Shown: in pieces, positions 1 to 64,000 of the stretch
How positions within the stretch are numbered: the stretch's first letter is position 1
Layout of the letters: every line of letters starts with the position of its first letter
NCBI RefSeq assembly: GCF_002017865.1
Contig: NZ_MTJN01000002.1
Coordinates: 1,984,001-2,048,000 of the forward strand
Source of the DNA: Rhodoferax fermentans
Lineage (GTDB): Bacteria; Pseudomonadota; Gammaproteobacteria; Burkholderiales; Burkholderiaceae_C
Direction: 5' to 3'
Length of the DNA stretch: 64,000 nucleotides
Notes under the pieces: generated by a model
Databases searched by the model: none
What the model was told of the DNA's origin: nothing
Seen by the model: the letters and a program-made list of their open reading frames with translations, nothing else
Program-made: the position numbers and the translations under genes

Positions 1-8
1 GACCCAAC

Positions 9-989
9 GTGCGCGACAACAAAATTGACACCTACGCCGTCACCGATTTGTTTCCACCCGTGAAACCTTATCGCAGCGGCAAACTTCCGGTTGATAACTT
101 GCACACGCTGTATTGGGAAGAGAGTGGCAACCCGGAGGGTGTGCCGGTGCTGTTTTTGCACGGCGGCCCAGGCGCAGGCACCGCGCCCAGCCATCGGCAG
201 TTTTTTGACCCGGCGTATTACCGCATTGTGCTGTTTGACCAACGCGGCTCGGGGCAGTCCACCCCGCTTGGCGAACCGCGCCAGAACACCACCCAGCTGC
301 TGGTCGACGACATCGAACAACTGCGTGAGATGCTGGCCATCGAGGACTGGCTGATTTTCGGCGGCTCCTGGGGTTCCACACTGGCGCTGGCCTATGGGCA
401 GGCGCACCCCCAGCGTTGCACCGGCTTTATCCTTCGCGGCATTTTCCTTGGCACACAGGCCGAAATCGACTGGTTTTTGCAGGGTATGCCCCTGTTTTTC
501 CCAGACGAACACGCCCAGTTTGTGAAGCAGATCCCCGAGGACGAGCGTGATGACCTGCTGGCGGCTTATGTGAAACGCCTGTTCAGTGACAGCCCCACAG
601 AGAACCTGCGGGCGGCCCAGGCCTGGAGCCGCTACGAGGCCAATTGTCTGCACCTGGTGCCTCGCCCTGAAGTGGCGCGCATGTTCAGCGCTGCCAGTGT
701 GGCGCTGGGTGTCGGGCGCCTGGGCGCGCACTATTTTTGCAACAAGATGTTTTTGTCTGAAGGGCAGCTGATTGCCCAGATGGACCGGATCAGGCATCTG
801 CCTGCCGTCATCATCCAGGGCCGGTATGACGTGGTCTGCCCGCCACGCACTGCCTGGCAACTGCGCCAGGCCTGGCCGCTGGCCACGTTCGAGGTGGTGG
901 ATGATGCTGGCCATGCGGCCTCCGAGCCGGGGATTGCCAGCGCGCTGGTGGCCGCCACCGAACGCTTCAAGCTGACCGGCAGCTTGTAA
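9..989 (+). CDS. pip: Proline iminopeptidase (alpha/beta hydrolase, peptidase S33)
   Basis: This cytoplasmic enzyme removes N-terminal proline from peptides. The 326-residue frame shows the oxyanion-side motif HGGPG at residues 51-55, the nucleophile elbow GGSWGS with Ser near 120, Asp near 274 (GRYDVV) and His near 302 (DAGHA). Order and spacing match the prolyl iminopeptidase family. The apparent GTG start lies 9 bases from the window edge and the frame stays open upstream, so the true start may be outside. Homology begins around residue 14 (LFPPVKPYRSG). No partner gene is visible. Identification is strong and the N-terminus is uncertain. Confidence 0.93.
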   Translation: MRDNKIDTYAVTDLFPPVKPYRSGKLPVDNLHTLYWEESGNPEGVPVLFLHGGPGAGTAPSHRQFFDPAYYRIVLFDQRGSGQSTPLGEPRQNTTQLLVDDIEQLREMLAIEDWLIFGGSWGSTLALAYGQAHPQRCTGFILRGIFLGTQAEIDWFLQGMPLFFPDEHAQFVKQIPEDERDDLLAAYVKRLFSDSPTENLRAAQAWSRYEANCLHLVPRPEVARMFSAASVALGVGRLGAHYFCNKMFLSEGQLIAQMDRIRHLPAVIIQGRYDVVCPPRTAWQLRQAWPLATFEVVDDAGHAASEPGIASALVAATERFKLTGSL

Positions 990-1022
990 GCCGCACCGCC
1001 TGTCGGCGGCGCCTTGATCTGA

Positions 1023-1463
1023 TCAATCGTTGTAGCGCCACGCATCCCTGGGACCGTGGCGGCCATGGTCAAACCGTCCATCCCGACGCGGGTCGCGATC
1101 TTCATAACGCCGTGGTGGTTCTCTGTGGTGGCGCGGTGCATACACCTCCCGGTACCAGCGGTCCTGCACAAAATACACCGGCTGGCCACAGGCGTTGTAA
1201 CGGCGGCAATGTGTGTCCCAGTGCCGTTCGTGCCCCGGTGGCACACGCAGGTAGATCGGCTCGCGCCACACCGGCCCACGGTGTTCAATGACCACCGGCT
1301 GCGGGTAAATCACCACCGGTTGCGGCACCCGGCCAAGGTCGATACGGCCATAAAACCCGGGCTGGGAGATGTTGACCGAGACCCCCACATCCGCAGCGAA
1401 AACCGCGCTGGACAACGAGAAAGCACACAGGCAAGCGGCCAAGGAAAAGATTGGTTTGTTCAT
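1023..1463 (-). CDS. Small exported protein of unknown function, His/Arg-rich C-terminus
   Basis: The 146-residue product starts with a clear signal peptide (MNKPIFSLAACLCAFSLSS, with a cleavage site after AVFA). The mature start DVGVSVNISQPGFYGRIDLG is a pattern I recall from small periplasmic proteins of Burkholderiales with no assigned function. The second half is very rich in Arg, His, Asp and Tyr and probably disordered or metal-binding. ATG at 1463 is preferred over an upstream TTG because it places the charged residue directly before the hydrophobic core. It is convergent with pip. Function is unknown. Confidence 0.8.
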   Translation of the reverse strand: MNKPIFSLAACLCAFSLSSAVFAADVGVSVNISQPGFYGRIDLGRVPQPVVIYPQPVVIEHRGPVWREPIYLRVPPGHERHWDTHCRRYNACGQPVYFVQDRWYREVYAPRHHREPPRRYEDRDPRRDGRFDHGRHGPRDAWRYND

Positions 1464-1543
1464 CAAACCATTCTAGGAACGACTTTGAACCGGCCTGTAA
1501 GCAGACGTAAGTGCCTGGGCCAGGCACCCACTCGCTTGAGGAC

Positions 1544-2911
1544 TCAGACCTGGGGCAGCAAATACCGCCGCTCCCAGGCGCTGACCTCACTCTGGTAGTG
1601 GGCGTGTTCCAGCGCCTTGACCGCGCAATATCCCGTTACAAAATCATCCCCAAACGCTTGTCTGGCAAGGGCACTGTGCTGCATTTTTTGCAGCGCCTCA
1701 TCGAGGCTACGCGGCAGGCCGTGGGCCTCGTCATAACCGTTGCTGGCCAATGGCGCGGAGGCTTGTAACTGTTGCTGCAAGCCCGCGAGGCCAGCTGCCA
1801 GCGTGGCGGCAATGGCCAGGTAGGGGTTGGCATCGGCACCGGCCACACGGTTTTCCACACGCCGCGCCACCGGGGCACTCGCTGGAATACGCAGCCCGGT
1901 GGTGCGGTTATCAAAGCCCCAGGCCATGTTGGTCGGTGCCTGGCTACCTGCCACATAACGCCGGTAGGAGTTCACGTTGGGGGCGAACATCAGCATCAGC
2001 TCGGGCCCGAAAGTCTGCAGCCCGGCGATGAACTGACCAAACAGCGGGCTGTCCGAACCATCCGCCAAGCTGAACACGTTGGCGCCTGCGGCATCCACCA
2101 CACTGGTGTGTAAGTGCATCGAGCTGCCTGAGCTGCCCGCAATCGGTTTGGCCATGAACACCGCGTTTAACCCGTGTTTGAGGGCAATCTCGCGCGCTGC
2201 GTACTTGAACAGGAAGGCCTGGTCAGCCACGGCCACCGCGTTGCCATGCATCAGGTTGATCTCGTACTGGGTCGGGCCGACTTCGTGGATCCAGGTGTCG
2301 GCGTCGATGTGGAGCGTGACCAGCGCAGCGCGGAACTCGTCCCAGAACGGCGCGAGTTCGTTGAGCATGTTCAGGCTGAAGGCGCTCTGACCCACCTCGG
2401 CCCGGCCACCACGCACGGTGGGCGGTATCAGCGCCTGCGCTGGGTCGCTGTTGGCTGCGGTCAGGTAAAACTCGATCTCCGGCGCCACCACCGGCGTCAA
2501 CCCCAGGGTCATGTACTGCGCCAGCACCCGTTTGAGCGTGCTGCGTGGCGCAAAAGTGCACAACTCACCATTGAGCTCCAGACAGTCGTGCACGGCCACC
2601 GCGCGCGCTGTGCTGGCCCAGGGCGCCAGCGTGAGCGTCTTGTAGTCGGGCAGCATCCGCACATCGGGGTCGCTGTCTGGGAACACCGGGTTGTAGGAAT
2701 ATTCACCGGTGACGGCCTGCATCGGGATTGCCTGGCAGATGCGCAACTCGGCACCGTCAGCAAAACGGTCCGCCGGCATCAGCTTGCCACGTGGGTAACC
2801 CGAGATGTCGGCAAACAGGCACTCCACATCCCGCACACCGTGCTGCTGGAAAAAGGCGCGAAGCTGCTCGGGGGTATTGGGCCGGGAGGTAGCGGGCTGG
2901 GACTGAGGCAT
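1544..2911 (-). CDS. Glutamine synthetase family protein (gamma-glutamylpolyamine synthetase-like)
   Basis: This 455-residue enzyme belongs to the GlnA/PuuA superfamily, which ligates glutamate to ammonia or an amine with ATP. The N-terminal beta-grasp half has VECLFADISGYPRGK. The catalytic half has the metal ligand motif PEIEFYL, the SGSSMHLH glutamate/ATP loop, and NSYRRYV followed by WGFDNRTTGLRIP. The length and lack of the adenylylation-loop context of GlnA favour a PuuA-like polyamine or ethanolamine enzyme. No puuBCD genes are adjacent, so the substrate is not settled. ATG at 2911 is chosen over a longer upstream frame because the family starts close to the QLRAFFQQHG helix. Confidence 0.85.
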   Translation of the reverse strand: MPQSQPATSRPNTPEQLRAFFQQHGVRDVECLFADISGYPRGKLMPADRFADGAELRICQAIPMQAVTGEYSYNPVFPDSDPDVRMLPDYKTLTLAPWASTARAVAVHDCLELNGELCTFAPRSTLKRVLAQYMTLGLTPVVAPEIEFYLTAANSDPAQALIPPTVRGGRAEVGQSAFSLNMLNELAPFWDEFRAALVTLHIDADTWIHEVGPTQYEINLMHGNAVAVADQAFLFKYAAREIALKHGLNAVFMAKPIAGSSGSSMHLHTSVVDAAGANVFSLADGSDSPLFGQFIAGLQTFGPELMLMFAPNVNSYRRYVAGSQAPTNMAWGFDNRTTGLRIPASAPVARRVENRVAGADANPYLAIAATLAAGLAGLQQQLQASAPLASNGYDEAHGLPRSLDEALQKMQHSALARQAFGDDFVTGYCAVKALEHAHYQSEVSAWERRYLLPQV

Positions 2912-2976
2912 GATGTAACGCGGTTGAAGGTTGAATCCACACCACCGCAAAGGGGTTGCGGCGGCACCTCGATGGT

Positions 2977-4371
2977 TTATCGCATCAGCGCCTCAATCTC
3001 GGCCACCGCCACCGGCACACCGCGCGTGATCAGTTCACAACCGGTGTCAGTCACGATGGCGTCGTCCTCGATGCGGATCCCGATGTTGTGGAAAGCCTCG
3101 GGCACGCCGGGCGCCGGGCGCACGTAGATGCCGGGCTCGATGGTCAGCACCATGCCGCTGCGCAAGATGCGCGCCGGGCGGTTCTTGATGAGTTCACCGG
3201 TGAGCGCGTCTTGGCGTTCACTGACTTGGCCGATCTCGCCGGGCTCGGTGTAGGCGCCGCAGTCGTGTACATCCATGCCCAACCAGTGGCCGGTGCGGTG
3301 CATGTAAAACGGAAAGTACGCGCGTTTCTCGATCACATCGTCCAAGCTGCCGACCTTGTTTTTGTCGAGCAGGCCGACATCCAGCATACCTTGCGCCAGC
3401 ACCTTGACCGTGGCGTCGTGCGGGTCGGTGAAACGGGCACCGTCTTTGGTGGCGGCAATCGCCGCCTCTTGTGAAGCCAGCACCAGCTCGTACAGGGTCT
3501 TTTGCGGCCCGGTGAAGGCGCCGTTGGCCGGGAAGGTGCGGGTGATGTCGCTGGCATACCCGTCGAGCTCACAACCCGCGTCGATCAGCACCAGCTCGCC
3601 GTTCTGCACCCGGCCTGCGTCGGCACGGTAGTGCAGCACACAGGCGTTGGCGCCCGCAGCCACGATGGAGCCATAGGCCGGGTACTGCGAGCCATGCTGG
3701 CGGAACTCATGCAACAACTCGGCGTCCAGGTGGTACTCACGCACGTCCTGCCCGGCGCGCAGCATGGCCACGCAGCGCTGCATGGCGCGCACATGGGCAC
3801 CGGCGCTGATGGCGGCGGCACGGCGCATCACGTCTTGTTCATGGGCGTCCTTGAACAAACGCATCTCGTCCAGCGGGCCACACAGGTCGCGTTGCTGCTC
3901 GGGGCACAGGGTGCCGTAACGCACGCGGGTGCGCAGGCCACTGAGCCAGCCGTTGATGCGTGTCTCCAGCCCGTTGTGGATGGCAAACGGGTACCAGACT
4001 GACTCACAACCGTCGATCAGGCCGGGCAGTTGTTTGTCCAGCTCGGCCACGGAAAAGGCAGCGTCCACACCCAGTGCCTCGGGTGCAGCCTGAGGGCCCA
4101 GGCGGTAGCCGTCCCAGATTTCGCGCTCCAGGTCCTTGGGCTGGCAGAACAGGGTGCTGCGGCCGTCACCGGTCACCACCAGCCAGGCCTTGGGCTCGGT
4201 GAAGCCGGTCAGGTAGTAGAAATAGCTGTCATGGCGGAACAGGAAGTCGCTGTCACGGTTGCGCTGCTGTTCGGGTGCAGTCGGCAGGATGGCAATGCCA
4301 CCTGGGCCGATGTGGCGGGCCAAGGCGGCACGGCGTTGGGCATAAAGGGTGCGGGTGTCGGGTGAAGTCAT
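2977..4371 (-). CDS. pepP: Xaa-Pro aminopeptidase (M24B metallopeptidase)
   Basis: Cytosolic aminopeptidase P removes the N-terminal residue preceding proline and uses two manganese ions. The 464-residue product has the N-terminal creatinase-like domain (SDFLFRHDSYFYYLTGF) and the pita-bread domain with ligands in LIDAGCELDGYASDITRTFP, then HRTGHWLGMDVHD, TIEPGIYV and IRIEDD. All five expected metal-ligand positions are present. It is separated by 65 bp from the glutamine-synthetase-like gene downstream and may share a transcript with murU upstream (56-bp gap). Identification is firm. Confidence 0.95.
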   Translation of the reverse strand: MTSPDTRTLYAQRRAALARHIGPGGIAILPTAPEQQRNRDSDFLFRHDSYFYYLTGFTEPKAWLVVTGDGRSTLFCQPKDLEREIWDGYRLGPQAAPEALGVDAAFSVAELDKQLPGLIDGCESVWYPFAIHNGLETRINGWLSGLRTRVRYGTLCPEQQRDLCGPLDEMRLFKDAHEQDVMRRAAAISAGAHVRAMQRCVAMLRAGQDVREYHLDAELLHEFRQHGSQYPAYGSIVAAGANACVLHYRADAGRVQNGELVLIDAGCELDGYASDITRTFPANGAFTGPQKTLYELVLASQEAAIAATKDGARFTDPHDATVKVLAQGMLDVGLLDKNKVGSLDDVIEKRAYFPFYMHRTGHWLGMDVHDCGAYTEPGEIGQVSERQDALTGELIKNRPARILRSGMVLTIEPGIYVRPAPGVPEAFHNIGIRIEDDAIVTDTGCELITRGVPVAVAEIEALMR

Positions 4372-4427
4372 GGTGTGTGTCGTGGCGAAGGATTCAAAAA
4401 GCGGGTGAGCCAGAAAAGCAAGTGTAT

Positions 4428-5270
4428 TCAGGGCCCATTGAGCTGGGCCAGCCGCTCGGGGGTGCCAACATCGGTCCAGGGGCCGTCATACAGCTCAGCC
4501 GATACCCGGCCCGCATCCATGGCGGCACGCAACAAAGGTGCCAGCGCGGCTTTGACACCCTGCGGGTTGCCCGGCGGGATGGTGCACCAGGGCGGCGCAA
4601 ACAGGTCGCGGTGGTACAGGCCGATGGTGGAATAGGTGTAGCGCGGCTGCGGATCGTCCTTGGGCAGGTTCAGCGCTTGACCCGTGCTAGTGTCCAGGCC
4701 AAAGTCACCGCGCGGGTTGTGAGCCGGGTTAGGCACCAGCCAGATGTGGGCCAGTTGGCCGCTGGTCGCAAACCGCGTCACTGCCTCCTGTGCAAATTCA
4801 AAACCTGGCGTGTAGACATCGGCCGCCAACACCCAAAACACCTCGCTCGCCGGTGAGCCCTTCTCCGGGAACAACAGCGGCAGCGCCCGGCAGATGCCGC
4901 CAGCGGTCTCCAATGCACCGCCGAAGTCACGGCCTTCGAGCGAGTAGCGCAGCTGCGTACACTCCGATTTCGATAGCTCTTCGCCCTTATCAAATAAGGG
5001 CTCAAGGCCAAAATCATCACCAAATGCCTGAACAATCCGGTTTTCCAGCCAGGCGGTGTTGATCACCACCTGCTGGGTGCCACCGCGCAGCAACGCCTCC
5101 AGGTGCCACTGCATCAGTGGTTTGCCTTGCACGCTCAGCAAGGGTTTGGGACAGCTGTCGGTGAGTGGGCGCATGCGCTCGCCCCGGCCAGCCGCCAGCA
5201 GCATGGCCGAGGCGCGGGTGTTGGGGTCAGCGGGGGTCAGCGGGCGGGGTGGGGCAAGAAAAGGTGGCAT
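4428..5270 (-). CDS. murU: Nucleotidyltransferase, N-acetylmuramate-1-phosphate uridylyltransferase-like
   Basis: MurU makes UDP-MurNAc from MurNAc-1-phosphate in peptidoglycan recycling. Visible are the signature MLLAAGRGERMRPLTD (residues 23-38), KPLLSVQGKPLMQWH, VINTAWL, ETAGG, LAADVYT in place of the usual NGDV/T, and a terminal WTDVGTPERL. The protein is 280 residues. Residues about 88-102 (LEPLFDKGEELSKSE) are encoded by a copy of the genome's palindromic repeat, inserted where the family normally has a short loop before the RYS strand. Many family members begin near MLLAAG, so the 22-residue Pro-rich N-terminus may be untranslated. The specific substrate is inferred from family resemblance. 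Confidence 0.82.
   Translation of the reverse strand: MPPFLAPPRPLTPADPNTRASAMLLAAGRGERMRPLTDSCPKPLLSVQGKPLMQWHLEALLRGGTQQVVINTAWLENRIVQAFGDDFGLEPLFDKGEELSKSECTQLRYSLEGRDFGGALETAGGICRALPLLFPEKGSPASEVFWVLAADVYTPGFEFAQEAVTRFATSGQLAHIWLVPNPAHNPRGDFGLDTSTGQALNLPKDDPQPRYTYSTIGLYHRDLFAPPWCTIPPGNPQGVKAALAPLLRAAMDAGRVSAELYDGPWTDVGTPERLAQLNGP
4966..5010 (-). repeat. Palindromic repeat copy R1, inside murU
   Basis: On the minus strand this reads GGCCTTGAGCCCTTATTTG then ATAAGGGC and GAGCTATCGAAA. It is a recognisable copy of the window-wide repeat (core AGCCCTTAT...ATAAGGGC plus the distal GCTATNAAA). It lies wholly within the reading frame and keeps it open. Confidence 0.85.
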
Positions 5271-5349
5271 GCGGCATGGGGGCTTTGGCCCTCAAGCATA
5301 GCCCAAGGGCCGGCCCCCACGCGCTCAGGGTCAACACAATGGCGCCAAC

Positions 5350-5649
5350 TCAGTCGGGCTGGGTGACCTGGGCCAGTTCCTGCCTGGACACCCGCCCGTC
5401 CTGGTTGCTGTCCACCGCATCAAAATTGGCCAACAGACCCGGAATGACCTTGGCCTCGACCGGGGTCAACTGGCCGTCCTGGTTGGTGTCGGCCTTGTCA
5501 AACGCTGCCAGCAAACCCTTGGCGGCCGCAGTGGGGCTGGCTGTGGCTGGTGTGGCAACGTCCATGGGTTGCGCCCACAGCGCAGCGGTGGTGCTAAGGA
5601 GGGCCAACGCTACCGTGGCAGAACGCAGGGGATGGGATTTGGCTGTCAT
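5350..5649 (-). CDS. Small exported EF-hand calcium-binding protein
   Basis: The 99-residue product has an N-terminal signal peptide (hydrophobic SATVALALLSTTAALWA) and two consecutive EF-hand loops, DTNQDGQLTPVE and DSNQDGRVSRQE. Both have Asp/Asn/Asp at positions 1, 3 and 5 and Glu at 12. It should bind two calcium ions in the periplasm. ATG at 5649 is chosen because GGAG lies seven bases upstream, rather than the ATG ten codons earlier. It is divergent from the SPFH gene. The partner or process is unknown. Confidence 0.88.
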   Translation of the reverse strand: MTAKSHPLRSATVALALLSTTAALWAQPMDVATPATASPTAAAKGLLAAFDKADTNQDGQLTPVEAKVIPGLLANFDAVDSNQDGRVSRQELAQVTQPD

Positions 5650-5869
5650 ACAAGAGCTCCGATTCAAGTGGATAGACACCCCATTGGAGCGCCCACCAGC
5701 TTCAGCAACAAGGCTTTTTGCCTGCTGTTACCCCGCCTAGCGCCTGCTTACCTCAGACGGATTTGCTTACCTTTTGGCGTTCTGGGGGAACGCCGTGGTT
5801 TGCCAGGTGCGGCCAGCGTGCAAACCAGCACTGGGTATCATGAACAACCTCGATCCCAAGGAGCAGCCC

Positions 5870-6880
5870 ATGGCACTGATGGACTTCATCAAGAAACAGT
5901 TTCTGGACGTCATCGCCTGGACGGAAGCTGAAGACGGCACCCTGGCCTGGCGTTACCCGATGGCAGACCAGGAGATCCAGAACGGTGCGGTGCTGGTGGT
6001 GCGTGACTCCCAGCTGGCGCTGTTTGTCAACGAAGGCCAGGTGGCCGATGTGTTTGGCCCTGGCAGCCACACACTCAGCACCCAGACGCTGCCGCTGCTT
6101 ACCAACCTGCAGCATTGGGACAAGCTGTTGGCCTCGCCATTCAAGAGTGATGTCTACTTTTTCAGCACGCGCCAGCAGCTCGACCAGAAGTGGGGCACAC
6201 CCCAGCCCATCACACTGCGTGACGCCGACTTTGGTGCGGTGCGCCTGCGTGCCTTTGGCAACTACAGCTACCGCGTGGCCGACGCCAAACTGTTCCACAC
6301 CCAAGTGTCCGGCACCCGGGAGCACTACAGCACCCAAGACATCGAGGGGCAGTTGCGTGGCCTGGTGTTGCAGAACATCAGCACGGCGGTGGCCAGCAGC
6401 GGCATTGCTTTTCTGGATCTGGCCGCCAACCAGGGCCTGTTTTCGCAAGCGCTGACCCAGCAACTGGCGCCAGAGTTTGCCAAGCTGGGCCTGCAACTGG
6501 AGAGCCTCACGCTGCAAAACCTGTCCTTGCCTGAGGACCTGCAAAAGGTGCTGGACCAGAAAATCGGCATGGGCATGGTGGGCCAGGACATGGGCCAGTT
6601 TCTGCAGTACCAGACTGCACAGGCGATGACCCAGTTGGCCGAAGGCTCGGCTGGCGGCGGTGGCCTGGCTGCCGACGGCATGGGTCTGGGCGCCGGTATG
6701 GCCATGGGCCAGGTGCTGGCGCAAAACCTTTCGGCCAGCCAACCCAAGCCGGGCGCTGACGTGAACGCAGACGCGCTGATGGCCACCTTGGACAAACTCG
6801 CCGACCTCTGCACCAGGGGCGTTCTGACGGCTGACGAGTTTGCTGCGAAGAAGGCTGAGTTGTTGAAAAAACTGGTGTGA
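5870..6880 (+). CDS. SPFH-domain protein with C-terminal SHOCT motif
   Basis: The 336-residue protein opens with MALMDFIKKQFLDVIAW, followed by an SPFH/band-7-like core (residues about 25-220: NGAVLVVRDSQLALFVNEGQ, then TQDIEGQLRGLVLQN). A Gly/Met-rich linker follows (GGGGLAADGMGLGAGMAMG). The end is a short helical SHOCT-type motif (LDKLADLCTRGVLTADEFAAKKAELLKKL). This architecture matches YdjI/virion-core-like SPFH proteins, often linked to membrane organisation or stress. AAGGAG at 5858-5863 fixes ATG 5870, and the longer upstream frame has no ribosome site. Function beyond the family is unknown. Confidence 0.88.
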   Translation: MALMDFIKKQFLDVIAWTEAEDGTLAWRYPMADQEIQNGAVLVVRDSQLALFVNEGQVADVFGPGSHTLSTQTLPLLTNLQHWDKLLASPFKSDVYFFSTRQQLDQKWGTPQPITLRDADFGAVRLRAFGNYSYRVADAKLFHTQVSGTREHYSTQDIEGQLRGLVLQNISTAVASSGIAFLDLAANQGLFSQALTQQLAPEFAKLGLQLESLTLQNLSLPEDLQKVLDQKIGMGMVGQDMGQFLQYQTAQAMTQLAEGSAGGGGLAADGMGLGAGMAMGQVLAQNLSASQPKPGADVNADALMATLDKLADLCTRGVLTADEFAAKKAELLKKLV

Positions 6881-6896
6881 GCTGTTGCCCAGGCGC

Positions 6897-7391
6897 CTAA
6901 AACACCGTCACCTGCCGGATGGCCAGTGCAAACGGCCCGGCTTTGCCGTCGGCCACCATCCAGCCAAGCTGACACACCCGCTCGGGCTGCAGCCGGGGCG
7001 CACGCGGCACCAGCCGCCCACGCATGGTGGGCCGCATGCTCGCCACCAGCACCGTGATCTCGCTCCAGCTGTCAACCGCTGGTTGAAAGCTGGCCTGGTA
7101 ACTCATGCCGTCAAAGCTGGTCTCGGTGCGCACGCTGAACTTGTAGGACCGGCCGTCACCCCGCACCGTCAGGCCATAACCCGCCACACCCTGCCGCGCC
7201 AGGACCCGCGTGCTGGCCCGCACCGAGGCGAAACCACCCTGGTTCTGCAGCGACACCACCCCCTCGAACACCGCCCAGCCGGCCTCATCAAAACGCAGGC
7301 GACTACTGGACAAGCCTCCCATCACCCGGTCATCGATCGGTTGCCAGAGGGCGCAGGCCGCTACAGTATCGAACCTCAGAACATTGACCAT
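6897..7391 (-). CDS. CIA30-domain protein (complex I intermediate-associated 30 fold)
   Basis: The product of about 164 residues is a single CIA30/galactose-binding-like beta sandwich. Diagnostic elements are WQPIDDRVMGGLSSSRL near the N-terminus, FEGVVSLQNQGGFASVR and YGLTVRGDGRSYKFSVRT. Bacterial members are found in oxidoreductase and polysaccharide contexts and have no single known role. ATG 7391 is used. An in-frame ATG at 7412 would leave no gap to the divergent greB start. It is convergent with the SPFH gene, with 16 bp between stops. Confidence 0.85.
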   Translation of the reverse strand: MVNVLRFDTVAACALWQPIDDRVMGGLSSSRLRFDEAGWAVFEGVVSLQNQGGFASVRASTRVLARQGVAGYGLTVRGDGRSYKFSVRTETSFDGMSYQASFQPAVDSWSEITVLVASMRPTMRGRLVPRAPRLQPERVCQLGWMVADGKAGPFALAIRQVTVF

Positions 7392-7410
7392 GATGCGCCA
7401 TTGTGAGCGC

Positions 7411-7989
7411 ATGACGACCCACACCACAACACCCATGAGCAAGGCTTTCACCAAAGAGTCCGATGACAGCAACAACGACGACGAACTGCAGTTGCCGCCG
7501 TTGCCACCGGGCGGCAAGAACTACATCACGCCACAGGGTTTTGCCACCCTGCGCGCCGAACTCAGGGAACTGGTCGAGGTGGAGCGCCCGAAGATTGTGG
7601 AAGCCGTGCACTGGGCGGCCAAAAATGGGGATCGCTCCGAAAACGGCGACTACCTGTACGGCAAAAAACGCCTGCGCGAGATCGACCGGCGCATCCGTTT
7701 CCTGATCAAACGCCTGGAGATCGCGGTGGTGGCCGACCCGGCCGTGCACCACGGCCACACCCAGATCTTTTTTGGCGCGACTGTCACCTATGTGGATGAC
7801 GAAGGCGTCGAGCGCAGCGTGAAGATTGTCGGCATCGACGAGGCCAACAGCGCCGCTGGTGAGGTGAGCTGGGTGTCACCCATTGCGCGCACCCTGCTCA
7901 AAGCCTATGAGGGTGATGTGCTCAAGCTGGTCATGCCCGGGCGGGTCAGTGAGGTGGAGGTGCTCAAGGTGAGTTACCCGGCGCCGTGA
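7411..7989 (+). CDS. greB: Transcript cleavage factor GreB
   Basis: GreB enters the secondary channel of RNA polymerase and stimulates cleavage of backtracked RNA. After a roughly 30-residue acidic, low-complexity N-terminal tail (SDDSNNDDELQ), the coiled coil runs from ITPQGFATLRAELREL to about residue 110. It carries the basic/acidic tip GDRSENGDYLYGKKRLREID. The FKBP-like C-terminal domain includes WVSPIARTLLKAYEGD. At 192 residues it is longer than E. coli GreB because of the tail. ATG 7411 follows GTGAG, and ATG 7435 is an alternative. Confidence 0.93.
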   Translation: MTTHTTTPMSKAFTKESDDSNNDDELQLPPLPPGGKNYITPQGFATLRAELRELVEVERPKIVEAVHWAAKNGDRSENGDYLYGKKRLREIDRRIRFLIKRLEIAVVADPAVHHGHTQIFFGATVTYVDDEGVERSVKIVGIDEANSAAGEVSWVSPIARTLLKAYEGDVLKLVMPGRVSEVEVLKVSYPAP

Positions 7990-8030
7990 GGTCTCGCCTG
8001 GCCACGATACGCTGCAGCAGATCAATGCCA

Positions 8031-8077
8031 AATTGGCCTATAGCCCTTATATAACAAGGGTTTGTAGCTACAAAATA
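8031..8077 (+). repeat. Palindromic repeat copy R2
   Basis: AATTGGCCTATAGCCCTTAT, then ATAACAAGGG and GTAGCTACAAAAT, between greB and marR. It is one of the fuller copies because it retains the AATTGGC lead-in. Confidence 0.85.
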
Positions 8078-8122
8078 GATATCAACTGCGGCGTCGGAGC
8101 CACCCCCCTGTATGGCCAGGTC

Positions 8123-8596
8123 TTAATCGTCCAGCGCCTGCAAGTTGCGCCCCATGAGCTTGAGCAAGGCCACCAGCTGCTGCTGCTGTTCCTGGCTCAG
8201 GCCGGCCAGCGCTTTGGCTGAGAGTGCCTTGCGTTGCTGCTGAACCTGTTGGTACAGGGCATGTGCCTGCTCGGTGGGGTGGAGGCGGATCACACGGCGA
8301 TCTTTCTCGTCGGGCCGGGCTTCCAGCAAGCCGCGTGTTTTTAAGCCGGCAATCAAACGCGCCAATTGCCCCTTGTCGCGCCCGGAATGCTGCACCAGCT
8401 CACTCTGTGTGGCACCCGGATGGTGGGCAAAAAACCGCAGCGCCTTGCGCTCCATCGGCCCGATGCCTGGGGCGGCCTCGTCGCCACTGGCCAGATGCCG
8501 CGCGCGCAACTGGTGCATCAGTCCGTGCAAGACCTCCAGCACATCGTCTTCGGCTGGCGAAGCCGATTGGTTGACAGTATCAACTTGTTTGCTCAT
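8123..8596 (-). CDS. MarR-family transcriptional regulator
   Basis: A winged-helix repressor of 157 residues. The recognition region is PGATQSELVQHSGRDKGQLARLIAGLKTRGLLEARPDEKDRRVIRLHPTEQ in family order: helices, then the DxRxxR wing at EKDRRVIRL. A Gln-rich dimerisation helix closes the protein (LSQEQQQQLVALL). It is divergent from the siderophore-interacting flavoprotein, with 34 bp between starts. The TTGA-N5-TCAA dyads in that gap are probably its operators. ATG 8596 is used, and ATG 8608 (four residues earlier) is possible. The ligand is unknown. Confidence 0.9.
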   Translation of the reverse strand: MSKQVDTVNQSASPAEDDVLEVLHGLMHQLRARHLASGDEAAPGIGPMERKALRFFAHHPGATQSELVQHSGRDKGQLARLIAGLKTRGLLEARPDEKDRRVIRLHPTEQAHALYQQVQQQRKALSAKALAGLSQEQQQQLVALLKLMGRNLQALDD

Positions 8597-8615
8597 AATA
8601 GATGACATTATCAAC
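8570..8615 (+). promoter_or_regulatory. Sigma-70 promoter with two operator-like dyads (marR/SIP intergenic)
   Basis: TTGACA at 8571-8576 and CATAAT at 8594-8599 with a 17-bp spacer form a near-consensus promoter firing toward the flavoprotein at 8631. GTTGACAGTATCAAC (8570-8584, perfect 5-bp arms) overlaps the -35. GATGACATTATCAAC (8601-8615, looser dyad) lies at the start point. The two share TGACA-T/G-TATCAAC and start 31 bp apart, three helical turns. This fits MarR dimers side by side on one face. The assignment to this MarR is inferred from position. Confidence 0.75.
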
Positions 8616-8630
8616 CAAATCGATCTGACC

Positions 8631-9374
8631 ATGCAAACCATCTCCCCCACCCGCCGTATCGAACGCGTCCGCCACGAGCTGCATCTGCGTGACGTCACCG
8701 TCACCCGCATCGAGCGCCTGAGCCCGGGCTTTGTGGCCATCACCTTCGGTGGTGAGTCGCTGGCCAACTTTGTCTCGCTGTCCTTTGACGACCACGTGAA
8801 GTTCATGGTGCCTGACAGCAGCGGCAACTTGCAGCGGCGCGATTTCACACCGCGCCACTTTGACCTGCAGCGCCGTGAGCTGACCCTGGAATTCGCGCTG
8901 CACGAGCACGGTCCGGCCAGCCAGTGGGCACGTGACGCCAAGCTGGGCGACACCGCCGTCATCGGCGGCCCGCGCGGCTCGATGATCATCCCGCTGGACT
9001 ACGACTGGCATCTGCTGGTGGGTGACGCTTCGGCCCTGCCCGCCATCCACCGCCGACTGGAGGAGCTGCCTGCGGGGTCGCACGCACGGGTCATCGCCCA
9101 TGTCAACAACAGCGCGGACCAGCGGCAGTTTGCGTCTGCAGCCAGTCTGGATGTGCAATGGGTGCACAGCCACGACGACCTGCTTCGGGCGGTGCGCGAG
9201 CTGGTCTTGCCCGGCGGCGATGGTTTTGCCTGGGCTGCGGGCGAGGCCAGTGTCATGGCGCAGGTGCGCGATGTGCTGCTCACGCACCAACAGCTACCGC
9301 TGGCGTCCACCCGCATCTCGGCGTACTGGAAGCAAGGCACGGCAAACTACCAAAAGGAAAGTACCCACGGCTGA
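8631..9374 (+). CDS. Siderophore-interacting FAD-binding protein (SIP/ViuB family)
   Basis: NAD(P)H-dependent ferric-siderophore reductases of this family release iron in the cytoplasm. The 247-residue product shows the FAD-binding motif RRDFTPRHFD (R-x-F-T-x-R), GPASQWARDAKLGD, GPRGSMIIP and the pyridine-nucleotide half ending WAAGEASVMAQVRDVLL then ISAYWKQGTANYQ. The last motif is typical of SIP proteins. ATG 8631 begins 25-30 bases after the predicted start point. No Fur-like box is evident, and control appears to be by the divergent MarR. Confidence 0.9.
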   Translation: MQTISPTRRIERVRHELHLRDVTVTRIERLSPGFVAITFGGESLANFVSLSFDDHVKFMVPDSSGNLQRRDFTPRHFDLQRRELTLEFALHEHGPASQWARDAKLGDTAVIGGPRGSMIIPLDYDWHLLVGDASALPAIHRRLEELPAGSHARVIAHVNNSADQRQFASAASLDVQWVHSHDDLLRAVRELVLPGGDGFAWAAGEASVMAQVRDVLLTHQQLPLASTRISAYWKQGTANYQKESTHG

Positions 9375-9510
9375 GAGATACAGGACAGGCGACCACACAG
9401 CACAGCCCTGTCCGTTGTCTAAAACCCTCAGCAGGGCAAATCACCCTGTAGGAACATTGCATCCAGACAGGGCTTGGGCTAAGCTGACTCCCCAAAAAAG
9501 GGAGCCCACA

Positions 9511-10011
9511 ATGATCATACGCAGGGAAACGGCAGCGGACATCGCTGCCATCGAAGAAGTCACGATCGCGGCCTTTCAGACCCTGAGCATCAGCCAGCAC
9601 ACCGAGCAGTATGTGATTCGGGCCTTGCGCCAGGCCCGGGTGCTGACGGTGTCGCTGGTGGCCGAGTTCGGGGGGCGGGTGCTGGGTCATGTGGCGTTTT
9701 CACCGATCACGCTGTCCGACGGCAGCCCCCACTGGTACAGCCTGGGGCCGATCTCGGTCTGGCCCGAGTACCAGCGCCAGGGTATTGGCAAATCGCTGGT
9801 CCACGAAGGTTTGTGTTCGTTAAAAGCCCTCGGCGCCAGTGGCTGCGCCCTGGTGGGTGACCCCAACTACTACCAGCGTTTTGGCTTCAGGAACCAGCCC
9901 CAGCTGGTGTATGAAGGTATCCCCCAGGCGTATTTCCTGGTCTTGCCTTTTGTTGAACCCGTCCCCCAGGGCACAGTGCTTTTTCACGAAGGATTTAGCG
10001 CCCGCGCTTGA
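9511..10011 (+). CDS. GNAT N-acetyltransferase (YhbS-like)
   Basis: The 166-residue acetyl-CoA-dependent acyltransferase starts at ATG 9511 after a strong AAAAGGGAG (9495-9503). It has the N-terminal RRETAADIAAIEEVTIAAF, the acetyl-CoA motif A segment LGPISVWPEYQRQGIGKSLV (R/Q-x-x-G-x-G/A) and the YhbS-type end VGDPNYYQRFGF. The substrate is unknown. It stands alone between the flavoprotein and ppk1. Confidence 0.9.
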   Translation: MIIRRETAADIAAIEEVTIAAFQTLSISQHTEQYVIRALRQARVLTVSLVAEFGGRVLGHVAFSPITLSDGSPHWYSLGPISVWPEYQRQGIGKSLVHEGLCSLKALGASGCALVGDPNYYQRFGFRNQPQLVYEGIPQAYFLVLPFVEPVPQGTVLFHEGFSARA

Positions 10012-10027
10012 TCCAAGCCACTTGCCA

Positions 10028-10056
10028 CCGACACACAGATGTCATCAAAATGACAT
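10028..10056 (+). promoter_or_regulatory. Pho-box-like repeat upstream of ppk1
   Basis: Three 7-mers start at exact 11-bp steps: CCGACAC (10028), ATGTCAT (10039) and ATGACAT (10050). The last two are separated by CAAA. They match the PhoB half-site CTGTCAT/C at 5, 6 and 5 positions. The last two units also form a perfect inverted repeat, so another dimeric regulator is possible. Regulation by PhoB is inferred. Confidence 0.6.
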
Positions 10057-10097
10057 GTCAAACCGTCACACTTGGTGAATAACCGACTTAGGCCCGC

Positions 10098-12266
10098 ATG
10101 ATTGACACCGCTCCCACCCCAGACGCCACGCCTGTTCCCGCTGTTTTGCCTGCGCCTGCCAAAGCCAGGGTCAAAACCAAAACCATCCCAACGCCGGTGC
10201 CGGTGGACACCAGCTGGCTGGACCGCGATCTGAGTCTGCTGGCCTTCAATGCGCGGGTGCTGCAGTGGGCCAAAAAGACCGACGTGCCGCTGCTGGAGCG
10301 GCTGCGTTACCTGACCATCGTGTCCTCCAACCTTGATGAGTTCTTTGAGGTGCGTGCGGCCTTGTACACCAGCCTGGCCAAACCCAAGGCCGACCTCAGT
10401 GCGATTGACGCCAAGGCTCAGGAGTCCTTGAGTGGTGTGGCCCACATGCTGGTGGAACAGCAATACGCGCTCTACAACGATGTGCTGATCCCGGCCTTTG
10501 CCAAAGAGGGAGTGCGCATCGTCTCCCACAGCGAACGCACACTGGCGCAGCGGCGTTGGGTCAAGTCACTGTTCGAGCGTGAGGTGCGCCCACTGTTGCT
10601 ACCAGTAGGGTTGGACCCATCCCACCCGTTTCCGCAGGTGGCCAACAAGTCGCTCAATTTCATCGTGCGCCTGTCGGGCCGCGATGCGTTCGGGCGCGAA
10701 AACGAGATCGCCATCGTCAAGGTGCCGCGCAGCCTGCCGCGTTTTATCCGCATGCCCGAGAAACTCTCAGGCAAACGCACGCTGTTTGTGTCGATTTCCA
10801 GCGTCATCCGCAGTCACCTCGAAGACCTGTTCCCGGGGCGGACCGTGGGCGACTTTTCGCAGTTCCGGGTGACCCGCCATTCCGACCTGTCGGTCGACGA
10901 AGAAGATGTGAAAAACCTGCGCACCGCGCTGCGCCAAGGCCTGGTGCACCGCAACTACGGGCAGGCGGTGCGTCTGGAGGTGTCGGCCGGCTGTCCCGAG
11001 GTGTTGTCGGACCTGCTGCTGCGCCAGTTTGAATTGCCGACCTCGGCGCTGTACCGGGTGCATGGGCCGGTGAATCTGGTGCGCCTGAACCAGCTGATCG
11101 ACCTGGTGGACCAGCCCAAATGGTTGTGGCCACGTTATGAGGCCAGCTTCCCACACCAGCTGGCACCTAACACCCCGATTTTCGAGCAGCTGCAAAAGGG
11201 TGACGTGCTGATCCACCAGCCCTACGAGAGTTTTGACGGTGTGCTGGCCTTTTTGCGTGAGGCGGTGATGGACCCCGACGTGCTGGCCATCAAACAGACC
11301 ATTTACCGCACCGGCTCGGACTCGGTGCTGATGGAGTTATTGCGCCAGGCGGTGCAGCGTGGCAAGGAAGTCACGGTGGTGGTGGAACTCAAAGCACGTT
11401 TTGACGAAGAGGCCAACATCAACTGGGCCGAGAAGCTCGAATACATCGGCGCTCAGGTGGTGTACGGCATCGTGGGCCTGAAAACCCATGCCAAGATGCT
11501 GCTGGTGTCGCGCCGCGAGGGCCGTGACATCCGCCGTTATGCCCACCTGTCCACCGGCAACTACAACCCCAAAACTGCCCGGCTCTACACCGACCTGAGT
11601 TACCTGACGGCCAACCCCAGCCTGACCGCCGATATGGAAACCGTGTTTGGTCTGCTGGCCAACCAGAGCCGCATCCCCAAACTCAACAAACTGATCCTGG
11701 CACCCTTCCATTTACAACGCAGCCTGATCGAGCGGGTCGACAAGGTCGCCAAGGCCGCTGCCAGCGGTGTGGCCGGGCGCATCATCCTCAAGATGAACAG
11801 CCTGACCGACGAGAAGCTGATGGAGGCGCTGGTGCGTGCCGGTCAGGCCGGGGTCGAGGTGGATCTGATTGTGCGTGGCGCCTGTATGCTGCCCGCGCAG
11901 CGCGCCGGTTTCTCCGACAACATCCGGGTGCGCTCGATCATTGGCCGTTTTCTGGAGCACTCACGGGTGTTTTATTTCCAGAGTGGAACCAACGAGTCGC
12001 TCTACCTGTCGAGTGCCGACTGGATGAACCGTAACATGCTGCGCCGGGTCGAACTGGCCTGGCCGGTGGAAGACGCAGCCCTGCGCCAGCGCATCATTCA
12101 CGAGTGCCTGACTTTGTACCTGGCCGACGCGGTGGACGCCTGGACGATGGGCGCTGACGGTCATTACACCCAGCTCCAAACCGGGCGGGGCCGGGTGGCG
12201 GGCAAGCCCAAGGCGGCGCTCGGTGCACAAGACAAGTTAATGGCCATTTATTCGTCTAAGCCCTGA
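10098..12266 (+). CDS. ppk1: Polyphosphate kinase 1
   Basis: PPK1 polymerises the gamma-phosphate of ATP into polyphosphate at the inner membrane side. The 722-residue protein has the N domain with LSLLAFNARVLQWA and SNLDEFFEVR, the head domain, and two phospholipase-D-like catalytic domains. The autophosphorylated His lies in GLKTHAKMLLVSRREG. Also present are RRYAHLSTGNYNPKTARLYTD, VDLIVRGACMLPA, and LYLSSADWMNRN near the end. A roughly 30-residue Pro/Ala/Lys N-terminal extension is unusual. The stop codon falls within a palindromic repeat shared with the sixA translation start. Pho-box-like sequence upstream suggests phosphate control. Confidence 0.97.
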   Translation: MIDTAPTPDATPVPAVLPAPAKARVKTKTIPTPVPVDTSWLDRDLSLLAFNARVLQWAKKTDVPLLERLRYLTIVSSNLDEFFEVRAALYTSLAKPKADLSAIDAKAQESLSGVAHMLVEQQYALYNDVLIPAFAKEGVRIVSHSERTLAQRRWVKSLFEREVRPLLLPVGLDPSHPFPQVANKSLNFIVRLSGRDAFGRENEIAIVKVPRSLPRFIRMPEKLSGKRTLFVSISSVIRSHLEDLFPGRTVGDFSQFRVTRHSDLSVDEEDVKNLRTALRQGLVHRNYGQAVRLEVSAGCPEVLSDLLLRQFELPTSALYRVHGPVNLVRLNQLIDLVDQPKWLWPRYEASFPHQLAPNTPIFEQLQKGDVLIHQPYESFDGVLAFLREAVMDPDVLAIKQTIYRTGSDSVLMELLRQAVQRGKEVTVVVELKARFDEEANINWAEKLEYIGAQVVYGIVGLKTHAKMLLVSRREGRDIRRYAHLSTGNYNPKTARLYTDLSYLTANPSLTADMETVFGLLANQSRIPKLNKLILAPFHLQRSLIERVDKVAKAAASGVAGRIILKMNSLTDEKLMEALVRAGQAGVEVDLIVRGACMLPAQRAGFSDNIRVRSIIGRFLEHSRVFYFQSGTNESLYLSSADWMNRNMLRRVELAWPVEDAALRQRIIHECLTLYLADAVDAWTMGADGHYTQLQTGRGRVAGKPKAALGAQDKLMAIYSSKP

Positions 12267-12290
12267 TGAAATAAGGGAGTATTGCTATGG
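12242..12290 (+). repeat. Palindromic repeat copy R3, spanning the ppk1-sixA junction
   Basis: TAAGCCCTGATGAAATAAGGG then AGTATTGCTATG. The ppk1 stop TGA (12264-12266) is in the loop, AAGGGAG (12273-12279) is the right arm, and the distal GCTAT element runs into the sixA ATG at 12287. The lead-in TGGCC is at 12241-12245. Confidence 0.8.
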
Positions 12291-12763
12291 ATTTGGTACT
12301 CTGGCGGCATGCCCAGGCCCACGATGCCGAGCCTGGCTGCGACGACCTGTCGCGCCCACTCACGAGCAAGGGGGAAGGTCAGGCGGCACGTGTGGCCAAA
12401 TGGCTGGACCGCCAGTTACCCGACAGCACCCGGGTGCTGGTGAGCCCGGCCCGGCGGGCCGAGCAGACCGCCCGCGCCCTGGGGCGCAAGTTCAAGTTCC
12501 GTGACGAGCTGGCGCCCGAAGCCAGCGCCGATGACGCCCTGGCTTTTATCAAATGGACCACCGAGAACGGCCCGTCGCAGAAAGGCGCGGTGCTGCTGGT
12601 GGGTCACCAGCCGATGTTCGGGCAAATCGCCGCGCGCCTGCTGGGTGTGGCCGAGTCGGCCTGTGACATGCGCAAAGGAGCGGTCTGGTGGCTGCGCAGC
12701 CGCCACCACAACGAGGTGGTGCAGGTGTCCTTGCTCACCGTGATCAGCCCCGACCTGATCTGA
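12287..12763 (+). CDS. sixA: Phosphohistidine phosphatase SixA
   Basis: The 158-residue phosphatase belongs to the histidine-phosphatase (phosphoglycerate mutase) superfamily. It has the catalytic LVLWRHAQAHDAEPG (RHG-type RHA motif, His 8), DDLSRPLTSKGEGQA, SPARRAEQTARAL and the second catalytic His in LLVGHQPMFGQIA. SixA dephosphorylates His-containing phosphotransfer or PTS proteins in E. coli. Here it is the second gene after ppk1, 20 bp downstream, and its Shine-Dalgarno AAGGGAG is built from the palindromic repeat. Pairing with ppk suggests a polyphosphate or phosphate-signal role, by inference only. Confidence 0.93.
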   Translation: MDLVLWRHAQAHDAEPGCDDLSRPLTSKGEGQAARVAKWLDRQLPDSTRVLVSPARRAEQTARALGRKFKFRDELAPEASADDALAFIKWTTENGPSQKGAVLLVGHQPMFGQIAARLLGVAESACDMRKGAVWWLRSRHHNEVVQVSLLTVISPDLI

Positions 12764-12776
12764 TCGCTGTAGGTGC

Positions 12777-14270
12777 TTATTGCACCACCAGCTCAAAACT
12801 CCACAACATTTTCTGCCAGGCCAGGTTTTCCTGGCGCAGCAGGTGGGCTGACTGCGGAAAGTCGATGGTCCAGGCTTCGTCGACTGTCAGGGTGAAACGC
12901 TGCCGTTTGGCGTTGTAGGCCAGTGTCAGGCCTTGGTCCTGCGGGTCTTGGCGGGCGTGGCACAGGATCACCGCCAGGCGCAGCGCCAGCAGCTGCATGA
13001 CAAAACCGGGCTCCTCCAACTCGGCATCCAACTTCTTGAGTTTGCCGCGGTGGCCCAGCACCAAGAGGCCCAGTCGGTGCAACTCGGGCAGGCTGAACCC
13101 CACGGTGTCGGCGTTTTCCAGAATGTAGGCGCCATGTTTGTGGTAATCGCTGTTGGAGATCGCCATACCGACCTCATGCAGGGTGCTGGCCCAGCGCAGC
13201 TTGCGCTGCAGGCCGGTGGCCTCGGGTGCATCTGGCGCCACCAGTTGCCCCAGCAAGCGCTCGGCCACTGCAGCCACCCGGGCGGCCTGTTTGGCATCCA
13301 CCGCAAACTTGCGCGCCAGGCGCTGCACCGAGACATCACGGGCATCGCTGGTCTGGCCCTGGCGCTCGATCATCTCGAGCAACACACCGTGGCGCAGCGC
13401 GCCCTGGGCCACCTGCAAGGTGTCGATCTTGAGCAGGTCCATCAAACCACGCAGCACACTCACGCCACCGCCCAGCACCGCTCGGCGGTCGTCCTTGAGG
13501 CCTGCCAGTTGCACCTGGTTGGCGCTGCCGGCCCGCAGCAGGCATTTGACCAGCCAGTGCAGACCTTCGGTGGTGATCTGGCCTTCGGGCCAGCCCGCCA
13601 GTGCCAGGATGTCGGCCACCGCGCCGACCGTGCCCGAGGCGCCATAAGCGGCGTCCCACTGCTGGCGCGGGTAGTTGCTCAGCGCTTCATCAAGCACCGC
13701 CTGGGCTGCAATTTCGGCGCGGTAAAGCGACTGCTCGGTGAACTCCCCATTGGGAAAATACTTCATCGACCAGGTCACGCTGCCCACCCGGTACGAGGCG
13801 GTGTGCTGGGCCTCGGTGCCGCAGCCCAGCACCAGCTCGGTGGAGCGCCCGCCAATGTCGATCACCAGCCGCCGCTCGGCGCTTTGCGGCAACAGGTGTG
13901 CCACACCCTGGTAAATCAGCCGCGCCTCTTCGGTGCCGGCAATCACCTCAATCGGGAAACCCAGCACCTGCTGGCCGCGTTTTAAGAAAACATCGCGGTT
14001 TCTGGCCTCGCGCAGGGTCTGGGTGGCCACCGCACGTACCTGGCCCGGCTCAAAACCCGCCAGCCGTTCGGCAAAACGTGCCAAGCAGTCCCAGCCGCGT
14101 GTCATGGCTTCGAGCGACAGGTTGCGGTCCTCGTCAAACCCGTTGCCCAGGCGCACGGTTTCCTTGAGGTAATCCACGCGCTGGATCTGGCCATGGTCAA
14201 AACGCCCGACTTCGAGCCGAAAACTGTTGGAGCCGAGGTCGATGGCTGCCAGGAATGTGCCGTTGTTCAT
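12777..14270 (-). CDS. ppx: Exopolyphosphatase (Ppx/GppA family)
   Basis: Ppx degrades polyphosphate processively from its ends, opposing ppk1, with which it is convergent. The 497-residue product has the sugar-kinase/HSP70-type phosphate-1 loop LAAIDLGSNSFRLEVG, TQTLREARNRD, the catalytic region GTEEARLIYQGV, and phosphate-2 VIDIGGRSTELVLG. The C-terminal half is HD-like (STLHEVGMAISNSDYHKHGAYILEN). GppA (pppGpp hydrolase) activity cannot be excluded. No Shine-Dalgarno precedes ATG 14270. A TAAACT hexamer seven bases upstream of the expected start point would make the mRNA leaderless. Confidence 0.94.
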   Translation of the reverse strand: MNNGTFLAAIDLGSNSFRLEVGRFDHGQIQRVDYLKETVRLGNGFDEDRNLSLEAMTRGWDCLARFAERLAGFEPGQVRAVATQTLREARNRDVFLKRGQQVLGFPIEVIAGTEEARLIYQGVAHLLPQSAERRLVIDIGGRSTELVLGCGTEAQHTASYRVGSVTWSMKYFPNGEFTEQSLYRAEIAAQAVLDEALSNYPRQQWDAAYGASGTVGAVADILALAGWPEGQITTEGLHWLVKCLLRAGSANQVQLAGLKDDRRAVLGGGVSVLRGLMDLLKIDTLQVAQGALRHGVLLEMIERQGQTSDARDVSVQRLARKFAVDAKQAARVAAVAERLLGQLVAPDAPEATGLQRKLRWASTLHEVGMAISNSDYHKHGAYILENADTVGFSLPELHRLGLLVLGHRGKLKKLDAELEEPGFVMQLLALRLAVILCHARQDPQDQGLTLAYNAKRQRFTLTVDEAWTIDFPQSAHLLRQENLAWQKMLWSFELVVQ

Positions 14271-14292
14271 ACCAGGAGTTTACGTTTGTGGC

Positions 14293-14321
14293 GTGACAGC
14301 TATATGTCAAAGCCGTGTCAG
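14293..14321 (-). promoter_or_regulatory. Three-unit Pho box upstream of ppx
   Basis: Read on the minus strand, CTGACAC, TTGACAT and CTGTCAC begin at exact 11-bp intervals (spacers GGCT and ATAG). Against CTGTCAT/C the matches are 6, 5 and 7 of 7. TAAACT follows exactly 10 bp after the last unit, the position of a -10 element in PhoB-activated promoters. This is the best Pho box of the window. Confidence 0.75.
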
Positions 14322-14622
14322 GCAGGTGTGGCTCGAGGTACACGGACTGTGAGACTTGCCGAGCAGCACTTGCCCACAGCGCTGGGCAAGGCCTGTTGGC
14401 CCCGGTTGTTGGCAGATATGGCAAATCAATCAACACGTACGCGGCCGTGTGTGCCATACTGAAAACACACAAATATGATTAAAATTGTTAATAAGTGGTA
14501 AAATTTCTCGTAGATTGATTTATTAACCGTCGTGGTCAGCGCCCGTGCAGCCGACTCTTCCCGCAACAAAGACACGCGCTGCCGCTGACCCCAGTGGCCA
14601 TCTTTTTCAGAGAGAAACCATC
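14322..14622. other. Non-coding region between ppx and the chemoreceptor gene
   Basis: About 300 bp with no convincing gene. It holds a perfect 8-bp hairpin (14369-14390, CTTGCCCA/TGGGCAAG). A distinctly AT-rich tract at 14461-14530 probably contains the chemoreceptor promoter. I could not assign definite -35/-10 hexamers or a sigma-28 consensus. Confidence 0.5.
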
Positions 14623-16215
14623 ATGCTCAACAATTTCAAAATCGGTGCACGCCTGTCAGGCGCCTTCCTGACCCTGGTGCTGCTGCTCCTGGGCATTGCC
14701 TACACCGGCTGGGCGGGCATCGAGAAGATGTTCGGCGGCACGGTTGACATGTACGCCGACAGCGTGGTGCCCATGAGCAAAATGAGTGCGGTGCAATACC
14801 TGGCCATCCGGGATCGCACCCTGGTGATGGACATGTTGCTCAACCCGGACCCTGCCAACATCAGCAAACGCGCGGCCGAGATGAGCAAAAATGCCGCCAC
14901 CCTTGACCAGGACTGGAAAGACTTCTTGGCCACCCACCTGGCTCCGGAAGAAAAGGCCCTGGTGGCCGAGGTGGAGCCTGCCCTGGCGGCCTTCCGCAAC
15001 GAGGGATTAAACCCGGCCAAACAGGCCTTGCAAGACGGCAAGACCGAAGAGGCCTTGGCCATTTACAAGGCAAAAATCAGCCCGCTGGCACCCAAATTTT
15101 TTGAGCCGCTGGAAAAGCTGATGGCGCTCCAGGTTGACATGTCCAAAGAGGACATCAGCACCGCCACCCAGGCCAATACCAGCACCACCATCGTCATCGC
15201 GGTGGCCACCGTGGCGGCCCTGCTGCTGGCAGCGGTTCTGGCGGTGGTGATCACCCGTTCGGTCACCCGCCCCATTGGTGAAGCGGTGGTGTTTGCTCAG
15301 ACCACCGCCAGCGGTGACCTCACCGCACGCATCTTGCACGCCAGCCGCGATGAGGTGGGTGAGCTACTGGACGCCTTGTCTTTGATGCAGGCCAGTCTGG
15401 TCGAGGTGGTCAGCAATGTGCGCAGCGGCTCCGAAGGGGTGGCCACGGCCAGCTCTGAGATCGCCGACGCCAACCACGACCTGTCAGCCCGCACCGAACA
15501 ACAGGCCAGCGCGCTGGAAGAAACCTCAGCCAGCATGGAAGAGCTGGGCGCCACCGTCAAACAGAATGCCGAATCGGCGCGTACCGCCAACCAGCTGGCC
15601 ATGAGTGCCTCGGCCGTGGCGCAACAAGGTGGCGAGGTGGTGGGCCAAGTGGTGCAGACCATGAAAGGCATCAACGAGTCGTCCCACAAAATTGCCGACA
15701 TCATCAGCGTCATTGACGGCATCGCGTTCCAGACCAACATCCTGGCGCTCAACGCGGCAGTCGAGGCCGCCCGGGCCGGTGAACAGGGTCGAGGTTTTGC
15801 CGTGGTGGCCTCCGAGGTGCGATCGCTGGCCGGGCGCAGCGCCGAGGCTGCCAAAGAAATCAAGCAACTGATCAATGCCAGTGTGGAACGGGTCGGCCAA
15901 GGCAGCATCCTGGTGGACCAGGCGGGTGAAACCATGACCGAGGTGGTCAACAGCATCCGGCGTGTGACCGACATCATGGGCGAGATCAGTGCCGCCAGCA
16001 CCGAACAGTCTTTGGGTGTGGCCCAGGTCGGCGAGGCGGTCACCCACATGGACCAGGCCACCCAGCAGAACGCGGCCTTGGTGGAGCAAATGGCCGCAGC
16101 GGCCAGCAGCCTCAAATCGCAAGCCAAGAATCTGGTGCAGGTGGTTGGCACCTTCAAATTGGGGGATGCTGGCAACTACACGCTCAGCGGCTCATTCCGA
16201 CCTGCCTTGGCCTAA
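14623..16215 (+). CDS. Methyl-accepting chemotaxis protein
   Basis: A 530-residue transmembrane chemoreceptor. TM1 is at about 10-30 ([20 protein letters not shown]). The periplasmic part, to about 190, is a helical 4HB_MCP-type sensor, and TM2 is at about 191-213. HAMP starts at [11 protein letters not shown], and the cytoplasmic coiled coil carries the conserved tip [20 protein letters not shown]. Methylation-type Glu/Gln pairs are visible ([17 protein letters not shown]). The C-terminus lacks the NWETF-type CheR tether. AGAGAGAAACC precedes ATG 14623. The ligand is unknown and no che genes are nearby. Confidence 0.95.
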
Positions 16216-16252
16216 ACAGCGGGCAGATCACAAGCCCAGGCGCCAGCGCCAC

Positions 16253-16846
16253 TCACAGTGTGCCGCTGGCGACATGGCAGCAGACCTGGCCACGTTCGTC
16301 AAATTGGACCTGACAGTGGTCCACCAGCAACTGACGCAGCCGCTGGCGTGCGCGCAACAAACGCGATTTGGCAGCAGGCAGCCCCAGAGCCTGGGTCTGG
16401 GCAAAAACCCGCACGGTCACACCGTTGATGTCGCAGGCCTGCAAGATGCTGCGGTCTTCCAGCCCCAGGCGTTCGATGTTGCGCAGCAGGCACAGGTCCA
16501 GCGCATCGACGGCAGCGCGCTCATGCACCGGGGCGGGCAAGTCGTCGGGCAGCTCACAAAGTGGTTTGTTGGCGCGCAGATGGTCGATCAGTGTGTTCTT
16601 GGCCACGCGGTAGAGCCAGGCGCGCGGGTTGTCCAGGCTGCAAAAACCCCGCCCCAGGCGCATGGACTTGAGGAAAACCTCTTGTAACAGGTCTTCGGCC
16701 TGGGGGCGGTCGTGTAATTGCTGCGTCAAATAGCCCAGCAACTCGGCCTCATGGGCGTGCCAGGCGCGCAACACACAGTCAAATCCAGGCACCGCTGGCG
16801 CGGTGGCTGCGGTCTCGAACGGATGGGGCAGGGTGTCAGATGCCAT
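16253..16846 (-). CDS. ECF-type RNA polymerase sigma factor (SigZ-like)
   Basis: A 197-residue extracytoplasmic-function sigma factor. Sigma-2 covers AELLGYLTQQLHDRPQAEDLLQEVFLK to NPRAWLYRVAKNTLIDHLR. Sigma-4 covers DLCLLRNIERLGLEDR and a degenerate recognition helix (GLPAAKSRLLRARQRLRQLL). The tail has Cys residues (DHCQVQFDERGQVCCHVA), as in SigZ-like factors, possibly for redox or metal sensing. It is the third gene of a minus-strand operon after a permease and a CxxC thioredoxin-like protein (22-bp gap). No anti-sigma gene is present. That grouping suggests a metal or thiol stress response. Confidence 0.85.
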   Translation of the reverse strand: MASDTLPHPFETAATAPAVPGFDCVLRAWHAHEAELLGYLTQQLHDRPQAEDLLQEVFLKSMRLGRGFCSLDNPRAWLYRVAKNTLIDHLRANKPLCELPDDLPAPVHERAAVDALDLCLLRNIERLGLEDRSILQACDINGVTVRVFAQTQALGLPAAKSRLLRARQRLRQLLVDHCQVQFDERGQVCCHVASGTL

Positions 16847-16867
16847 CCATCACACTGTAGCAGCGGC

Positions 16868-17101
16868 TCAGGCCTCAAACCACCGCGTCACCTTGTCGCG
16901 GCTGGGCACACCACCGGCATGCACCACTTGGCCATTGATCACCACGCCCGGGGTGCTCATCACGCCATAGGCCAAAATCTCGCGCAAGTCTTCGACCTTG
17001 CTCAGGGCAATGGCCACCCCTTTGTCTTGGGCCACCTGTTCGATCAGGGCCTGGGTATTTTTGCAGTTGGCACAGCCGGTGCCGAGTACTTTGATGTCCA
17101 T
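16868..17101 (-). CDS. Thioredoxin-fold redox-active small protein
   Basis: The 77-residue protein has the motif LGTGCANCKNTQ (CxxC at 11-14), an ISTPGVVI-like cis-Pro region (MSTPGVVINGQVVHAGGVPS) and nothing else. It belongs to the MTH895/glutaredoxin-like group usually encoded beside DUF318 permeases, as here. It probably donates or accepts electrons or binds a metal(loid) at the permease. The 94 bp to the permease gene hold repeat copy R4. Confidence 0.88.
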   Translation of the reverse strand: MDIKVLGTGCANCKNTQALIEQVAQDKGVAIALSKVEDLREILAYGVMSTPGVVINGQVVHAGGVPSRDKVTRWFEA

Positions 17102-17114
17102 GATTTACTCCAGT

Positions 17115-17154
17115 AAAGATAGCTATAAGCCCTTGCTAAATAAGGGCTAAGGCC
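17115..17154 (-). repeat. Palindromic repeat copy R4
   Basis: Minus strand: GGCCTTAGCCCTTATTTAG then CAAGGGCTTATAGCTATCTTT. It lies between the permease stop and the thioredoxin start, directly upstream of the latter's ribosome-binding region. Confidence 0.88.
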
Positions 17155-17195
17155 TGGTTTTTCGTATAAATGGTGCTCAGCGGCCTGCCTGGCGC

Positions 17196-18242
17196 CTACA
17201 GCACCGCGTTGAACACCCAGCCCACCAGCAGGATGCCGCTGGCCACCACCCCGACAAAGGTGGCGATCAGGCGCACTTTGAGCACCTTGCGCAGGATGAT
17301 CATCTCGGGCAAGGAGAGCGCAATCACACTCATCATGAACGCCAGCACCGTGCCCAAAGCGGCGCCCTTGGCCAGCAGCGCCTGCACGATCGGGATCACA
17401 CCAGCGGCGTTGCTGTACATCGGCACCCCAATCAGCACCGCCAGCGGCACACTCCACCAGGCTTCTTTGCCCATGAAACTGGCCATGAAGTCCTGCGGCA
17501 CATACCCATGGATGCCCGCACCGATGGCGATCCCAACCAGGATGTAAGGCCAGACCTTGCCCACAATCTGGCGCACGGCGGCAAAACCGGCCTCCAGCCG
17601 CTCTGCCAGTAAAACCTCGTTCGCCTCAAAGTTGGCGGTTTGTCTGGGCATGTCGCGCACCCAGTCTTCCAGGTGGGCTTCCATCTTGAGGCGGCCAAAC
17701 GTCCAGCCCGCGACCATCGCCACACTCAAGCCCAGGCCCAGGTAGAGCAGCGCCACTTGCCAGCCAAACAAACCAAACAGCAGGGTGAGAGCTACCTCGT
17801 TGACCATCGGCGCCGAGATCAAAAACGAAAACGTCACCCCCAGCGGCACACCCGCCTGCACAAAGCCAATGAACAGCGGCACCGCCGAGCAACTGCAAAA
17901 CGGGGTGACGATGCCTAAAGAGGCGGCCATCACATTGGCAAGCCCTTCACTGCGCCCGGCCAGCAGCGCCCGCGTGCGCTCGGGCGTGAAGTAGCTGTTG
18001 ACCAGCCCCATGACAAACACCACGCCGGTCAAGAGCAGCAGCACCTTGGGTGTGTCATAGATGAAAAACTGCAGTGCCCCGCCGAGGTGGCTGCTGCGCT
18101 CAAGCGGCAACTGCGCCACCAGTGCCTCTGACAGCGGCAACAACAGCTGGTACAGGCCGAGCCAGACGGCAACGGCGACGATCAAAAAAAGCAGCGGCTG
18201 GCGCTTGGGCCACGTGGTGAGGGTCGACGACAAGGTGTTCAT
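17196..18242 (-). CDS. DUF318/UPF0718 family permease
   Basis: The 348-residue inner-membrane protein has about eight hydrophobic segments in two halves, each with a family signature. The first is GIVTPFCSCSAVPLFIGFVQ, with the conserved CSC; the second is GVPMYSNAAGVIPIVQALL. Relatives include ArsP organoarsenical efflux permeases, and the redox-active thioredoxin partner downstream fits a soft-metal or thiol substrate. Substrate assignment is inference. It is first in a permease-thioredoxin-ECF sigma operon and divergent from olsB. Confidence 0.88.
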   Translation of the reverse strand: MNTLSSTLTTWPKRQPLLFLIVAVAVWLGLYQLLLPLSEALVAQLPLERSSHLGGALQFFIYDTPKVLLLLTGVVFVMGLVNSYFTPERTRALLAGRSEGLANVMAASLGIVTPFCSCSAVPLFIGFVQAGVPLGVTFSFLISAPMVNEVALTLLFGLFGWQVALLYLGLGLSVAMVAGWTFGRLKMEAHLEDWVRDMPRQTANFEANEVLLAERLEAGFAAVRQIVGKVWPYILVGIAIGAGIHGYVPQDFMASFMGKEAWWSVPLAVLIGVPMYSNAAGVIPIVQALLAKGAALGTVLAFMMSVIALSLPEMIILRKVLKVRLIATFVGVVASGILLVGWVFNAVL

Positions 18243-18287
18243 ACCCGTGTAGACGCAGCCGTTGCCAAAAGGATGCAGCCTGCGCGT

Positions 18288-18327
18288 ACGTCACGCAAAT
18301 GTCATTGATCCTCCATCAAAGCGTCAT
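18288..18327 (+). promoter_or_regulatory. Pho-box-like repeats upstream of olsB
   Basis: Seven-mers at 11-bp steps: ACGTCAC (18288), ATGTCAT (18299), CCTCCAT (18310) and GCGTCAT (18321). Matches to CTGTCAT/C are 5, 6, 4 and 5. The array ends 41 bp before the start codon. OlsB is PhoB-controlled in Sinorhizobium meliloti (established), which supports the reading. Confidence 0.6.
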
Positions 18328-18368
18328 CACGGTCTCGCAACATCTATGGCAAACCAAGGAGCATGACC

Positions 18369-19214
18369 ATGAGAGAACTACCTAACCCCACATTTGCTTT
18401 TTCCCCGGTCTCGTTGCCCAGGGGGTCACTTCATCGACCTGACCTACGCCAGCCTGAACCGTCGCCCCATCTGGTTAAAACTGAGCGCGGTGGTCTGCAG
18501 GTATCGTGGGCGCGCCATGCCGACGAGGTGCGCCAAGCCCAGCGTCTGAGGTACCAGGTATTTGCCGATGAAATGGGCGCGCGCCTGAGCACCACGGTGC
18601 CCGGCCACGACGTGGACATTTTTGACGCCTACTGTGAGCACCTGCTGGTGCGAGACGAGGCCACCCAGCAGGTGGTGGGCACCTACCGCGTGTTGACCCC
18701 GGCGCAGGCCAAACGCATTGGCAGCACCTACAGCGACACCGAGTTTGACCTGGTGCGCCTGCGCTCCTTGCGCGAACGCATGGTTGAACTGGGCCGCAGC
18801 TGTGTGCACCCGGAGCACCGCCACGGTGGTGTGATCATGGCGCTGTGGGGTGCCTTGGCCGAGTTCATGGTGCGCAACCAGCTTGACACCATGGTCGGTT
18901 GCGCCAGCATCCCGATGCTGCACAACGGTGTGGTCAGTGGGGATGTGGCGGCCAGCATCTGGCGCCAGCTCCAAGCCACCCACATGGCACCCATCGAGTT
19001 CCATGTGCGCCCGCGCCTTCCCCTGCCGGTGGAGCAACTCGATGCCAGCCTCCAGGTGGAGCCACCGGCGCTGATCAAAGGTTATTTGCGCCTGGGTGCC
19101 AAAGTGCTGGGTGCGCCAGCCTGGGACCCGGACTTCAACACCGCCGACTTGCCGATGTTGATGCGCATCCACGACCTGCCTGCGCGTTATCGCAAACACT
19201 TTCTGGGCAACTGA
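18369..19214 (+). CDS. olsB: GNAT acyltransferase, ornithine-ACP N-acyltransferase-like
   Basis: OlsB transfers a 3-hydroxyacyl chain from ACP to ornithine, the first step of ornithine lipid synthesis. This membrane lipid replaces phospholipid under phosphate limitation. The 281-residue protein has the diagnostic RLRYQVFADEMGARLS, DVDIFDAYCEHLLVRD, VGTYRVLTPAQAKRIG and VELGRSCVHPEHRHGGVIM. AAGGAG (18356-18361) is correctly spaced for ATG 18369, not ATG 18363. A PlsC-type acyltransferase, the candidate for the second step, is convergent 59 bp downstream, and Pho-box-like repeats precede it. The N-terminal 45 residues are unlike the core family. Confidence 0.82.
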   Translation: MRELPNPTFAFSPVSLPRGSLHRPDLRQPEPSPHLVKTERGGLQVSWARHADEVRQAQRLRYQVFADEMGARLSTTVPGHDVDIFDAYCEHLLVRDEATQQVVGTYRVLTPAQAKRIGSTYSDTEFDLVRLRSLRERMVELGRSCVHPEHRHGGVIMALWGALAEFMVRNQLDTMVGCASIPMLHNGVVSGDVAASIWRQLQATHMAPIEFHVRPRLPLPVEQLDASLQVEPPALIKGYLRLGAKVLGAPAWDPDFNTADLPMLMRIHDLPARYRKHFLGN

Positions 19215-19227
19215 GTCTTTTGTTGAC

Positions 19228-19250
19228 GGGGCGCCGCGTTCAGGCGCCCC
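19228..19250. terminator. Hairpin between convergent olsB and plsC homologue
   Basis: GGGGCGCC-GCGTTCA-GGCGCCCC has perfect 8-bp arms directly after the olsB stop. There is no T tract on either side, so it may block readthrough or need Rho. Confidence 0.55.
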
Positions 19251-19272
19251 TCGCCGCTGATGCGCGCTCAGC

Positions 19273-20022
19273 TCACACCAGACAACGCAGGTTATCCACA
19301 GCGGCGCGGGTGTCCTGGGAGAGCGCTCTCCGGTCCCGCCCCAAAGGCGGCTGCACCGGCCCCAGCCGCACCTCTGCCCGCAAACCCGGATGGCGCACCG
19401 TGCGCCACATCGACTGCAACAGCGTGTCTTCATCAATGTAGATCGGTGCCAGGCTGACCTGGCCACTGGCGCGCTCTACAAACTGCAGCGCCAGCGCCTG
19501 CACCGGCGCCTTGGCGGACACCGCCGCCTGGAACAAATTCGCGTGAAACGGCAGCACCTGCTGCCCGTTGCTGGTGGTGCCTTCCGGGAAGATCGTCAAC
19601 ACCTCACCGGCTTGGAGGTGCTCGGCCATCTGGTGCACCACACGCAGTGCGTCACGGGGTGACTCGCGGCTGATGAACAGTGTGCCGGCCTTGGCGGCCA
19701 GTCGCCCCATCAGCGGCCACTGGCGCACCTCGGCCTTGGCGACAAAACGGCTCGGGCTGGTGGCCTGCAGTACCAGAATGTCCAGCCACGACACATGGTT
19801 GGACACCCGCAATGCCGGGCCGGTTGCTGGCGGCGCGCCAGACACTTTTAAATCAATAGCTAAAAGCCCAAGCGCAGCAAGGGCCCAAGCCTGAATTTCC
19901 TCTTGTTGCCGGGCGGCGGACCAGCCCGGAAAGCGCCAGCGCAGCGTGGCCAGACCACCGATCAGGTGGCCGCCCAGCCGCAACAGGCGCCAGCTGGCTA
20001 ACAGCTGCTGGCGCATCAGCAT
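19273..20022 (-). CDS. 1-acyl-glycerol-3-phosphate acyltransferase family protein (PlsC/OlsA-like)
   Basis: The 249-residue membrane acyltransferase has NHVSWLDILVL (HX4D) near residues 76-81, RFVAKAEVRQWPLMGRLA, LFISRESPRDA, and FPEGTTSNGQQVLPF near 145. These are the four motifs of the family. Convergence with olsB suggests the O-acyltransferase of ornithine lipid synthesis (OlsA), while a role in phosphatidic acid synthesis is the alternative. Residues about 44-59 (AWALAALGLLAIDLKV) are encoded by a palindromic repeat. They fall just before the catalytic motif and add hydrophobic length. Confidence 0.85.
   Translation of the reverse strand: MLMRQQLLASWRLLRLGGHLIGGLATLRWRFPGWSAARQQEEIQAWALAALGLLAIDLKVSGAPPATGPALRVSNHVSWLDILVLQATSPSRFVAKAEVRQWPLMGRLAAKAGTLFISRESPRDALRVVHQMAEHLQAGEVLTIFPEGTTSNGQQVLPFHANLFQAAVSAKAPVQALALQFVERASGQVSLAPIYIDEDTLLQSMWRTVRHPGLRAEVRLGPVQPPLGRDRRALSQDTRAAVDNLRCLV
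19846..19893 (-). repeat. Palindromic repeat copy R5, inside the plsC homologue
   Basis: Minus strand: GGCTTGGGCCCTTGCTGCG then CTTGGGC, TTTTAGCTATTGATTT. The core has drifted to a more GC-rich loop, but the distal AGCTATTGA is intact. It is in frame and uninterrupted. Confidence 0.72.
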
Positions 20023-20036
20023 GGAAGCCGCTCGCC

Positions 20037-22259
20037 TCAGCTACCGATCACACCACCGTCTTTTTTGGTGATGACGATGGTGGCGGAGCGGGGGCGTTGA
20101 CCGGCGCCGTAACCTGCGTTGGCAGGCCAGTGGCTGGTGTACTTGGCAGGGTTGCCAATGTCGGCCATGGGGGTGAGTTCACCCGGGTGCTGGATGTTGA
20201 TGAACATCGCGCGGCCATCAGGTGACTCGCACAGACCGGTGATCTCGCAGTTGACCGGGCCCACCAGGAAGCGCTTGAGGATGTCAGCCGACTGCGCCTT
20301 GCCCATCGGGGTGTCGACACGCTTCTCGCTGCCATCACCGCGTTTGTAGGTGAGCGTTTTGCTGCTGCCGTCACCGACCTTGCCGGGAATGGCCGCCAGC
20401 AACATGCAGTTGGTCTTGTCGGTCATCGCGCCGTCGTCGGTCTGGATCCAGCACACGCCGGTGGACGGGCTGAACACCAGGCCATCGGGTGCCGACAGGT
20501 CGTTGTCATCGGTCAGGTTCGACAGGTTGACACGGGTCTTGTCGGCATCGGCTTCCGAGGCAAACAGGTAGATGTCCCAGGTGAATTTGGTGTCCGCCGG
20601 GTTGGCTTGCGCCACGCGGATGATGTGACCGTTGACATTGCCTTTTTGCTCTTTGCCCGCTTTGAGGTCGGTGTAGGTGCGTGGGTTGGCCGCGTCCACA
20701 CCCATCTCACCGTCCACCGTGCGGTTGCTGTTGTTGGTCAGCGTCATGTAGAAGTCGCCGGTGCGTGGGTTCACACCACCCCATTCCGGGCGATCCATCT
20801 TGGTGGCGTTGACCGCATCGGCGGCCAGGCGGGTGAAGATGGCGATGTCGGCATCGGACTTGAAGGCAAAGTCGGGGTTGGCAGCCACAATCGGGTTGGC
20901 CATCGACAGCTCCAGCCATTGGCCGGTGCCGTCTGCCTTGAAACTGGCTGCGTACAAGGTGCCTTTGTCAAGGTATTTGTCACCCACGTCCAGCGGGTTG
21001 GCGCTGTGTGCGTCGGCAGCATCCCATTTGGCAGCGGAGACAAACTTGTACATGTATTCACCGCGTGAGTCGTCACCCATGTAGGCCACGATCGGCTGGC
21101 CGGGCACGGGTTTGGCAAAACTCACACTTTCATGGGCAAAACGGCCCAAGCCGGTACGCTTGCGCACCGCCAGACGGCTGTTGTAGGCGTCCATTTCCAC
21201 CACATAACCAAAGGTGTTCATCTCGTTGCGGTAGTCGCTTTTGGCATCAGACGCCAGGGCGCCGTTGTTCCAGCGCACATAAGCATCCCCCGCGCCCGCG
21301 CTCTCCCAGCCATGGCGGCTGGCGGCGCCGGCTTTGCGGCCATAACGGTCCAGACCCAGCACTTGCGGGCTTTTCTTGCCACGGCGGTCGTCGTCCTTGG
21401 CATCACGATAAAAGTAACCAGACCAGTTTTCTTCACCCGACACAAAGGTGTTCCAGGGCGTTTTGCCGGTGCCGCAGTTGTTGAGCGTGCCGCGTGCGCG
21501 GGTGCCGTCCGGGCTGAATTTGGTGACCAGATGTTCACTGCCCTTGGCCGGGCCGTGGACCAGGACTTCGGTCATGGTGGTGACGCGGCGGTTGAACGGT
21601 GAGCCCGCTTTGTACGCCCACTGGCTGCCCTTGGCTTCAATTTCCACCACCGAGACACCGTGGATGGCCAGCTCTTTGTCCACCTCGCTGGCCGGACGTG
21701 GCAGCTTGGAGGTGCCGCCATTGGCGTGCAGGAAGAAGGAGCTGAGTTTTTCGTCGGTGGTGGCCTCGTGGTTGATGGCCAACAACGCGCGCTGGGTGCT
21801 GGAGGCAGAAGGCTTGCCATTGGCATCCAGGCCAAACCATTCCATGCCGTCATGGTGGTCACCGGCACGTTTGTCAAAGTCGGTGTCGGTGCCGTCATTC
21901 TTGTAAGCGGGTGTGCTGGCGGTGAGCGGGTCGCCCAGCGCGTAGAGCACCTGGGTCTGGTAACCGTCGGCCACGGTCACGGTATCCATCAGGCTTTTGC
22001 CCACAGCGGCAAAACCCAGGGTGCTCAGGGGCGCAGACAGGGCAGCGGCACCGGCACCTGCACCTGCGGTGGCCGAAGTGGCGCAGCCGCTCAGACCGAT
22101 ACCACCCAGCAGGGCGCCACCGGCAGCACCCACACCACTGAGCAACATGCTGCGACGGCTCAGCCGGGCGCTGACCACGGCGTCGATGTGCGGGTTGCTG
22201 GAGGTGTTCGAGTCTTCTTCGTTGAAGATGTCATTGGGACGCTGATTGGAAGTGTTCAC
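20037..22259 (-). CDS. phoX: PhoX family alkaline phosphatase (DUF839)
   Basis: PhoX is a monomeric periplasmic phosphatase that needs calcium and iron and releases phosphate from organic esters. The 740-residue protein has a Tat signal (LSRRSMLLSGVGAAGGALLGG with a following Cys), YQTQVLYALGDPL, HHDGMEWFGLDANGK, LLAINHEATTDE, NNCGTGKTPWNTFVSGEENW and WNNGALASDAKSDYRNEMN. The end is RPRSATIVITKKDGGVIGS. The start is GTG 22259. A Pho-box-like element (22313-22330) lies 54 bp upstream. The signal peptide starts about 40 residues in, longer than usual. Confidence 0.95.
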   Translation of the reverse strand: MNTSNQRPNDIFNEEDSNTSSNPHIDAVVSARLSRRSMLLSGVGAAGGALLGGIGLSGCATSATAGAGAGAAALSAPLSTLGFAAVGKSLMDTVTVADGYQTQVLYALGDPLTASTPAYKNDGTDTDFDKRAGDHHDGMEWFGLDANGKPSASSTQRALLAINHEATTDEKLSSFFLHANGGTSKLPRPASEVDKELAIHGVSVVEIEAKGSQWAYKAGSPFNRRVTTMTEVLVHGPAKGSEHLVTKFSPDGTRARGTLNNCGTGKTPWNTFVSGEENWSGYFYRDAKDDDRRGKKSPQVLGLDRYGRKAGAASRHGWESAGAGDAYVRWNNGALASDAKSDYRNEMNTFGYVVEMDAYNSRLAVRKRTGLGRFAHESVSFAKPVPGQPIVAYMGDDSRGEYMYKFVSAAKWDAADAHSANPLDVGDKYLDKGTLYAASFKADGTGQWLELSMANPIVAANPDFAFKSDADIAIFTRLAADAVNATKMDRPEWGGVNPRTGDFYMTLTNNSNRTVDGEMGVDAANPRTYTDLKAGKEQKGNVNGHIIRVAQANPADTKFTWDIYLFASEADADKTRVNLSNLTDDNDLSAPDGLVFSPSTGVCWIQTDDGAMTDKTNCMLLAAIPGKVGDGSSKTLTYKRGDGSEKRVDTPMGKAQSADILKRFLVGPVNCEITGLCESPDGRAMFINIQHPGELTPMADIGNPAKYTSHWPANAGYGAGQRPRSATIVITKKDGGVIGS

Positions 22260-22312
22260 GTTGGCATGCCTTGTAGGTTGGTTAAACGACGGGCTGAGTG
22301 TTCCTGCCGTTT

Positions 22313-22330
22313 ATGAAACTTTCGTGACAA
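22313..22330 (-). promoter_or_regulatory. Pho-box-like element upstream of phoX
   Basis: Minus strand: TTGTCAC-GAAA-GTTTCAT. The two half-sites are spaced by 11 bp and match CTGTCAT/C at 6 and 5 of 7. phoX is an established PhoB target in other bacteria. Confidence 0.62.
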
Positions 22331-22494
22331 AGTACCTCACCCACGGCACCCAAGCGGCCAAGAATGCGCCTACAGGCACACAGACGCTCTGATAAGAGGA
22401 GCGTATTTCCCTTATGAATAAAGGCTTAGAGCCCAAAACCGCCAAATATGACATGCCGCCCGAAAAGGCGGCTTCAGCGCGGCAAAAAAACGGC

Positions 22495-23616
22495 TCAACG
22501 CCCGCCAATGGCCACCTGGCCAAAGGCGGCCTGGGCCTCGCGCGGCAGGCAACGCCAGTAGCTTGGGTTGGCCGTCACCGTGCCACCCAGGCGTGCTGCG
22601 GCATGCCAGCCCCAGCGGGGCTCGTACAAAAAGGCACGTGCCAACGCCACCAGATCCGCGTCACCAGCCTGCAACACCGCCTCGGCCTGGTCGGGCTCGG
22701 TGATCAGCCCCACAGCCACCGTTGCCAGACCACTGCTGGCATGGATGGCACGGGCAAAGGGCAGCTGGTAACCCGCGCCCAGAGCGATTTTTTGCTGCGG
22801 TGACACACCACCCGAAGACACGTGGATGAAGTCACAACCCGCTGCCTTGAGCTGCTGGCAAAAGGCTTCACTTTGCGGTAAGTCCCAACCACCCTCGACC
22901 CAGTCGGTGGCCGACAGGCGCAGGCCCAGCACACCGTCATAAGCCGCGCGCATGGCGGCAAACACTTCCAGCGGAAAACGAACGCGGTTCTCGAACGAAC
23001 CACCATAAGCATCGCTGCGCTGGTTGGACAAGGGCGACAAAAATTGGTGCAACAAATAGCCGTGCGCCGCATGTAACTCGATGGCATCCACACCGATGCG
23101 CCGGGCGCGCAGCGCGGCCGCTACAAACGCCTCACGGACCTGCACCAGCCCGGCCATACTGAGGTCGGTGGGTGGCGCTTCCGTGGGCAAATGTGGCAAA
23201 GGTGATGGCGCCACCGTCTGCCAGCCGCCTTGATCGGGTGACAACAACTGCCCGCCCTGCCAGGGCACGGCGCTGGAGGCCTTGCGACCCGCGTGCGCGA
23301 GCTGAATACACACGGCGGTGGCCGGTGCCAGTGCGCGGGCGCGCTTCAGATGCTCACCCAGCGCGGCCTCGGTGCTGTCGTCCCACAGGCCCAGGCATTG
23401 GGGGGTGATGCGGCCTTCTGGCAGCACCGCAGTGGCTTCGATGGTGAACATCGCCGCACCACTGTTGAGCAAGTTACCCCAGTGCATCAGGTGCCAGTCG
23501 GTGGCGCAGCCGTCAACGGCCTGGTACTGGCACATCGGTGCCACCACCAGACGGTTGGGCAGGGTGATGCCGCCACGCGGCGAAGGCAGGTGCCAGGGTG
23601 AAAAAAGCAGGCTCAT
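22495..23616 (-). CDS. NADH:flavin oxidoreductase, Old Yellow Enzyme family (YqjM/XenA type)
   Basis: The 373-residue FMN enzyme probably reduces activated C=C bonds of enones or xenobiotics. It shows the N-terminal LPNRLVVAPMCQYQAVDG, where Cys modulates FMN in the thermophilic-like YqjM branch. Also present are GGAAMFTIEATAV-type sequence, QLAHAGRKAS, GVDAIELHAAHGYLLHQFLSPLSN, RSDAYGGSFENRVRFPLEV, SSGGVSP and VALARAFLYEPRW. ATG 23616 matches the family start (MSLLFSPW). It is divergent from GAPDH by about 200 bp. Confidence 0.93.
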   Translation of the reverse strand: MSLLFSPWHLPSPRGGITLPNRLVVAPMCQYQAVDGCATDWHLMHWGNLLNSGAAMFTIEATAVLPEGRITPQCLGLWDDSTEAALGEHLKRARALAPATAVCIQLAHAGRKASSAVPWQGGQLLSPDQGGWQTVAPSPLPHLPTEAPPTDLSMAGLVQVREAFVAAALRARRIGVDAIELHAAHGYLLHQFLSPLSNQRSDAYGGSFENRVRFPLEVFAAMRAAYDGVLGLRLSATDWVEGGWDLPQSEAFCQQLKAAGCDFIHVSSGGVSPQQKIALGAGYQLPFARAIHASSGLATVAVGLITEPDQAEAVLQAGDADLVALARAFLYEPRWGWHAAARLGGTVTANPSYWRCLPREAQAAFGQVAIGGR

Positions 23617-23754
23617 GGTGTTTACAAGAGGGTGGGTGGTCAGCAAGCATAGCCCAGACGCCTGTCAGCCAAACATCAGCGGCACGTGTTACCGGTTTGT
23701 ACCTGAGCCGTGTCAAGCGCCCGTAAAATGATGCCTGACCCGCTTGAAACATGA

Positions 23755-24816
<1,062 letters not shown>

Positions 24817-24833
24817 TTCTGGCCAAACCCAAC

Positions 24834-24871
24834 AAAAAGGCCCGTGCTGCATTGCAGCCGGGCCTTTTTTT
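24834..24871 (+). terminator. Rho-independent terminator of gap
   Basis: Stem AGGCCCG-T-GCTGC, loop ATT, then GCAGC-CGGGCCT followed by seven T. The A run before the stem means it may also work for the convergent glgC. Confidence 0.95.
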
Positions 24872-24915
24872 ACGTCTGTGCCGGTCTGACCGGCCACGCC
24901 AAGCGCAGCGCCGTC

Positions 24916-26226
24916 TCAGCGGATGAAGTCCTTGTTTTGCCCCAGCATGCTGGGCGTGACCAGCGTGATGCCCGAGTCGGTGACGTGGAAGCGCTTGCGA
25001 TCGACCTCCGGGTCCACCCCAATCTGGGTGCCATCGGGCAAATGGCATTCACGGTCCAGAATACATTTTTTGATGACGCAGTTGCGGCCAATCTGCACAT
25101 TGGGCAGCACCACCGAGTCTTCCACCAGCGTGTAATTGTGCACATGCACGCCTGAGAACAACATTGAGCGCCGCACCGTGGCCCCGCTGATGATGCAGCC
25201 GCCTGACACCGTCGAGTCGATGGCGCTGCCACGGCGGGTTTCGTCGTCAAACACAAACTTGGCCGGTGGACGCTGCTCCTGCCAGGTCCAGATCGGCCAG
25301 CTGTCGTCGTACAGGTTCAGCTCAGGCGTCACCTGCACCAGGTCCATGTTGGCGGACCAATACGCGTCCAGTGTGCCGACGTCACGCCAGTAGGCCGGTT
25401 TGCCGGGTTCCTGGACACAGCTGTCGGCAAAACTCTGGGCAAAGGTGCGGTAGCGTTTGACGCAGTGCGGAATGATGTCCTTGCCAAAGTCATGGCTCGA
25501 TTTCGGGTCGTCGGCGTCGCGGCTAAGCTGCTCGAACAGGAAGCGGGCATTAAACACGTAGACCCCCATGCTGGCCAGGGCCACATCGGGCTTGCCCGGC
25601 ATGTGCTGGGGTTGGGCCGGTTTTTCCTGGAAATCGACCACCCGGCCTTCGTCGTTGACCGACATCACCCCAAAGCTGCTGGCCTCCTGGATCGGCACCT
25701 CGATACACGCCACCGTCATGTCCGCCTGGCGCTCCACATGGCCCAACAGCAGTCGGCCATAGTCCATGCGGTAAATGTGGTCGCCCGAGAGGATCAGCAC
25801 GTATTTGGGGTTGGCGTGGCGGATTTCGCGCAGGTTCTGGAACACCGCATCCGCCGTGCCCTGGTACCAGTGTGATTCGTCCACCTGCTGCTGCGCGGGC
25901 ATGATCTCGATGAACTCGCCCAGGCGGCCATCCAGGAAACTCCAGCCCAGCTGCAAATGCCGGATCAGGCTTTGTGACTTGTACTGGGTGGCCACCCCCA
26001 CACGGCGCACGCCCGAGTTGACGCAGTTGGACAGGGTGAAGTCGATGATGCGGAACTTGCCACCAAAAGGCACGGCCGGCTTGGAGCGCCAGTCGGTCAG
26101 CTCACGCAAGCGGCTACCGCGGCCACCCGCGAGCACCATGGCAAAGGTGTTGCGGGTGAGTTGGCTGACGAGTCGGGGATCGCGCCCGCTGCGTCTGTCT
26201 GGGCTGGATGCATCAAAGTCACTCAT
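24916..26226 (-). CDS. glgC: Glucose-1-phosphate adenylyltransferase
   Basis: GlgC makes ADP-glucose for glycogen. The 436-residue protein has the pyrophosphorylase signature [70 protein letters not shown] and [13 protein letters not shown] left-handed beta-helix domain follows ([19 protein letters not shown]). It is isolated from other glg genes and convergent with gap, with which it shares the intergenic terminator. Confidence 0.96.
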
Positions 26227-26368
26227 GTTGGCGCCTCAAATTGTTTTGTGCTAAGCCCTGTTGCTGGTCAACACAGCTTGCAGTTGCTCATTCTATTGAT
26301 TTAGAAGCACGAATGGTGCACATCGGCACAGGATTTCAGCATGCGCTGGCAGCGGCCTATTTATACAA

Positions 26369-26414
26369 AAATGGCCTCCAGCCCTTGTTTAAAAAGGGGC
26401 GGACGCTATAAAAA
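26369..26414 (+). repeat. Palindromic repeat copy R6
   Basis: AATGGCCTCCAGCCCTTG then TTTAAAAAGGGG and GACGCTATAAAAAT, between the divergently placed glgC promoter side and the channel gene's 3' end. Confidence 0.78.
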
Positions 26415-26456
26415 TAACATTCCTCTGGGCACCCGCCGGGTCATGGACCCAGGGTT

Positions 26457-27443
26457 TTACTCAGGCACACAGATCTGGCCGCGCTTCATGGCCAGCAGCG
26501 TGCGCCAGCTGATCAGGGCCACCAGCAGCAGCAAAACCGTCAACAACAGCGGGAATAACAAGGCAAAAAAGCCACCACCCACGGTGTCCAGCATCACCGA
26601 GGTGGCAATCGTCATCGCCGCCATCGGGAACGAATAGGCCCACCACGGCAGGGCAAACGACAGGCGCCAGAAGTGTTTGACCTGCGACAGCAGCAGCAAG
26701 GTGATGAACAGGGCAAAGTAATACAGGATGCGCGCCACATCGTCGACCACACCGTTGTGCAACTTGACCCAGGAGATGAAACCCACGGCGGGCGGCGCAA
26801 TCAGGATGAACAGTGTGGGCAGCAGCTTGGCAGGCAGCATCGGGTGAAAGAAAAAACGGTTGAACAACACCGCCAGCAGCGGGGTCCACATCATCAGCCC
26901 GACGCTGAAGTAAAACCACGAGATTTCCTGATAACCCAGCGGCACACCCGCGATGGGCACCAGGATGTTGCCCACAATCGGGATGAACCAGGCCGGGTTG
27001 CTGTGCTGCACCTGGAACTTCTCGTGGTGCATCCAGGCCGACAGGATGACCAGGGTGAACAGCAGTTGCACCGTGGCACCCACGGCCCACAAGACCTGCG
27101 AAACAGCTGGTGCGTGGCCCAAGGCCGCAATCGCCAGCAACAACATACCAATCGACATCGCCGGAAAGAAGCTCAGCCGGATGGGGTGGTTGAACTCGGC
27201 CAGCACCTGCGGGCGATGCAACACCCATTTGCCCAGATAGGCCAAGCTGATGAGCACAAACACCAGCGCCGTCAGCACCAGCAGCCCCAGACTGGGCGCC
27301 ACCGACCAGTGCCACAGGTGCTCAGCCTTTTCCAGCGCGATGGTGGTGCCCGCCAGGCCCATGACGATGGAAAACATCGACACCGGCAGGCGTTCAAGAC
27401 GGCCATGGGAGGCCGCAGCGGGCGTGGCAACAGGGGTACTCAT
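26457..27443 (-). CDS. SLAC1/TehA family anion channel or exporter
   Basis: The 328-residue integral membrane protein has ten hydrophobic segments. It starts LERLPVSMFSIVMGLAGTTIALEKA and includes EFNHPIRLSFFPAMSIGMLLL and WFYFSVGLMMWTPLLAVLFNR. These match the TehA/SLAC1 fold, trimeric anion channels with a gating Phe. Tellurite resistance is the historical label, but C4-dicarboxylate or halide passage is equally likely. ATG 27443 is chosen since upstream residues are not family-like. Confidence 0.88.
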   Translation of the reverse strand: MSTPVATPAAASHGRLERLPVSMFSIVMGLAGTTIALEKAEHLWHWSVAPSLGLLVLTALVFVLISLAYLGKWVLHRPQVLAEFNHPIRLSFFPAMSIGMLLLAIAALGHAPAVSQVLWAVGATVQLLFTLVILSAWMHHEKFQVQHSNPAWFIPIVGNILVPIAGVPLGYQEISWFYFSVGLMMWTPLLAVLFNRFFFHPMLPAKLLPTLFILIAPPAVGFISWVKLHNGVVDDVARILYYFALFITLLLLSQVKHFWRLSFALPWWAYSFPMAAMTIATSVMLDTVGGGFFALLFPLLLTVLLLLVALISWRTLLAMKRGQICVPE

Positions 27444-27548
27444 AACAACAGATCTCCAGTTCATACAGCTGGAAACCATGATACGGGCAGCACCCCCAAT
27501 CACACGGTGACAAGAGTCACGCAGTGTGGGTGGCCGGTGGTTTGGGCG

Positions 27549-29516
27549 CTACTTGCTCACCTGGCCAGGGCTGCGCGCCGGACGTGGCAAGGCCCGCGCA
27601 TCGCGCACCAGTTGGCCACAGTCACTGTCCTGGCCGGGGCCCGCGTCGATCAGCGGCAGCAAGGCCAGCAGCGGGTTGACCAGGCCCAGTGCCACTGCAC
27701 CGGCAGCGCGCGCGGCCACCTGGCCTTTGTCGACACTGACCTGGGGTTGGGCAAAACTGCCGCGAATGTAGATCGGGCTGCGCAAGGCCACCGGGCTGGT
27801 GGTCTTGGTCTTGGGGGTGAGCGTCAGGTCCAGCTGCTCATGGGCCAGGTCGATGTTGCCGCTGCCCAGCAAGGTGGTGACCTGGGTGTCCACCACCAGC
27901 GCCTCGGTCTGCATGACCCCGGACTTCACCTGGAAGTCTGCCACCGCGCAGCGCAGCTTGATCAGCTTGTCGCCAGTCAGATTCAGCGCCAGGATCTCCC
28001 ACAGGTGCAGGCCGATTTTTTCCATCATCAAGCGGCTGACCTGGCCGCCAGCCACCACCAGACCCACCTGGCCGTTGGCACTGGCCAACATGTCACCCAC
28101 CGAGTTGCCCGTGCCACTCAGCTTGAACTCGCCATTGATCTGGCCAATACTGGCCTGGTTCAGGTCCACCGTGGGGAACAGCTTGGACAACAACAGCTTG
28201 CGTGCCCGAACCTGGGCGCTGGCCTGGATCGGTGTGCTGCGCCCGTCCAGCGTGATGCGGGTCTGCAACTGCCCACCGGCCAGTCCAAAGTTGAGCGGGT
28301 CCAGCGTCAGCACCGAGTCCTGCAGTTTCAAGTGAACCGACAGGTCTTCCAGCGGCAGCGCCTCGGCGCGGCGCAAGGTTTTGGCGCTGAGCTGCACATC
28401 GGCATCCACCGAGTCCCAACGCTCGGTTTTAAAGGGCAGCTCGGGCAACACCCGCTTTTGTGCCTGCGGGTCTTTCACGGCCTGGGCCAGACTGCCGCTC
28501 CGCGCGCCAATCACCGGGCCAAGATCCGCCAGCGCCAGCAGGCGCGAGTTGAGCACGGCGTTCAAGACCGGCCGTTGGCCGCCAGTCGTGACCTCAACAA
28601 AACCGGCGATGTCGCTGGCGCCAAAACGACCGCTGAACTTCTCAAAACGCCAGCGCTGACCCACATGCCACAAATGGCCCGCCACCGAATAGGCGCGGGT
28701 GCCTGGGAAAGCGATGCCCAGCAGCGGGTAGAGCTGCTCCAGGCTACCCCCCGACAACGCCATCTGCATGTCCACGGCCGAGAAAGCCAGCAAGCCGGTC
28801 ACGGTGCCGTCCACCTGCACCTGGGTCGGTCCGAGGCTGGCTGTCAGCTTGAGCGGGTAGGGCTGGCTGGTGTCGCGCAGCGCCAGCACCGGGCCACCGC
28901 TGCCCTGCGCCTTCAGCGGCAACCCCTTGAACTGGCCGGTGGCCGAGAAACTCAGGTCCAGCGCCGTGGCCCGGCTGGTTTCACCCGAGGCGGTGGCCAG
29001 CTGAGCGCGGATGCTGGTTTTCTGGTCCAGATCGTCATAACCCAGCGTGCCATGATCCAGCGCCACCCGCCCGATGTGGATGCGGTCGTTTTCGTCCTGC
29101 TGGTTGATGTCCAGCAACCAGCTTTTGCGCTTGTTGGACTGTTCCAGAAAAATGCTGGCCTGTTCCAGGCGCACTTCAGTGAAAGCGATGTTGCGCTTGA
29201 GCAAGCTGCTCAGATCGAGACCGACCGCCACACCGTCTGCCGTAACCATCTGTTTTTCCTTGGCCCAGGCCGGGTTGGCAAAACGCACACCGGTCGCATG
29301 TAAACGCGCCACCGGCCAGCCAAAGTCCACCGTCAGATCACCGCTCAACACCAGCTCACGCCCAGTGTGTTGCAGGGCCATGCGCTCCATGGGCGCGCGC
29401 AACCAGTTCCAGCCGAACAAGGCGATGACCAGCACCAGCAGCAACACCGCAGTCAACAGGGCCGCCAGCGCCCACAACACATAACGCCGCAACACCAACA
29501 AGGAAGGGAAAACCAT
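27549..29516 (-). CDS. AsmA family protein
   Basis: A 655-residue inner-membrane-anchored periplasmic protein. The single TM is at about 9-35 (RYVLWALAALLTAVLLLVLVI). The AsmA domain follows with GRELVLSGDLTVDFGWPVARLHATGVRFANP, SLLKRNIAFTEVRLEQA and the C-terminal repeat region LDGRSTPIQASAQVRARKLLL to GSGNIDLAHEQLDLTLTPKTK. AsmA-like proteins form bridge-like channels that move phospholipids toward the outer membrane. It stands alone, convergent with nothing, and is divergent from the diguanylate cyclase. Confidence 0.9.
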   Translation of the reverse strand: MVFPSLLVLRRYVLWALAALLTAVLLLVLVIALFGWNWLRAPMERMALQHTGRELVLSGDLTVDFGWPVARLHATGVRFANPAWAKEKQMVTADGVAVGLDLSSLLKRNIAFTEVRLEQASIFLEQSNKRKSWLLDINQQDENDRIHIGRVALDHGTLGYDDLDQKTSIRAQLATASGETSRATALDLSFSATGQFKGLPLKAQGSGGPVLALRDTSQPYPLKLTASLGPTQVQVDGTVTGLLAFSAVDMQMALSGGSLEQLYPLLGIAFPGTRAYSVAGHLWHVGQRWRFEKFSGRFGASDIAGFVEVTTGGQRPVLNAVLNSRLLALADLGPVIGARSGSLAQAVKDPQAQKRVLPELPFKTERWDSVDADVQLSAKTLRRAEALPLEDLSVHLKLQDSVLTLDPLNFGLAGGQLQTRITLDGRSTPIQASAQVRARKLLLSKLFPTVDLNQASIGQINGEFKLSGTGNSVGDMLASANGQVGLVVAGGQVSRLMMEKIGLHLWEILALNLTGDKLIKLRCAVADFQVKSGVMQTEALVVDTQVTTLLGSGNIDLAHEQLDLTLTPKTKTTSPVALRSPIYIRGSFAQPQVSVDKGQVAARAAGAVALGLVNPLLALLPLIDAGPGQDSDCGQLVRDARALPRPARSPGQVSK

Positions 29517-29737
29517 AAACGTGTGACTTTCACAGGGACGAGGTGCGGAGGCACCCTGGGTCTCGCGCGATTGTCTGCGTCAGCGGCTGATGGGACTGTG
29601 CGTCAGCGCACCCAGGAACCCGTGGCGCTGGGCACAACACTTGAGCGATACAGTTTCCCGGACCAGGGCGGCCATGACAAGGCAACATCAATCAGGCATA
29701 GTCTTGCCCTATACGCACTCCCAAAAAAAACCTTCCC

Positions 29738-30904
29738 ATGATGACCGACCCAAGGGCAGACATCCGCCTGGCCCAGTTACACCTGTATGTGGATATCCAT
29801 CTGCATGACCGTTACCTGGCGCCGTTGCTGACCTTGGTGGTCGCCGCGATGCTCACCAACTGGGTGCCGGTCAGCTGGGCGGCCATCTGGGCTGGTTTTG
29901 AGCTGCTGATCATCGCCAACTACATCCGCGTCTACCGGGCCTTCAAGCGCAGCCAGGCCGGCGCGTCCGACGAGCCACACTGGGCCAGGCGCATCGCCTT
30001 GGCCCACGGCGCCCACATGCTGGCCTGGTCGTCGCTGGTGTTCTGGGCCTGGCAGCATGACAACTTTGCCAGCCTGGTGTTCATCATGCTGGTGCACATC
30101 GCGCTGATCGCCCTGACCACCTCGATGAGCAATGCCCATCTGCGCACACTGGAGCGCGACATGGTCTTTCCCGTCCTGGCCCTGCTTGGCCTGCCCTTGC
30201 TCGAACTCAGCTGGTTCAATATCGGCCTGAGCCTGCTGGGGCTGGGTTTCAGCGTCTTGATGCTGCTGGTGGCGCGGCAGATCAACACCTACTCGACCGA
30301 GGCCCTGCAGCTGCGCCAGCGCAACGAGATCTTGATCAGGGAGCTGGAATTGCAGGCCTCACGCGATGCACTGACCGGCCTGGTCAACCGCCGCTATTTC
30401 CTGGCCGAGGCCAACCAGCAACTCCAGGCCGCCCATCGCTCCTGCCATGTGCTGGCCTTGCTGATCATTGACCTGGACCACTTCAAACAGATCAATGACC
30501 AGTACGGCCACCTGGCTGGCGACGAGGTGCTGGGTGCGGTGGTGGATGCCCTGAAGCGCAACCTGCGCACCGGTGACTGCCTGGGGCGGCTTGGTGGCGA
30601 AGAGTTCGCGCTGCTCATGCCAGAGACCACCCAGGCCGAAGCCACCGAAACGGCCGAGCGCCTGCGCCAGGCCGCCGCTGCGGTGCCGCTCACGCTGCAG
30701 GGTCAGGCCATCTGCCAGACCGTCAGCATCGGCATTGCCTTGTTGCAAAAGGAAGACACCAGCCTGTCGAGCCTGATGCACCGGGCCGACCTGGCGATGT
30801 ACGCGGCCAAGACACAAGGCCGCAACCGCGTCGTCTGCGAGCTGCCCACGCCAGCGGCAGAAGGCAGCAGCCCGAACGCAGAAACGGCCCCCCTAGCCGT
30901 CTGA
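29738..30904 (+). CDS. Membrane-bound diguanylate cyclase (GGDEF)
   Basis: The 388-residue enzyme makes cyclic di-GMP from two GTP. Residues about 25-180 form five or six membrane helices of unassigned MASE-like type. The GGDEF domain begins at ASRDALTGLVNRRYFLAEA. It has DLDHFKQINDQYGHLAGDEVL, the inhibitory I-site RTGD five residues before the active-site GGEEF, and SIGIALLQKED. It is predicted active and feedback-inhibited. The signal sensed by the membrane part is unknown. Confidence 0.93.
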   Translation: MMTDPRADIRLAQLHLYVDIHLHDRYLAPLLTLVVAAMLTNWVPVSWAAIWAGFELLIIANYIRVYRAFKRSQAGASDEPHWARRIALAHGAHMLAWSSLVFWAWQHDNFASLVFIMLVHIALIALTTSMSNAHLRTLERDMVFPVLALLGLPLLELSWFNIGLSLLGLGFSVLMLLVARQINTYSTEALQLRQRNEILIRELELQASRDALTGLVNRRYFLAEANQQLQAAHRSCHVLALLIIDLDHFKQINDQYGHLAGDEVLGAVVDALKRNLRTGDCLGRLGGEEFALLMPETTQAEATETAERLRQAAAAVPLTLQGQAICQTVSIGIALLQKEDTSLSSLMHRADLAMYAAKTQGRNRVVCELPTPAAEGSSPNAETAPLAV

Positions 30905-30936
30905 TTCACGCCGGTTGTTGAACAGAACCTGCTTCA

Positions 30937-30985
30937 TATTGGCCGATAGCCCTTATTCAAAAAGGGCTTGTCGCTATCAAAAACA
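30937..30985 (+). repeat. Palindromic repeat copy R7
   Basis: ATATTGGCCGATAGCCCTTA then TTCAAAAAGGGCTTGTCGCTATCAAAAAC. One of the best copies, between the cyclase and the convergent glutathione transferase. Confidence 0.9.
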
Positions 30986-31012
30986 GAGAATAAAGTGTAG
31001 CAACCAGGCTGC

Positions 31013-31723
31013 TTACACCGGACTGCGTTGTGGCACCAGCAGCCCACGCGCCACCGCAGGCCGCGCGACAAAGGCCGCCAGCACACGCGTGACGTGCGGG
31101 AAGTCGGCCATGCCGACCAGATCCGCTGCTTGGTAACGCTCAATCAGGTTACGCACCCATGGCAGGATGGCGATGTCGGCAATGGTGTAGTCATCACCCA
31201 AGACCCAGGCGCGTGTGGCCAGGCGCTGGTTGAGCACACCGAGCAGGCGCCGGGATTCAGCGGCATAACGGTCACGCGGGCGTTTGTCTTCGTAGTCTTT
31301 GCCAGCAAACACGTTGAAGAAACCGAGCTGGCCAAACATCGGGCCGATACCGCCCATCTGGAACATCAGCCACTGGATCGTCTCATAACGTGCCGCCGGA
31401 TCAGCTGGCAGAAACTGGCCAGTTTTCTCGGCCAGGTACAGCAGGATGGCACCTGACTCGAACAGCGCCAGCGGCTGACCACCGGGGCCATTGGGGTCGA
31501 TGATGGCGGGGATCTTGTTGTTGGGAAAGGTCGCGACAAACTCGGGTGAGAGCTGGTCGTTGGTCTCAAAACTCACCAGATGCGCCTCATACGGCAAGCC
31601 GGTTTCTTCCAACAAAATCGACACCTTGACGCCGTTCGGGGTGGGTAAGGAATAGAGCTGCAGGCGCTCTGGGTGCTGGGCGGGCCACTTGCGGGTGATG
31701 GCAAAAGCAGAGAGGTCGGTCAT
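31013..31723 (-). CDS. Glutathione S-transferase, YghU/YfcG-like (Nu class)
   Basis: The 236-residue protein has a thioredoxin-like domain beginning LQLYSLPTPNGVKVSILLEE. The TPNG stretch marks the Nu-class enzymes, which bind two glutathiones and act as disulphide-bond reductases. NNKIPAIIDPNGPGG and LFESGAILLYLAEK are glutathione-site motifs. The all-helical domain has WVLGDDYTIADIAILPWVRN. It is divergent from the penicillin-binding protein gene with 57 bp between starts. Confidence 0.92.
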   Translation of the reverse strand: MTDLSAFAITRKWPAQHPERLQLYSLPTPNGVKVSILLEETGLPYEAHLVSFETNDQLSPEFVATFPNNKIPAIIDPNGPGGQPLALFESGAILLYLAEKTGQFLPADPAARYETIQWLMFQMGGIGPMFGQLGFFNVFAGKDYEDKRPRDRYAAESRRLLGVLNQRLATRAWVLGDDYTIADIAILPWVRNLIERYQAADLVGMADFPHVTRVLAAFVARPAVARGLLVPQRSPV

Positions 31724-31780
31724 GGATGCGTCCTTCGGGGGCGGTTGAATGCGGCGGATAATCCGCCTCTACGGCAGTCT

Positions 31781-34177
31781 ATGCCCACTGGTTTCCGCGT
31801 GTCCTTACCCTCTCGATTTCCCCCTTTTCTGACTGAGTTTCTGCAGCGCTGGCGCCGCCCGACCCGGCGCGAGCTGCTCTGGGCGCTGGCCGCGTTGCCA
31901 ACCCTGCTGCTGGCCTACACCCTGCTGCTGATTCCTTTCACACCTGCCATCAGCGACATCCGCAAGGCCAAGGTCGATTTGCCCGCGCAGGTGCTGTCGA
32001 GCGACGGCAAGCTGCTGACCGAGTTCAAATGGGCCAACCGGGTCTGGGTGCCGCTCAAAGATGTGGCGCCCTCGGTGGTGAACGCCCTGGTCGCCACCGA
32101 AGACCACCGCTTTTACGAACACTTCGGGCTGGACTGGCGGCGCACCGCCTCAGCGGCGTTGCACACCTTTTCGGGTGAGCGCCAAGGCGGCTCGACCCTG
32201 ACCCAGCAATTGGCGCGCAACCTGTTCCCGCAGGAGATTGGCCGCGCGCCCACGCTCACACGCAAGCTCAAGGAAGCCATCACCGCGTTCAAGATCGAGG
32301 CGCTCTACACCAAGCCCGAGATTCTGGAGACCTACCTCAACACCGTGCCCTTTCTCTACAACGCCTACGGCATTGAGATGGCGGCGCGCACCTACTTTGA
32401 CAAGTCGGCCGACCAGCTCAGTGTGCTGGAAAGCGCCACGCTGGTGGGCATGCTCAAGGGCAACAGCTACTACAACCCGGTGCTCAACCCCGAGCGGGCG
32501 CTGCAGCGGCGCAACACCGTGCTGGCGCAAATGGTCAAACGGGGGCAGCTGGAGGCCGCGCAGTACACCAGCCTGAGCAAACGCCCGCTGCGCATTGACT
32601 TTGAGCGCCAGGTCGAGGACAGCGGGCCGGTGCCACACTTTGCGGTGCAGTTGCGCAAATGGCTGATCGACTGGGCCGACGACCACGACTACAACCTCTA
32701 TGCCGACGGCCTGGTGGTGCACACCACCATCGACGCACGCCTGCAGGCCCTGGCCAACCAGGCACTGGCGCGCCAGAGCCGCCACCTGCAAACCCTGGCC
32801 GACGCCGCCTGGCAGCCGCGCCGCGCCTGGGGCCCGGACAGCGCCCTGGTCCAGTCCCTGGTGCGCGAGACACCCGAGTACCGGCGTGCGGTCGATGCAG
32901 GCCAAAACGCTGACGACGTGCTGAAGGCGCTGTTGAAAGACAGCAGCTTCATGGGCCAACTGCGCACCCAGAAAACCCGTTTGCAGGCCGGTTTCCTGGC
33001 ACTGGACCCGCGCAACGGCCAGGTGCGCGCCTGGGTGGGCAGCCGCGACTTTGGACAAGAGCCGTTTGACCATGTGTCGCAGGCGCGGCGCCAGCCCGGC
33101 TCGACCTTCAAACCTTTTGTTTACGGCGCCGCCTTCGATGAGGGCGCCAGCCCCGACGACACGCTGATCGACCAGGCGGTGGAGATCCCGCTGCCCGGCG
33201 GTGAAGTCTGGCGCCCCAGCGACGGTGGCCCGCCCAGCGACAAACCCATGCGCCTGCGCGATGCACTGGCCTATTCCAAAAACACCATCACCGCCCAGCT
33301 GATGCAATCCGTCGGCCCCGAGCGGGTGGCCCGGCTGGCACGTGCCATGGGTGTCAACGAGAGTCCGTTGGAGGCGGTGCCCGCGCTGGCCCTGGGCACC
33401 AGCCCGGTGAGCTTGAAAGAAATGGTCAGCGCCTACAGCAGCATCGCGCATGACGGTCAGTACCTAGCGCCAATGCTGGTGACCCGCATTGAGAACCGCC
33501 AGGGCGAGGTGCTGGCCGAGTTCGACCCGGCCAAGCCACAGCGGGCCCTGTCGGCCCAGGCCAACTACCAACTGCTCGACGTCATGCGGGGTGTGGTGGA
33601 CAAAGGCACCGGCGTGGCCATCCGCAGCCGCTACGGCATCCGCGCTGACGTGGCTGGCAAAACCGGCACCACCCAGGACAACACCGACGGCTGGTTCATC
33701 CTGATGCACCCGCAGCTGGTGGCCGGTGCCTGGGTCGGCTTCAACGACGGGCGCATCACCCTGCGCAGCGACTACTGGGGCCAGGGCGCACACAGCGCCT
33801 TGCCGATCGTGGGTGAGGTCACCGCCCAGGCGCTGCGGACCAAGCTGATCGACCCACGCGAGCGTTTCGAGGCACCGCCCGAGGGCTTTTTCAGCCAACT
33901 GGCCAAAGGGTTGCGTGACTGGGTGCAGGGCCTGATGGCGCCCAAGCCCGTACCTGTGCCACAACCGGTGCGTCAGCCCGCCCCCGAAGAGGTGGTGGCG
34001 CCGGAGCCCGCTGTGCCCGCCAGTGAACCGGTTGAGGTGGTGGCATCCACGGTCACGCTGCCAGCCAGTGCGCCGGTATCGCCCATTTCAGCCTCCAGCG
34101 CCGCGCCCACGCTGGGACCGGTGGCACCGGTGTCTGTGCCTGCACCTGCTGTGGTGCCCGATGACGCGGTGCGTTAG
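31781..34177 (+). CDS. Class A penicillin-binding protein (bifunctional transglycosylase/transpeptidase)
   Basis: This inner-membrane enzyme polymerises and cross-links peptidoglycan. The 798-residue protein has TM at about 31-48. The GT51 domain has ATEDHRFYEHFGLDW, GGSTLTQQLARNLFP and LETYLNTVPFLYNAYGI. A PBP1A-like domain follows, then the transpeptidase with PGSTFKPF (catalytic Ser), SKN and KTGTTQDN. The last 70 residues are a Pro/Val/Ala-rich disordered tail. The QLYPQ-type insertion of PBP1B is absent, so PBP1A/1C-like is the safest label. ATG 31781 opens at the cytoplasmic segment. Confidence 0.93.
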   Translation: MPTGFRVSLPSRFPPFLTEFLQRWRRPTRRELLWALAALPTLLLAYTLLLIPFTPAISDIRKAKVDLPAQVLSSDGKLLTEFKWANRVWVPLKDVAPSVVNALVATEDHRFYEHFGLDWRRTASAALHTFSGERQGGSTLTQQLARNLFPQEIGRAPTLTRKLKEAITAFKIEALYTKPEILETYLNTVPFLYNAYGIEMAARTYFDKSADQLSVLESATLVGMLKGNSYYNPVLNPERALQRRNTVLAQMVKRGQLEAAQYTSLSKRPLRIDFERQVEDSGPVPHFAVQLRKWLIDWADDHDYNLYADGLVVHTTIDARLQALANQALARQSRHLQTLADAAWQPRRAWGPDSALVQSLVRETPEYRRAVDAGQNADDVLKALLKDSSFMGQLRTQKTRLQAGFLALDPRNGQVRAWVGSRDFGQEPFDHVSQARRQPGSTFKPFVYGAAFDEGASPDDTLIDQAVEIPLPGGEVWRPSDGGPPSDKPMRLRDALAYSKNTITAQLMQSVGPERVARLARAMGVNESPLEAVPALALGTSPVSLKEMVSAYSSIAHDGQYLAPMLVTRIENRQGEVLAEFDPAKPQRALSAQANYQLLDVMRGVVDKGTGVAIRSRYGIRADVAGKTGTTQDNTDGWFILMHPQLVAGAWVGFNDGRITLRSDYWGQGAHSALPIVGEVTAQALRTKLIDPRERFEAPPEGFFSQLAKGLRDWVQGLMAPKPVPVPQPVRQPAPEEVVAPEPAVPASEPVEVVASTVTLPASAPVSPISASSAAPTLGPVAPVSVPAPAVVPDDAVR

Positions 34178-34238
34178 GGCCGGGTTCATTCGCTGACGTG
34201 CTGCTCTGTGGGTAGGCCATGTGAGCTTGAGCGCGAGG

Positions 34239-34470
34239 CCTCAGACGCTCTGCGCTTTGCGACATCGGCCCCCCGCCCAAACTCACACGGCCCGAGAACA
34301 TCGCCGGGACTCAGCTTTTTTCAGGGGTCAGGCTGTTGAACGGTGGCGAACCAAAGTGCGCGCCGCAGCGGGTGGGGTGTTGGGGTCCACCGATGTCGCA
34401 AAGCGCAGCGCGTCTGAGGTGGGCGCCAATACCCCACCCGCTGCCACCCAAGACGTGAGACGGTCTTGGG
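34239..34470. repeat. Intergenic element built of interleaved inverted repeats
   Basis: The 302-bp gap 34178-34479 contains three dyads. IR-A: 34239-34268 and 34390-34419 are inverted repeats of 30 bp with one mismatch (core GCGCTTTGCGACATCGG). IR-B: 34365-34383 and 34426-34444 pair over 19 bp with one mismatch (CAGCGGGTGGGG.../...CCCCACCCGCTG). IR-C: CCCAAGAC/GTCTTGGG at 34447-34454 and 34463-34470. The right arm of IR-A sits in the loop of IR-B, so pairing both would form a pseudoknot. No T tract follows. No gene is supported here. Confidence 0.7.
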
Positions 34471-34479
34471 CCGCCAGCC

Positions 34480-35409
34480 TCAGCCCGCCGTCGCCATCCG
34501 CAGCCGACGCGCCGCGTCTTCAGCCCGGGCGTCGTCAATCTCGCGCAACACCGCCTGCATGTCGACACTGGCTTGTGAGCGCTCAAAACGACCTGTGAGC
34601 GGCATGTCCACACTCAGCAACCCGGCCTGGTACAGGCTCCAGATTTCAGGGCCGTACTCGGTGGCCAGCAGTTCGGGGGCGAACTGGCCGAAGAAGTCGC
34701 GCAGATTCGCCACATCGCGCAGCAACATGCGCTGGGCGTGGTTGTTGCCCGCCGCGTCCACCGCTTGTGGCAGGTCAATGATCACCGGTTCATCCAGCCC
34801 GTCGGCCTCATCCACTCCGGGGGTGTGCGCCAGCAGGATGTTGAACTCGGACAAATCACCGTGCACCACGCCAGCACCCAGCATGCGCACCACTTCTTTG
34901 ATCAGCGTGGCGTGGTGTTGGCGCGCCTGCTCGGGGGTAAAGGCCACATCGTTCAGGCGCGGGGCGGCGTCGCCCTGCGCGTCGGTCACCAGTTCCATCA
35001 GCAACACACCGTCGCAAAAGTTGTAGGGCTGGGGCACCCGCACACCGGCGGCGGCCAGGCGGTAGAGCGCGTCGACCTCGGCGCTTTGCCAGGCGGCTTC
35101 TTGTTCCTGGCGGCCAAACTTGCTGCCTTTGGCCATGGCACGCGCCGAACGCGAGTTTTTCACCTTGCGGTTTTCGGTGTAGTCCACCGCCTGGCGAAAG
35201 CTGCGCTGGGTGGCTTCTTTGTAAATCTTGGCGCAGCGGGTCTCCGCACCGCAGCGCACCACAAACACCATCGCCTCCTTGCCACTCATCAGCTGGCGCA
35301 CCACGCTGTCGATCAGACCCTCTTCGATCAGGGACATCAGTCGGGCAGGTGGTTTCATGGGGCGTTGGGTCGGGGCTGGGGGAGCTGGATTGTCAGCCCC
35401 AGCGCCCAT
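34480..35409 (-). CDS. RIO1-type serine protein kinase
   Basis: A 309-residue atypical protein kinase. Visible are the N-terminal helical segment SLIEEGLIDSVVRQLMSGKEAMVFVV, the phosphate-binding Lys in AKIYKEATQRSFR, the flexible-loop segment NSRSARAMAKGSKFGRQEQE, the catalytic VVHGDLSEFNILL and the metal-binding IIDLPQAVD. The start ATG lies one base after the TGA of the upstream alkX (TGA-T-ATG), which implies translational coupling. An internal ATG at 35358 (MKPPARLMS) is an alternative. Bacterial RIO kinases have no settled target. Confidence 0.88.
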   Translation of the reverse strand: MGAGADNPAPPAPTQRPMKPPARLMSLIEEGLIDSVVRQLMSGKEAMVFVVRCGAETRCAKIYKEATQRSFRQAVDYTENRKVKNSRSARAMAKGSKFGRQEQEAAWQSAEVDALYRLAAAGVRVPQPYNFCDGVLLMELVTDAQGDAAPRLNDVAFTPEQARQHHATLIKEVVRMLGAGVVHGDLSEFNILLAHTPGVDEADGLDEPVIIDLPQAVDAAGNNHAQRMLLRDVANLRDFFGQFAPELLATEYGPEIWSLYQAGLLSVDMPLTGRFERSQASVDMQAVLREIDDARAEDAARRLRMATAG

Positions 35410-35410
35410 A

Positions 35411-36535
35411 TCAGCCCAAGGCGTCTGGCTGAAGCCCTACTGGGGGTGTTTCAGGCAGTGCCAGAAAAGTGCGCAAGCGTGCCAGCTCCTCCTCCAGCGC
35501 CTGCGCAAACACCGCATCCGTCGGTGGGCTACCTGCCACATAACCCAGGTCCACCTCCAGCTGATCGCCCCGCACCGCCAGATTGCCCCAGCCAATGACC
35601 TGCTCGCGCCACAACAGCGGCAACGCGTAATAACCGCGCACCCGTTTGGGCGCCGGGGTGTAGGCCTCAAAACGGTAAGCCCAGCCCCAGAACAGCTCAA
35701 ACCGGCGCCGGTCCCACACCACCGGGTCAAACGGGGCCAGCAGCCGCAACATGTCGCCATTGGCCAAGCGGCGGCTGGTGGGGGTTTCATCAGCAGGCCA
35801 ATACCAGGTGACACCGTCGACCTGGGCGCTGGCCAGGCGCTGTTTGGCCCGCTGGAACGCAGCGGCGCGCTGGGTCGCCCACTGCGGCGTACCGCCACGC
35901 AGGTGGCTGATCAGCTCACCGAGCGAGCGCTCGGGCAGGGGTGCGTATTTGTTCACGATCACATCCACCAGCGCGTCCATGGCCTGGGCCGGGTCCGGCG
36001 CGGTTTCTGACATGCCGTCGCGCGCGGCATAGGTGCGCACACCACTCACCCGCCCGGCAATACGCAGCAGGCCGCGGTAATGCATGTCGTCAAGCAGTTG
36101 GGTGCTGGCGTTGGACGAGCCACCAAACCAGTTGCGCGCCGAGCCATGGGCAAAGTGGGCGTCCACCTCACGCGGGTGCACCACACCATGGGCCAGCACA
36201 AAGTCCAGCACCGCCTGGGCCTGCGCAGCACGCTCGGGGGTCCACACCGCCTGCGGCACACGTGGGTGCATCAGCGCCTGGGTGCTGCGCGGCACAAAGC
36301 CGTAGTTGACGAAAAAGTCTTCTTCAACATCAAGCTGGGGGTAACGCCGCTCCAGATCACCGGCGCGGTAGCCCTTGACGCGATGGCGCAGGGTCAGGTC
36401 TTGCGCACGCGCCGGGGCGCGGATCGGGTCCGCCTGCACAAAACCCAGGCGCGCGATGGCCGCAGGCAGCGTGGTGGGTGCAAACAGGCTGCGGGCCAGC
36501 GCAAAGCGACGCAGTTGGTGGAGAGTGATGGCCAT
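35411..36535 (-). CDS. alkX: AlkX/YcaQ-family DNA glycosylase (winged-helix, HTH_42)
   Basis: YcaQ-type glycosylases unhook nitrogen-mustard interstrand crosslinks and excise N7-alkylguanine. The 374-residue protein has tandem winged helices. It carries the catalytic-loop motif FVQADPIRAPARAQDLTLRHR, where Q-x-D marks the AlkX branch rather than AlkZ (QxQ). ERRYPQLDVEEDFFVNYGFVP, LLAPFDPVVWDRRRFELFWGW and YALPLLWREQVIGWGNLAV are family signatures. ATG 36535 is preferred because the LexA-type box (36553-36572) and promoter lie directly upstream. It is first in an operon with the RIO1 kinase. Confidence 0.92.
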   Translation of the reverse strand: MAITLHQLRRFALARSLFAPTTLPAAIARLGFVQADPIRAPARAQDLTLRHRVKGYRAGDLERRYPQLDVEEDFFVNYGFVPRSTQALMHPRVPQAVWTPERAAQAQAVLDFVLAHGVVHPREVDAHFAHGSARNWFGGSSNASTQLLDDMHYRGLLRIAGRVSGVRTYAARDGMSETAPDPAQAMDALVDVIVNKYAPLPERSLGELISHLRGGTPQWATQRAAAFQRAKQRLASAQVDGVTWYWPADETPTSRRLANGDMLRLLAPFDPVVWDRRRFELFWGWAYRFEAYTPAPKRVRGYYALPLLWREQVIGWGNLAVRGDQLEVDLGYVAGSPPTDAVFAQALEEELARLRTFLALPETPPVGLQPDALG

Positions 36536-36547
36536 GGTGCCCAGCCT

Positions 36548-36576
36548 TTGGTAACTGTGTAAAAATACAGTATATC
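36548..36576 (+). promoter_or_regulatory. LexA-type SOS box inside a sigma-70 promoter (alkX-alkC)
   Basis: CTGT-GTAAAAAT-ACAG at 36555-36570 matches the CTGT-N8-ACAG LexA consensus of beta- and gammaproteobacteria, with flanking A and TA. It exactly occupies the 17-bp spacer of TTGGTA (36548-36553) and TATATC (36571-36576), a promoter directed at alkC. It also lies 20 bp from the alkX start on the other strand, so LexA could repress both directions. Confidence 0.8.
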
Positions 36577-36635
36577 TGCCAGACATGGGGTCAACAATCC
36601 CATGTCACACCTCTTGAACACAAGCACCTTCCACC

Positions 36636-37754
36636 ATGGCTGAACCCCTGATCAAGCAATACGGCGCCGACGTGCCCCAAGCCATAACCAGCATGATTGC
36701 AGCGGTCTACCCGGCTTTTGACTCTGCCGGTTTTGTGGCCGAAGTACTGGACGGTTTTGACACCCTGGCGCTGATGGCACGTGGCCAACACATCGCCCGA
36801 GCACTGCGCCGCTTCTTGCCAGAGAACTACCCCGAGGCACTGGCCATCTTGATGGCGTCCATCGAGCAGCCCCATGGCCGCGACTCGAGCCTGACACTCG
36901 GCTCGTTTCTGTACCTGCCGCACACTTTGTTTGTGGCCAACTACGGGCTGGACCACTTTGAGGCGTCCATGGCAGCGCAGCACACCTTGACCCAGCGTTT
37001 CAGCGCCGAGTTCAGCATCCGCCCTTTTCTGGAGCACCACACACAGGCCACTCTGGCGCAGTTCAGGGTCTGGGCCACCGACCCGAGTGAACATGTGCGC
37101 CGCCTGGTGTCTGAGGGCTCGCGCCCACGCCTGCCCTGGGCGCCGCGCCTGCGCCAGTTCCAGGCCGACCCGACACCGGTTCTTGATTTGCTGGAGCTGC
37201 TCAAGGACGACCCGGCGCTGTATGTGCGCCGCTCGGTGGCCAACAACCTCAACGACATTGGCAAGGACCACCCCGAGCTGTTGACCCGCATCACCCAGGC
37301 CTGGCTACAAGACGCGAGCCCCGAGCAGGCCTGGATCGTGAACCACGCGCTGCGCTCGGCGGTGAAACGCGGCGAAGCCGGTGCGCTCAAGGTATTGGGT
37401 TATGGCCAGGCTGCGCAGTTGGCTGTGGGCCAGGTCCAGATCAGCCCCGGCCAGGTGGTGATGGGTGGCGCGGTACAAATCAGCTTTGTGCTGACCAATT
37501 CCCAAAACCAATCACAAAGGGTGCTGGTGGATTTGGCGGTGCACTATGTCAAGGCCAATGGTCAAACCCGCGCCAAGGTGTTCAAACTGACCACGCTGGA
37601 ACTGGCACCGGGCCAGACCGTGCAACTGTCCAAAAAACTCTCCTTGGCCGAGATGACGACCCGCAAACACTACCCGGGTCGCCATCCGGTGGCGGTATTG
37701 CTCAACGGCCAGGCGCAGCCGCTCGGCGCGTTTGAGTTGGTGCCGGGTGGATGA
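36636..37754 (+). CDS. alkC: AlkC-family DNA alkylation repair glycosylase (HEAT repeats plus Ig-like domain)
   Basis: AlkC excises N3-methyladenine and 3-methylcytosine from DNA. The 372-residue protein starts with AEPLIKQYGADVPQAITSMI. HEAT repeats run to about residue 240, with RVWATDPSEHVRRLVSEG, RPRLPWAPRL and DDPALYVRRSVANNLNDIGKD. An Ig-like beta domain completes it (VQISPGQVVMGGAVQISFVL to VALLNGQAQPLGAFEL). HEAT plus Ig-like is the hallmark that separates AlkC from AlkD. It is divergent from alkX and co-directional with alkB. Confidence 0.92.
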   Translation: MAEPLIKQYGADVPQAITSMIAAVYPAFDSAGFVAEVLDGFDTLALMARGQHIARALRRFLPENYPEALAILMASIEQPHGRDSSLTLGSFLYLPHTLFVANYGLDHFEASMAAQHTLTQRFSAEFSIRPFLEHHTQATLAQFRVWATDPSEHVRRLVSEGSRPRLPWAPRLRQFQADPTPVLDLLELLKDDPALYVRRSVANNLNDIGKDHPELLTRITQAWLQDASPEQAWIVNHALRSAVKRGEAGALKVLGYGQAAQLAVGQVQISPGQVVMGGAVQISFVLTNSQNQSQRVLVDLAVHYVKANGQTRAKVFKLTTLELAPGQTVQLSKKLSLAEMTTRKHYPGRHPVAVLLNGQAQPLGAFELVPGG

Positions 37755-37771
37755 ACCGGATTTTATGCATC

Positions 37772-37819
37772 CAATTGGCCTATAGCCCTTTAAACACAAG
37801 GGTCAATAGCTATCAATAA
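37772..37819 (+). repeat. Palindromic repeat copy R8
   Basis: CAATTGGCCTATAGCCCTTT then AAACACAAGGG and CAATAGCTATCAATAAAGG, between alkC and alkB. The AAAGG at its end is the best ribosome-site candidate upstream of alkB. Confidence 0.85.
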
Positions 37820-37839
37820 AGGAATGCAACGGGCGTGCC

Positions 37840-38499
37840 ATGGACCTTTTTGACGACCTGCCACCGGAGCCGGATACGGCACCCGCAAGCCTCGGGCCCG
37901 GTGCACTGCTGCTGCGTGGTTTTGTCTTGAAGGAGGCGCCCGAACTGCTGCAAGCGGTTGAGGCCGTGTTGCAGCAAGCGCCGCTGCGCCACATGCAAAC
38001 GCCCGGCGGTTACACCATGTCGGTGGCTACCAGCAGCTGCGGCCCACTGGGCTGGGTGTCCGACCCGCGTGGTTACCGCTATGCGGCGCACGACCCGCTC
38101 TCAGGCCAGGCCTGGCCGGACATGCCCGCTGTTGGTCTGGCGTTGGCGCAACAGGCTGCGGCGCTGGCCGGTTACCCGCAGTTTGCACCCGACGCCTGCC
38201 TGATCAACCAGTACCAACCCGGCGCCAAACTCTCCTTGCACCAGGACCGCGATGAGCAGGACCTCAGCGCACCCATCGTCTCGCTGTCGCTGGGCCTGCC
38301 TGCGGTGTTTTTGTTTGGCACACCCAGCCGCCAAGACCGGCCGCAGCGTTACCGGCTGGTGCATGGCGACGTGGTGGTGTGGGGTGGCCCGTCGCGGCTG
38401 GCGTTTCATGGTGTGGCGCCCTTGGCCGAGGGGGAACACGCGCTGCTGGGCAGGCGGCGCATCAACCTGACGTTTCGCCAGGTCAAGCGCCGCGTTTGA
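37840..38499 (+). CDS. alkB: Alpha-ketoglutarate-dependent DNA demethylase AlkB
   Basis: AlkB oxidatively removes methyl groups from 1-methyladenine and 3-methylcytosine using Fe(II) and 2-oxoglutarate. The 219-residue protein has the metal ligands HQDRDE (HxD) and His in LAFHGVAPL, and the 2-oxoglutarate-binding RRINLTFR. It also has the substrate-side MSVATSSCGPLGWVSDPRGYRY and NQYQPGAKLSLHQD. It follows alkC, separated by 85 bp holding repeat R8, and completes a three-enzyme alkylation-repair cluster. No Ada protein is present. Confidence 0.95.
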   Translation: MDLFDDLPPEPDTAPASLGPGALLLRGFVLKEAPELLQAVEAVLQQAPLRHMQTPGGYTMSVATSSCGPLGWVSDPRGYRYAAHDPLSGQAWPDMPAVGLALAQQAAALAGYPQFAPDACLINQYQPGAKLSLHQDRDEQDLSAPIVSLSLGLPAVFLFGTPSRQDRPQRYRLVHGDVVVWGGPSRLAFHGVAPLAEGEHALLGRRRINLTFRQVKRRV

Positions 38500-38510
38500 A
38501 GGCCTTTTTT

Positions 38511-38550
38511 TGCCTCTAGCCCTTTAACAAAAAGGGCAAGCCGCTATGAA
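38511..38550 (+). repeat. Palindromic repeat copy R9
   Basis: TGCCTCTAGCCCTTTAAC then AAAAAGGGCAAGCCGCTATGAA, between the convergent alkB and LysR genes. Confidence 0.85.
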
Positions 38551-38561
38551 CCCAGGAGCAG

Positions 38562-39461
38562 TCAAGGCGCCTGTTCAAAGTGCGCGGTCAGCAGCGCCAG
38601 CGCATGGCGCACCTTGGCGGGCTGTTCACCCCGGCGCGGGGTGATGGCGTAGATCGGCATGACGGGCAGCTGCCAGCCCGGCAGCACCGGCAGCAGCCGT
38701 CCGTCCAACAGCGCACGCCGGTCATCGTCGCTGACCACCACGCTGATGCCCCAACCCGCCACACACAGGGCGTGCAAAGCGGTGACCTGGCTGGCGTGGG
38801 CGCGGCTGTGCACCTGCACCGCCACCTCGTCACCGGCTGCGTTGTGCAGCAGCAAGGTGTCGTCACCACCGGTTGAGGGCCTGCCGCCAAGCCAGTCGTG
38901 CGTGGCCAGATCCTGCGGCTGCCGCGGCCAGCCGCGCTCGGCCAGGTAGGCCGGTGCGGCACACATCTGCGCGGCCATGCTGCCCAGCTTGCGCGCCACC
39001 AGGCTGGAGTCCGGCAGCTTGCCCGCGCGCAGCGCGATGTCCACCCGCTCTTCAATCAGGTCGATCAGCGCGTCGTCGAGCAGCAGGCGCAGCGTCAGCC
39101 GGGGGTGCTGGCGCAAGGGCGCGAGCGCCTGCGCCAGCAGGCCGCCCATGCCAATCGGCGCGGCAATACGCAGCTCCCCCTCAGGCTCGTCGCGGTGGCG
39201 CACCAGCGCCTGGTCGGCGCTGCGGGCGGCCGCCACCATGGCGCGACAGCCCTCGATGTAGCGTTCACCGGCTTCGGTCAGCGTGAGCTTGCGGGTGGAT
39301 CGGTGCAACAGCGCCAGCCCCAGGGCCGACTCCAGCTGGCGCAGGTGCTGGCTCACCGCCGAGGGTGTCATCTGCAACTGGCGCGCTGCGGCTGACAGCG
39401 AGCCCGTCGCCACCACCTCGGCAAACACCGCCATGCGTTTGAGTTGGTCCATCTGCGCCAT
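38562..39461 (-). CDS. LysR-family transcriptional regulator
   Basis: The 299-residue regulator has the N-terminal helix-turn-helix MAVFAEVVATGSLSAAARQLQMTPSAVSQHLRQLE. The periplasmic-binding-protein-like effector domain follows (GELRIAAPIGMGGLLAQALAPL, VDIALRAGKLPDSSLVARKLG). It belongs to the group resembling AaeR/DmlR-like regulators. It is divergent from the NAD-binding oxidoreductase, which it probably controls through paired TTCAC dyads at 39500-39544. Confidence 0.93.
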   Translation of the reverse strand: MAQMDQLKRMAVFAEVVATGSLSAAARQLQMTPSAVSQHLRQLESALGLALLHRSTRKLTLTEAGERYIEGCRAMVAAARSADQALVRHRDEPEGELRIAAPIGMGGLLAQALAPLRQHPRLTLRLLLDDALIDLIEERVDIALRAGKLPDSSLVARKLGSMAAQMCAAPAYLAERGWPRQPQDLATHDWLGGRPSTGGDDTLLLHNAAGDEVAVQVHSRAHASQVTALHALCVAGWGISVVVSDDDRRALLDGRLLPVLPGWQLPVMPIYAITPRRGEQPAKVRHALALLTAHFEQAP

Positions 39462-39499
39462 GTGTTGCCCTTGTGTTTACCCTTACTCATTAGTTTTAC

Positions 39500-39544
39500 T
39501 TCACAGTGTTAGTGAATTTAGCCGACTATTCACAGCTTTGTGAA
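39500..39544. promoter_or_regulatory. Two LysR-type dyads in the divergent promoter
   Basis: TTCAC-AGTGTTA-GTGAA (39500-39516) and TTCACA-GCTT-TGTGAA (39529-39544) are perfect inverted repeats sharing TTCAC/GTGAA arms, 29 bp apart. Paired recognition and activation sites of this spacing are typical of LysR control. Confidence 0.65.
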
Positions 39545-39585
39545 GCAAAGACACTATGGCCATCTTAAACACACCGGAGATCACC

Positions 39586-40230
39586 ATGAAAGTTGCACTC
39601 ATTGGCGCCACAGGTTTTGTCGGCGCACCCTTGTTGACCGAGCTGTTGAGCCGGGGCCACCAGGTCACCGTGCTAGCGCGCAACCCCGCCAAACTCAGCG
39701 CCCAGGCCAGCTTGACCGTGGTGCAGGCCGACGCGCTGGACGCCACCCAAGTGGCACAGGCCGTGGCCGGGCATGACGCCGTGGTCAGCGCCTACAACCC
39801 GGGCTGGACCGAGCCGCGCATCCACGACCTGTTCCTGGAAGGCACCGCCGCCATCGTGGCCGGCACAAAGCACGCCGGTGTCAAACGCTTTCTGATGGTG
39901 GGTGGTGCTGGTAGCCTGTTTGTGGCGCCAGGAGTTCAGCTGGTGGACACCGCTGGCTTTCCGGCTGAGTACAAACAAGGCGCCCTGGCCGCGCGTGAGG
40001 CGCTGAACCGCCTCAAGCTCGAAACCTCACTGGACTGGACCTTTTTGTCGCCCCCGATCATCTTGGCACCAGGTGTGCGCACCGGCCAGTACCGCACCGG
40101 CCTGGACACCCCGCTGCCCGGCGAGGGTGAGGCACCTGCCGCCATTTCGGTGGAAGACATGGCCGTGGCCATCGTCGACGAGCTGGAAAAGCCGCGCCAC
40201 CGGCAACAGCGTTTTACCGTGGCCAATTAG
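39586..40230 (+). CDS. NAD(P)-binding oxidoreductase/isomerase-like (NmrA/SDR type)
   Basis: The 214-residue Rossmann protein starts MKVALIGATGFVGAPLLTELL (GxxGxxG at 7-12) with VTVLARNPAKL next. It has GTKHAGVKRFLMVGGAGSLF and DWTFLSPPIILAPGVRTG, the arrangement of YwnB/atypical SDR proteins that reduce or sense NADPH. The Tyr-Lys pair of classical SDRs is replaced by PAEYKQGALAARE, which keeps Y-K. The substrate is unknown. It is expected to be regulated by the divergent LysR gene. Confidence 0.87.
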   Translation: MKVALIGATGFVGAPLLTELLSRGHQVTVLARNPAKLSAQASLTVVQADALDATQVAQAVAGHDAVVSAYNPGWTEPRIHDLFLEGTAAIVAGTKHAGVKRFLMVGGAGSLFVAPGVQLVDTAGFPAEYKQGALAAREALNRLKLETSLDWTFLSPPIILAPGVRTGQYRTGLDTPLPGEGEAPAAISVEDMAVAIVDELEKPRHRQQRFTVAN

Positions 40231-40245
40231 GCCACTGGTGCTGTT

Positions 40246-40503
40246 TTAGGCCCGGCGGGGCACGACCGACCAGCCAGCGTGCTGGTTGGCTTTGTTGTTT
40301 TCGTAGTCCCACACCGTGCCGCAGTGGTCACAGCGGTAGCGGGTGACGGTGACCGTTTTCTCGCCACGCAACTCTTTGCGGTTGGCGCCCTGCACCAGTT
40401 CAGCATGGCCGGGCGCACGGCGCCAGTTTTGCTGGACAGCGGCGCAGGGCTCACACATCCCCGCGTGGGTGGCATCAGTGGGTGGCGTCTGGTCTGGGGT
40501 CAT
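40246..40503 (-). CDS. Small zinc-ribbon-like protein of unknown function
   Basis: The 85-residue protein has two Cys pairs, GMCEPC and RYRCDHCGTVWDYENNKANQH, plus His residues, suggesting a single zinc site. It overlaps the stop of the upstream tapT gene by four bases (ATGA), so the two are translationally coupled. The conserved C-terminal stretch CDHCGTVWDYENNKANQHAG is familiar from betaproteobacterial hypotheticals. Function is unknown, and the coupling hints at RNA modification. Confidence 0.82.
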   Translation of the reverse strand: MTPDQTPPTDATHAGMCEPCAAVQQNWRRAPGHAELVQGANRKELRGEKTVTVTRYRCDHCGTVWDYENNKANQHAGWSVVPRRA

Positions 40504-41291
40504 AAGGTGGCTCTTAAAGCGCCTGATTGTCGCTGCGCGCTCAAATCGCGCAAACGCAGGTGTGCGGCATCCTCCAGGTCCAGCCGCTGCTGGTTCTTGG
40601 CCTGCAGGTAGTGGTGGGTGAACACATCGAGGTAGGTGGCCAGCACCTCGGCGGCGTGGTGTTCACCGGCCAGTTCCAGGCACAAAGCGCCGACCTCTGA
40701 GGTGCAGAAGTGGTCGCTGCGGCTGGAGCGGCGCAGCCGGTAGTTGGACACCTGCTCAGGGTGCAGACTCAGCACCGGAAAACTGTTGAGGTACGGGCTT
40801 TTGCGAAACATCTTGCCGGCCTCGGCCCAGGTCGCATCCAGCAGCACAAACAGCGGGCGCTTGGGCACCTGCCCTGGCGTGGCCGCCTCAGGGACAAGCG
40901 CATGTACCACCCGCTCGGGTGCCACAAACTCCCCCGGAAACACCACATAAGGCTGCCACTGCGGGTCGGCCAACAGCGTCAGCAAACGCGGGTCCACCCA
41001 GGTGCGCGCCCAGCTGAAAGCAAAAGTGTCACTCACCACATCGGCAATCAGCCAGCCAGTGTTGCTGGGTTTGAGCGGCTCGATGTCGGCCATCAGCAGG
41101 CAGACGCCCGCCTGGGTGCTCACGTTCGGGCGCAAGTTGCAAAAACAGTGGCTGGCCATGACCCGGCAACCGGGGCAACGTTCGGCCGGGCCACCGCGCA
41201 TGCGAAACGGTTTGACCGCACGCGCCAGGCGTTCGGTGCGCAGGCGGGAGACGGCGTGGGGAGTGGGATGAGAGATAGGCGGCTTGGGCAT
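40500..41291 (-). CDS. tapT: DTW-domain tRNA-uridine aminocarboxypropyltransferase
   Basis: DTW proteins (YfiP/TapT) use SAM to add the acp group to U47 in tRNA variable loops. The 263-residue protein has the zinc-type Cys set CPGCRVMASHCFCNL, MADIEPLKPSNTGWLIADVV and the name-giving LDATWAEAGKMFRKSPYL (here DATW). YRLRRSSRSDHFCTSEVGALCLE follows. It is first of a two-gene operon with the zinc-ribbon protein. The SAM substrate and exact tRNA site are inferred from the family. Confidence 0.88.
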   Translation of the reverse strand: MPKPPISHPTPHAVSRLRTERLARAVKPFRMRGGPAERCPGCRVMASHCFCNLRPNVSTQAGVCLLMADIEPLKPSNTGWLIADVVSDTFAFSWARTWVDPRLLTLLADPQWQPYVVFPGEFVAPERVVHALVPEAATPGQVPKRPLFVLLDATWAEAGKMFRKSPYLNSFPVLSLHPEQVSNYRLRRSSRSDHFCTSEVGALCLELAGEHHAAEVLATYLDVFTHHYLQAKNQQRLDLEDAAHLRLRDLSAQRQSGALRATL

Positions 41292-41554
41292 GGGGAGCGG
41301 CGATTATGGCGTGTGGCCCAGCCCACAGACCAAGCCCGACCCAGGCCCCAAGACCCCCGCCGCGAGTGACAAACAGGTTTGATTGTTGTGAATACAGCAA
41401 TGTATCGGTGATGATTAGGTTATTTATCTATTGAATCAGAAACTTTACAGTTCATCCCATCAACGCGATGCAACCCTCAAGGCCACGCGATGACGCCGGA
41501 AAAGGCCACAGGCCTCACCGGATTCACCTTATCAACTGTTAAAGGATTTGAACC

Positions 41555-41890
41555 ATGAAAACCACTTACGCTGCCATCTTGGCCATCACCCTGTCTGCCC
41601 TGACCGCTGCTTATGCCAATGCCGAGGCGGCTTACCCCGCCGACAACACCGCCGCCGCCACAACCGCCGGCAAAACACGTGCCCAAGTGCGTGCCGAACT
41701 GCTGGAAGCCCAACGCACCGGCGACATCGTGGCCGACGGCGACTCCGGCAAAAAGCTCAACGAGCTCTACCCCAGTCGCTACCCAACCAAGGCCGTTGAG
41801 GCAGGCAAGACCCGCGAACAGGTGCTGGCCGAGCTGCTGCAAGCCCAACGTTCGGGTGAGTTCTCTCTCAACGACAACCACGGCGGTTAA
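41555..41890 (+). CDS. DUF4148 exported protein
   Basis: The 111-residue protein has a signal peptide (MKTTYAAILAITLSALTAAYANA) and two copies of the DUF4148 motif. The first is GKTRAQVRAELLEAQRTGDIVAD and the second GKTREQVLAELLQAQRSGEF. Such proteins are abundant and of unknown function in Burkholderiales. TTAAAGGATTTGAACC gives a good ribosome site. The upstream AT-rich 41380-41460 is the probable promoter region. Confidence 0.9.
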   Translation: MKTTYAAILAITLSALTAAYANAEAAYPADNTAAATTAGKTRAQVRAELLEAQRTGDIVADGDSGKKLNELYPSRYPTKAVEAGKTREQVLAELLQAQRSGEFSLNDNHGG

Positions 41891-41949
41891 TCCCGTCCCA
41901 GCCGACGACGCTCCACATGCAACTCTTTTACCAAGCGGAGAACACCATC

Positions 41950-42030
41950 ATGACCAAGTCCATCCAAAGTAGCCTGGCCCTGGCGGCCAACGGTGCAGGT
42001 GCTTTCAGCCTGGACGCACGCAAGGTCTGA
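41950..42030 (+). CDS. Possible 26-residue small protein upstream of chaC
   Basis: ATG 41950 follows AAGCGGAG (41933-41940) and opens a 26-codon frame beginning MTKSIQSSLALAANGAGAF and ending LDARKV. It ends 20 bp before chaC. The composition is that of the betaproteobacterial proteome rather than random sequence, but there is no recognised family. It could be a leader peptide for chaC or chance. Confidence 0.35.
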   Translation: MTKSIQSSLALAANGAGAFSLDARKV

Positions 42031-42050
42031 ACACCCTCTGAAGCGAGACC

Positions 42051-42803
42051 ATGCCCAAAACGCCCGACGCCTTTACCCACCTGCCCCAGCTTCGGGGCAA
42101 GGTGATCGCCCCGTGCCAATCGGCACTGCGCGCCACCACCGAGGCGCTGGCCGCCTGGGACGCGCTGGCCCGCAGCCAGGGCCGCCCGGACAACTGGCGT
42201 CTGTCTGACCAGGTGTTGCAGACGTCGATGCAGGCCTTTCTGGCCGACATCGACACAAGGCAGGACCTGTGGGTGTTTGCCTATGGCTCCCTGATGTGGA
42301 ACCCGGGCTTTGAGTTTGCGGAGGTTCGCCTGGCCAACTTGGCAGGTTACCAACGCTGTTTTTCATTCAAGGTCGACATGGGCCGTGGCACGGTGGACTG
42401 TCCGGCGCTGATGTTGTCGCTCGAACACCAAGCGGGCTGCTGTACCGGCCTGGCCTTTCGCATCGCGGCCCATCAGCTGCAGGACGAGCTGGCCATGCTC
42501 TGGCGGCGCGAGATGATCCAGGGCAGTTATGTGCCAGCCATGCTGCCACTCAGCACACCCCAGGGCCCGCTGTGTGCCCTGGCTTTTGTGTCCAACCCCG
42601 CCAGCAGCCAGTATGTGGGTCGACAACCGCTGGACAAGACCGCCAGAGCCATCGCCACAGCGTCTGGGTTCATCGGCAGCAACCGGCAATACCTCGAACA
42701 GCTGGCCGAGCAGTTGACCCACCTGGACATTGAGGACAACTACGTTCGCCAACTCCAGGCACGGGTAGAACAGATCGCTGCTGCGGAAGTGTTGTCACCT
42801 TAA
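42051..42803 (+). CDS. chaC: Gamma-glutamylcyclotransferase (ChaC family)
   Basis: ChaC enzymes degrade glutathione to 5-oxoproline and Cys-Gly in the cytosol. The 250-residue protein has a helical N-terminal extension of about 70 residues. The ligand loop DLWVFAYGSLMWNPGFEF, the catalytic region LWRREMIQGSYVPA, LSLEHQAGCCTGLAFRI and a terminal DNYVRQLQARVEQ are present. It is followed by the ypfH-like gene and both may form one transcript. Confidence 0.92.
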   Translation: MPKTPDAFTHLPQLRGKVIAPCQSALRATTEALAAWDALARSQGRPDNWRLSDQVLQTSMQAFLADIDTRQDLWVFAYGSLMWNPGFEFAEVRLANLAGYQRCFSFKVDMGRGTVDCPALMLSLEHQAGCCTGLAFRIAAHQLQDELAMLWRREMIQGSYVPAMLPLSTPQGPLCALAFVSNPASSQYVGRQPLDKTARAIATASGFIGSNRQYLEQLAEQLTHLDIEDNYVRQLQARVEQIAAAEVLSP

Positions 42804-42851
42804 ACTGTGCCCCAAGCTCCCCCTGCAACACCCCCCTCACAAGGCCAGACC

Positions 42852-43547
42852 GTGTCCGACGCCATCATCCTCCAGCAACCTGCTCAGACCGCACAACAGC
42901 TCCTGATCCTGCACCATGGTGTGGGTGCCAGCGCGCAGCACATGCTGCCCCTGGGGCAGCGGCTGGCGCTGCAGTTTCCCAAGGCATTCATCGTCAGCGT
43001 GCAAGCACCATCCCCCAGCGACACCCAACCCGGCGGTGCCCAGTGGTTTTCGGAGCAGGGCCTCACCGACGACAACCATGCCGAGCGGGTGGCAGCGGTG
43101 GTGCCGGCCTTCATCCAGAACCTGCGTTTTTGGCAGCAAAGCAGCGGTGTGGAACCCAGCGCCACGGCGGTGTTGGGCTTTGGCCAAGGCGCCACCCTGG
43201 CGCTGGAAGCCGCACAGGTGCACACCGGGCTGGCCGGGCGCATCGTGGCGCTGTCAGGGCGTTATGCCCAGCTGCCAAACCACGCGCCAGACAAAACCAC
43301 GCTGCATTTTTTCCACGGCAAGTCAGACCCGGTGGTCCACTACGGGCACTGCGTGACCGCCGCACAACGGCTGGTGGCCCTGGGTGGTGACCTCACCGCC
43401 GATGTCATTCCCTACCTGGGCCATGAAATCACGACCGAAGTGATGGACCTGGTGGTGGAGCGGTTTGTGGGTCATATCCCCAAGCACCATTGGGACGCGG
43501 TGTTGCAAGCCGCAGCCCAGCAGGCGGCTGCAACACCCAAGCCCTAA
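42852..43547 (+). CDS. YpfH-like alpha/beta hydrolase lacking the nucleophile serine
   Basis: The 231-residue protein has the phospholipase/carboxylesterase fold: LLILHHGVGASAQHMLPLG, FIVSVQAPSPSD, Asp in FHGKSDPVVHYG and His in YLGHEITTEV. The nucleophile elbow normally reads GFSQG. Here it reads GFGQG (residues about 112-116, codons GGC TTT GGC CAA GGC), so the catalytic Ser is Gly. It is likely inactive as an esterase or has another role. GTG 42852 (AAGG upstream) is preferred to GTG 42807. Its stop codon coincides with the IS5 target duplication. Confidence 0.82.
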   Translation: MSDAIILQQPAQTAQQLLILHHGVGASAQHMLPLGQRLALQFPKAFIVSVQAPSPSDTQPGGAQWFSEQGLTDDNHAERVAAVVPAFIQNLRFWQQSSGVEPSATAVLGFGQGATLALEAAQVHTGLAGRIVALSGRYAQLPNHAPDKTTLHFFHGKSDPVVHYGHCVTAAQRLVALGGDLTADVIPYLGHEITTEVMDLVVERFVGHIPKHHWDAVLQAAAQQAAATPKP

Positions 43548-44723
43548 GGCAACGCTGAACAAGTAGAGTCAAAGCAGGCCCCAGCGGTATCGAGAAACCG
43601 AAGTTGTCGAAATTGCGACCAGCTGAGCTCGCTTTTGCCCCCTTTGAGGCTGTTTCAGGGGGAATTCACCCCCTATTGCGCCCTCATGGACGCACCTGTG
43701 CCATCAGCCTTTGTCGGCAGAGATAGATGTTGGCCAGCGCCAAAGCAGTAAACGCCCGCGTGGCGTTCTTCTGCAACCCACGGTAACGCACCTTGCCAAA
43801 GCCCCACAGGCGCTTGACCACAGCAAATACATGCTCCACGCGTGAGCGGATCTTGGATTTGTTGCGGTTCTTGGCGCGAATGCCTTCATCGACCACACCA
43901 GAGCGGCGACTGCGCTGGTTGGTGAAGTCTTTGGCCTTGGGTGCTGCACTGCGGATCAGCTCCTTCTGGCTGGCGTAGGCACTGTCGCCATAGACGCGTT
44001 GCTCCTTGCCATGCAACAAACTGGGCAGTGGGTGTTTGTCATGCACGTTGGCTGCTGTGACCACCGCATGGTGGGCCAGACCACTTTGGCTGTCCACACC
44101 GATGTGCAACTTCATGCCAAAGTACCACTGTTGGCCCTTGCGGGTTTGGTGCATGTCCGGGTCGCGCGCCTTATTCGCATTCTTGGTGGAACTCGGTGCA
44201 CCAATGATGGTGGCGTCCACAATGGTGCCGGTGTTGAGCTTGAAGCCCTTGCTTTGCAAGACAGCGCCTACTTGGGCAAACAGGGCTTGGCCAAGTTTGT
44301 GCTTGTTGAGGAGTTTGCGAAAGTTCAACACCGTGGTGGCGTCCGGCACAGATTCACGCCCCAGGTCAATGCCCACGAAGCGACGCAGGCTCACGCTGTC
44401 GTACAGAGCTTCTTCACAGGCCAGGTCTGCCAGGTTGAACCAGTGCTGGATGAAGTGGATGCGCAGCATACGCTCAAGCCCGATGGGGGGACGCCCATTA
44501 CCGGCCTTGGGGTAAAACGGCTCGATGACTTCGCACAGAGCGGCCCAGGGAACGATGACTTCCATGGTCTTCAAGAACTCATCGCGCCGCGTGGGCTTGC
44601 GGTAGGTCTCAAAGCTTTGTTGTTCGGCCATGGCCAGAGTTTGTTGTTTCATCTGCATCTCCTGCTTGGGATGCCACGAACCATGCAAGTCATGGGCCAA
44701 CTGGGGACTTGATCAGTGTTGCC
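43548..44723 (-). mobile_element. IS5-family insertion sequence, complete
   Basis: A 1176-bp element. Terminal repeats are GGCAACGCTGAACAAGT (43548-43564) and its near complement at 44707-44723 (15 of 17). It is flanked by the 4-bp duplication CTAA (43544-43547 and 44724-44727), which fits the YTAR target of IS5. Hairpins at the left end (CCCCCTTTGA/TCAGGGGG near 43641-43665 and AGGGGG/CCCCCT) could end transcription. One transposase gene. Confidence 0.95.
43684..44652 (-). CDS. IS5-family DDE transposase
   Basis: The 322-residue transposase starts at ATG 44652 with AGGAG six bases upstream. The N-terminal domain has FIQHWFNLADLACEEALYDS. The DDE catalytic residues are visible in TIVDATIIGAPSST, VYGDSAYASQ and SRVEHVFAVVKRLWGF. 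RDPDMHQTRKGQQWYFGMKLH is a signature of the IS5 subgroup. The frame is intact, so the element may be active. Confidence 0.96.
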   Translation of the reverse strand: MKQQTLAMAEQQSFETYRKPTRRDEFLKTMEVIVPWAALCEVIEPFYPKAGNGRPPIGLERMLRIHFIQHWFNLADLACEEALYDSVSLRRFVGIDLGRESVPDATTVLNFRKLLNKHKLGQALFAQVGAVLQSKGFKLNTGTIVDATIIGAPSSTKNANKARDPDMHQTRKGQQWYFGMKLHIGVDSQSGLAHHAVVTAANVHDKHPLPSLLHGKEQRVYGDSAYASQKELIRSAAPKAKDFTNQRSRRSGVVDEGIRAKNRNKSKIRSRVEHVFAVVKRLWGFGKVRYRGLQKNATRAFTALALANIYLCRQRLMAQVRP

Positions 44724-44733
44724 CTAAGGCAAA

Positions 44734-44749
44734 CCCCAAACTGTTGGGG
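44734..44749. terminator. Short hairpin right of the insertion sequence
   Basis: CCCCAA-ACTG-TTGGGG, perfect 6-bp arms, no T run. Before the IS arrived it was seven bases after the ypfH-like stop and probably served as its 3' hairpin. It is also near the DUF1439 stop. Confidence 0.4.
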
Positions 44750-44760
44750 TGCAGGCGCCC

Positions 44761-45360
44761 TCAGGGCGGGCTCAAAGGCTTGGGCACAAAACCAATCACC
44801 AGCCCGGTGTCGGTCACGCTGATGCTGCCGGGCTGCAGGCCCATGCTGTTGGGCAGCGCCAGGTCGCTGGGCTGCAGGCGGTGCAAGACCACTTCCATCA
44901 GGGCGCGCTCGCTCAACGTGGGGCCATAGGTGTTGAGCAGCATCGCCACGCGGGGCTGCAGGCTGGGCATGGTCAGCTGTTTAAAACGCAGTTGGTGGGC
45001 ACGCACCGTGAGGTCGCTGGCCTCGTAACGTAGCGCAAAGTCCAGCGCCAGCGTGCCGTGGTGGCTGCCCTGCAGCGCGGGGCCTGCCGCGTCGATGGCC
45101 ATCTCGGCGCCCAGACGGTTTTGTGCGGGCAGCAGGCTCAACTGCGGCGCCTGTAAATCCAGGTTCAACAGCCCCGACACCGGGTAACGCAGCGGGAAAC
45201 GTTGCGCCACAGCTTGCTGCAAGCGCGCAGCAGATACTTTGAACTGCGGCAGCGCTTGCGCCGCGTCGTCTGGCTGCACCAGGGTGTCGGCCACTGCGGC
45301 CAAGGTCAGGCCGCCCAAGGGCAGGCCAAGAGCCAGAGAGATCAGATGTCGTCGGTGCAT
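44761..45360 (-). CDS. DUF1439 exported protein (YceB-like)
   Basis: The 199-residue protein has a signal peptide (MHRRHLISLALGLPLGGLTLAAVADT). A lipid-binding-like beta/alpha domain shows FKVSAARLQQAVAQRFPLRYPVSGLLNLDLQAPQLSLLPAQNRLG and a C-terminal helical end. It resembles YceB and the TULIP-like DUF1439 family, with roles near the cell envelope. ATG 45360 has AAAGGACC upstream. The Cys lipobox of YceB is absent, so it should be soluble in the periplasm. Confidence 0.85.
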   Translation of the reverse strand: MHRRHLISLALGLPLGGLTLAAVADTLVQPDDAAQALPQFKVSAARLQQAVAQRFPLRYPVSGLLNLDLQAPQLSLLPAQNRLGAEMAIDAAGPALQGSHHGTLALDFALRYEASDLTVRAHQLRFKQLTMPSLQPRVAMLLNTYGPTLSERALMEVVLHRLQPSDLALPNSMGLQPGSISVTDTGLVIGFVPKPLSPP

Positions 45361-45468
45361 AGAAGCGGTCCTTTGGAAAGGCATTGTGCGCTACACATGT
45401 TGCAGCAAGCCACTAGACTCTGACTCCCGCCCCCTCCTGAAAGCCCTTCACCTGGGCAGCTGCTTTTT

Positions 45469-46350
45469 ATGAACCTTGGTTTGCTCTACGCCGCACTGGC
45501 CTACACGGCTTGGGGCTTGTTCCCGGTCTATTTCAAACAACTGGTCGAGGTCAATGCGTTTGAGGTGGTGATGCACCGCATGGTGTGGTCGTTTGTGTTC
45601 CTGATGGTGGTGCTGATGGTGCTCAAACGCTGGGCCTGGCTGCGCGAGGTGGCCCGGCAACCGCGGGTGCTGCTGGCGTTTGGGCTGTCGGCCCTGCTGT
45701 TGTCGGCCAACTGGTCGGTGTACGTGTGGGCGGTGCAAAACGCCCACATGCTTGATGCCAGCTTGGGCTACTTCATCCTGCCTTTGGTCAATGTGGCGAT
45801 GGGCTTTGCCTTTTTGCACGAACGCCCGCGCCCGGCACAGTGGCTGGCGGTGGCGGTGGCAGCCAGTGGTGTGCTGTGGCTCACCGTGCAGGCGGGGCGC
45901 CTGCCCTGGGTGGCCCTGGTGCTGGCGGTGACCTTTGGCACCTATGGCCTGTTGCGCAAGGTGGCCAAGCTGGGTGCGCTGGAAGGCCTGACGCTGGAGA
46001 CCATGCTGTTGCTGCCCGTGGCCGTGACGCTGCTGGGCTGGTGGACCTGGCATGGGCAAGGTGCGCTGGTGCAGGGCAACCCGGTGACCCTGGGCTGGCT
46101 GCTGCTGGCCGGGCCACTGACCGCCATCCCCTTGCTGCTGTTTGCCGCCGGTGCCCGGCGCATCCCGCTGGCCACCTTGGGGCTGCTGCAGTACATCTCG
46201 CCCAGTCTGCAGATGCTGCTGGGCGTGTGGCTGTATGGTGAACCCTTTGAGCCAGCGCGTGCCATTGGCTTCTATCTGATCTGGGCGGCCCTGGTGATTT
46301 ACAGCGCAGAGGGTTTGTGGCTCATGCGCCGGTGGTCACCCATCAAGTAG
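45469..46350 (+). CDS. rarD: EamA-family transporter RarD
   Basis: The 293-residue inner-membrane protein has ten predicted helices and the start MNLGLLYAALAYTAWGLFPVYFKQL. Also visible are EVVMHRMVWSFVFLM and NWSVYVWAVQNAHMLDASLGYFILPLVNV, which together mark RarD (chloramphenicol-sensitivity protein) among DMT permeases. The transported molecule is not established. It is divergent from the DUF1439 gene. Confidence 0.93.
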   Translation: MNLGLLYAALAYTAWGLFPVYFKQLVEVNAFEVVMHRMVWSFVFLMVVLMVLKRWAWLREVARQPRVLLAFGLSALLLSANWSVYVWAVQNAHMLDASLGYFILPLVNVAMGFAFLHERPRPAQWLAVAVAASGVLWLTVQAGRLPWVALVLAVTFGTYGLLRKVAKLGALEGLTLETMLLLPVAVTLLGWWTWHGQGALVQGNPVTLGWLLLAGPLTAIPLLLFAAGARRIPLATLGLLQYISPSLQMLLGVWLYGEPFEPARAIGFYLIWAALVIYSAEGLWLMRRWSPIK

Positions 46351-46400
46351 TCAAATCGACTTCTAGCCCTTGAAAATAAAGGGCATGCTGCTACATTTGA
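46351..46400 (+). repeat. Palindromic repeat copy R10
   Basis: CAAATCGACTTCTAGCCCTTG then AAAATAAAGGGCATGCTGCTACATTTGA, between the convergent rarD and ClpP-like genes. The outer TCAAAT and ATTTGA are also complementary. Confidence 0.8.
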
Positions 46401-46455
46401 CGCAGCAGCTACGGCCTCGTTACTGGTAGCTGTTGGCGCGACCTGTACCAAGCGC

Positions 46456-47478
46456 TCAGGGCTTGTAAACCACGTTGTCGTCCACGCTGTACAGCACGCA
46501 AGGCTGTTTGGCCCGTTCTTCACAGCGCTTGAGGGCCAGTGTGTTGACATCGTCTGTGGCGTTGGAGACCCAAGCCCAATGCTGCCTCGTTGGTGCTACT
46601 GCAAAGGCCCTGGGCAAGCTGGCCTGAAGGTAGCGCTGGTATTGCTCCAGGCCGGCAGCTGCGTCGAGCGGCAGCTTCTGCAGGTCCTCCAGCGCAGCCA
46701 AGCCACTGGCCGGAAACTGGCGCGCACGCAGCCGTCCGGGCAACGTATCCTGATCGGGGCTGGAAACCCGGCGCAAGTCTGTCACCACACCGCGCTCGAA
46801 CGCGTTGGTGGGAACAGGTTCGCAACTTGTGGTTTTTTGTGCCTTCAGGCCATCGCAGAAAAACACGCTGTGTCCCAGGGTGGCCGCCACATCGGGGTGA
46901 AAGAAGTTTGCCGCGCCTTTGTTCTTTTCGATGGCAATCCAGCGCATGACCAGATCCGAATCGGCCTTGCCGTCCGAGTGCTGGACGATCCAGCTGAACA
47001 GCCCGCTCTTGTTGACCGAGTTGCGGTCCAGGTTGCCTTGGGCGTCATAGTGCCCGTGGAAGCCGACATAGGTGCGCTCCGCCGGATAGTCGTCTGTAAA
47101 AACCCGGTATTTGCCGCCCAGGAACATGCGCGAACACGACGAAATGCAATACCCAGAAACCGCAGTGGTGACCCCGGCCTCGCGCAGCACATCGCCAACC
47201 CGGTAGCCTGTCCAGGCGTCGCCACCGTGCGAGTTGCGCAACACAACCCGGTCAATTTTGGGGTTGGCAGCAAAAGCTTCTTTGACCAAAACAAGCTCTG
47301 AGCCTGTGACCGGTCCCGACAAAATAAGGGTGTTGCCAAACGTGGTCAGTTCCATGCCACAAGCCGCACCGCAGCCCAAGGCGGTTAAGCCCAGAACGGA
47401 CAACGTAGCGAAGAGCGTGTCGCGAAACTTCTTAGTGACTTTGAGCTTGTTGATACTGAGAAAGACCAGGCTGGCCAT
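46456..47478 (-). CDS. Exported ClpP/crotonase-fold protein of unknown function
   Basis: The 340-residue protein has an N-terminal export signal (FATLSVLGLTALGCGAACG). A ClpP/crotonase-like region follows: LILSGPVTGSELVLVKEAF, VVLRNSHGGDAWTGYRVGDVL and SGYCISSCSRMFLGG. The Ser in the latter sits where serine proteases of the clan have their nucleophile. The C-terminal 140 residues are unrecognised. AAGGAA follows the pirin stop by one base and precedes ATG 47478, so it is the third gene of an osmC-pirin operon. Confidence 0.78.
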   Translation of the reverse strand: MASLVFLSINKLKVTKKFRDTLFATLSVLGLTALGCGAACGMELTTFGNTLILSGPVTGSELVLVKEAFAANPKIDRVVLRNSHGGDAWTGYRVGDVLREAGVTTAVSGYCISSCSRMFLGGKYRVFTDDYPAERTYVGFHGHYDAQGNLDRNSVNKSGLFSWIVQHSDGKADSDLVMRWIAIEKNKGAANFFHPDVAATLGHSVFFCDGLKAQKTTSCEPVPTNAFERGVVTDLRRVSSPDQDTLPGRLRARQFPASGLAALEDLQKLPLDAAAGLEQYQRYLQASLPRAFAVAPTRQHWAWVSNATDDVNTLALKRCEERAKQPCVLYSVDDNVVYKP

Positions 47479-47486
47479 GCGTTTCC

Positions 47487-48392
47487 TTAAGGTTGGCCGC
47501 CGGTGATGCGTGACGGCTCGCGCTGTGGCAAGGGAATGTGCTCTGCTTCACCCGGCACCTGGCCCATGCCTTGGCTGGGGTCCATGGCGGCCCAGGCGCG
47601 GGAGGCTTGTTCGATGCGCTCCCTGCTGGTGGACACAAAGTTCCACCAGATGAACCGCCGCCCCAGCGGCTGGCCGCCCACCAGCATCAGGCGCGCGCCG
47701 TCCGGCCCGGCGCTCAGCACAGTGCTCTCACTCAACACAGCCAGCGTGTGGGGCGGCAGTGGCTGGCCGTCCAGCTGCAGATCACCCTGCACCCCATACA
47801 CCGCCTGCTCGTCCGCCAGCATCGGCAAAGTCCACTGGCCATGGGCGGGCAGGCGAATGTCGAGGTACAGCGTGGGTGACAGGGTGGCCACTGGCGACTG
47901 GGCGCCCAGCGCCTGCCCCACCAACACCCGCACCTGGGCGCAACCGTCCTGCAGCTCGGGGATGGCGCTGGCCGGGGTGTGGACAAAACTGGCGCTCACC
48001 TCCTGCTTGGATTCGGGCAGCGCCAACCACAGCTGCAGGCCGTGGTTGACGTAAGTGCTGTGGCGTTCGGCCTCGGGTTTGCGCTCGGAGTGCACGATGC
48101 CGCTGCCCGCCGTCATCCAGTTGATGGCACCGGGCTCGATGCGCTGGGTGTAGCCCAGGTTGTCGCGGTGTTGGATGACGCCGTCAAACAGATAGGTCAG
48201 CGTCGCCAGCCCGATGTGCGGGTGTGGCCGCACATCATGGTTGTCGGCCGGTGTGACGGTGACCGGGCCAAAGTGGTCAAAAAACAGAAACGGCCCCACC
48301 GCCTGGCGTTGCGCGGCGGGCAACAGGCGGCGCACCACAAAACCACCGCCCAGGTCATGGGCATGGGCGCCCAGCAGCTGCGGCGCGCTCAT
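47487..48392 (-). CDS. Pirin-family protein
   Basis: The 301-residue bicupin has the pirin metal site in DVRPHPHIGLATLTYLFDG (His-x-His), followed by HRDNLGYTQRIEPGAINWMTAGSGIVHSE. These are the core signatures. Some pirins are quercetin dioxygenases or redox sensors. The start overlaps the osmC stop by four bases (ATGA). QPLGRRFIWWNFVSTSRERIEQA is the usual C-terminal signature. Confidence 0.93.
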   Translation of the reverse strand: MSAPQLLGAHAHDLGGGFVVRRLLPAAQRQAVGPFLFFDHFGPVTVTPADNHDVRPHPHIGLATLTYLFDGVIQHRDNLGYTQRIEPGAINWMTAGSGIVHSERKPEAERHSTYVNHGLQLWLALPESKQEVSASFVHTPASAIPELQDGCAQVRVLVGQALGAQSPVATLSPTLYLDIRLPAHGQWTLPMLADEQAVYGVQGDLQLDGQPLPPHTLAVLSESTVLSAGPDGARLMLVGGQPLGRRFIWWNFVSTSRERIEQASRAWAAMDPSQGMGQVPGEAEHIPLPQREPSRITGGQP

Positions 48393-48796
48393 GCGGCCCG
48401 CTCCACGGTGGTGGTGATCTCGGTGGTGACACTGGTCATGAGTTTGTGCACCGGGCATTTGTCGGCAACGGCGCTCAGCTGTGCCAGCTCGGCATCGCTG
48501 AAGCTGCCGCTGATCACCAGCCGGGTGCTGAGCTTGTAGACCCCGTTGCGCTCCTGGCTGCTGTCGTGCGACACCTCGGTGTGTACATCGTCCACCGCGA
48601 TGTTTCTCTTTTTGGCAAACCACAAAACGGTGAGCGCCTTGCAGGCACCCAGCGCGGCGTCGTACAGGTCGTGCGGGCTCGGGCCTTCGTCACCACCACC
48701 CTCGGCGGCGGACACATCGGCGCACAGCTGGTGTTCACCAATGTGGATGGTCTGGGCCAGGGGGGCGCCGGGTTTGCGCTGGATCTGAATGCTCAT
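48389..48796 (-). CDS. OsmC/Ohr-family protein
   Basis: The 135-residue protein has the OsmC fold: GPSPHDLYDAALGACKALTVLWFAKKR carries the first catalytic Cys and ADKCPVHKLMTS the second. This pair reduces organic hydroperoxides in the family. It is first in an operon with pirin and a ClpP-like exported protein, and this is consistent with oxidative stress. Confidence 0.93.
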   Translation of the reverse strand: MSIQIQRKPGAPLAQTIHIGEHQLCADVSAAEGGGDEGPSPHDLYDAALGACKALTVLWFAKKRNIAVDDVHTEVSHDSSQERNGVYKLSTRLVISGSFSDAELAQLSAVADKCPVHKLMTSVTTEITTTVERAA

Positions 48797-48929
48797 CTGG
48801 GTGGTCTCCGGTGGGGGTGAATTCCAGTGTAAAACGGGCTAGGCCATGCGCCAACGCGTGCAACACCGCGCGTCACAAGGGCGTGTCACCCAAGCGGAAC
48901 GGGCGTCACAACATGGTTTGGCGCGAAGC

Positions 48930-49310
48930 CTAGTTGGCAGGCCGATACATCGCACAAATCTTGTGCTTGTCCGGGTCGCGCAGATAGGCCAGGTAAATGC
49001 GCCCGGTGGGAAATTCGCGCCAGCCCGGCGGGTCTTCGCAGGTGGTGCCACCATGGGCCAGACCCGCGGCATGGAAAGCATCGGCCTGCTCGGGCGACTG
49101 CATGGCAAAACCGATGGTGCTGCCGTTGGCATAGGTCGCGGGCTCGCCATTGATCGGCAGGGTGATGCCAAACAGGCCGGTGGGGCTGCGGTAGAAATAG
49201 CGGCTTTTGTTGGCCACCCCGGGGCCGATGCCGAGCGTGCCGAGCACAGCGTCGTAAAACGTCTTGGAGACCTCAAGGTCTTTCACACCAACCATCACAT
49301 GACTGAACAT
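48930..49310 (-). CDS. VOC-family glyoxalase-like protein
   Basis: The 126-residue protein has paired beta-alpha-beta-beta-beta modules: FSHVMVGVKDLEVSKTFYDAVLG at the start and GRIYLAYLRDPDKHKICAMYRP at the end, with metal-site His and Glu/Lys changes. ATG 49310 has GGAG at correct spacing. The substrate is unknown. Confidence 0.88.
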   Translation of the reverse strand: MFSHVMVGVKDLEVSKTFYDAVLGTLGIGPGVANKSRYFYRSPTGLFGITLPINGEPATYANGSTIGFAMQSPEQADAFHAAGLAHGGTTCEDPPGWREFPTGRIYLAYLRDPDKHKICAMYRPAN

Positions 49311-49538
49311 GGCTTTCTCCGTTGCTTGCACAAGGCGCGGATTGTTGCAGTGTTTTAAAACAAATTCCGGTATCTATCTGACATACAGACGGATGTACCG
49401 ACACAAGACCGCACGTTTCGATGGCGTTGCGCTGCAGCACAGTGGCCCTTCCGTGTGGCCTTGCCCTACAGCCTGGCGGGTGGTGCGGCCGATGCGTGGA
49501 AAATGCGGGCTTTGTGCCAACCGCCCTGACCGATCCAC

Positions 49539-50171
49539 ATGCTTCGACCCTTCACCTCTTACCTGCCCGACTGGACACGCGACTGGCTTGAAATCATTGT
49601 TCCGGGCCTGCAGATTCTGCTGATCCTGCTGGTGGCGTGGTTGCTGCAGTACCTGCTGCGCCGGGCGGTGAGCCGCGTTGGCCGGCATTACCTGCTGCCG
49701 ATTGAGTTGACGATGCCACTCAAAGGCCTGCTGCGCTGGACCATCATGCTGGCGGCCCTGATGCTGGTATTGGAGCGCGTGGGCGTGTCGGCCACCGTGC
49801 TCTGGACCGCCTTCACCGGCTTTGCCACCGTGGGTGCGGTGGCTTTTTTTGCGGCCTGGAGCGTGCTGTCCAACCTGTTTTGCGCGTTCCTGATCTTCAC
49901 AGTGCGGCCCTACCGGCTGGGTGACAGCATCGAGCTGCTGGACGTGGCCGAAAAACCTGGCGCCCGAGGTCGCGTGGTGGACATCAACCTGCTCTACACC
50001 TCGCTCGAAGACAGCGACAGCCCCACACCAGGCACCCTACTGCAGATTCCCAATGCGCTGATCTTCCAACGCGTGGTCCGGCGCTGGAAGGGCGGACAAG
50101 TGCCCACACCCGCCGCGCCAGCAGCCAGCAACAGCCCCGCCACCGCGCAGACGCCAGCGCCCAGTTTGTAG
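49539..50171 (+). CDS. Short mechanosensitive-channel (MscS-like) protein
   Basis: The 210-residue protein has three helices. The pore helix is ATVGAVAFFAAWSVLSNLFCAFLIFTVRPYRLGD, followed by the beta domain with IELLDVAEKPGARGRVVDINLLYTSLE and IPNALIFQRVVRRWKG. The usual C-terminal alpha/beta portal domain is missing and replaced by a Pro/Ala/Thr tail of about 30 residues. MscS homologues relieve hypo-osmotic pressure. Whether this short form assembles a heptamer is uncertain. Confidence 0.88.
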   Translation: MLRPFTSYLPDWTRDWLEIIVPGLQILLILLVAWLLQYLLRRAVSRVGRHYLLPIELTMPLKGLLRWTIMLAALMLVLERVGVSATVLWTAFTGFATVGAVAFFAAWSVLSNLFCAFLIFTVRPYRLGDSIELLDVAEKPGARGRVVDINLLYTSLEDSDSPTPGTLLQIPNALIFQRVVRRWKGGQVPTPAAPAASNSPATAQTPAPSL

Positions 50172-50172
50172 T

Positions 50173-50222
50173 GCCAAATTGGCCGCTAGCCCTTTATTTA
50201 TAAGGGACTGCTGCTATGACGA
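50173..50222 (+). repeat. Palindromic repeat copy R11
   Basis: GCCAAATTGGCCGCTAGCCC then TTTATTTATAAGGGACTGCTGCTATGACG. Its distal CTA provides the TAG stop codon of the minus-strand gene ending at 50214. Confidence 0.88.
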
Positions 50223-50567
50223 TTTGCAATGCCCGCCTTGCTGGAAGGGGTCGAGCAGGTTCTGGCAAATCCAGCGCGCCACGGTGTAGCGCCAGCCAGC
50301 CCCCTGCGCTTTGTAACGCTCCAGCCGCTTGGTGAAGAGCAGTTCACGCGGCAGGTCCAGAAAAATGACGGTCGCGGGCACCAGGTTAAAAAACACATCC
50401 ATCAACACCGCAACCAGCGCCGCAGGCACCAGCAGCACGCGGGGCACGATGCTCAGCTGGTCCCACGCCGCCTTGGCCGCCATGGTGACCACGAACAACA
50501 GGTAAAACAGGTAGGTGTAGATCACCCAGTCGATAGGGCCGGCATCAAATAGGGTCGGGAAAAACAT
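50214..50567 (-). CDS. Small membrane protein of unknown function
   Basis: The 117-residue protein has two or three hydrophobic helices (VIYTYLFYLLFVVTMAAKAAW and VPRVLLVPAALVAVLMDVFF). The conserved-looking tail is LERYKAQGAGWRYTVARWICQNLLDPF. Similar proteins are known to me as hypotheticals in betaproteobacteria, some in prophages. The last codons and stop come from repeat R11. Confidence 0.72.
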   Translation of the reverse strand: MFFPTLFDAGPIDWVIYTYLFYLLFVVTMAAKAAWDQLSIVPRVLLVPAALVAVLMDVFFNLVPATVIFLDLPRELLFTKRLERYKAQGAGWRYTVARWICQNLLDPFQQGGHCKSS

Positions 50568-50932
50568 GGAGATGAGTTTTGGAAGAAAAGCTCAGGATGC
50601 CGGGGCTGGCGGGCCGAGTCAAGGGTGCCAACTGCAATGCGCGGTGATTCTGTTCCCAGTGTGCATCCATCGGCTTGCAGGGTGGATAGAGACGGAAACA
50701 TTGGGTAGCCGCGGTTGGTGGTGTAGCAGGGTGAAGGACCCAAATTGGGCGGCAAAGTCTGCATGTCAAAGCTCAAGTCATCCCTTTACTGGCCTATATA
50801 TGTTGCTATCAACATTAAACTATTTGAGTGGACGATTTGATCCATGAATTTCATTTAGCCAAATTCATAATTTAAATTGGCCAGAATTTGAGTTCTAATT
50901 GGTCAAGCACTGATTACCATGAAATTCACCAC
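50568..50932. other. Intergenic boundary of the accessory region
   Basis: 365 bp with no convincing gene. Bases 50780-50930 are markedly AT-rich and hold ATGAATTT/AAATTCAT (50844-50851, 50861-50868, perfect arms). They also hold the direct repeats AATTGGCCAG and AATTGGTCAA (50875-50910). This probably contains the promoter of the DUF4143 ATPase and marks a change in base composition. Confidence 0.5.
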
Positions 50933-52192
50933 ATGACTAGCGTTACCGCCGCAACATCTGCTCCCGCCATTGCCCGCTATGTACAGGGCAAGATTGCAAT
51001 CGCCTTGCAAGACACCCGCGTGGTACTGCTCGCAGGTCCTCGGCAAGCCGGCAAAACCACGCTGGCCCGGCTGTATGCCAGCCCTGATCGCCCCTACCTC
51101 ACGCTGGATGACCCCGCCACTTTGGCTGCGGCGCGCTCAGACCCTACAGGGTTCGTGCGCGGTTTGAAGCAGGCCGTGATTGACGAAGTGCAGCGCGCAC
51201 CCGACCTGCTGCTGGCCATCAAAGAAAGCGTGGATAACGACCAGGCACCGGGCCGCTTCCTGCTGACCGGCTCCACCAACCTCATGGCCATGCCACGGGT
51301 GGCCGACTCGCTCGCGGGCAGGCTTGAAGTGATCACCCTGTTGCCATTCGCCCAGGCTGAGCTGGCTGGCACCCCGGGCAACCTGCTGGACCGCCTGTTT
51401 GACGGTGCCGGTTTGCCGGGCGTGGTCAACCCCATGGTGGGTGATGATTTGATGGCGTGCGTACTCCAGGGTGGCTACCCCGAAGCGCTACGCCGCACCA
51501 GCGCCAGCCGCCGACAGGCTTGGCTGCAAGACTATGTGGCGCTGATTCTGGACCGCGACGTGCGCGACATTGCCAACATCGACCAACTTGACCGCATGCC
51601 GCGCCTGCTTGACGTGTTGGCCGCCCACGCTGGGCAACTGGTTAACCACAGCAGTTATGGCGCAGCACTGGGGTTGACCACCCCTACGGCGCAGAAGTAT
51701 GTGGGCATATTGGAGCGGCTGTTTCTGCTGCGCCAAGTGCCCCCCTGGTCCAGCAACGCGGTCAGCCGCCTCACCAAAACGCCCAAACTACACTTTCTGG
51801 ACACCGGCTTACTTGCTGCACTGCGCGATACCACGGCCAGCCAGTTGCAAAAGGACCGCACCGGCTATGGCCCTTTGCTGGAAAACTTTGTGGTCTCAGA
51901 AGTGCTCAAGCTCATCACCTGGTCAGACAAACGCGTGCGCATCTCGCACTTTCGTACCAAAGAACAAGACGAAGTGGACCTGGTGCTGGAAGACCGGCGC
52001 GGACGCGTCATCGGTATCGAAGTCAAAGCCAGCGCCACCGTGCGCCCCCAAGACCTGCGCGGCCTGCGTCAATTACAAGCCGCGGTGGGCAATAAGTTTG
52101 TGCACGGCTTGGTGCTGCATGACCACGACCGCATCACCCCATTTGATGAAAAATTGCACGCGGCACCGGTGTCGATGCTGTGGCAGGGATAG
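50933..52192 (+). CDS. AAA ATPase with DUF4143 C-terminal domain
   Basis: The 419-residue protein has Walker A GPRQAGKTTL (about residues 36-45), Walker B in AVIDEVQRAPDLL, sensor-1 LLTGSTNLM, and a winged-helix segment (HSSYGAALGLTTPTAQKYVGIL). The C-terminal DUF4143 domain carries DEVDLVLEDRRGRVIGIEVKAS, which has the PD-(D/E)XK nuclease pattern D-x(n)-E-x-K. These ATPases are frequent in accessory DNA and genome islands and have no settled role. It is overlapped by the next small gene by 13 bp. Confidence 0.9.
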   Translation: MTSVTAATSAPAIARYVQGKIAIALQDTRVVLLAGPRQAGKTTLARLYASPDRPYLTLDDPATLAAARSDPTGFVRGLKQAVIDEVQRAPDLLLAIKESVDNDQAPGRFLLTGSTNLMAMPRVADSLAGRLEVITLLPFAQAELAGTPGNLLDRLFDGAGLPGVVNPMVGDDLMACVLQGGYPEALRRTSASRRQAWLQDYVALILDRDVRDIANIDQLDRMPRLLDVLAAHAGQLVNHSSYGAALGLTTPTAQKYVGILERLFLLRQVPPWSSNAVSRLTKTPKLHFLDTGLLAALRDTTASQLQKDRTGYGPLLENFVVSEVLKLITWSDKRVRISHFRTKEQDEVDLVLEDRRGRVIGIEVKASATVRPQDLRGLRQLQAAVGNKFVHGLVLHDHDRITPFDEKLHAAPVSMLWQG

Positions 52193-52404
52193 CGCGGGTG
52201 CATGCATTCATCGTGGACACCCTGGCCGAACGGGTGATGCAGGTGGAGCAGGACGCAGCCTTCCATGCCGTGGCGGATGACCGCTTGGCCAACATCCGCG
52301 CCACCGGCAAAACCGTGGCCTGGATGGATGCCAAAACCTACTTGACCGCCTGCGCCAATGGTGAACGCCCCCGCAAGCCCATCGCTCGCCAAATTGCTAA
52401 ATGA
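52180..52404 (+). CDS. Small protein, possible orphan antitoxin-like
   Basis: A frame of 74 codons (GTG 52180, or GTG 52198) overlaps the end of the DUF4143 ATPase. The product is charged and helical, with DDRLANIRATGKTVAWMDAK and a basic end RPRKPIARQIAK. This resembles the C-terminal halves of ribbon-helix-helix antitoxins, but no toxin follows. No DNA-binding motif is certain. It could be a remnant. Confidence 0.5.
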   Translation: MAGIARVHAFIVDTLAERVMQVEQDAAFHAVADDRLANIRATGKTVAWMDAKTYLTACANGERPRKPIARQIAK

Positions 52405-52466
52405 CCCGTATCGAGTTGGCAGTGCGCAGCCAGAGCGAGGTCGGGTTCAAGCGCTAAGGCTTGATG

Positions 52467-52516
52467 CCAAATTGGCCGCTATCCCTCGTTGAATAAGGGC
52501 TAAAAGCTATCAAACT
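52467..52516 (+). repeat. Palindromic repeat copy R12
   Basis: GCCAAATTGGCCGCTATCCC then TCGTTGAATAAGGGCTAAAAGCTATCAAAC, between the small ORF and the VOC gene. Full-length copy. Confidence 0.88.
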
Positions 52517-52540
52517 TGCATCATCTGCAAGCAGCACTGC

Positions 52541-52921
52541 TCAGCCCATGGGCGTGCACAACTCCACCAGAAAGCCATTGATGTCGGCCACATAGGCGAT
52601 GGTCTGGCCCCAGGGCATGACCTCAACCGGGCGCATGAGCGTGGCACCGGCGGCTACAGCCTGCGCCAGCGCCTGGTGCACATCGGGGGTGCACAGCGCA
52701 ATCTCAAAGCAGGGCGCTTCGGGCTTGGCCGCCTGCGGGTTCTTGCCCAGCTGCTGCATCAGCCGGTGGGCTGAAAACGCCAGCGTGGTGCTGCCGGTTT
52801 CCAGCTCGCCATAGTCGCCACCCTCGTGCAAAAACCGCGTATTCAGCCCAAAGGCTGCCTCGTAGAACTTGAGCGTGGCGGGCACATCTGGCACGTAGAG
52901 GATGGTGTAGCCGAGTTGCAT
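52541..52921 (-). CDS. VOC-family protein
   Basis: The 126-residue protein has the start MQLGYTILYVPDVPATLKFYEAAFG, a VOC module (ELETGSTTLAFSAH), and the end MPWGQTIAYVADINGFLVELCTP with Glu as the presumed metal ligand. It resembles glyoxalase/bleomycin-resistance proteins. The GC content is host-like, and it separates the DUF4143 and Fic genes. Confidence 0.9.
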   Translation of the reverse strand: MQLGYTILYVPDVPATLKFYEAAFGLNTRFLHEGGDYGELETGSTTLAFSAHRLMQQLGKNPQAAKPEAPCFEIALCTPDVHQALAQAVAAGATLMRPVEVMPWGQTIAYVADINGFLVELCTPMG

Positions 52922-52951
52922 GGGGGGCTCCGGTATCGTGGATGAAGAAGT

Positions 52952-54196
52952 TCAGGCTTTAAGCGCAGGCTGCTCCCAGCCGGGCACGTTCACCGCGTAG
53001 CGTGTGGCCTTGCCCACACCTTCCACGCGCAGCAGACCGTGGGCCAGCAGGTCGGACAGGTCGCGGGTGGCGGTGGCTTTGGAGGTGGCGGTGATCTTGG
53101 CATATTTCTCATTGGTCATTCCGCCCAAGAAGCCACCGCCCGAGCCCACACGCCCGGCATCTAACAAGCGCTCTAGCACCTTGCTCTGGCGGGCGTTGAT
53201 ATGGCACTGCGCTGCCCGCAGCCGAAATTGCGCCTTGTCAGTGGCGTCCCGCACTACAGCCTGGCTGGTGACGCACGCTCGGGTAAAGGCCTGCACGAAC
53301 CATTGCACCCAGGGCGTCGCATCAATCGTGCTGGCCTCGGGCGTGACGCCGCGCAGGCGCTGCGCGTGGTTCAGCGCGTCGTAGTAGGCGGCGCGGGTTT
53401 TGAGCATCTGATGGGCCAAACCATAGACCCGCACCAGCACCGGGCTGGCTTGTGCATCATGCGCCTGCATGTCTTGCGCCAGCGCCATGTCGGCCAGGGC
53501 GCGGCCCAGGCGGCCATTGCCATCTTCAAACGGGTGGATGGACTCAAACCACAGGTGCGCCAACGCCGCACGGGCAATGCCGTTCACGGCTGTGCTTGTG
53601 GGGGCTGTATCCGAGGGCCGGGTGCTGGCAAACCACGTCAACAAGCGATCCAACTCCGACGCCACCTGGTCCGAGGGCGGCGCTTCGTAGTGCACCACCT
53701 CGCGCCCCAGAGCCCCGCTGACGATCTGCATGGCATCGGCATGGTCGCGCAAGCGTCCCACGGCAATGCGGGTGATGCCCGATGTGCCACCGGGAAACAG
53801 CGCCGACTGCCAGCGGCACAGCCGGTCCAGATCAAGCGCGGCGCTGTGGTTGGCCAGCGCGTCTTGCATCACCTGCACCAAACCATCCACAGACCGGTCA
53901 GCGCCCGGCGCGTCGGCCAGTGCCAGCCGGTGCGCCACTGACGAACGCAAGGACTCCAGATTAAGTTGCTCGCCCTCTATGGCAGCGGTGGCCAGCGCCT
54001 CTTGCACCCACAGATCGCGCTGCACCGCGTTGGCCTGCTCCAGCCCGATGGCGCCCAGCAGCCCCAACAACCGGCCTTGCTCCAGCCGGGCCTGATCCAG
54101 CGCTGGGGCCAGTGCCGCCGCATCAAAGCTGAGTTGCGGCCACGCACGGTGCTGCCAGATGTAGCGGGGGGATGCGGGCGGGTTGGGAGTAGGCAT
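52952..54196 (-). CDS. Fic-domain AMP-transferase
   Basis: Fic proteins AMPylate hydroxyls of target proteins using ATP. The 414-residue protein has an N-terminal helical domain of the DUF4172 type. The inhibitory motif TAAIEG ([S/T]xxxE[G/N]) is near residue 91. The catalytic HPFEDGNGRLGR is intact, with His as base and the N/R pair for phosphates. A C-terminal winged helix follows (NEKYAKITATSKATATRDLSDLLAHGLL). This is an autoinhibited class II Fic. No antitoxin partner gene is needed. Direct repeats at 54197-54240 lie at its promoter. Confidence 0.93.
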   Translation of the reverse strand: MPTPNPPASPRYIWQHRAWPQLSFDAAALAPALDQARLEQGRLLGLLGAIGLEQANAVQRDLWVQEALATAAIEGEQLNLESLRSSVAHRLALADAPGADRSVDGLVQVMQDALANHSAALDLDRLCRWQSALFPGGTSGITRIAVGRLRDHADAMQIVSGALGREVVHYEAPPSDQVASELDRLLTWFASTRPSDTAPTSTAVNGIARAALAHLWFESIHPFEDGNGRLGRALADMALAQDMQAHDAQASPVLVRVYGLAHQMLKTRAAYYDALNHAQRLRGVTPEASTIDATPWVQWFVQAFTRACVTSQAVVRDATDKAQFRLRAAQCHINARQSKVLERLLDAGRVGSGGGFLGGMTNEKYAKITATSKATATRDLSDLLAHGLLRVEGVGKATRYAVNVPGWEQPALKA

Positions 54197-54400
54197 GAGG
54201 CGTATTTTGAACTATACGGCTCAAGAAGTGAGGTGTATTTGCAGGAATGCGGCTTAAAACTGTTGGCGGCTGGTGCATTTGCACAGACCCATCAAGTGCC
54301 TAGCAAGCACCCGTTGCCCCGCAAGTCATTGATCTATATAGGATCTGTCTGATGCCCAGGGTAGGCAAGTCCTATTCCATCAAATACCCAGCAAGCAAAT

Positions 54401-54740
54401 TCAGGCCCAATGCGGCAGGTAGCGTCGAGTCTTTGGCGGCGCATTCGGATCTTGCAAGCGGATAACGCCAGCCGCCAGAGCCTCTTTTATTAGCCTTGAC
54501 GCGGTGGCACTGTTTTTAGCGTCAATGCCAAAGCGTTCCCGCAAGGTCGTGTTGGTCATGAACTCGCGCTCTACGTAACGCAAACAGGCATGCAAATACA
54601 CAGCCCTCACGCGGTCGCCCTGTTCCATCTTCGTGAGAGTGCGCGGTGCAAACAAGGTGCTGCGGGTGGAGTCGCCCGTTATCTCGAAAGCCGGTGCGGG
54701 TAGTTGATAAAACTCGGCCTGAAACACCACCTTGTCCAGC
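54401..54740 (-). pseudogene. C-terminal remnant of an AlbA_2/Schlafen-like ATP-binding protein
   Basis: The minus-strand frame reads DKVVFQAEFYQLPAPAFEITGD, then RSTLFAPRTLTKMEQGDRVRAVY, LRERFGIDAKNSATASRLI and ends RRYLPHWA. This matches the C-terminal third of AlbA_2-type ATP-binding regulators in my recollection. The N-terminal catalytic parts are missing, and the frame continues upstream only as antisense of the neighbouring Fic fragment. The junction lies near 54735. Confidence 0.65.
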
Positions 54741-54741
54741 G

Positions 54742-55021
54742 CGCTGTGCAGGGTGCTGACGGCATGCTGGCTGGTGTGCTGATGAAGTCGCAGTTCTGGC
54801 AACGCTGGGCAGGCACCCCCATGAACGCGCGGCAAACGCTGGTGCTGAACCGTGTGCTGGACGGCATGGAGGGCAAGCTCACCAACGCCAAATGGGCAGC
54901 CATTGGCAAATGCTCCGCAGACACGGCACTGCGCGACATCAACGACCTGCTGGCGCGTGGCGTGCTGGGCAGGCTGGACGGCCGGGGGCGGAGTACGGGG
55001 TATGAGTTACAAGCCAAATAG
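54742..55021 (+). pseudogene. C-terminal remnant of a second Fic-family protein
   Basis: The plus-strand frame reads AVQGADGMLAGVLMKSQFW, then AGTPMNARQTLVLNRVLDGMEGKLTNAKW and CSADTALRDINDLLARGVL. This is the C-terminal wHTH end of Fic proteins. It has no HPFxxGNGR motif and no N-terminal part, so it is a stump rather than a gene. It meets the AlbA_2 remnant tail-outward at about 54735, which indicates a deletion or inversion junction. Confidence 0.72.
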
Positions 55022-55070
55022 GGCTGTAGCCCTTGTGGAATGTGCACAAGAAGCTATTACTAAAATAGCG
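55020..55070 (+). repeat. Degenerate palindromic repeat copy R13
   Basis: GGCTGTAGCCCTTGTGG then CACAAGAAGCTATTACTAAAAT keeps TAGCCCTTGTG...CACAAG and GCTATTAC, but the arms have drifted. It lies directly after the Fic remnant. Confidence 0.55.
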
Positions 55071-55156
55071 ACGACTGGTCGCATCACTATGAACGACGCG
55101 AGTGAGGCCGTTTCTTCGTCACCAAGTTAAACACGACTCCACCCCTTCGAACCGCG

Positions 55157-56110
55157 TCAGCGCACAGGTGGAAAGTCTTTTTGGTGCTGCATGCAATATG
55201 CACGGTTGCCGAATTGAGTTCTTCGATCCATGCAGTAGCTGAACACGGCTGGTGTAACTGTGTGACCGCAAGTAAAGCACCAGTACCGCTTCACTTGTCC
55301 TTCAGCGGGCGCAGAAAACTCTGGTTTCGACGGTTGTGTCGGTTGAATTTCGGGGGGCGTTGTTGTTCTCAATATAGGCCTGGGGGCCATAAAGTCCGGC
55401 AGTTCAAGAAGATTCATTGGGCGATGTACTTTGGCAACTGCCCGAGCAATGGTTTCAAGACTGTCAGAGTTTTTTATCTTTAAAAGCGTTCCAAACATGT
55501 TCGAAGCCGTGGTGCTCTTGTCAATGAACCGCTCCCGCCAAGTCATAAAACTATCTGCTTTGATGACATGACTGCTGTCAAACATTTTGGGATTGGGCCG
55601 CGTGATGGTTGCTTTCGGATCAACCAAAACAACATGATGAAACGACGGATTCAAACCGAGCAGCCCTTTGACTTCCAATTTTTCTAGCAACTTGCGCAAT
55701 ACCAATTCGTGCCGTTTGCTTTGTTCTATCGGTGACGGTATGCCCCGCACACGACCACCGCTGTATTGAACGGAGAACTCCCCTTGCTCCGTGATGGCCA
55801 AATTACCATTGAAATTTTTCGTTTCGAGTAAATAAAAATCCAAGAAGCGCGAGATGATCAAGTGGTCAATTTGAGCTACCTGTCCATCGACCTCGATACG
55901 CAAATCATGAATCACCGCATTATTTTTTGAATCACGAAAATAGCTATCCAAGTAATGTGCAGCATCTTTCTCACCCTGAACACCCATGCGATGCGCCCAT
56001 ATATTTTCCCTCAACCAGTCCTTTTGATCCTGATTCAAAGTGCTTGAATTTTGAAGATCCTCAAGAAGTTTGAGGCGCTTGGATTTATCGTCTGAAGATT
56101 TGATTAACAT
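55157..56110 (-). CDS. NERD-domain protein with C-terminal zinc-finger-like part
   Basis: The 317-residue protein has a NERD nuclease-related domain at about residues 40-150: MGVQGEKDAAHYL, GQVAQIDHLIIS, LLETKNFNGNLAI and PIEQSKRHELVL. These give the conserved E...D...ExK set, so nuclease activity is predicted. A Pro-rich linker leads to a Cys/His end (VKRYWCFTCGHTVTPAVF, SYC, YCMQHQ). The region is AT-rich (55801-55860 has 19 G/C of 60). It lies 79 bp downstream of the KAP NTPase on the same strand. Confidence 0.87.
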   Translation of the reverse strand: MLIKSSDDKSKRLKLLEDLQNSSTLNQDQKDWLRENIWAHRMGVQGEKDAAHYLDSYFRDSKNNAVIHDLRIEVDGQVAQIDHLIISRFLDFYLLETKNFNGNLAITEQGEFSVQYSGGRVRGIPSPIEQSKRHELVLRKLLEKLEVKGLLGLNPSFHHVVLVDPKATITRPNPKMFDSSHVIKADSFMTWRERFIDKSTTASNMFGTLLKIKNSDSLETIARAVAKVHRPMNLLELPDFMAPRPILRTTTPPEIQPTQPSKPEFSAPAEGQVKRYWCFTCGHTVTPAVFSYCMDRRTQFGNRAYCMQHQKDFPPVR

Positions 56111-56189
56111 AGCCAATTAATTAAGTATAGAGCGGCACCCCATATAACCTGAGTTTAGCCTCTATTGTGCATGCGTGGCCTTCGTCAAT

Positions 56190-58343
56190 TTATCTATTCG
56201 AGTCGGAACCATCAATACCGTATAGAGCTTTGCCTTCAATAACTGACATCCACGCTGCCCGAGCAGGAAATTTAAGATCGTGGTTTACCAATCTCAACCT
56301 GGCGTGTTCTTTGAATTTTTCGAGTGAACAGTACGCTGTCAAAAGCACAATATCTTTTGGTAGGCTGTAAGTTTGCCCCTTATTGCTATCAAAACTATGT
56401 CGGAGTAATTCTAGAGCAAAGTTATCCAAGTTCGGGGCTGCAGTTTTTATTGCCTTAAACACTCCTCGACATGCATAAGGTATCGCACGGGCAAGTATAA
56501 AAAACACAAAACCAGGATTTGATGTGGCAAAGATTTCGCCGGTTTTGCAAGTTTCCAATACATTCGTGGCAAAAGTCTGCAACATTGATTCTTTACAGCT
56601 GGACGCTGCAGTCACCGGTTCGGGCTGCTCATCTTTGTGCCACAAATAACTTCGCCCAATCAAATTGGCGGCAACAGTCAACGCATGCCTAGATTTAATA
56701 ATTTTTTCCGCGATTGCTTCACCTTTGTCGGGGCCTACTGCCTTAACTACATAGTCGATTGCACGAAGTGCGATGGCCTCTGATCTGAGCACAAAGAGTT
56801 GGTCACGCGCCTTGGAGCGCACGGGAAACGGATTTCGGTCAGCCAATGCAGCGATTGACAAACATAAAGCATCCAAATCATTGATCCCTTTCCCGTCACT
56901 GAATTGCGCGACATCGCCTAGCGTCTCCATGAATTCAAAACAATTTTCAGATGTAAGAGCATCAGCAATCACATCCCGTTCATTGGCCTGATGCAGGTAT
57001 GTTCGAGCGGCACCCAGACTTACGTCAGCACTGCCAATATTCATCTGTAGTGCGACGAGCAGTCTGGCGGGATGGGCAATGTGGCCCGCTACGTCGGAAA
57101 CTTGCCCAAATGCAAATTCATCGTCGGCTTCAGCCACCAAAGGGAAAAGGAACTGAACGACTCGCTTGACCTGCGCTGGCAATTGGCATGCCTCTAGGGC
57201 GGCTTTTCTTTCGTCAGTCCCAACTTGAAGAAGGTCGTCCGACTTCTCGCCTAAGCCACTGCTGTTCGGAAAACGTCCAACAAAGTAGGTCGGACTCCTG
57301 CGCAGAAGTTCGAAGATCGGCGTTGCCTTGACCATCAATGCGGCTAGGCCGACGATATCGGCAAAGTTGACCTCACCGCGAATAGCTGGCTCGATGACTC
57401 GTACCGTATTGAAAACACGCGTCACGTCCCGAGGTTGCGCAAGCAACTCACGGAGTCCGGCAAAGTACAAACTTGAAAGTCGATTTTCATCATCTTTAAA
57501 TCGCGACTTCAACGCTTCAGGATCAATGCGAGTGAGCGCATTGTTGATAAGTTGCCCTCTTGCTGAAAGCGAAATGCTCGGCAACGGTATGCGAACTTGG
57601 ACAATCTTGTCCAAATACGATTCCGCCTGCGGCACGTTGACTCTTTTGAGAGCATCGGCTACATACGTTGGATCCCAGGCCAGCACATAGCCCAAATTAG
57701 GCAAGTCTCCAACTGCTTTAATAATCCGAATCATCTCAAATACTTCGAGAGGAAACAGTCGATCAATATCGTCTATGAAAATGATGATCGGTTTTGGGTA
57801 TTTTTTTAGCGCTTGTTCGACGCGCTGCTTGTGTTGTTCAATATCAGGGGTTTTGTACTCGGCAATAGAGCCAGCAGATTCGCCGACAGATTCAATCACC
57901 GTCTTGATTATTGATGCCCATGGTTCTGCTCCTGGCACTAATTTGACGATGTCAAAAACTTTGGAATAGGACTTTATTTCTCTGGCAACTCGTTTGCCCT
58001 CTTTCGCGTGGTCACTCAGCGAAATCTCCTTAGAGATTCGGGCCAGAAAATGCCTCAACAGGGCATCACGCTCACCAACCAACCATGGATTAAAGTGAAC
58101 AATTACTGGACGCAGGCCTTCACTTGGTTGCAGCAATATATCTTCAATCATGGCCAAAGCGGAGGTCTTGCCACTGCCCCATTCGCCTTCAACTGAGAGA
58201 ACAAACCCGTTAACAGAGGTGACTTTTTGAAGCGCGCCAGCCGCTGCCTCGGCGAATGATTTCCGCGAAAGGACATCCTTCTTGATTGCGCTGCCCGCAA
58301 CCAAAGGTTGGTCAAAGTCAATTTGTAAGTTTTGTGCGGTCAT
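56190..58343 (-). CDS. KAP-family P-loop NTPase
   Basis: The 717-residue protein has Walker A GEWGSGKTSALAMIED, VIVHFNPWLVGERDALLRHFL, Walker B IIIFIDDIDRLFPLEVFEMIR, and FARL-type regions, all KAP hallmarks (NFNPW, DDIDR). A helical insertion lies between Walker A and B, where KAP proteins usually have transmembrane segments; here it is only moderately hydrophobic. The C-terminal 350 residues are helical and unrecognised. KAP NTPases include PifA and several anti-phage components. Base composition is lower in GC than the helicase (56701-56760 has 27 of 60). Confidence 0.88.
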   Translation of the reverse strand: MTAQNLQIDFDQPLVAGSAIKKDVLSRKSFAEAAAGALQKVTSVNGFVLSVEGEWGSGKTSALAMIEDILLQPSEGLRPVIVHFNPWLVGERDALLRHFLARISKEISLSDHAKEGKRVAREIKSYSKVFDIVKLVPGAEPWASIIKTVIESVGESAGSIAEYKTPDIEQHKQRVEQALKKYPKPIIIFIDDIDRLFPLEVFEMIRIIKAVGDLPNLGYVLAWDPTYVADALKRVNVPQAESYLDKIVQVRIPLPSISLSARGQLINNALTRIDPEALKSRFKDDENRLSSLYFAGLRELLAQPRDVTRVFNTVRVIEPAIRGEVNFADIVGLAALMVKATPIFELLRRSPTYFVGRFPNSSGLGEKSDDLLQVGTDERKAALEACQLPAQVKRVVQFLFPLVAEADDEFAFGQVSDVAGHIAHPARLLVALQMNIGSADVSLGAARTYLHQANERDVIADALTSENCFEFMETLGDVAQFSDGKGINDLDALCLSIAALADRNPFPVRSKARDQLFVLRSEAIALRAIDYVVKAVGPDKGEAIAEKIIKSRHALTVAANLIGRSYLWHKDEQPEPVTAASSCKESMLQTFATNVLETCKTGEIFATSNPGFVFFILARAIPYACRGVFKAIKTAAPNLDNFALELLRHSFDSNKGQTYSLPKDIVLLTAYCSLEKFKEHARLRLVNHDLKFPARAAWMSVIEGKALYGIDGSDSNR

Positions 58344-58384
58344 TTGTTTATCGCTTTGTTGTCAACTACTGCTTTGGTGATCTA

Positions 58385-60193
58385 TCACCTCAATGTCTTC
58401 CCAAATCGCCCATCACCCCCCACCCCCAAAACCAACCTCTGCGTCGCCCGCGTTGCGGCCACATAAAACAGCCGCGCCTCGTCTTTCTCGGGCTCGCCGG
58501 GGGCGGGCATGTGGCCTACGCCGGGCAGGGCCACCACCGGGAACTCCAGGCCTTTGCTGGCGTGCATGGTCATGACGTGGATGTGGTCGGCAGCGGGCTG
58601 GAAGTCGCCGGTGCGTTTGCGCACGTTGTAGGGCAGGCCGCGCTGGTGGAGTGCGGCGGCGCACAGGTCCATGGTGTGCCAATCGCGGCACAGGATGGCC
58701 ATGTCGCCCCAGGCGTGGCCTTCTTCGTGCGCGGCGCGCAGGCTATCGGTAATGGCGTAGGCCTCGTCGCGCAGGCTGGGCAGCCGGATGATCAGCGGGG
58801 CCTCGCCCTCGCGCCCGCAGCTGATGGGTTTCACCAGCGGGATGCCGTCGTCGTCTTTGTCGTTGGCGGTCAGCAGGTCAGCCGCCACCAGGCTGGCGGT
58901 TTGCAAAATCTGCTGGGTATTGCGGTAGTTGATTTTGAGGATGGTGGTGCGGCCCTGGGCCTGGATGCCCAGGCTTTTGAAGCTGAAGGCTTTGGCACGC
59001 GCGCGTTCGTAGATGCTTTGCGCGTCGTCGTACAGCACCAGCAGGCTGTTGGTGGTGGGGTCCACCATTTGCGTCACCAGCTTGAGCCATTCGGGCGCAA
59101 AGTCGTGGCCTTCGTCGATCAGCACCGCCTGGTATTGGCCGCTGGGGATGTGTCTGCGATCCACCCCGCGAATGACGGCTTGCACCAGTTCTTCAAAAAA
59201 GTGAGCACCCTGCCCAGGCAGCGTCTGGCCAAAGGCACGAATCTGCTCATGGCACCATTTGTGAAAGTGCCGCACATGCACGCGCTCGCTCAGGCCCCTG
59301 GCTACCATCATGCTGTGGAGTTTGACGCCCAGCGGCTCGTTGTAACAAAGGATCAGCACCGGTTTGCTGCCCGGTGCGCCAGCTTTGGCCAGGTATTCGG
59401 CGCGGTAGCCCAGGATCATGGTTTTGCCGGAACCGGCCACGCCGTGGATCACGCGGTGGCCGTCGCCCAAAGACCGTGCCAGTTGCTCCTGCTGCAAGTC
59501 CATCACACGCATGATGCCGGGCAGGTCGGCCTCGGCGTCGTTGTCGTCAAAGAGGGCGCCCTGGGTGGGCACACGCACCTGCGGGAACAAGATCCAGCGC
59601 ACGCGGTCAAGCATGGGCAGGCTCAAAGCGCCGCCAAAGCTGTGGGGGAACATCTGCCACAGCCGTTGCTGGAAGGCCTCCACATCGGCGGACTCTTCCA
59701 TCTCGTCTTTGCAGATCACGTAGTGGGGTTCGATGGCCTCGCCCAGGCCAGCGGCCTCAAACTGCTTGCGGGTGATGTGGGTCAGCACCACACCGTGCCC
59801 CCACGGAAAAGCCAGCTTGCCCTGGTGCGGGCCGTCGGCCTGCACCAGCTGGGGGTCGCGCTCCAGCGCGTTGACCACCTGGATGGCGCAGTGGCGCGCC
59901 TGCGCCAGCGGGTTGATCACCACCTTGGGGCCGTTGTGGCCCAAGATGTCCCACGACTGGCGGTTGGCACGCAGGATGGTGTCGAGCTTCCAGTCCTTGG
60001 TTTCCAGGATCAGCAGGCCGCGGCGCGGGTGCAGCAGCACAAAGTCGGGGTGGGTTTGTTTGGGGCCGATGGGGACGTCGTACCAGAGCAGGTAGTCGTC
60101 GTCGAGCTTTTGCTCCAGCCGCTGGGCCAGGCGGCGCTCGCCGCTGGTCATGCGGGCTATGCATGCACCAAGTGCTGGTAAAAGGGTTGCCAC
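58385..60193 (-). CDS. NERD-domain UvrD/Rep-like DNA helicase
   Basis: The 602-residue protein has an N-terminal NERD domain (TSGERRLAQRLEQ, THPDFVLLHPRRG, LLILETKDW). A superfamily-1 helicase follows: VIHGVAGSGKTMIL (motif I), VLIDEGHDF (II), LVLYDDAQSIY (III), LKINYRNTQQI (IV), VMTMHASKGLEFPVVALPG (V) and LFYVAATRATQRLVL (VI). It is predicted to be active in both parts. GC is host-like (59101-59160 has 37 of 60). Its stop lies 41 bp before the KAP start, same strand. The family is seen in defence islands and in mobile elements. Confidence 0.93.
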   Translation of the reverse strand: MATLLPALGACIARMTSGERRLAQRLEQKLDDDYLLWYDVPIGPKQTHPDFVLLHPRRGLLILETKDWKLDTILRANRQSWDILGHNGPKVVINPLAQARHCAIQVVNALERDPQLVQADGPHQGKLAFPWGHGVVLTHITRKQFEAAGLGEAIEPHYVICKDEMEESADVEAFQQRLWQMFPHSFGGALSLPMLDRVRWILFPQVRVPTQGALFDDNDAEADLPGIMRVMDLQQEQLARSLGDGHRVIHGVAGSGKTMILGYRAEYLAKAGAPGSKPVLILCYNEPLGVKLHSMMVARGLSERVHVRHFHKWCHEQIRAFGQTLPGQGAHFFEELVQAVIRGVDRRHIPSGQYQAVLIDEGHDFAPEWLKLVTQMVDPTTNSLLVLYDDAQSIYERARAKAFSFKSLGIQAQGRTTILKINYRNTQQILQTASLVAADLLTANDKDDDGIPLVKPISCGREGEAPLIIRLPSLRDEAYAITDSLRAAHEEGHAWGDMAILCRDWHTMDLCAAALHQRGLPYNVRKRTGDFQPAADHIHVMTMHASKGLEFPVVALPGVGHMPAPGEPEKDEARLFYVAATRATQRLVLGVGGDGRFGKTLR

Positions 60194-60291
60194 TGCGCTG
60201 TCCCGTCCCTGAGATTTGCCTCTCAGGATTATGGGACAGGCACGTGCCGTGTTACATGTTTAACGGCACATTTATAACGATGGGGCTTGGC

Positions 60292-60768
60292 TCAGTGGTG
60301 GTGGCCGTGCGCGCCGTGAACGTGGCCGTGGGCCAGCTCTTCGGCGCTGGCGGCGCGCACCTCGGTCACCTTGAGGCTAAAGCGCAGTTCCAAACCAGCC
60401 CAGGGGTGGTTGCCGTCCAGCAGCACGGTGTCGCCCTTGATCTTGACCACGCGAAAAGCCTGTTCGCGCCCGTCGGCGGTGTGGCCATGTAATTGGCCAC
60501 CGACCTTGACACCCGGCGGGAAGTCGCGGCGCGGCATGGTTTGCGCCAGGCTCTCATCACGCAGGCCAAAGCCGTCTTCGGGTTGCAGCACCAGCGTGGT
60601 CTGAAAGCCTGCAGTTTTGCCTTGCAGCGCTTCTTCGATTTTGGGCAGGGTGTTGTTGTAGCCGCCATGCAGGTAGGCCATGGGCTCTTTGGCTTCTTCA
60701 AGGAGTTTGCCCTTGGCGTCGGCCACTTTGTAGCGCAGGGTGACAACGGTGTCTTTTTCGATGTTCAT
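60292..60768 (-). CDS. slyD: SlyD-type FKBP peptidyl-prolyl isomerase
   Basis: The 158-residue isomerase has the FKBP part VVTLRYKVADAKGKLLEEAKEP, the IF-type insertion region (LQPEDGFGLRDESLAQTMPRRDFPPG) and WAGLELRFSLKVTEVR. A His-rich tail (HGHVHGAHGHHH) binds nickel or zinc in SlyD. It assists proline isomerisation and nickel delivery. ATG 60768 is the family start, and the longer upstream frame is rejected. It is divergent from roxA. Confidence 0.92.
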   Translation of the reverse strand: MNIEKDTVVTLRYKVADAKGKLLEEAKEPMAYLHGGYNNTLPKIEEALQGKTAGFQTTLVLQPEDGFGLRDESLAQTMPRRDFPPGVKVGGQLHGHTADGREQAFRVVKIKGDTVLLDGNHPWAGLELRFSLKVTEVRAASAEELAHGHVHGAHGHHH

Positions 60769-61090
60769 GGGAATGTGGGTGTTGGCCAGCGGGTGCGGCG
60801 GGTTGGGCATTTTCGCGCAAGGTGGCTGTCGGGTGGGGTGTGAGGGCTTGGCCGCCGCTGCGTGGGTGTTGTCAAAACACACGCCACACGGCGATTTGTT
60901 TGGCTGGACTCTGAGCCACGTCAAAACATGGCCAGATTGCGGTGGCTTGATCTCAGTCAATCCTCTACGATCCGGCGGCCCGGTCAGGGGCGCTGAACGG
61001 CAGGCCTGTTTGGCACAGCCTCTGACCTCTTTTTTTCGTTTGCGCAACAGCAGACAAAACGCTGCCACTTGCCCCACCTGTTACCGCTTT
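60769..61090. other. Intergenic region between slyD and roxA
   Basis: 322 bp, host-like GC, no gene supported. It must hold divergent promoters for slyD and roxA, but I could not find a confident -35/-10 pair, a terminator or an RNA structure. Confidence 0.5.
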
Positions 61091-62242
61091 ATGCCCGCTC
61101 TCACACTCAACCTCGCCGACTTTTCCCTGGAACACTTCATGGCCCACTACTGGCAGCAAAAGCCGGTGGTCATCCGCCAGGGGTTCAAGAACTGGGCCGA
61201 CCTGATTTCTCCCAACGAGCTGGCTGGGCTGGCTTGTGAGGACGAGGTCGAGTCACGCATGGTCTACAAACAAGGTGAGCAATGGCAGGCCGAGTTTGGG
61301 CCGTTTGAGTCGTTCGAGCGTTTTGGCGACAACGGCTGGACGCTGGTGGTGCAGGCGGTGAACCACTGGTCGCCTGAGGTGGCCGAGCTGGTCAAGCCCT
61401 TTGCCTTCATCCCCAAATGGCGGCTGGACGATGTGATGATCAGCTACGCGGTGCCCGGCGGTGGTGTGGGCCCGCACATTGACCTGTACGACGTGTTCAT
61501 CTGCCAGGGCAGTGGTCGGCGCCGCTGGCGTGTGGGTGATGTGGGCAACCACCGACAGTTTGCCGCGCATGCCGCGCTCTTACACACCGACCCGTTTGAA
61601 GCGATCATCGACACCGAGCTGCTGCCCGGCGACATCCTGTACATCCCGCCGGGTTTCCCGCATGACGGGGTGACGCTGGAAGAGTCGATGAGCTTTTCGG
61701 TGGGTTTTCGTGCCAAGTCGGCCTGCGACATGCTCAGTGGCCTGGCCGACTACGCCATCGACAAAGACCAGGCCCAGCACCTGCTGACCGACCCGCACCG
61801 CCCGATTCACCAGCATCAAGGCCAGATCGACAAAGCTGACTTTGCCCGCATCAAGGCGCATCTGCAAAGTGTGCTGGACAACAACACGCTGCTGGCCGAC
61901 TTTGCTGGCAGCTATTTCTCCAAGACCAAATGTGCGCTGGACCTGCAGGCATTGGACGAACCGCTGGACGCGGCCGAGCTGATCAACGCCCTGCGTGAAC
62001 AGCCGTTGGTGCGCACCGGTGGCCTGCGCTGCTTTTATGTGGACGAGACACTGGCACAAGGCGTGTGTTACGTGGACGGTGAACGTTTTGACTTTGGCCC
62101 GGCCTGCAAGGACGCAGTGCTGGCGCTGTGTGACCAAGACGAACCCGCTTATGCCGCGCTGCAAAGTGGTTTGAACAACCCGGAACTGGTGCGCCAGCTC
62201 ACCGAATGGGTCAACGCGGGTTACTGGTATTTCAAAGACTAA
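61091..62242 (+). CDS. roxA: JmjC/cupin ribosomal-protein oxygenase (RoxA/YcfD-like)
   Basis: The enzyme hydroxylates an arginine of ribosomal protein L16 with Fe(II) and 2-oxoglutarate. The 383-residue protein has the dimer-forming N-terminal DFSLEHFMAHYWQQKPVVIRQ. The metal motif GPHIDLYDVF (HxD) and the distal His in GDILYIPPGFPHDGVT are present. The C-terminal wing domain has ETLAQGVCYVDGERF. ATG 61091 follows TTTACC with no strong ribosome site. Identification is firm. Confidence 0.95.
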   Translation: MPALTLNLADFSLEHFMAHYWQQKPVVIRQGFKNWADLISPNELAGLACEDEVESRMVYKQGEQWQAEFGPFESFERFGDNGWTLVVQAVNHWSPEVAELVKPFAFIPKWRLDDVMISYAVPGGGVGPHIDLYDVFICQGSGRRRWRVGDVGNHRQFAAHAALLHTDPFEAIIDTELLPGDILYIPPGFPHDGVTLEESMSFSVGFRAKSACDMLSGLADYAIDKDQAQHLLTDPHRPIHQHQGQIDKADFARIKAHLQSVLDNNTLLADFAGSYFSKTKCALDLQALDEPLDAAELINALREQPLVRTGGLRCFYVDETLAQGVCYVDGERFDFGPACKDAVLALCDQDEPAYAALQSGLNNPELVRQLTEWVNAGYWYFKD

Positions 62243-62365
62243 GGGCGCATCACACAAAGGTGTTCTGCGGTCTGGCCAGCTTGCGCTGGTGGACCCGGCG
62301 GGTGAAGCCCTGTCAGTTTTTGAGGTTATACTCTCGCCTCATTCAAAAATTTTGACACGTCGCTG

Positions 62366-63649
62366 GTGAAGTTCTTCCTCCTCTATTTGCTGCCCGTGCT
62401 GGCCCTGACGGCCTGCCAGCGGGCGCCCGAGACTGCACCTGCTACCCTGCCCAAGACGGCAGTGACTTTGTTGCACTATTTCCCCGGTCAAATCAGCCGC
62501 GGTCTGCCGGATGTGACGCGCAGTTTTGATGCCCAGTCCACCCAATTTGAGCTGAAGTCAGTCTTGCTGGACCATGACGCTTTCAAAACCGCCATCCAGG
62601 ACAGTGTCAAGGGCGAGCAACCGCCTGACCTGTACTCCAACTGGGCGGGGGCGCGCACCGCTGTTCTGGTGCCCGATCTGGAGCCGCTGGACGATCTCTG
62701 GCAGGAGGAAGGGCTGGACGGGCGTTTTCCGCCCGAACTGGTGCGCCAGGCCAGTGACTACCATGGCCACAAATACATGCTGCCAGTGGCCCAGTATGGC
62801 GTGACTTTTTTCTACAACAAGGCGGTGTTCACCCAGCACCACCTGACACCTCCCCGCACTTGGGATGAGTTCCTGGCCGTCTGCGCCACCCTCAAGGCCA
62901 ACGGTGTCACGCCGATCGCTCTGGGTGCCAAAGATCGCTGGCCCGCGCAGTTCTGGTTTGACATGCTGCTGCTGCGCACCACACCCTATGCGTTCCGGCA
63001 ACAACTGATGCAGGGACAGGTGCGTTACGACGACCCGCAGGTGAAAGCCGTGTTTGCGCTGTGGGCCAGTCTGATTGACAAAGGCTACTTCAACCCGAAC
63101 CCCCAGGAGCTGGGTTGGTACCGGGGCGCCAATGAGATGGTGTTCAAGGGCAGCGCCGCCATGACCCTGATGGGCAGCTGGAACTTCGACTACTTCAGCA
63201 ACGACGCACACCAATGGGTGCTGGGCCAGGACTATGACGTGTTCGCCTTTCCACAGATCAGGGGCGATGTGCCACGCGTGGCGCTGGGGTCGGTGGACGG
63301 CCTGGTGCTGCCCAAAAAAGCCATCAACAAAGAAGGTGCCAAAGAGGTGCTGCGCTACCTGGCTGGCCAGGCGCAGCAGCAGGCCTTTACCCGCCACTCT
63401 GGCGCACTGGCACCCAGTAGCCAGGTGCCACGCAGCGCTTACAACGCTGCACAGCAACGCCTGTTTGACGACTTTGGCCGCAGCGTGCACTTTGCTTTTG
63501 CCTACGACCTGAGCACCCCACACACTGTGGCTGAGCTGGGGCTGCACGCGTTTGCAGAGTTTCTGGCCTTGCCCAAGGCCTATCCAAACATTCTGAACCG
63601 ACTGGCCCGGGAGGCAGCTGCGTACTTTCAGGCGAACCCAGCCCACTGA
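62366..63649 (+). CDS. Extracellular solute-binding lipoprotein (family 1 ABC binding protein)
   Basis: The 427-residue protein has a lipoprotein signal with lipobox LTAC (MKFFLLYLLPVLALTACQ) beginning at GTG 62366. The binding domain shows DLYSNWAGARTAVLVPDLEPL, TWDEFLAVCATLKANGVTPIALG, and NEMVFKGSAAMTLMGSWNFDYF, the sugar-type (family 1) fold. No permease or ATPase genes follow. Instead the next gene, two bases later, encodes a membrane sensor. It may therefore serve signal sensing rather than transport. Confidence 0.9.
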   Translation: MKFFLLYLLPVLALTACQRAPETAPATLPKTAVTLLHYFPGQISRGLPDVTRSFDAQSTQFELKSVLLDHDAFKTAIQDSVKGEQPPDLYSNWAGARTAVLVPDLEPLDDLWQEEGLDGRFPPELVRQASDYHGHKYMLPVAQYGVTFFYNKAVFTQHHLTPPRTWDEFLAVCATLKANGVTPIALGAKDRWPAQFWFDMLLLRTTPYAFRQQLMQGQVRYDDPQVKAVFALWASLIDKGYFNPNPQELGWYRGANEMVFKGSAAMTLMGSWNFDYFSNDAHQWVLGQDYDVFAFPQIRGDVPRVALGSVDGLVLPKKAINKEGAKEVLRYLAGQAQQQAFTRHSGALAPSSQVPRSAYNAAQQRLFDDFGRSVHFAFAYDLSTPHTVAELGLHAFAEFLALPKAYPNILNRLAREAAAYFQANPAH

Positions 63650-63651
63650 GC

Positions 63652-64000
63652 ATGCGTTTTCTCAAACAATTCAGACTTCACGACAAGATCCGTATCAGTT
63701 TTGGGGCGCTAACCGCGCTGATCCTTGTGAACGCTTTGGTGGTGGCTGCAGCCACCCATGCCATCGTCGGGCTGGTGGGGCAGAAACAATACGTGGCCGA
63801 GGTGGTGTCCGAGGTCGACAAGGTGCGGCTGCTGGCCAGCCGCTATGTGAATGCGCTGTCGCCAGCCGTGGCCCGGCAGGTGTTTGCGGGCCTGGAGAGC
63901 ACCCGCCTGCGCATCAACGCCGCCGCCCAGGCACAGGCGCTGGATGCAGAGCAGCTTGCCACCATGCGCTCGCTGCTGGGCGATTTCTTGCTGCATTTCG
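63652..64000 (+). CDS. N-terminal part of a membrane sensor protein (truncated by the window)
   Basis: ATG 63652 lies two bases after the stop of the solute-binding lipoprotein gene. The first 116 residues are visible: a cytoplasmic start MRFLKQFRLHDKIRISFG and TM1 (ALTALILVNALVVAAATHAIV). A periplasmic helical segment follows (VAEVVSEVDKVRLLASRYVNAL). This arrangement fits a histidine kinase, chemoreceptor or cyclase sensing through the binding lipoprotein. The catalytic domain is beyond the window. Confidence 0.8.
   Translation, partial: MRFLKQFRLHDKIRISFGALTALILVNALVVAAATHAIVGLVGQKQYVAEVVSEVDKVRLLASRYVNALSPAVARQVFAGLESTRLRINAAAQAQALDAEQLATMRSLLGDFLLHF

Follow-up and report, generated by a model that had tools for sequence, protein, structure and literature searches.

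In Rhodoferax fermentans, the palindrome CTGTGTAAAAATACAG sits between alkX on the reverse strand and alkC-alkB on the forward strand, and it is very probably a LexA operator. We read it this way because it scores like the lexA boxes of the family, keeps its half-sites across related loci and is selectively associated with alkX. The same evidence makes alkX very probably a new target gene of the known LexA regulon, alongside an Ada system encoded elsewhere in the genome. A conserved LexA-type operator at alkX would provide a concrete regulatory route for crosslink glycosylases in an environmental clade and, if the reading is right, one cell would divide its alkylation repair between two damage sensors.

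Genes and promoters of the island

Within the window, the whole 64,000-nucleotide stretch analysed here, open reading frames together with profile and structure matches place a RIO-like kinase gene, alkX, alkC and alkB between 34480 and 38499, the first two on the reverse strand and the last two on the forward strand (Table 1). The sequence-only reading had AlkX, AlkC and AlkB genes meeting around a divergent promoter, and matches to PF06224 and 9zd6, to 5vi0 and to NF011930, respectively, bear this out.

Table 1. Features of the island, in positions of the window
Feature	Position	Strand	Remarks
PA4780-family RIO kinase ORF	34480..35409	-	First ATG 2 nt behind alkX stop
alkX, AlkZ-like/YcaQ-like crosslink glycosylase homologue	35411..36535	-	From likely start Met-18; ORF to 36586
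Putative alkC -35, TTGGTA	36548..36553	+	4/6
Candidate LexA-type operator, CTGTGTAAAAATACAG	36555..36570		20-35 bp upstream of likely alkX start, 66-81 bp upstream of alkC
Putative alkX -10, TATACT	36569..36574	-	Overlaps box; TATA beside box conserved
Putative alkC -10, TATATC	36571..36576	+	4/6; TATA common to alkX -10
Putative alkX -35, TTGTTG	36592..36597	-	17-bp spacer; weak, 3/6
alkC, alkylpurine DNA glycosylase homologue	36636..37754	+	5vi0 match
alkB	37840..38499	+	85 bp behind alkC; co-transcription uncertain

The alkX ORF matches the AlkZ-like family PF06224 at 147.9 bits and no NCBIfam family, and its product aligns with the structure 9zd6 (E 1.6e-13), which, judging by residue numbers, appears to be the TfuAlkX described in an excerpt of PMC13303869. 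According to that excerpt, AlkX/YQL glycosylases are defined by a QxD catalytic motif and a tyrosine in the DNA-binding loop. Here a QAD aligns with the QID of 9zd6, and the loop tyrosine, glutamate and arginine of that structure are likewise matched in the alignment, features that the protein has in common with the YQL glycosylases E. coli YcaQ and Acinetobacter and Thermobifida AlkX. We regard the product as an AlkX/YQL-type crosslink glycosylase homologue, with crosslink unhooking as its predicted activity, although its identity to E. coli YcaQ is 27% over 318 residues. As listed, the ORF would run through the box. Judging by conservation, translation probably begins instead at Met-18 and, with the start there, the box lies upstream of alkX.

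The other genes differ in how readily they are recognized. The alkC product aligns over its full length with the solved AlkC structure 5vi0 (297 bits, residues 4-368); in Pfam it finds only HEAT_2 at 24.1 bits, below the cut-off of 27.7, and among NCBIfam families it finds no match. The alkB product exceeds the cut-off of NF011930 (333.7 versus 267 bits), falls below that of TIGR00568 (188.7 versus 231 bits) and is the sole PF13532 match in the genome; a hairpin-like repeat lies in the gap between alkC and alkB. The RIO kinase gene, which falls within the span described by the sequence-only reading but was not named there, shows homology from Met-18 (35358) onward and is possibly the second gene of an alkX operon.

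An earlier description of a 17-bp spacer filled by the box holds for the alkC side, where TTGGTA-N17-TATATC has a spacer (36554-36570) that CTGTGTAAAAATACAG nearly fills. The hexamers themselves are weak: counted by eye, the pairs on each strand agree with the consensus at 8 of 12 positions, and a promoter scan at 9/12 found no hexamer pair at the island promoters. The alkC -35 is not conserved.

The palindrome compared with LexA operators

No exact CTGTN8ACAG other than CTGTGTAAAAATACAG occurs in the window, but shuffled sequences give an expectation of 1.24 per window, so that a bare consensus match is not significant. Genome-wide, 52 exact sites stand against 32 for a reversed control pattern; most are therefore chance occurrences, and the consensus alone proves nothing. 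These counts speak for an alternative in which the palindrome arose by chance, or serves another dyad-binding regulator, and alkX is expressed constitutively like its E. coli homologue. So does E. coli ycaQ itself, which according to an excerpt of PMC7367128 shares an operon with msbA and lpxK, is constitutive and shows no induction by mechlorethamine or MMS; we found no such site in the 489 bp upstream of that gene.

To go beyond the consensus, we derived a weight matrix from the lexA promoters of family genomes, where 18 of 30 loci yielded 20 distinct boxes. The start was unrecognised in eight of these loci (L252, L253, L254, L256, L264, L269, L270 and L280); of the 22 read, two gave no box, and the weak site in L272 and L276 was kept out of the matrix. 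With this matrix CTGTGTAAAAATACAG scores 25.1 bits, within the 14.6-29.8 bits that the lexA-promoter boxes reach under their own matrix, and the runner-up in the window reaches 12.1 bits. Among the 50 listed of the 52 exact genome sites, two outrank it on the inner 16 positions: one lies at a Bro-N gene, the other where an error-prone polymerase gene begins, the match to the polymerase being a fragment under the full-length cut-off.

The genome has the machinery to which such a site would belong. It encodes one LexA gene, whose product has a conserved recognition region; at the promoter of this gene two near-consensus boxes stand in tandem, and one of them has TAAAAATACAGT in common with the CTGTGTAAAAATACAG site. 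RecA is also present. An exact consensus lies upstream of recA (ranked 13th among the listed exact sites) and another upstream of imuA. The island resembles the LexA/SOS regulon, represented in this genome by exact or near-consensus boxes at lexA, recA, imuA and an error-prone polymerase gene, both in its CTGT-N8-ACAG type of operator and in the promoter-overlapping position; it differs in having alkX and alkC as the candidate targets.

Selective conservation provides the second line of evidence. The alignment on the box covers eight loci: the window, Rhodoferax U11-2br, Rhodoferax U2-2l, Rhodoferax Gw_Eff_bin_490, Comamonadaceae X1_MetaBAT.31, G108, G190 and G025. Rhodoferax BLA1 has the same site and was omitted as a near-copy of the window (locus L068). 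The half-sites are 100% identical in all eight loci, compared with 75% identity in the inner eight bases of the box, 81% in the six bases carrying the TATA and 30-33% in the remaining flanks. That the half-sites are kept across scrambled flanks, that the box recurs at alkX in separate clades and that it resembles the genome's own lexA boxes all argue against a chance match, as does the lack of any site of at least 16 bits in 743 kb of control sequence, some of it from other phyla. We consider that alternative improbable. The LexA-type box proposed from the letters alone stands as a candidate operator, supported by its score, its half-sites and its absence from alkC upstream regions without alkX, which we turn to below.

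Association of the box with alkX

The box is rare even among alkX genes. We surveyed 104 of 120 matched family genomes (E about 1e-110 or lower), having dropped 16 with distant or partial matches only; two of the 104 upstream regions were short (118 bp in L244 and a 546-base piece in L226). In eight of the 104, an exact box precedes the conserved start by no more than about 250 bp, and two more have a CTGG variant, a form also seen at lexA, giving 10 of 104 family alkX genes with either form and leaving most with neither. Four of these 10 loci score below 11 bits (1.3 for L150 and 9.2-10.6 for L245-L247), and a site of at least 16 bits is present in six of the 104 upstream regions. A strong site lies 660 bp upstream of alkX in L159. 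Another, 857 bp upstream of alkX in L185, was rejected as an alkX operator and adjoins a divergent ORF identified by eye as Y-family-polymerase-like; one-mismatch matches in L183, L215 and L224 were rejected as well. A class-wide search matched alkX in 32 of 370 genomes, the window's own included, with three genomes besides the window's at about 60% identity or more, and no site of at least 16 bits was found in the 28 further class-wide loci with upstream sequence. A plasmid search with the alkX-alkC intergenic region found no match.

A parallel survey of 110 alkC loci (30 + 80, the window's own among them) separates the two genes. Only five carry an exact box in the 300 bp that precede alkC, and each of these has alkX immediately divergent from alkC, with the box between them. 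By contrast, none of 102 alkC upstream stretches without alkX (27 kb, with alkX absence judged over flanks of up to 4 kb rather than whole genomes) contains a site of at least 16 bits, and none occurs in 743 kb of alkC control stretches without alkX, some of them from other phyla with possibly different LexA sites. In L039 and L076, where a rarD-like gene separates alkX from alkC, the box is beside alkX; L111, which has only an edge fragment resembling alkX, has no box. The box as a feature of alkC or of the island was rejected on the 102 alkC upstream regions, and on these comparisons the box tracks alkX and not the alkylation island.

A survey of neighbouring genes points the same way: the box stays with alkX while its neighbour changes. 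Names other than alkB and alkC were assigned by eye in this survey, which was made without L070 and part of L202. Across the box from alkX, the window has alkC and then alkB, and G190 has a divergent alkB (77% identical); G108 and X1_MetaBAT.31 carry a rarD-like gene followed by alkC, G025 carries a DTW-like gene, G164 and G070 each an esterase-like gene, and G007, G139, G216 and G026 each a GGDEF-like gene.

Because alkC without a nearby alkX never has the box, alkC is perhaps a bystander, and LexA might control alkX only, with the genes behind it, while alkC and alkB use their own promoters and merely adjoin the box. The tracking of the box with alkX, the weak alkC-side hexamers with their unconserved -35 and the hairpin-like repeat in the 85 bp between alkC and alkB all agree with this restricted control. 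We nevertheless judge it somewhat unlikely, since the box fills the spacer of the sole visible alkC promoter, the five loci with alkX immediately beside alkC are all divergent with the box between, and G190 has the box between alkX and a divergent alkB.

We favour the broader reading, in which a bidirectional promoter repressed by LexA drives alkX and, judging from where it lies, alkC, with alkB and the RIO kinase gene as possible further members; taken as a whole, this is likely. Confidence differs from gene to gene: LexA control is highly likely for alkX, rather likely for alkC and a tentative suggestion for alkB and, to the same degree, for the kinase gene. In an undamaged cell, a LexA dimer would bind across the shared TATA region and block RNA polymerase in both directions. 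DNA damage would then lead to RecA-driven self-cleavage of LexA, freeing the operator, so that leftward transcription would yield AlkX and probably the RIO kinase, and rightward transcription AlkC and perhaps AlkB, the last of these and the kinase by co-transcription.

Ada in the same genome and the history of the box

The sequence-only reading had paired LexA control with a second idea, that SOS induction replaces the Ada response in an organism without Ada. LexA control of alkX is well supported by the sequence comparisons above, but the substitution is not, since the genome encodes both Ada-AlkA and Ogt. The 4-kb island indeed lacks ada, and AAAGCGCA, which we take to be the E. coli Ada-box core, does not occur near the island promoters (the nearest copy is at 34400). 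Searching the rest of the genome, however, revealed one ORF at G000:C2:3887583 that combines an Ada metal-binding domain (PF02805, 105.9 bits), an AraC-type HTH_18 domain, AlkA_N and HhH-GPD, with ogt behind it, about 1.9 Mb from the island. This Ada-AlkA fusion scores 101 of the 345 bits of the NCBI Ada equivalog cut-off, and the methyltransferase part is encoded separately, by ogt; no exact LexA consensus occurs in 3.2 kb around ada-alkA. Among 30 family genomes checked, an Ada domain is present in 29, and all ten genomes with the alkX box or its variant have it; the exception (G194) also has no LexA, alkX or alkC match. Replacement of Ada by SOS control is thus highly improbable.

Instead, with Ada-AlkA and Ogt encoded elsewhere, alkylation repair would be split into a LexA arm and an Ada arm. 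Both deal with the same lesion class, and the Ada side departs from the familiar adaptive response in having Ada fused to AlkA, with Ogt separate and far from the island. Crosslinks stall replication, whereas Ada senses methyl groups; a stalled fork should raise the SOS signal, which fits LexA control of alkX.

Published accounts suggest that control of these genes varies between species. E. coli ycaQ is constitutive in the excerpt of PMC7367128 cited above, and A. baumannii alkX is induced by mechlorethamine in an excerpt of PMC13303869 that names no regulator; its authors propose species-specific regulation. For alkB, excerpts place the E. coli gene under ada control (PMC1839093) and the Streptomyces venezuelae gene among LexA targets (PMC9380542), the introduction of the latter paper naming ada, alkAB and aidB among SOS genes. 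The remark that alkX is not usually described as a LexA target agrees with our search, which found no report of alkX or ycaQ as one in a literature covering few subscription journals.

An AlkX tree of 56 chosen rows places the box in a wider history. It includes 20 of 74 later alkX loci at full length, with all the box-bearing ones among these, and leaves out L039 (from the genome that also gave L149), L070 (which bears the box, its translation truncated to 7 residues), L327 (truncated) and the distant L288-L313. Box state requires at least five changes on this tree: a Rhodoferax-like clade of nine (support 91) holds eight box carriers and one member without a box, L153, and the other carriers are placed in distant clades. 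Four gains and one loss is the simplest reading, with one old gain followed by many losses as the alternative; the counts cannot separate gain from loss. We tentatively suggest that LexA captured alkX repeatedly within one betaproteobacterial family, and that a box-carrying alkX could act as a travelling regulatory unit that puts adjoining alkylation genes (alkC-alkB, rarD-alkC or alkB) under SOS control, in a LexA arm that stands beside the Ada arm and does not replace it.

Divergent pairs of the kinase gene and alkC, 73-127 bp apart and with no alkX between, exist in L071, L078 and L088, suggesting that alkX was inserted between these two genes, a pattern that loss of alkX would produce as well; the kinase leader in L071 resembles that of the window.

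Gene order around alkX

If the PA4780-family RIO kinase ORF next to alkX were co-transcribed with it, the ORF would encode an SOS-induced protein kinase. The order alkX then RIO kinase recurs at three other loci (L068, L069 and L070). On the other side of the divergent promoter, a short hairpin repeat (TAGCCCTTTAA...AAGGG) is present in two copies in the window, where shuffled sequences lead us to expect 0.

Features in the window and LexA-like sites elsewhere in its genome (G000)
Feature	Position	Position in G000	Setting
RIO kinase ORF, PA4780 family	window 34480-35409		same strand as alkX, directly behind it
Hairpin repeat, copy 1	window 37783-37802		behind alkC
Hairpin repeat, copy 2	window 38517-38536		behind alkB
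Strong LexA-like palindrome	L020 1095	C2:2398294	Bro-N/RhuM-family set
Strong LexA-like palindrome	L021 1073	C2:3984372	Bro-N/RhuM-family set
Strong LexA-like palindrome	L022 1003	C2:3991702	Bro-N/RhuM-family set
LexA-like box	L029 1022	C2:1441721	316-aa ORF, 23 bp downstream of the box

Distant sites and absences among relatives

At the alkX locus of family genome G057 (L159), a strong site, TACTGTATATAAACACAGTA, lies ~660 bp upstream of alkX, and the ~640 bp between them hold no long ORF; this site is possibly an alkX operator, moved away by an insertion. The strong LexA-like box ~857 bp upstream of alkX in G078 (L185) adjoins a nearby divergent ORF that, judged by eye, resembles a Y-family polymerase. 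Searches of G194, a genome of the window's genus listed as 100% complete, matched none of LexA, Ada, alkX and alkC.

LexA-like sites elsewhere in the genome

The genes close to the three strong palindromes, two Bro-N and one of the RhuM family, may be SOS-controlled genes of mobile elements. The 316-aa ORF matched nothing in Pfam or NCBIfam and, given the LexA-like box ahead of it, could be an unknown SOS gene.
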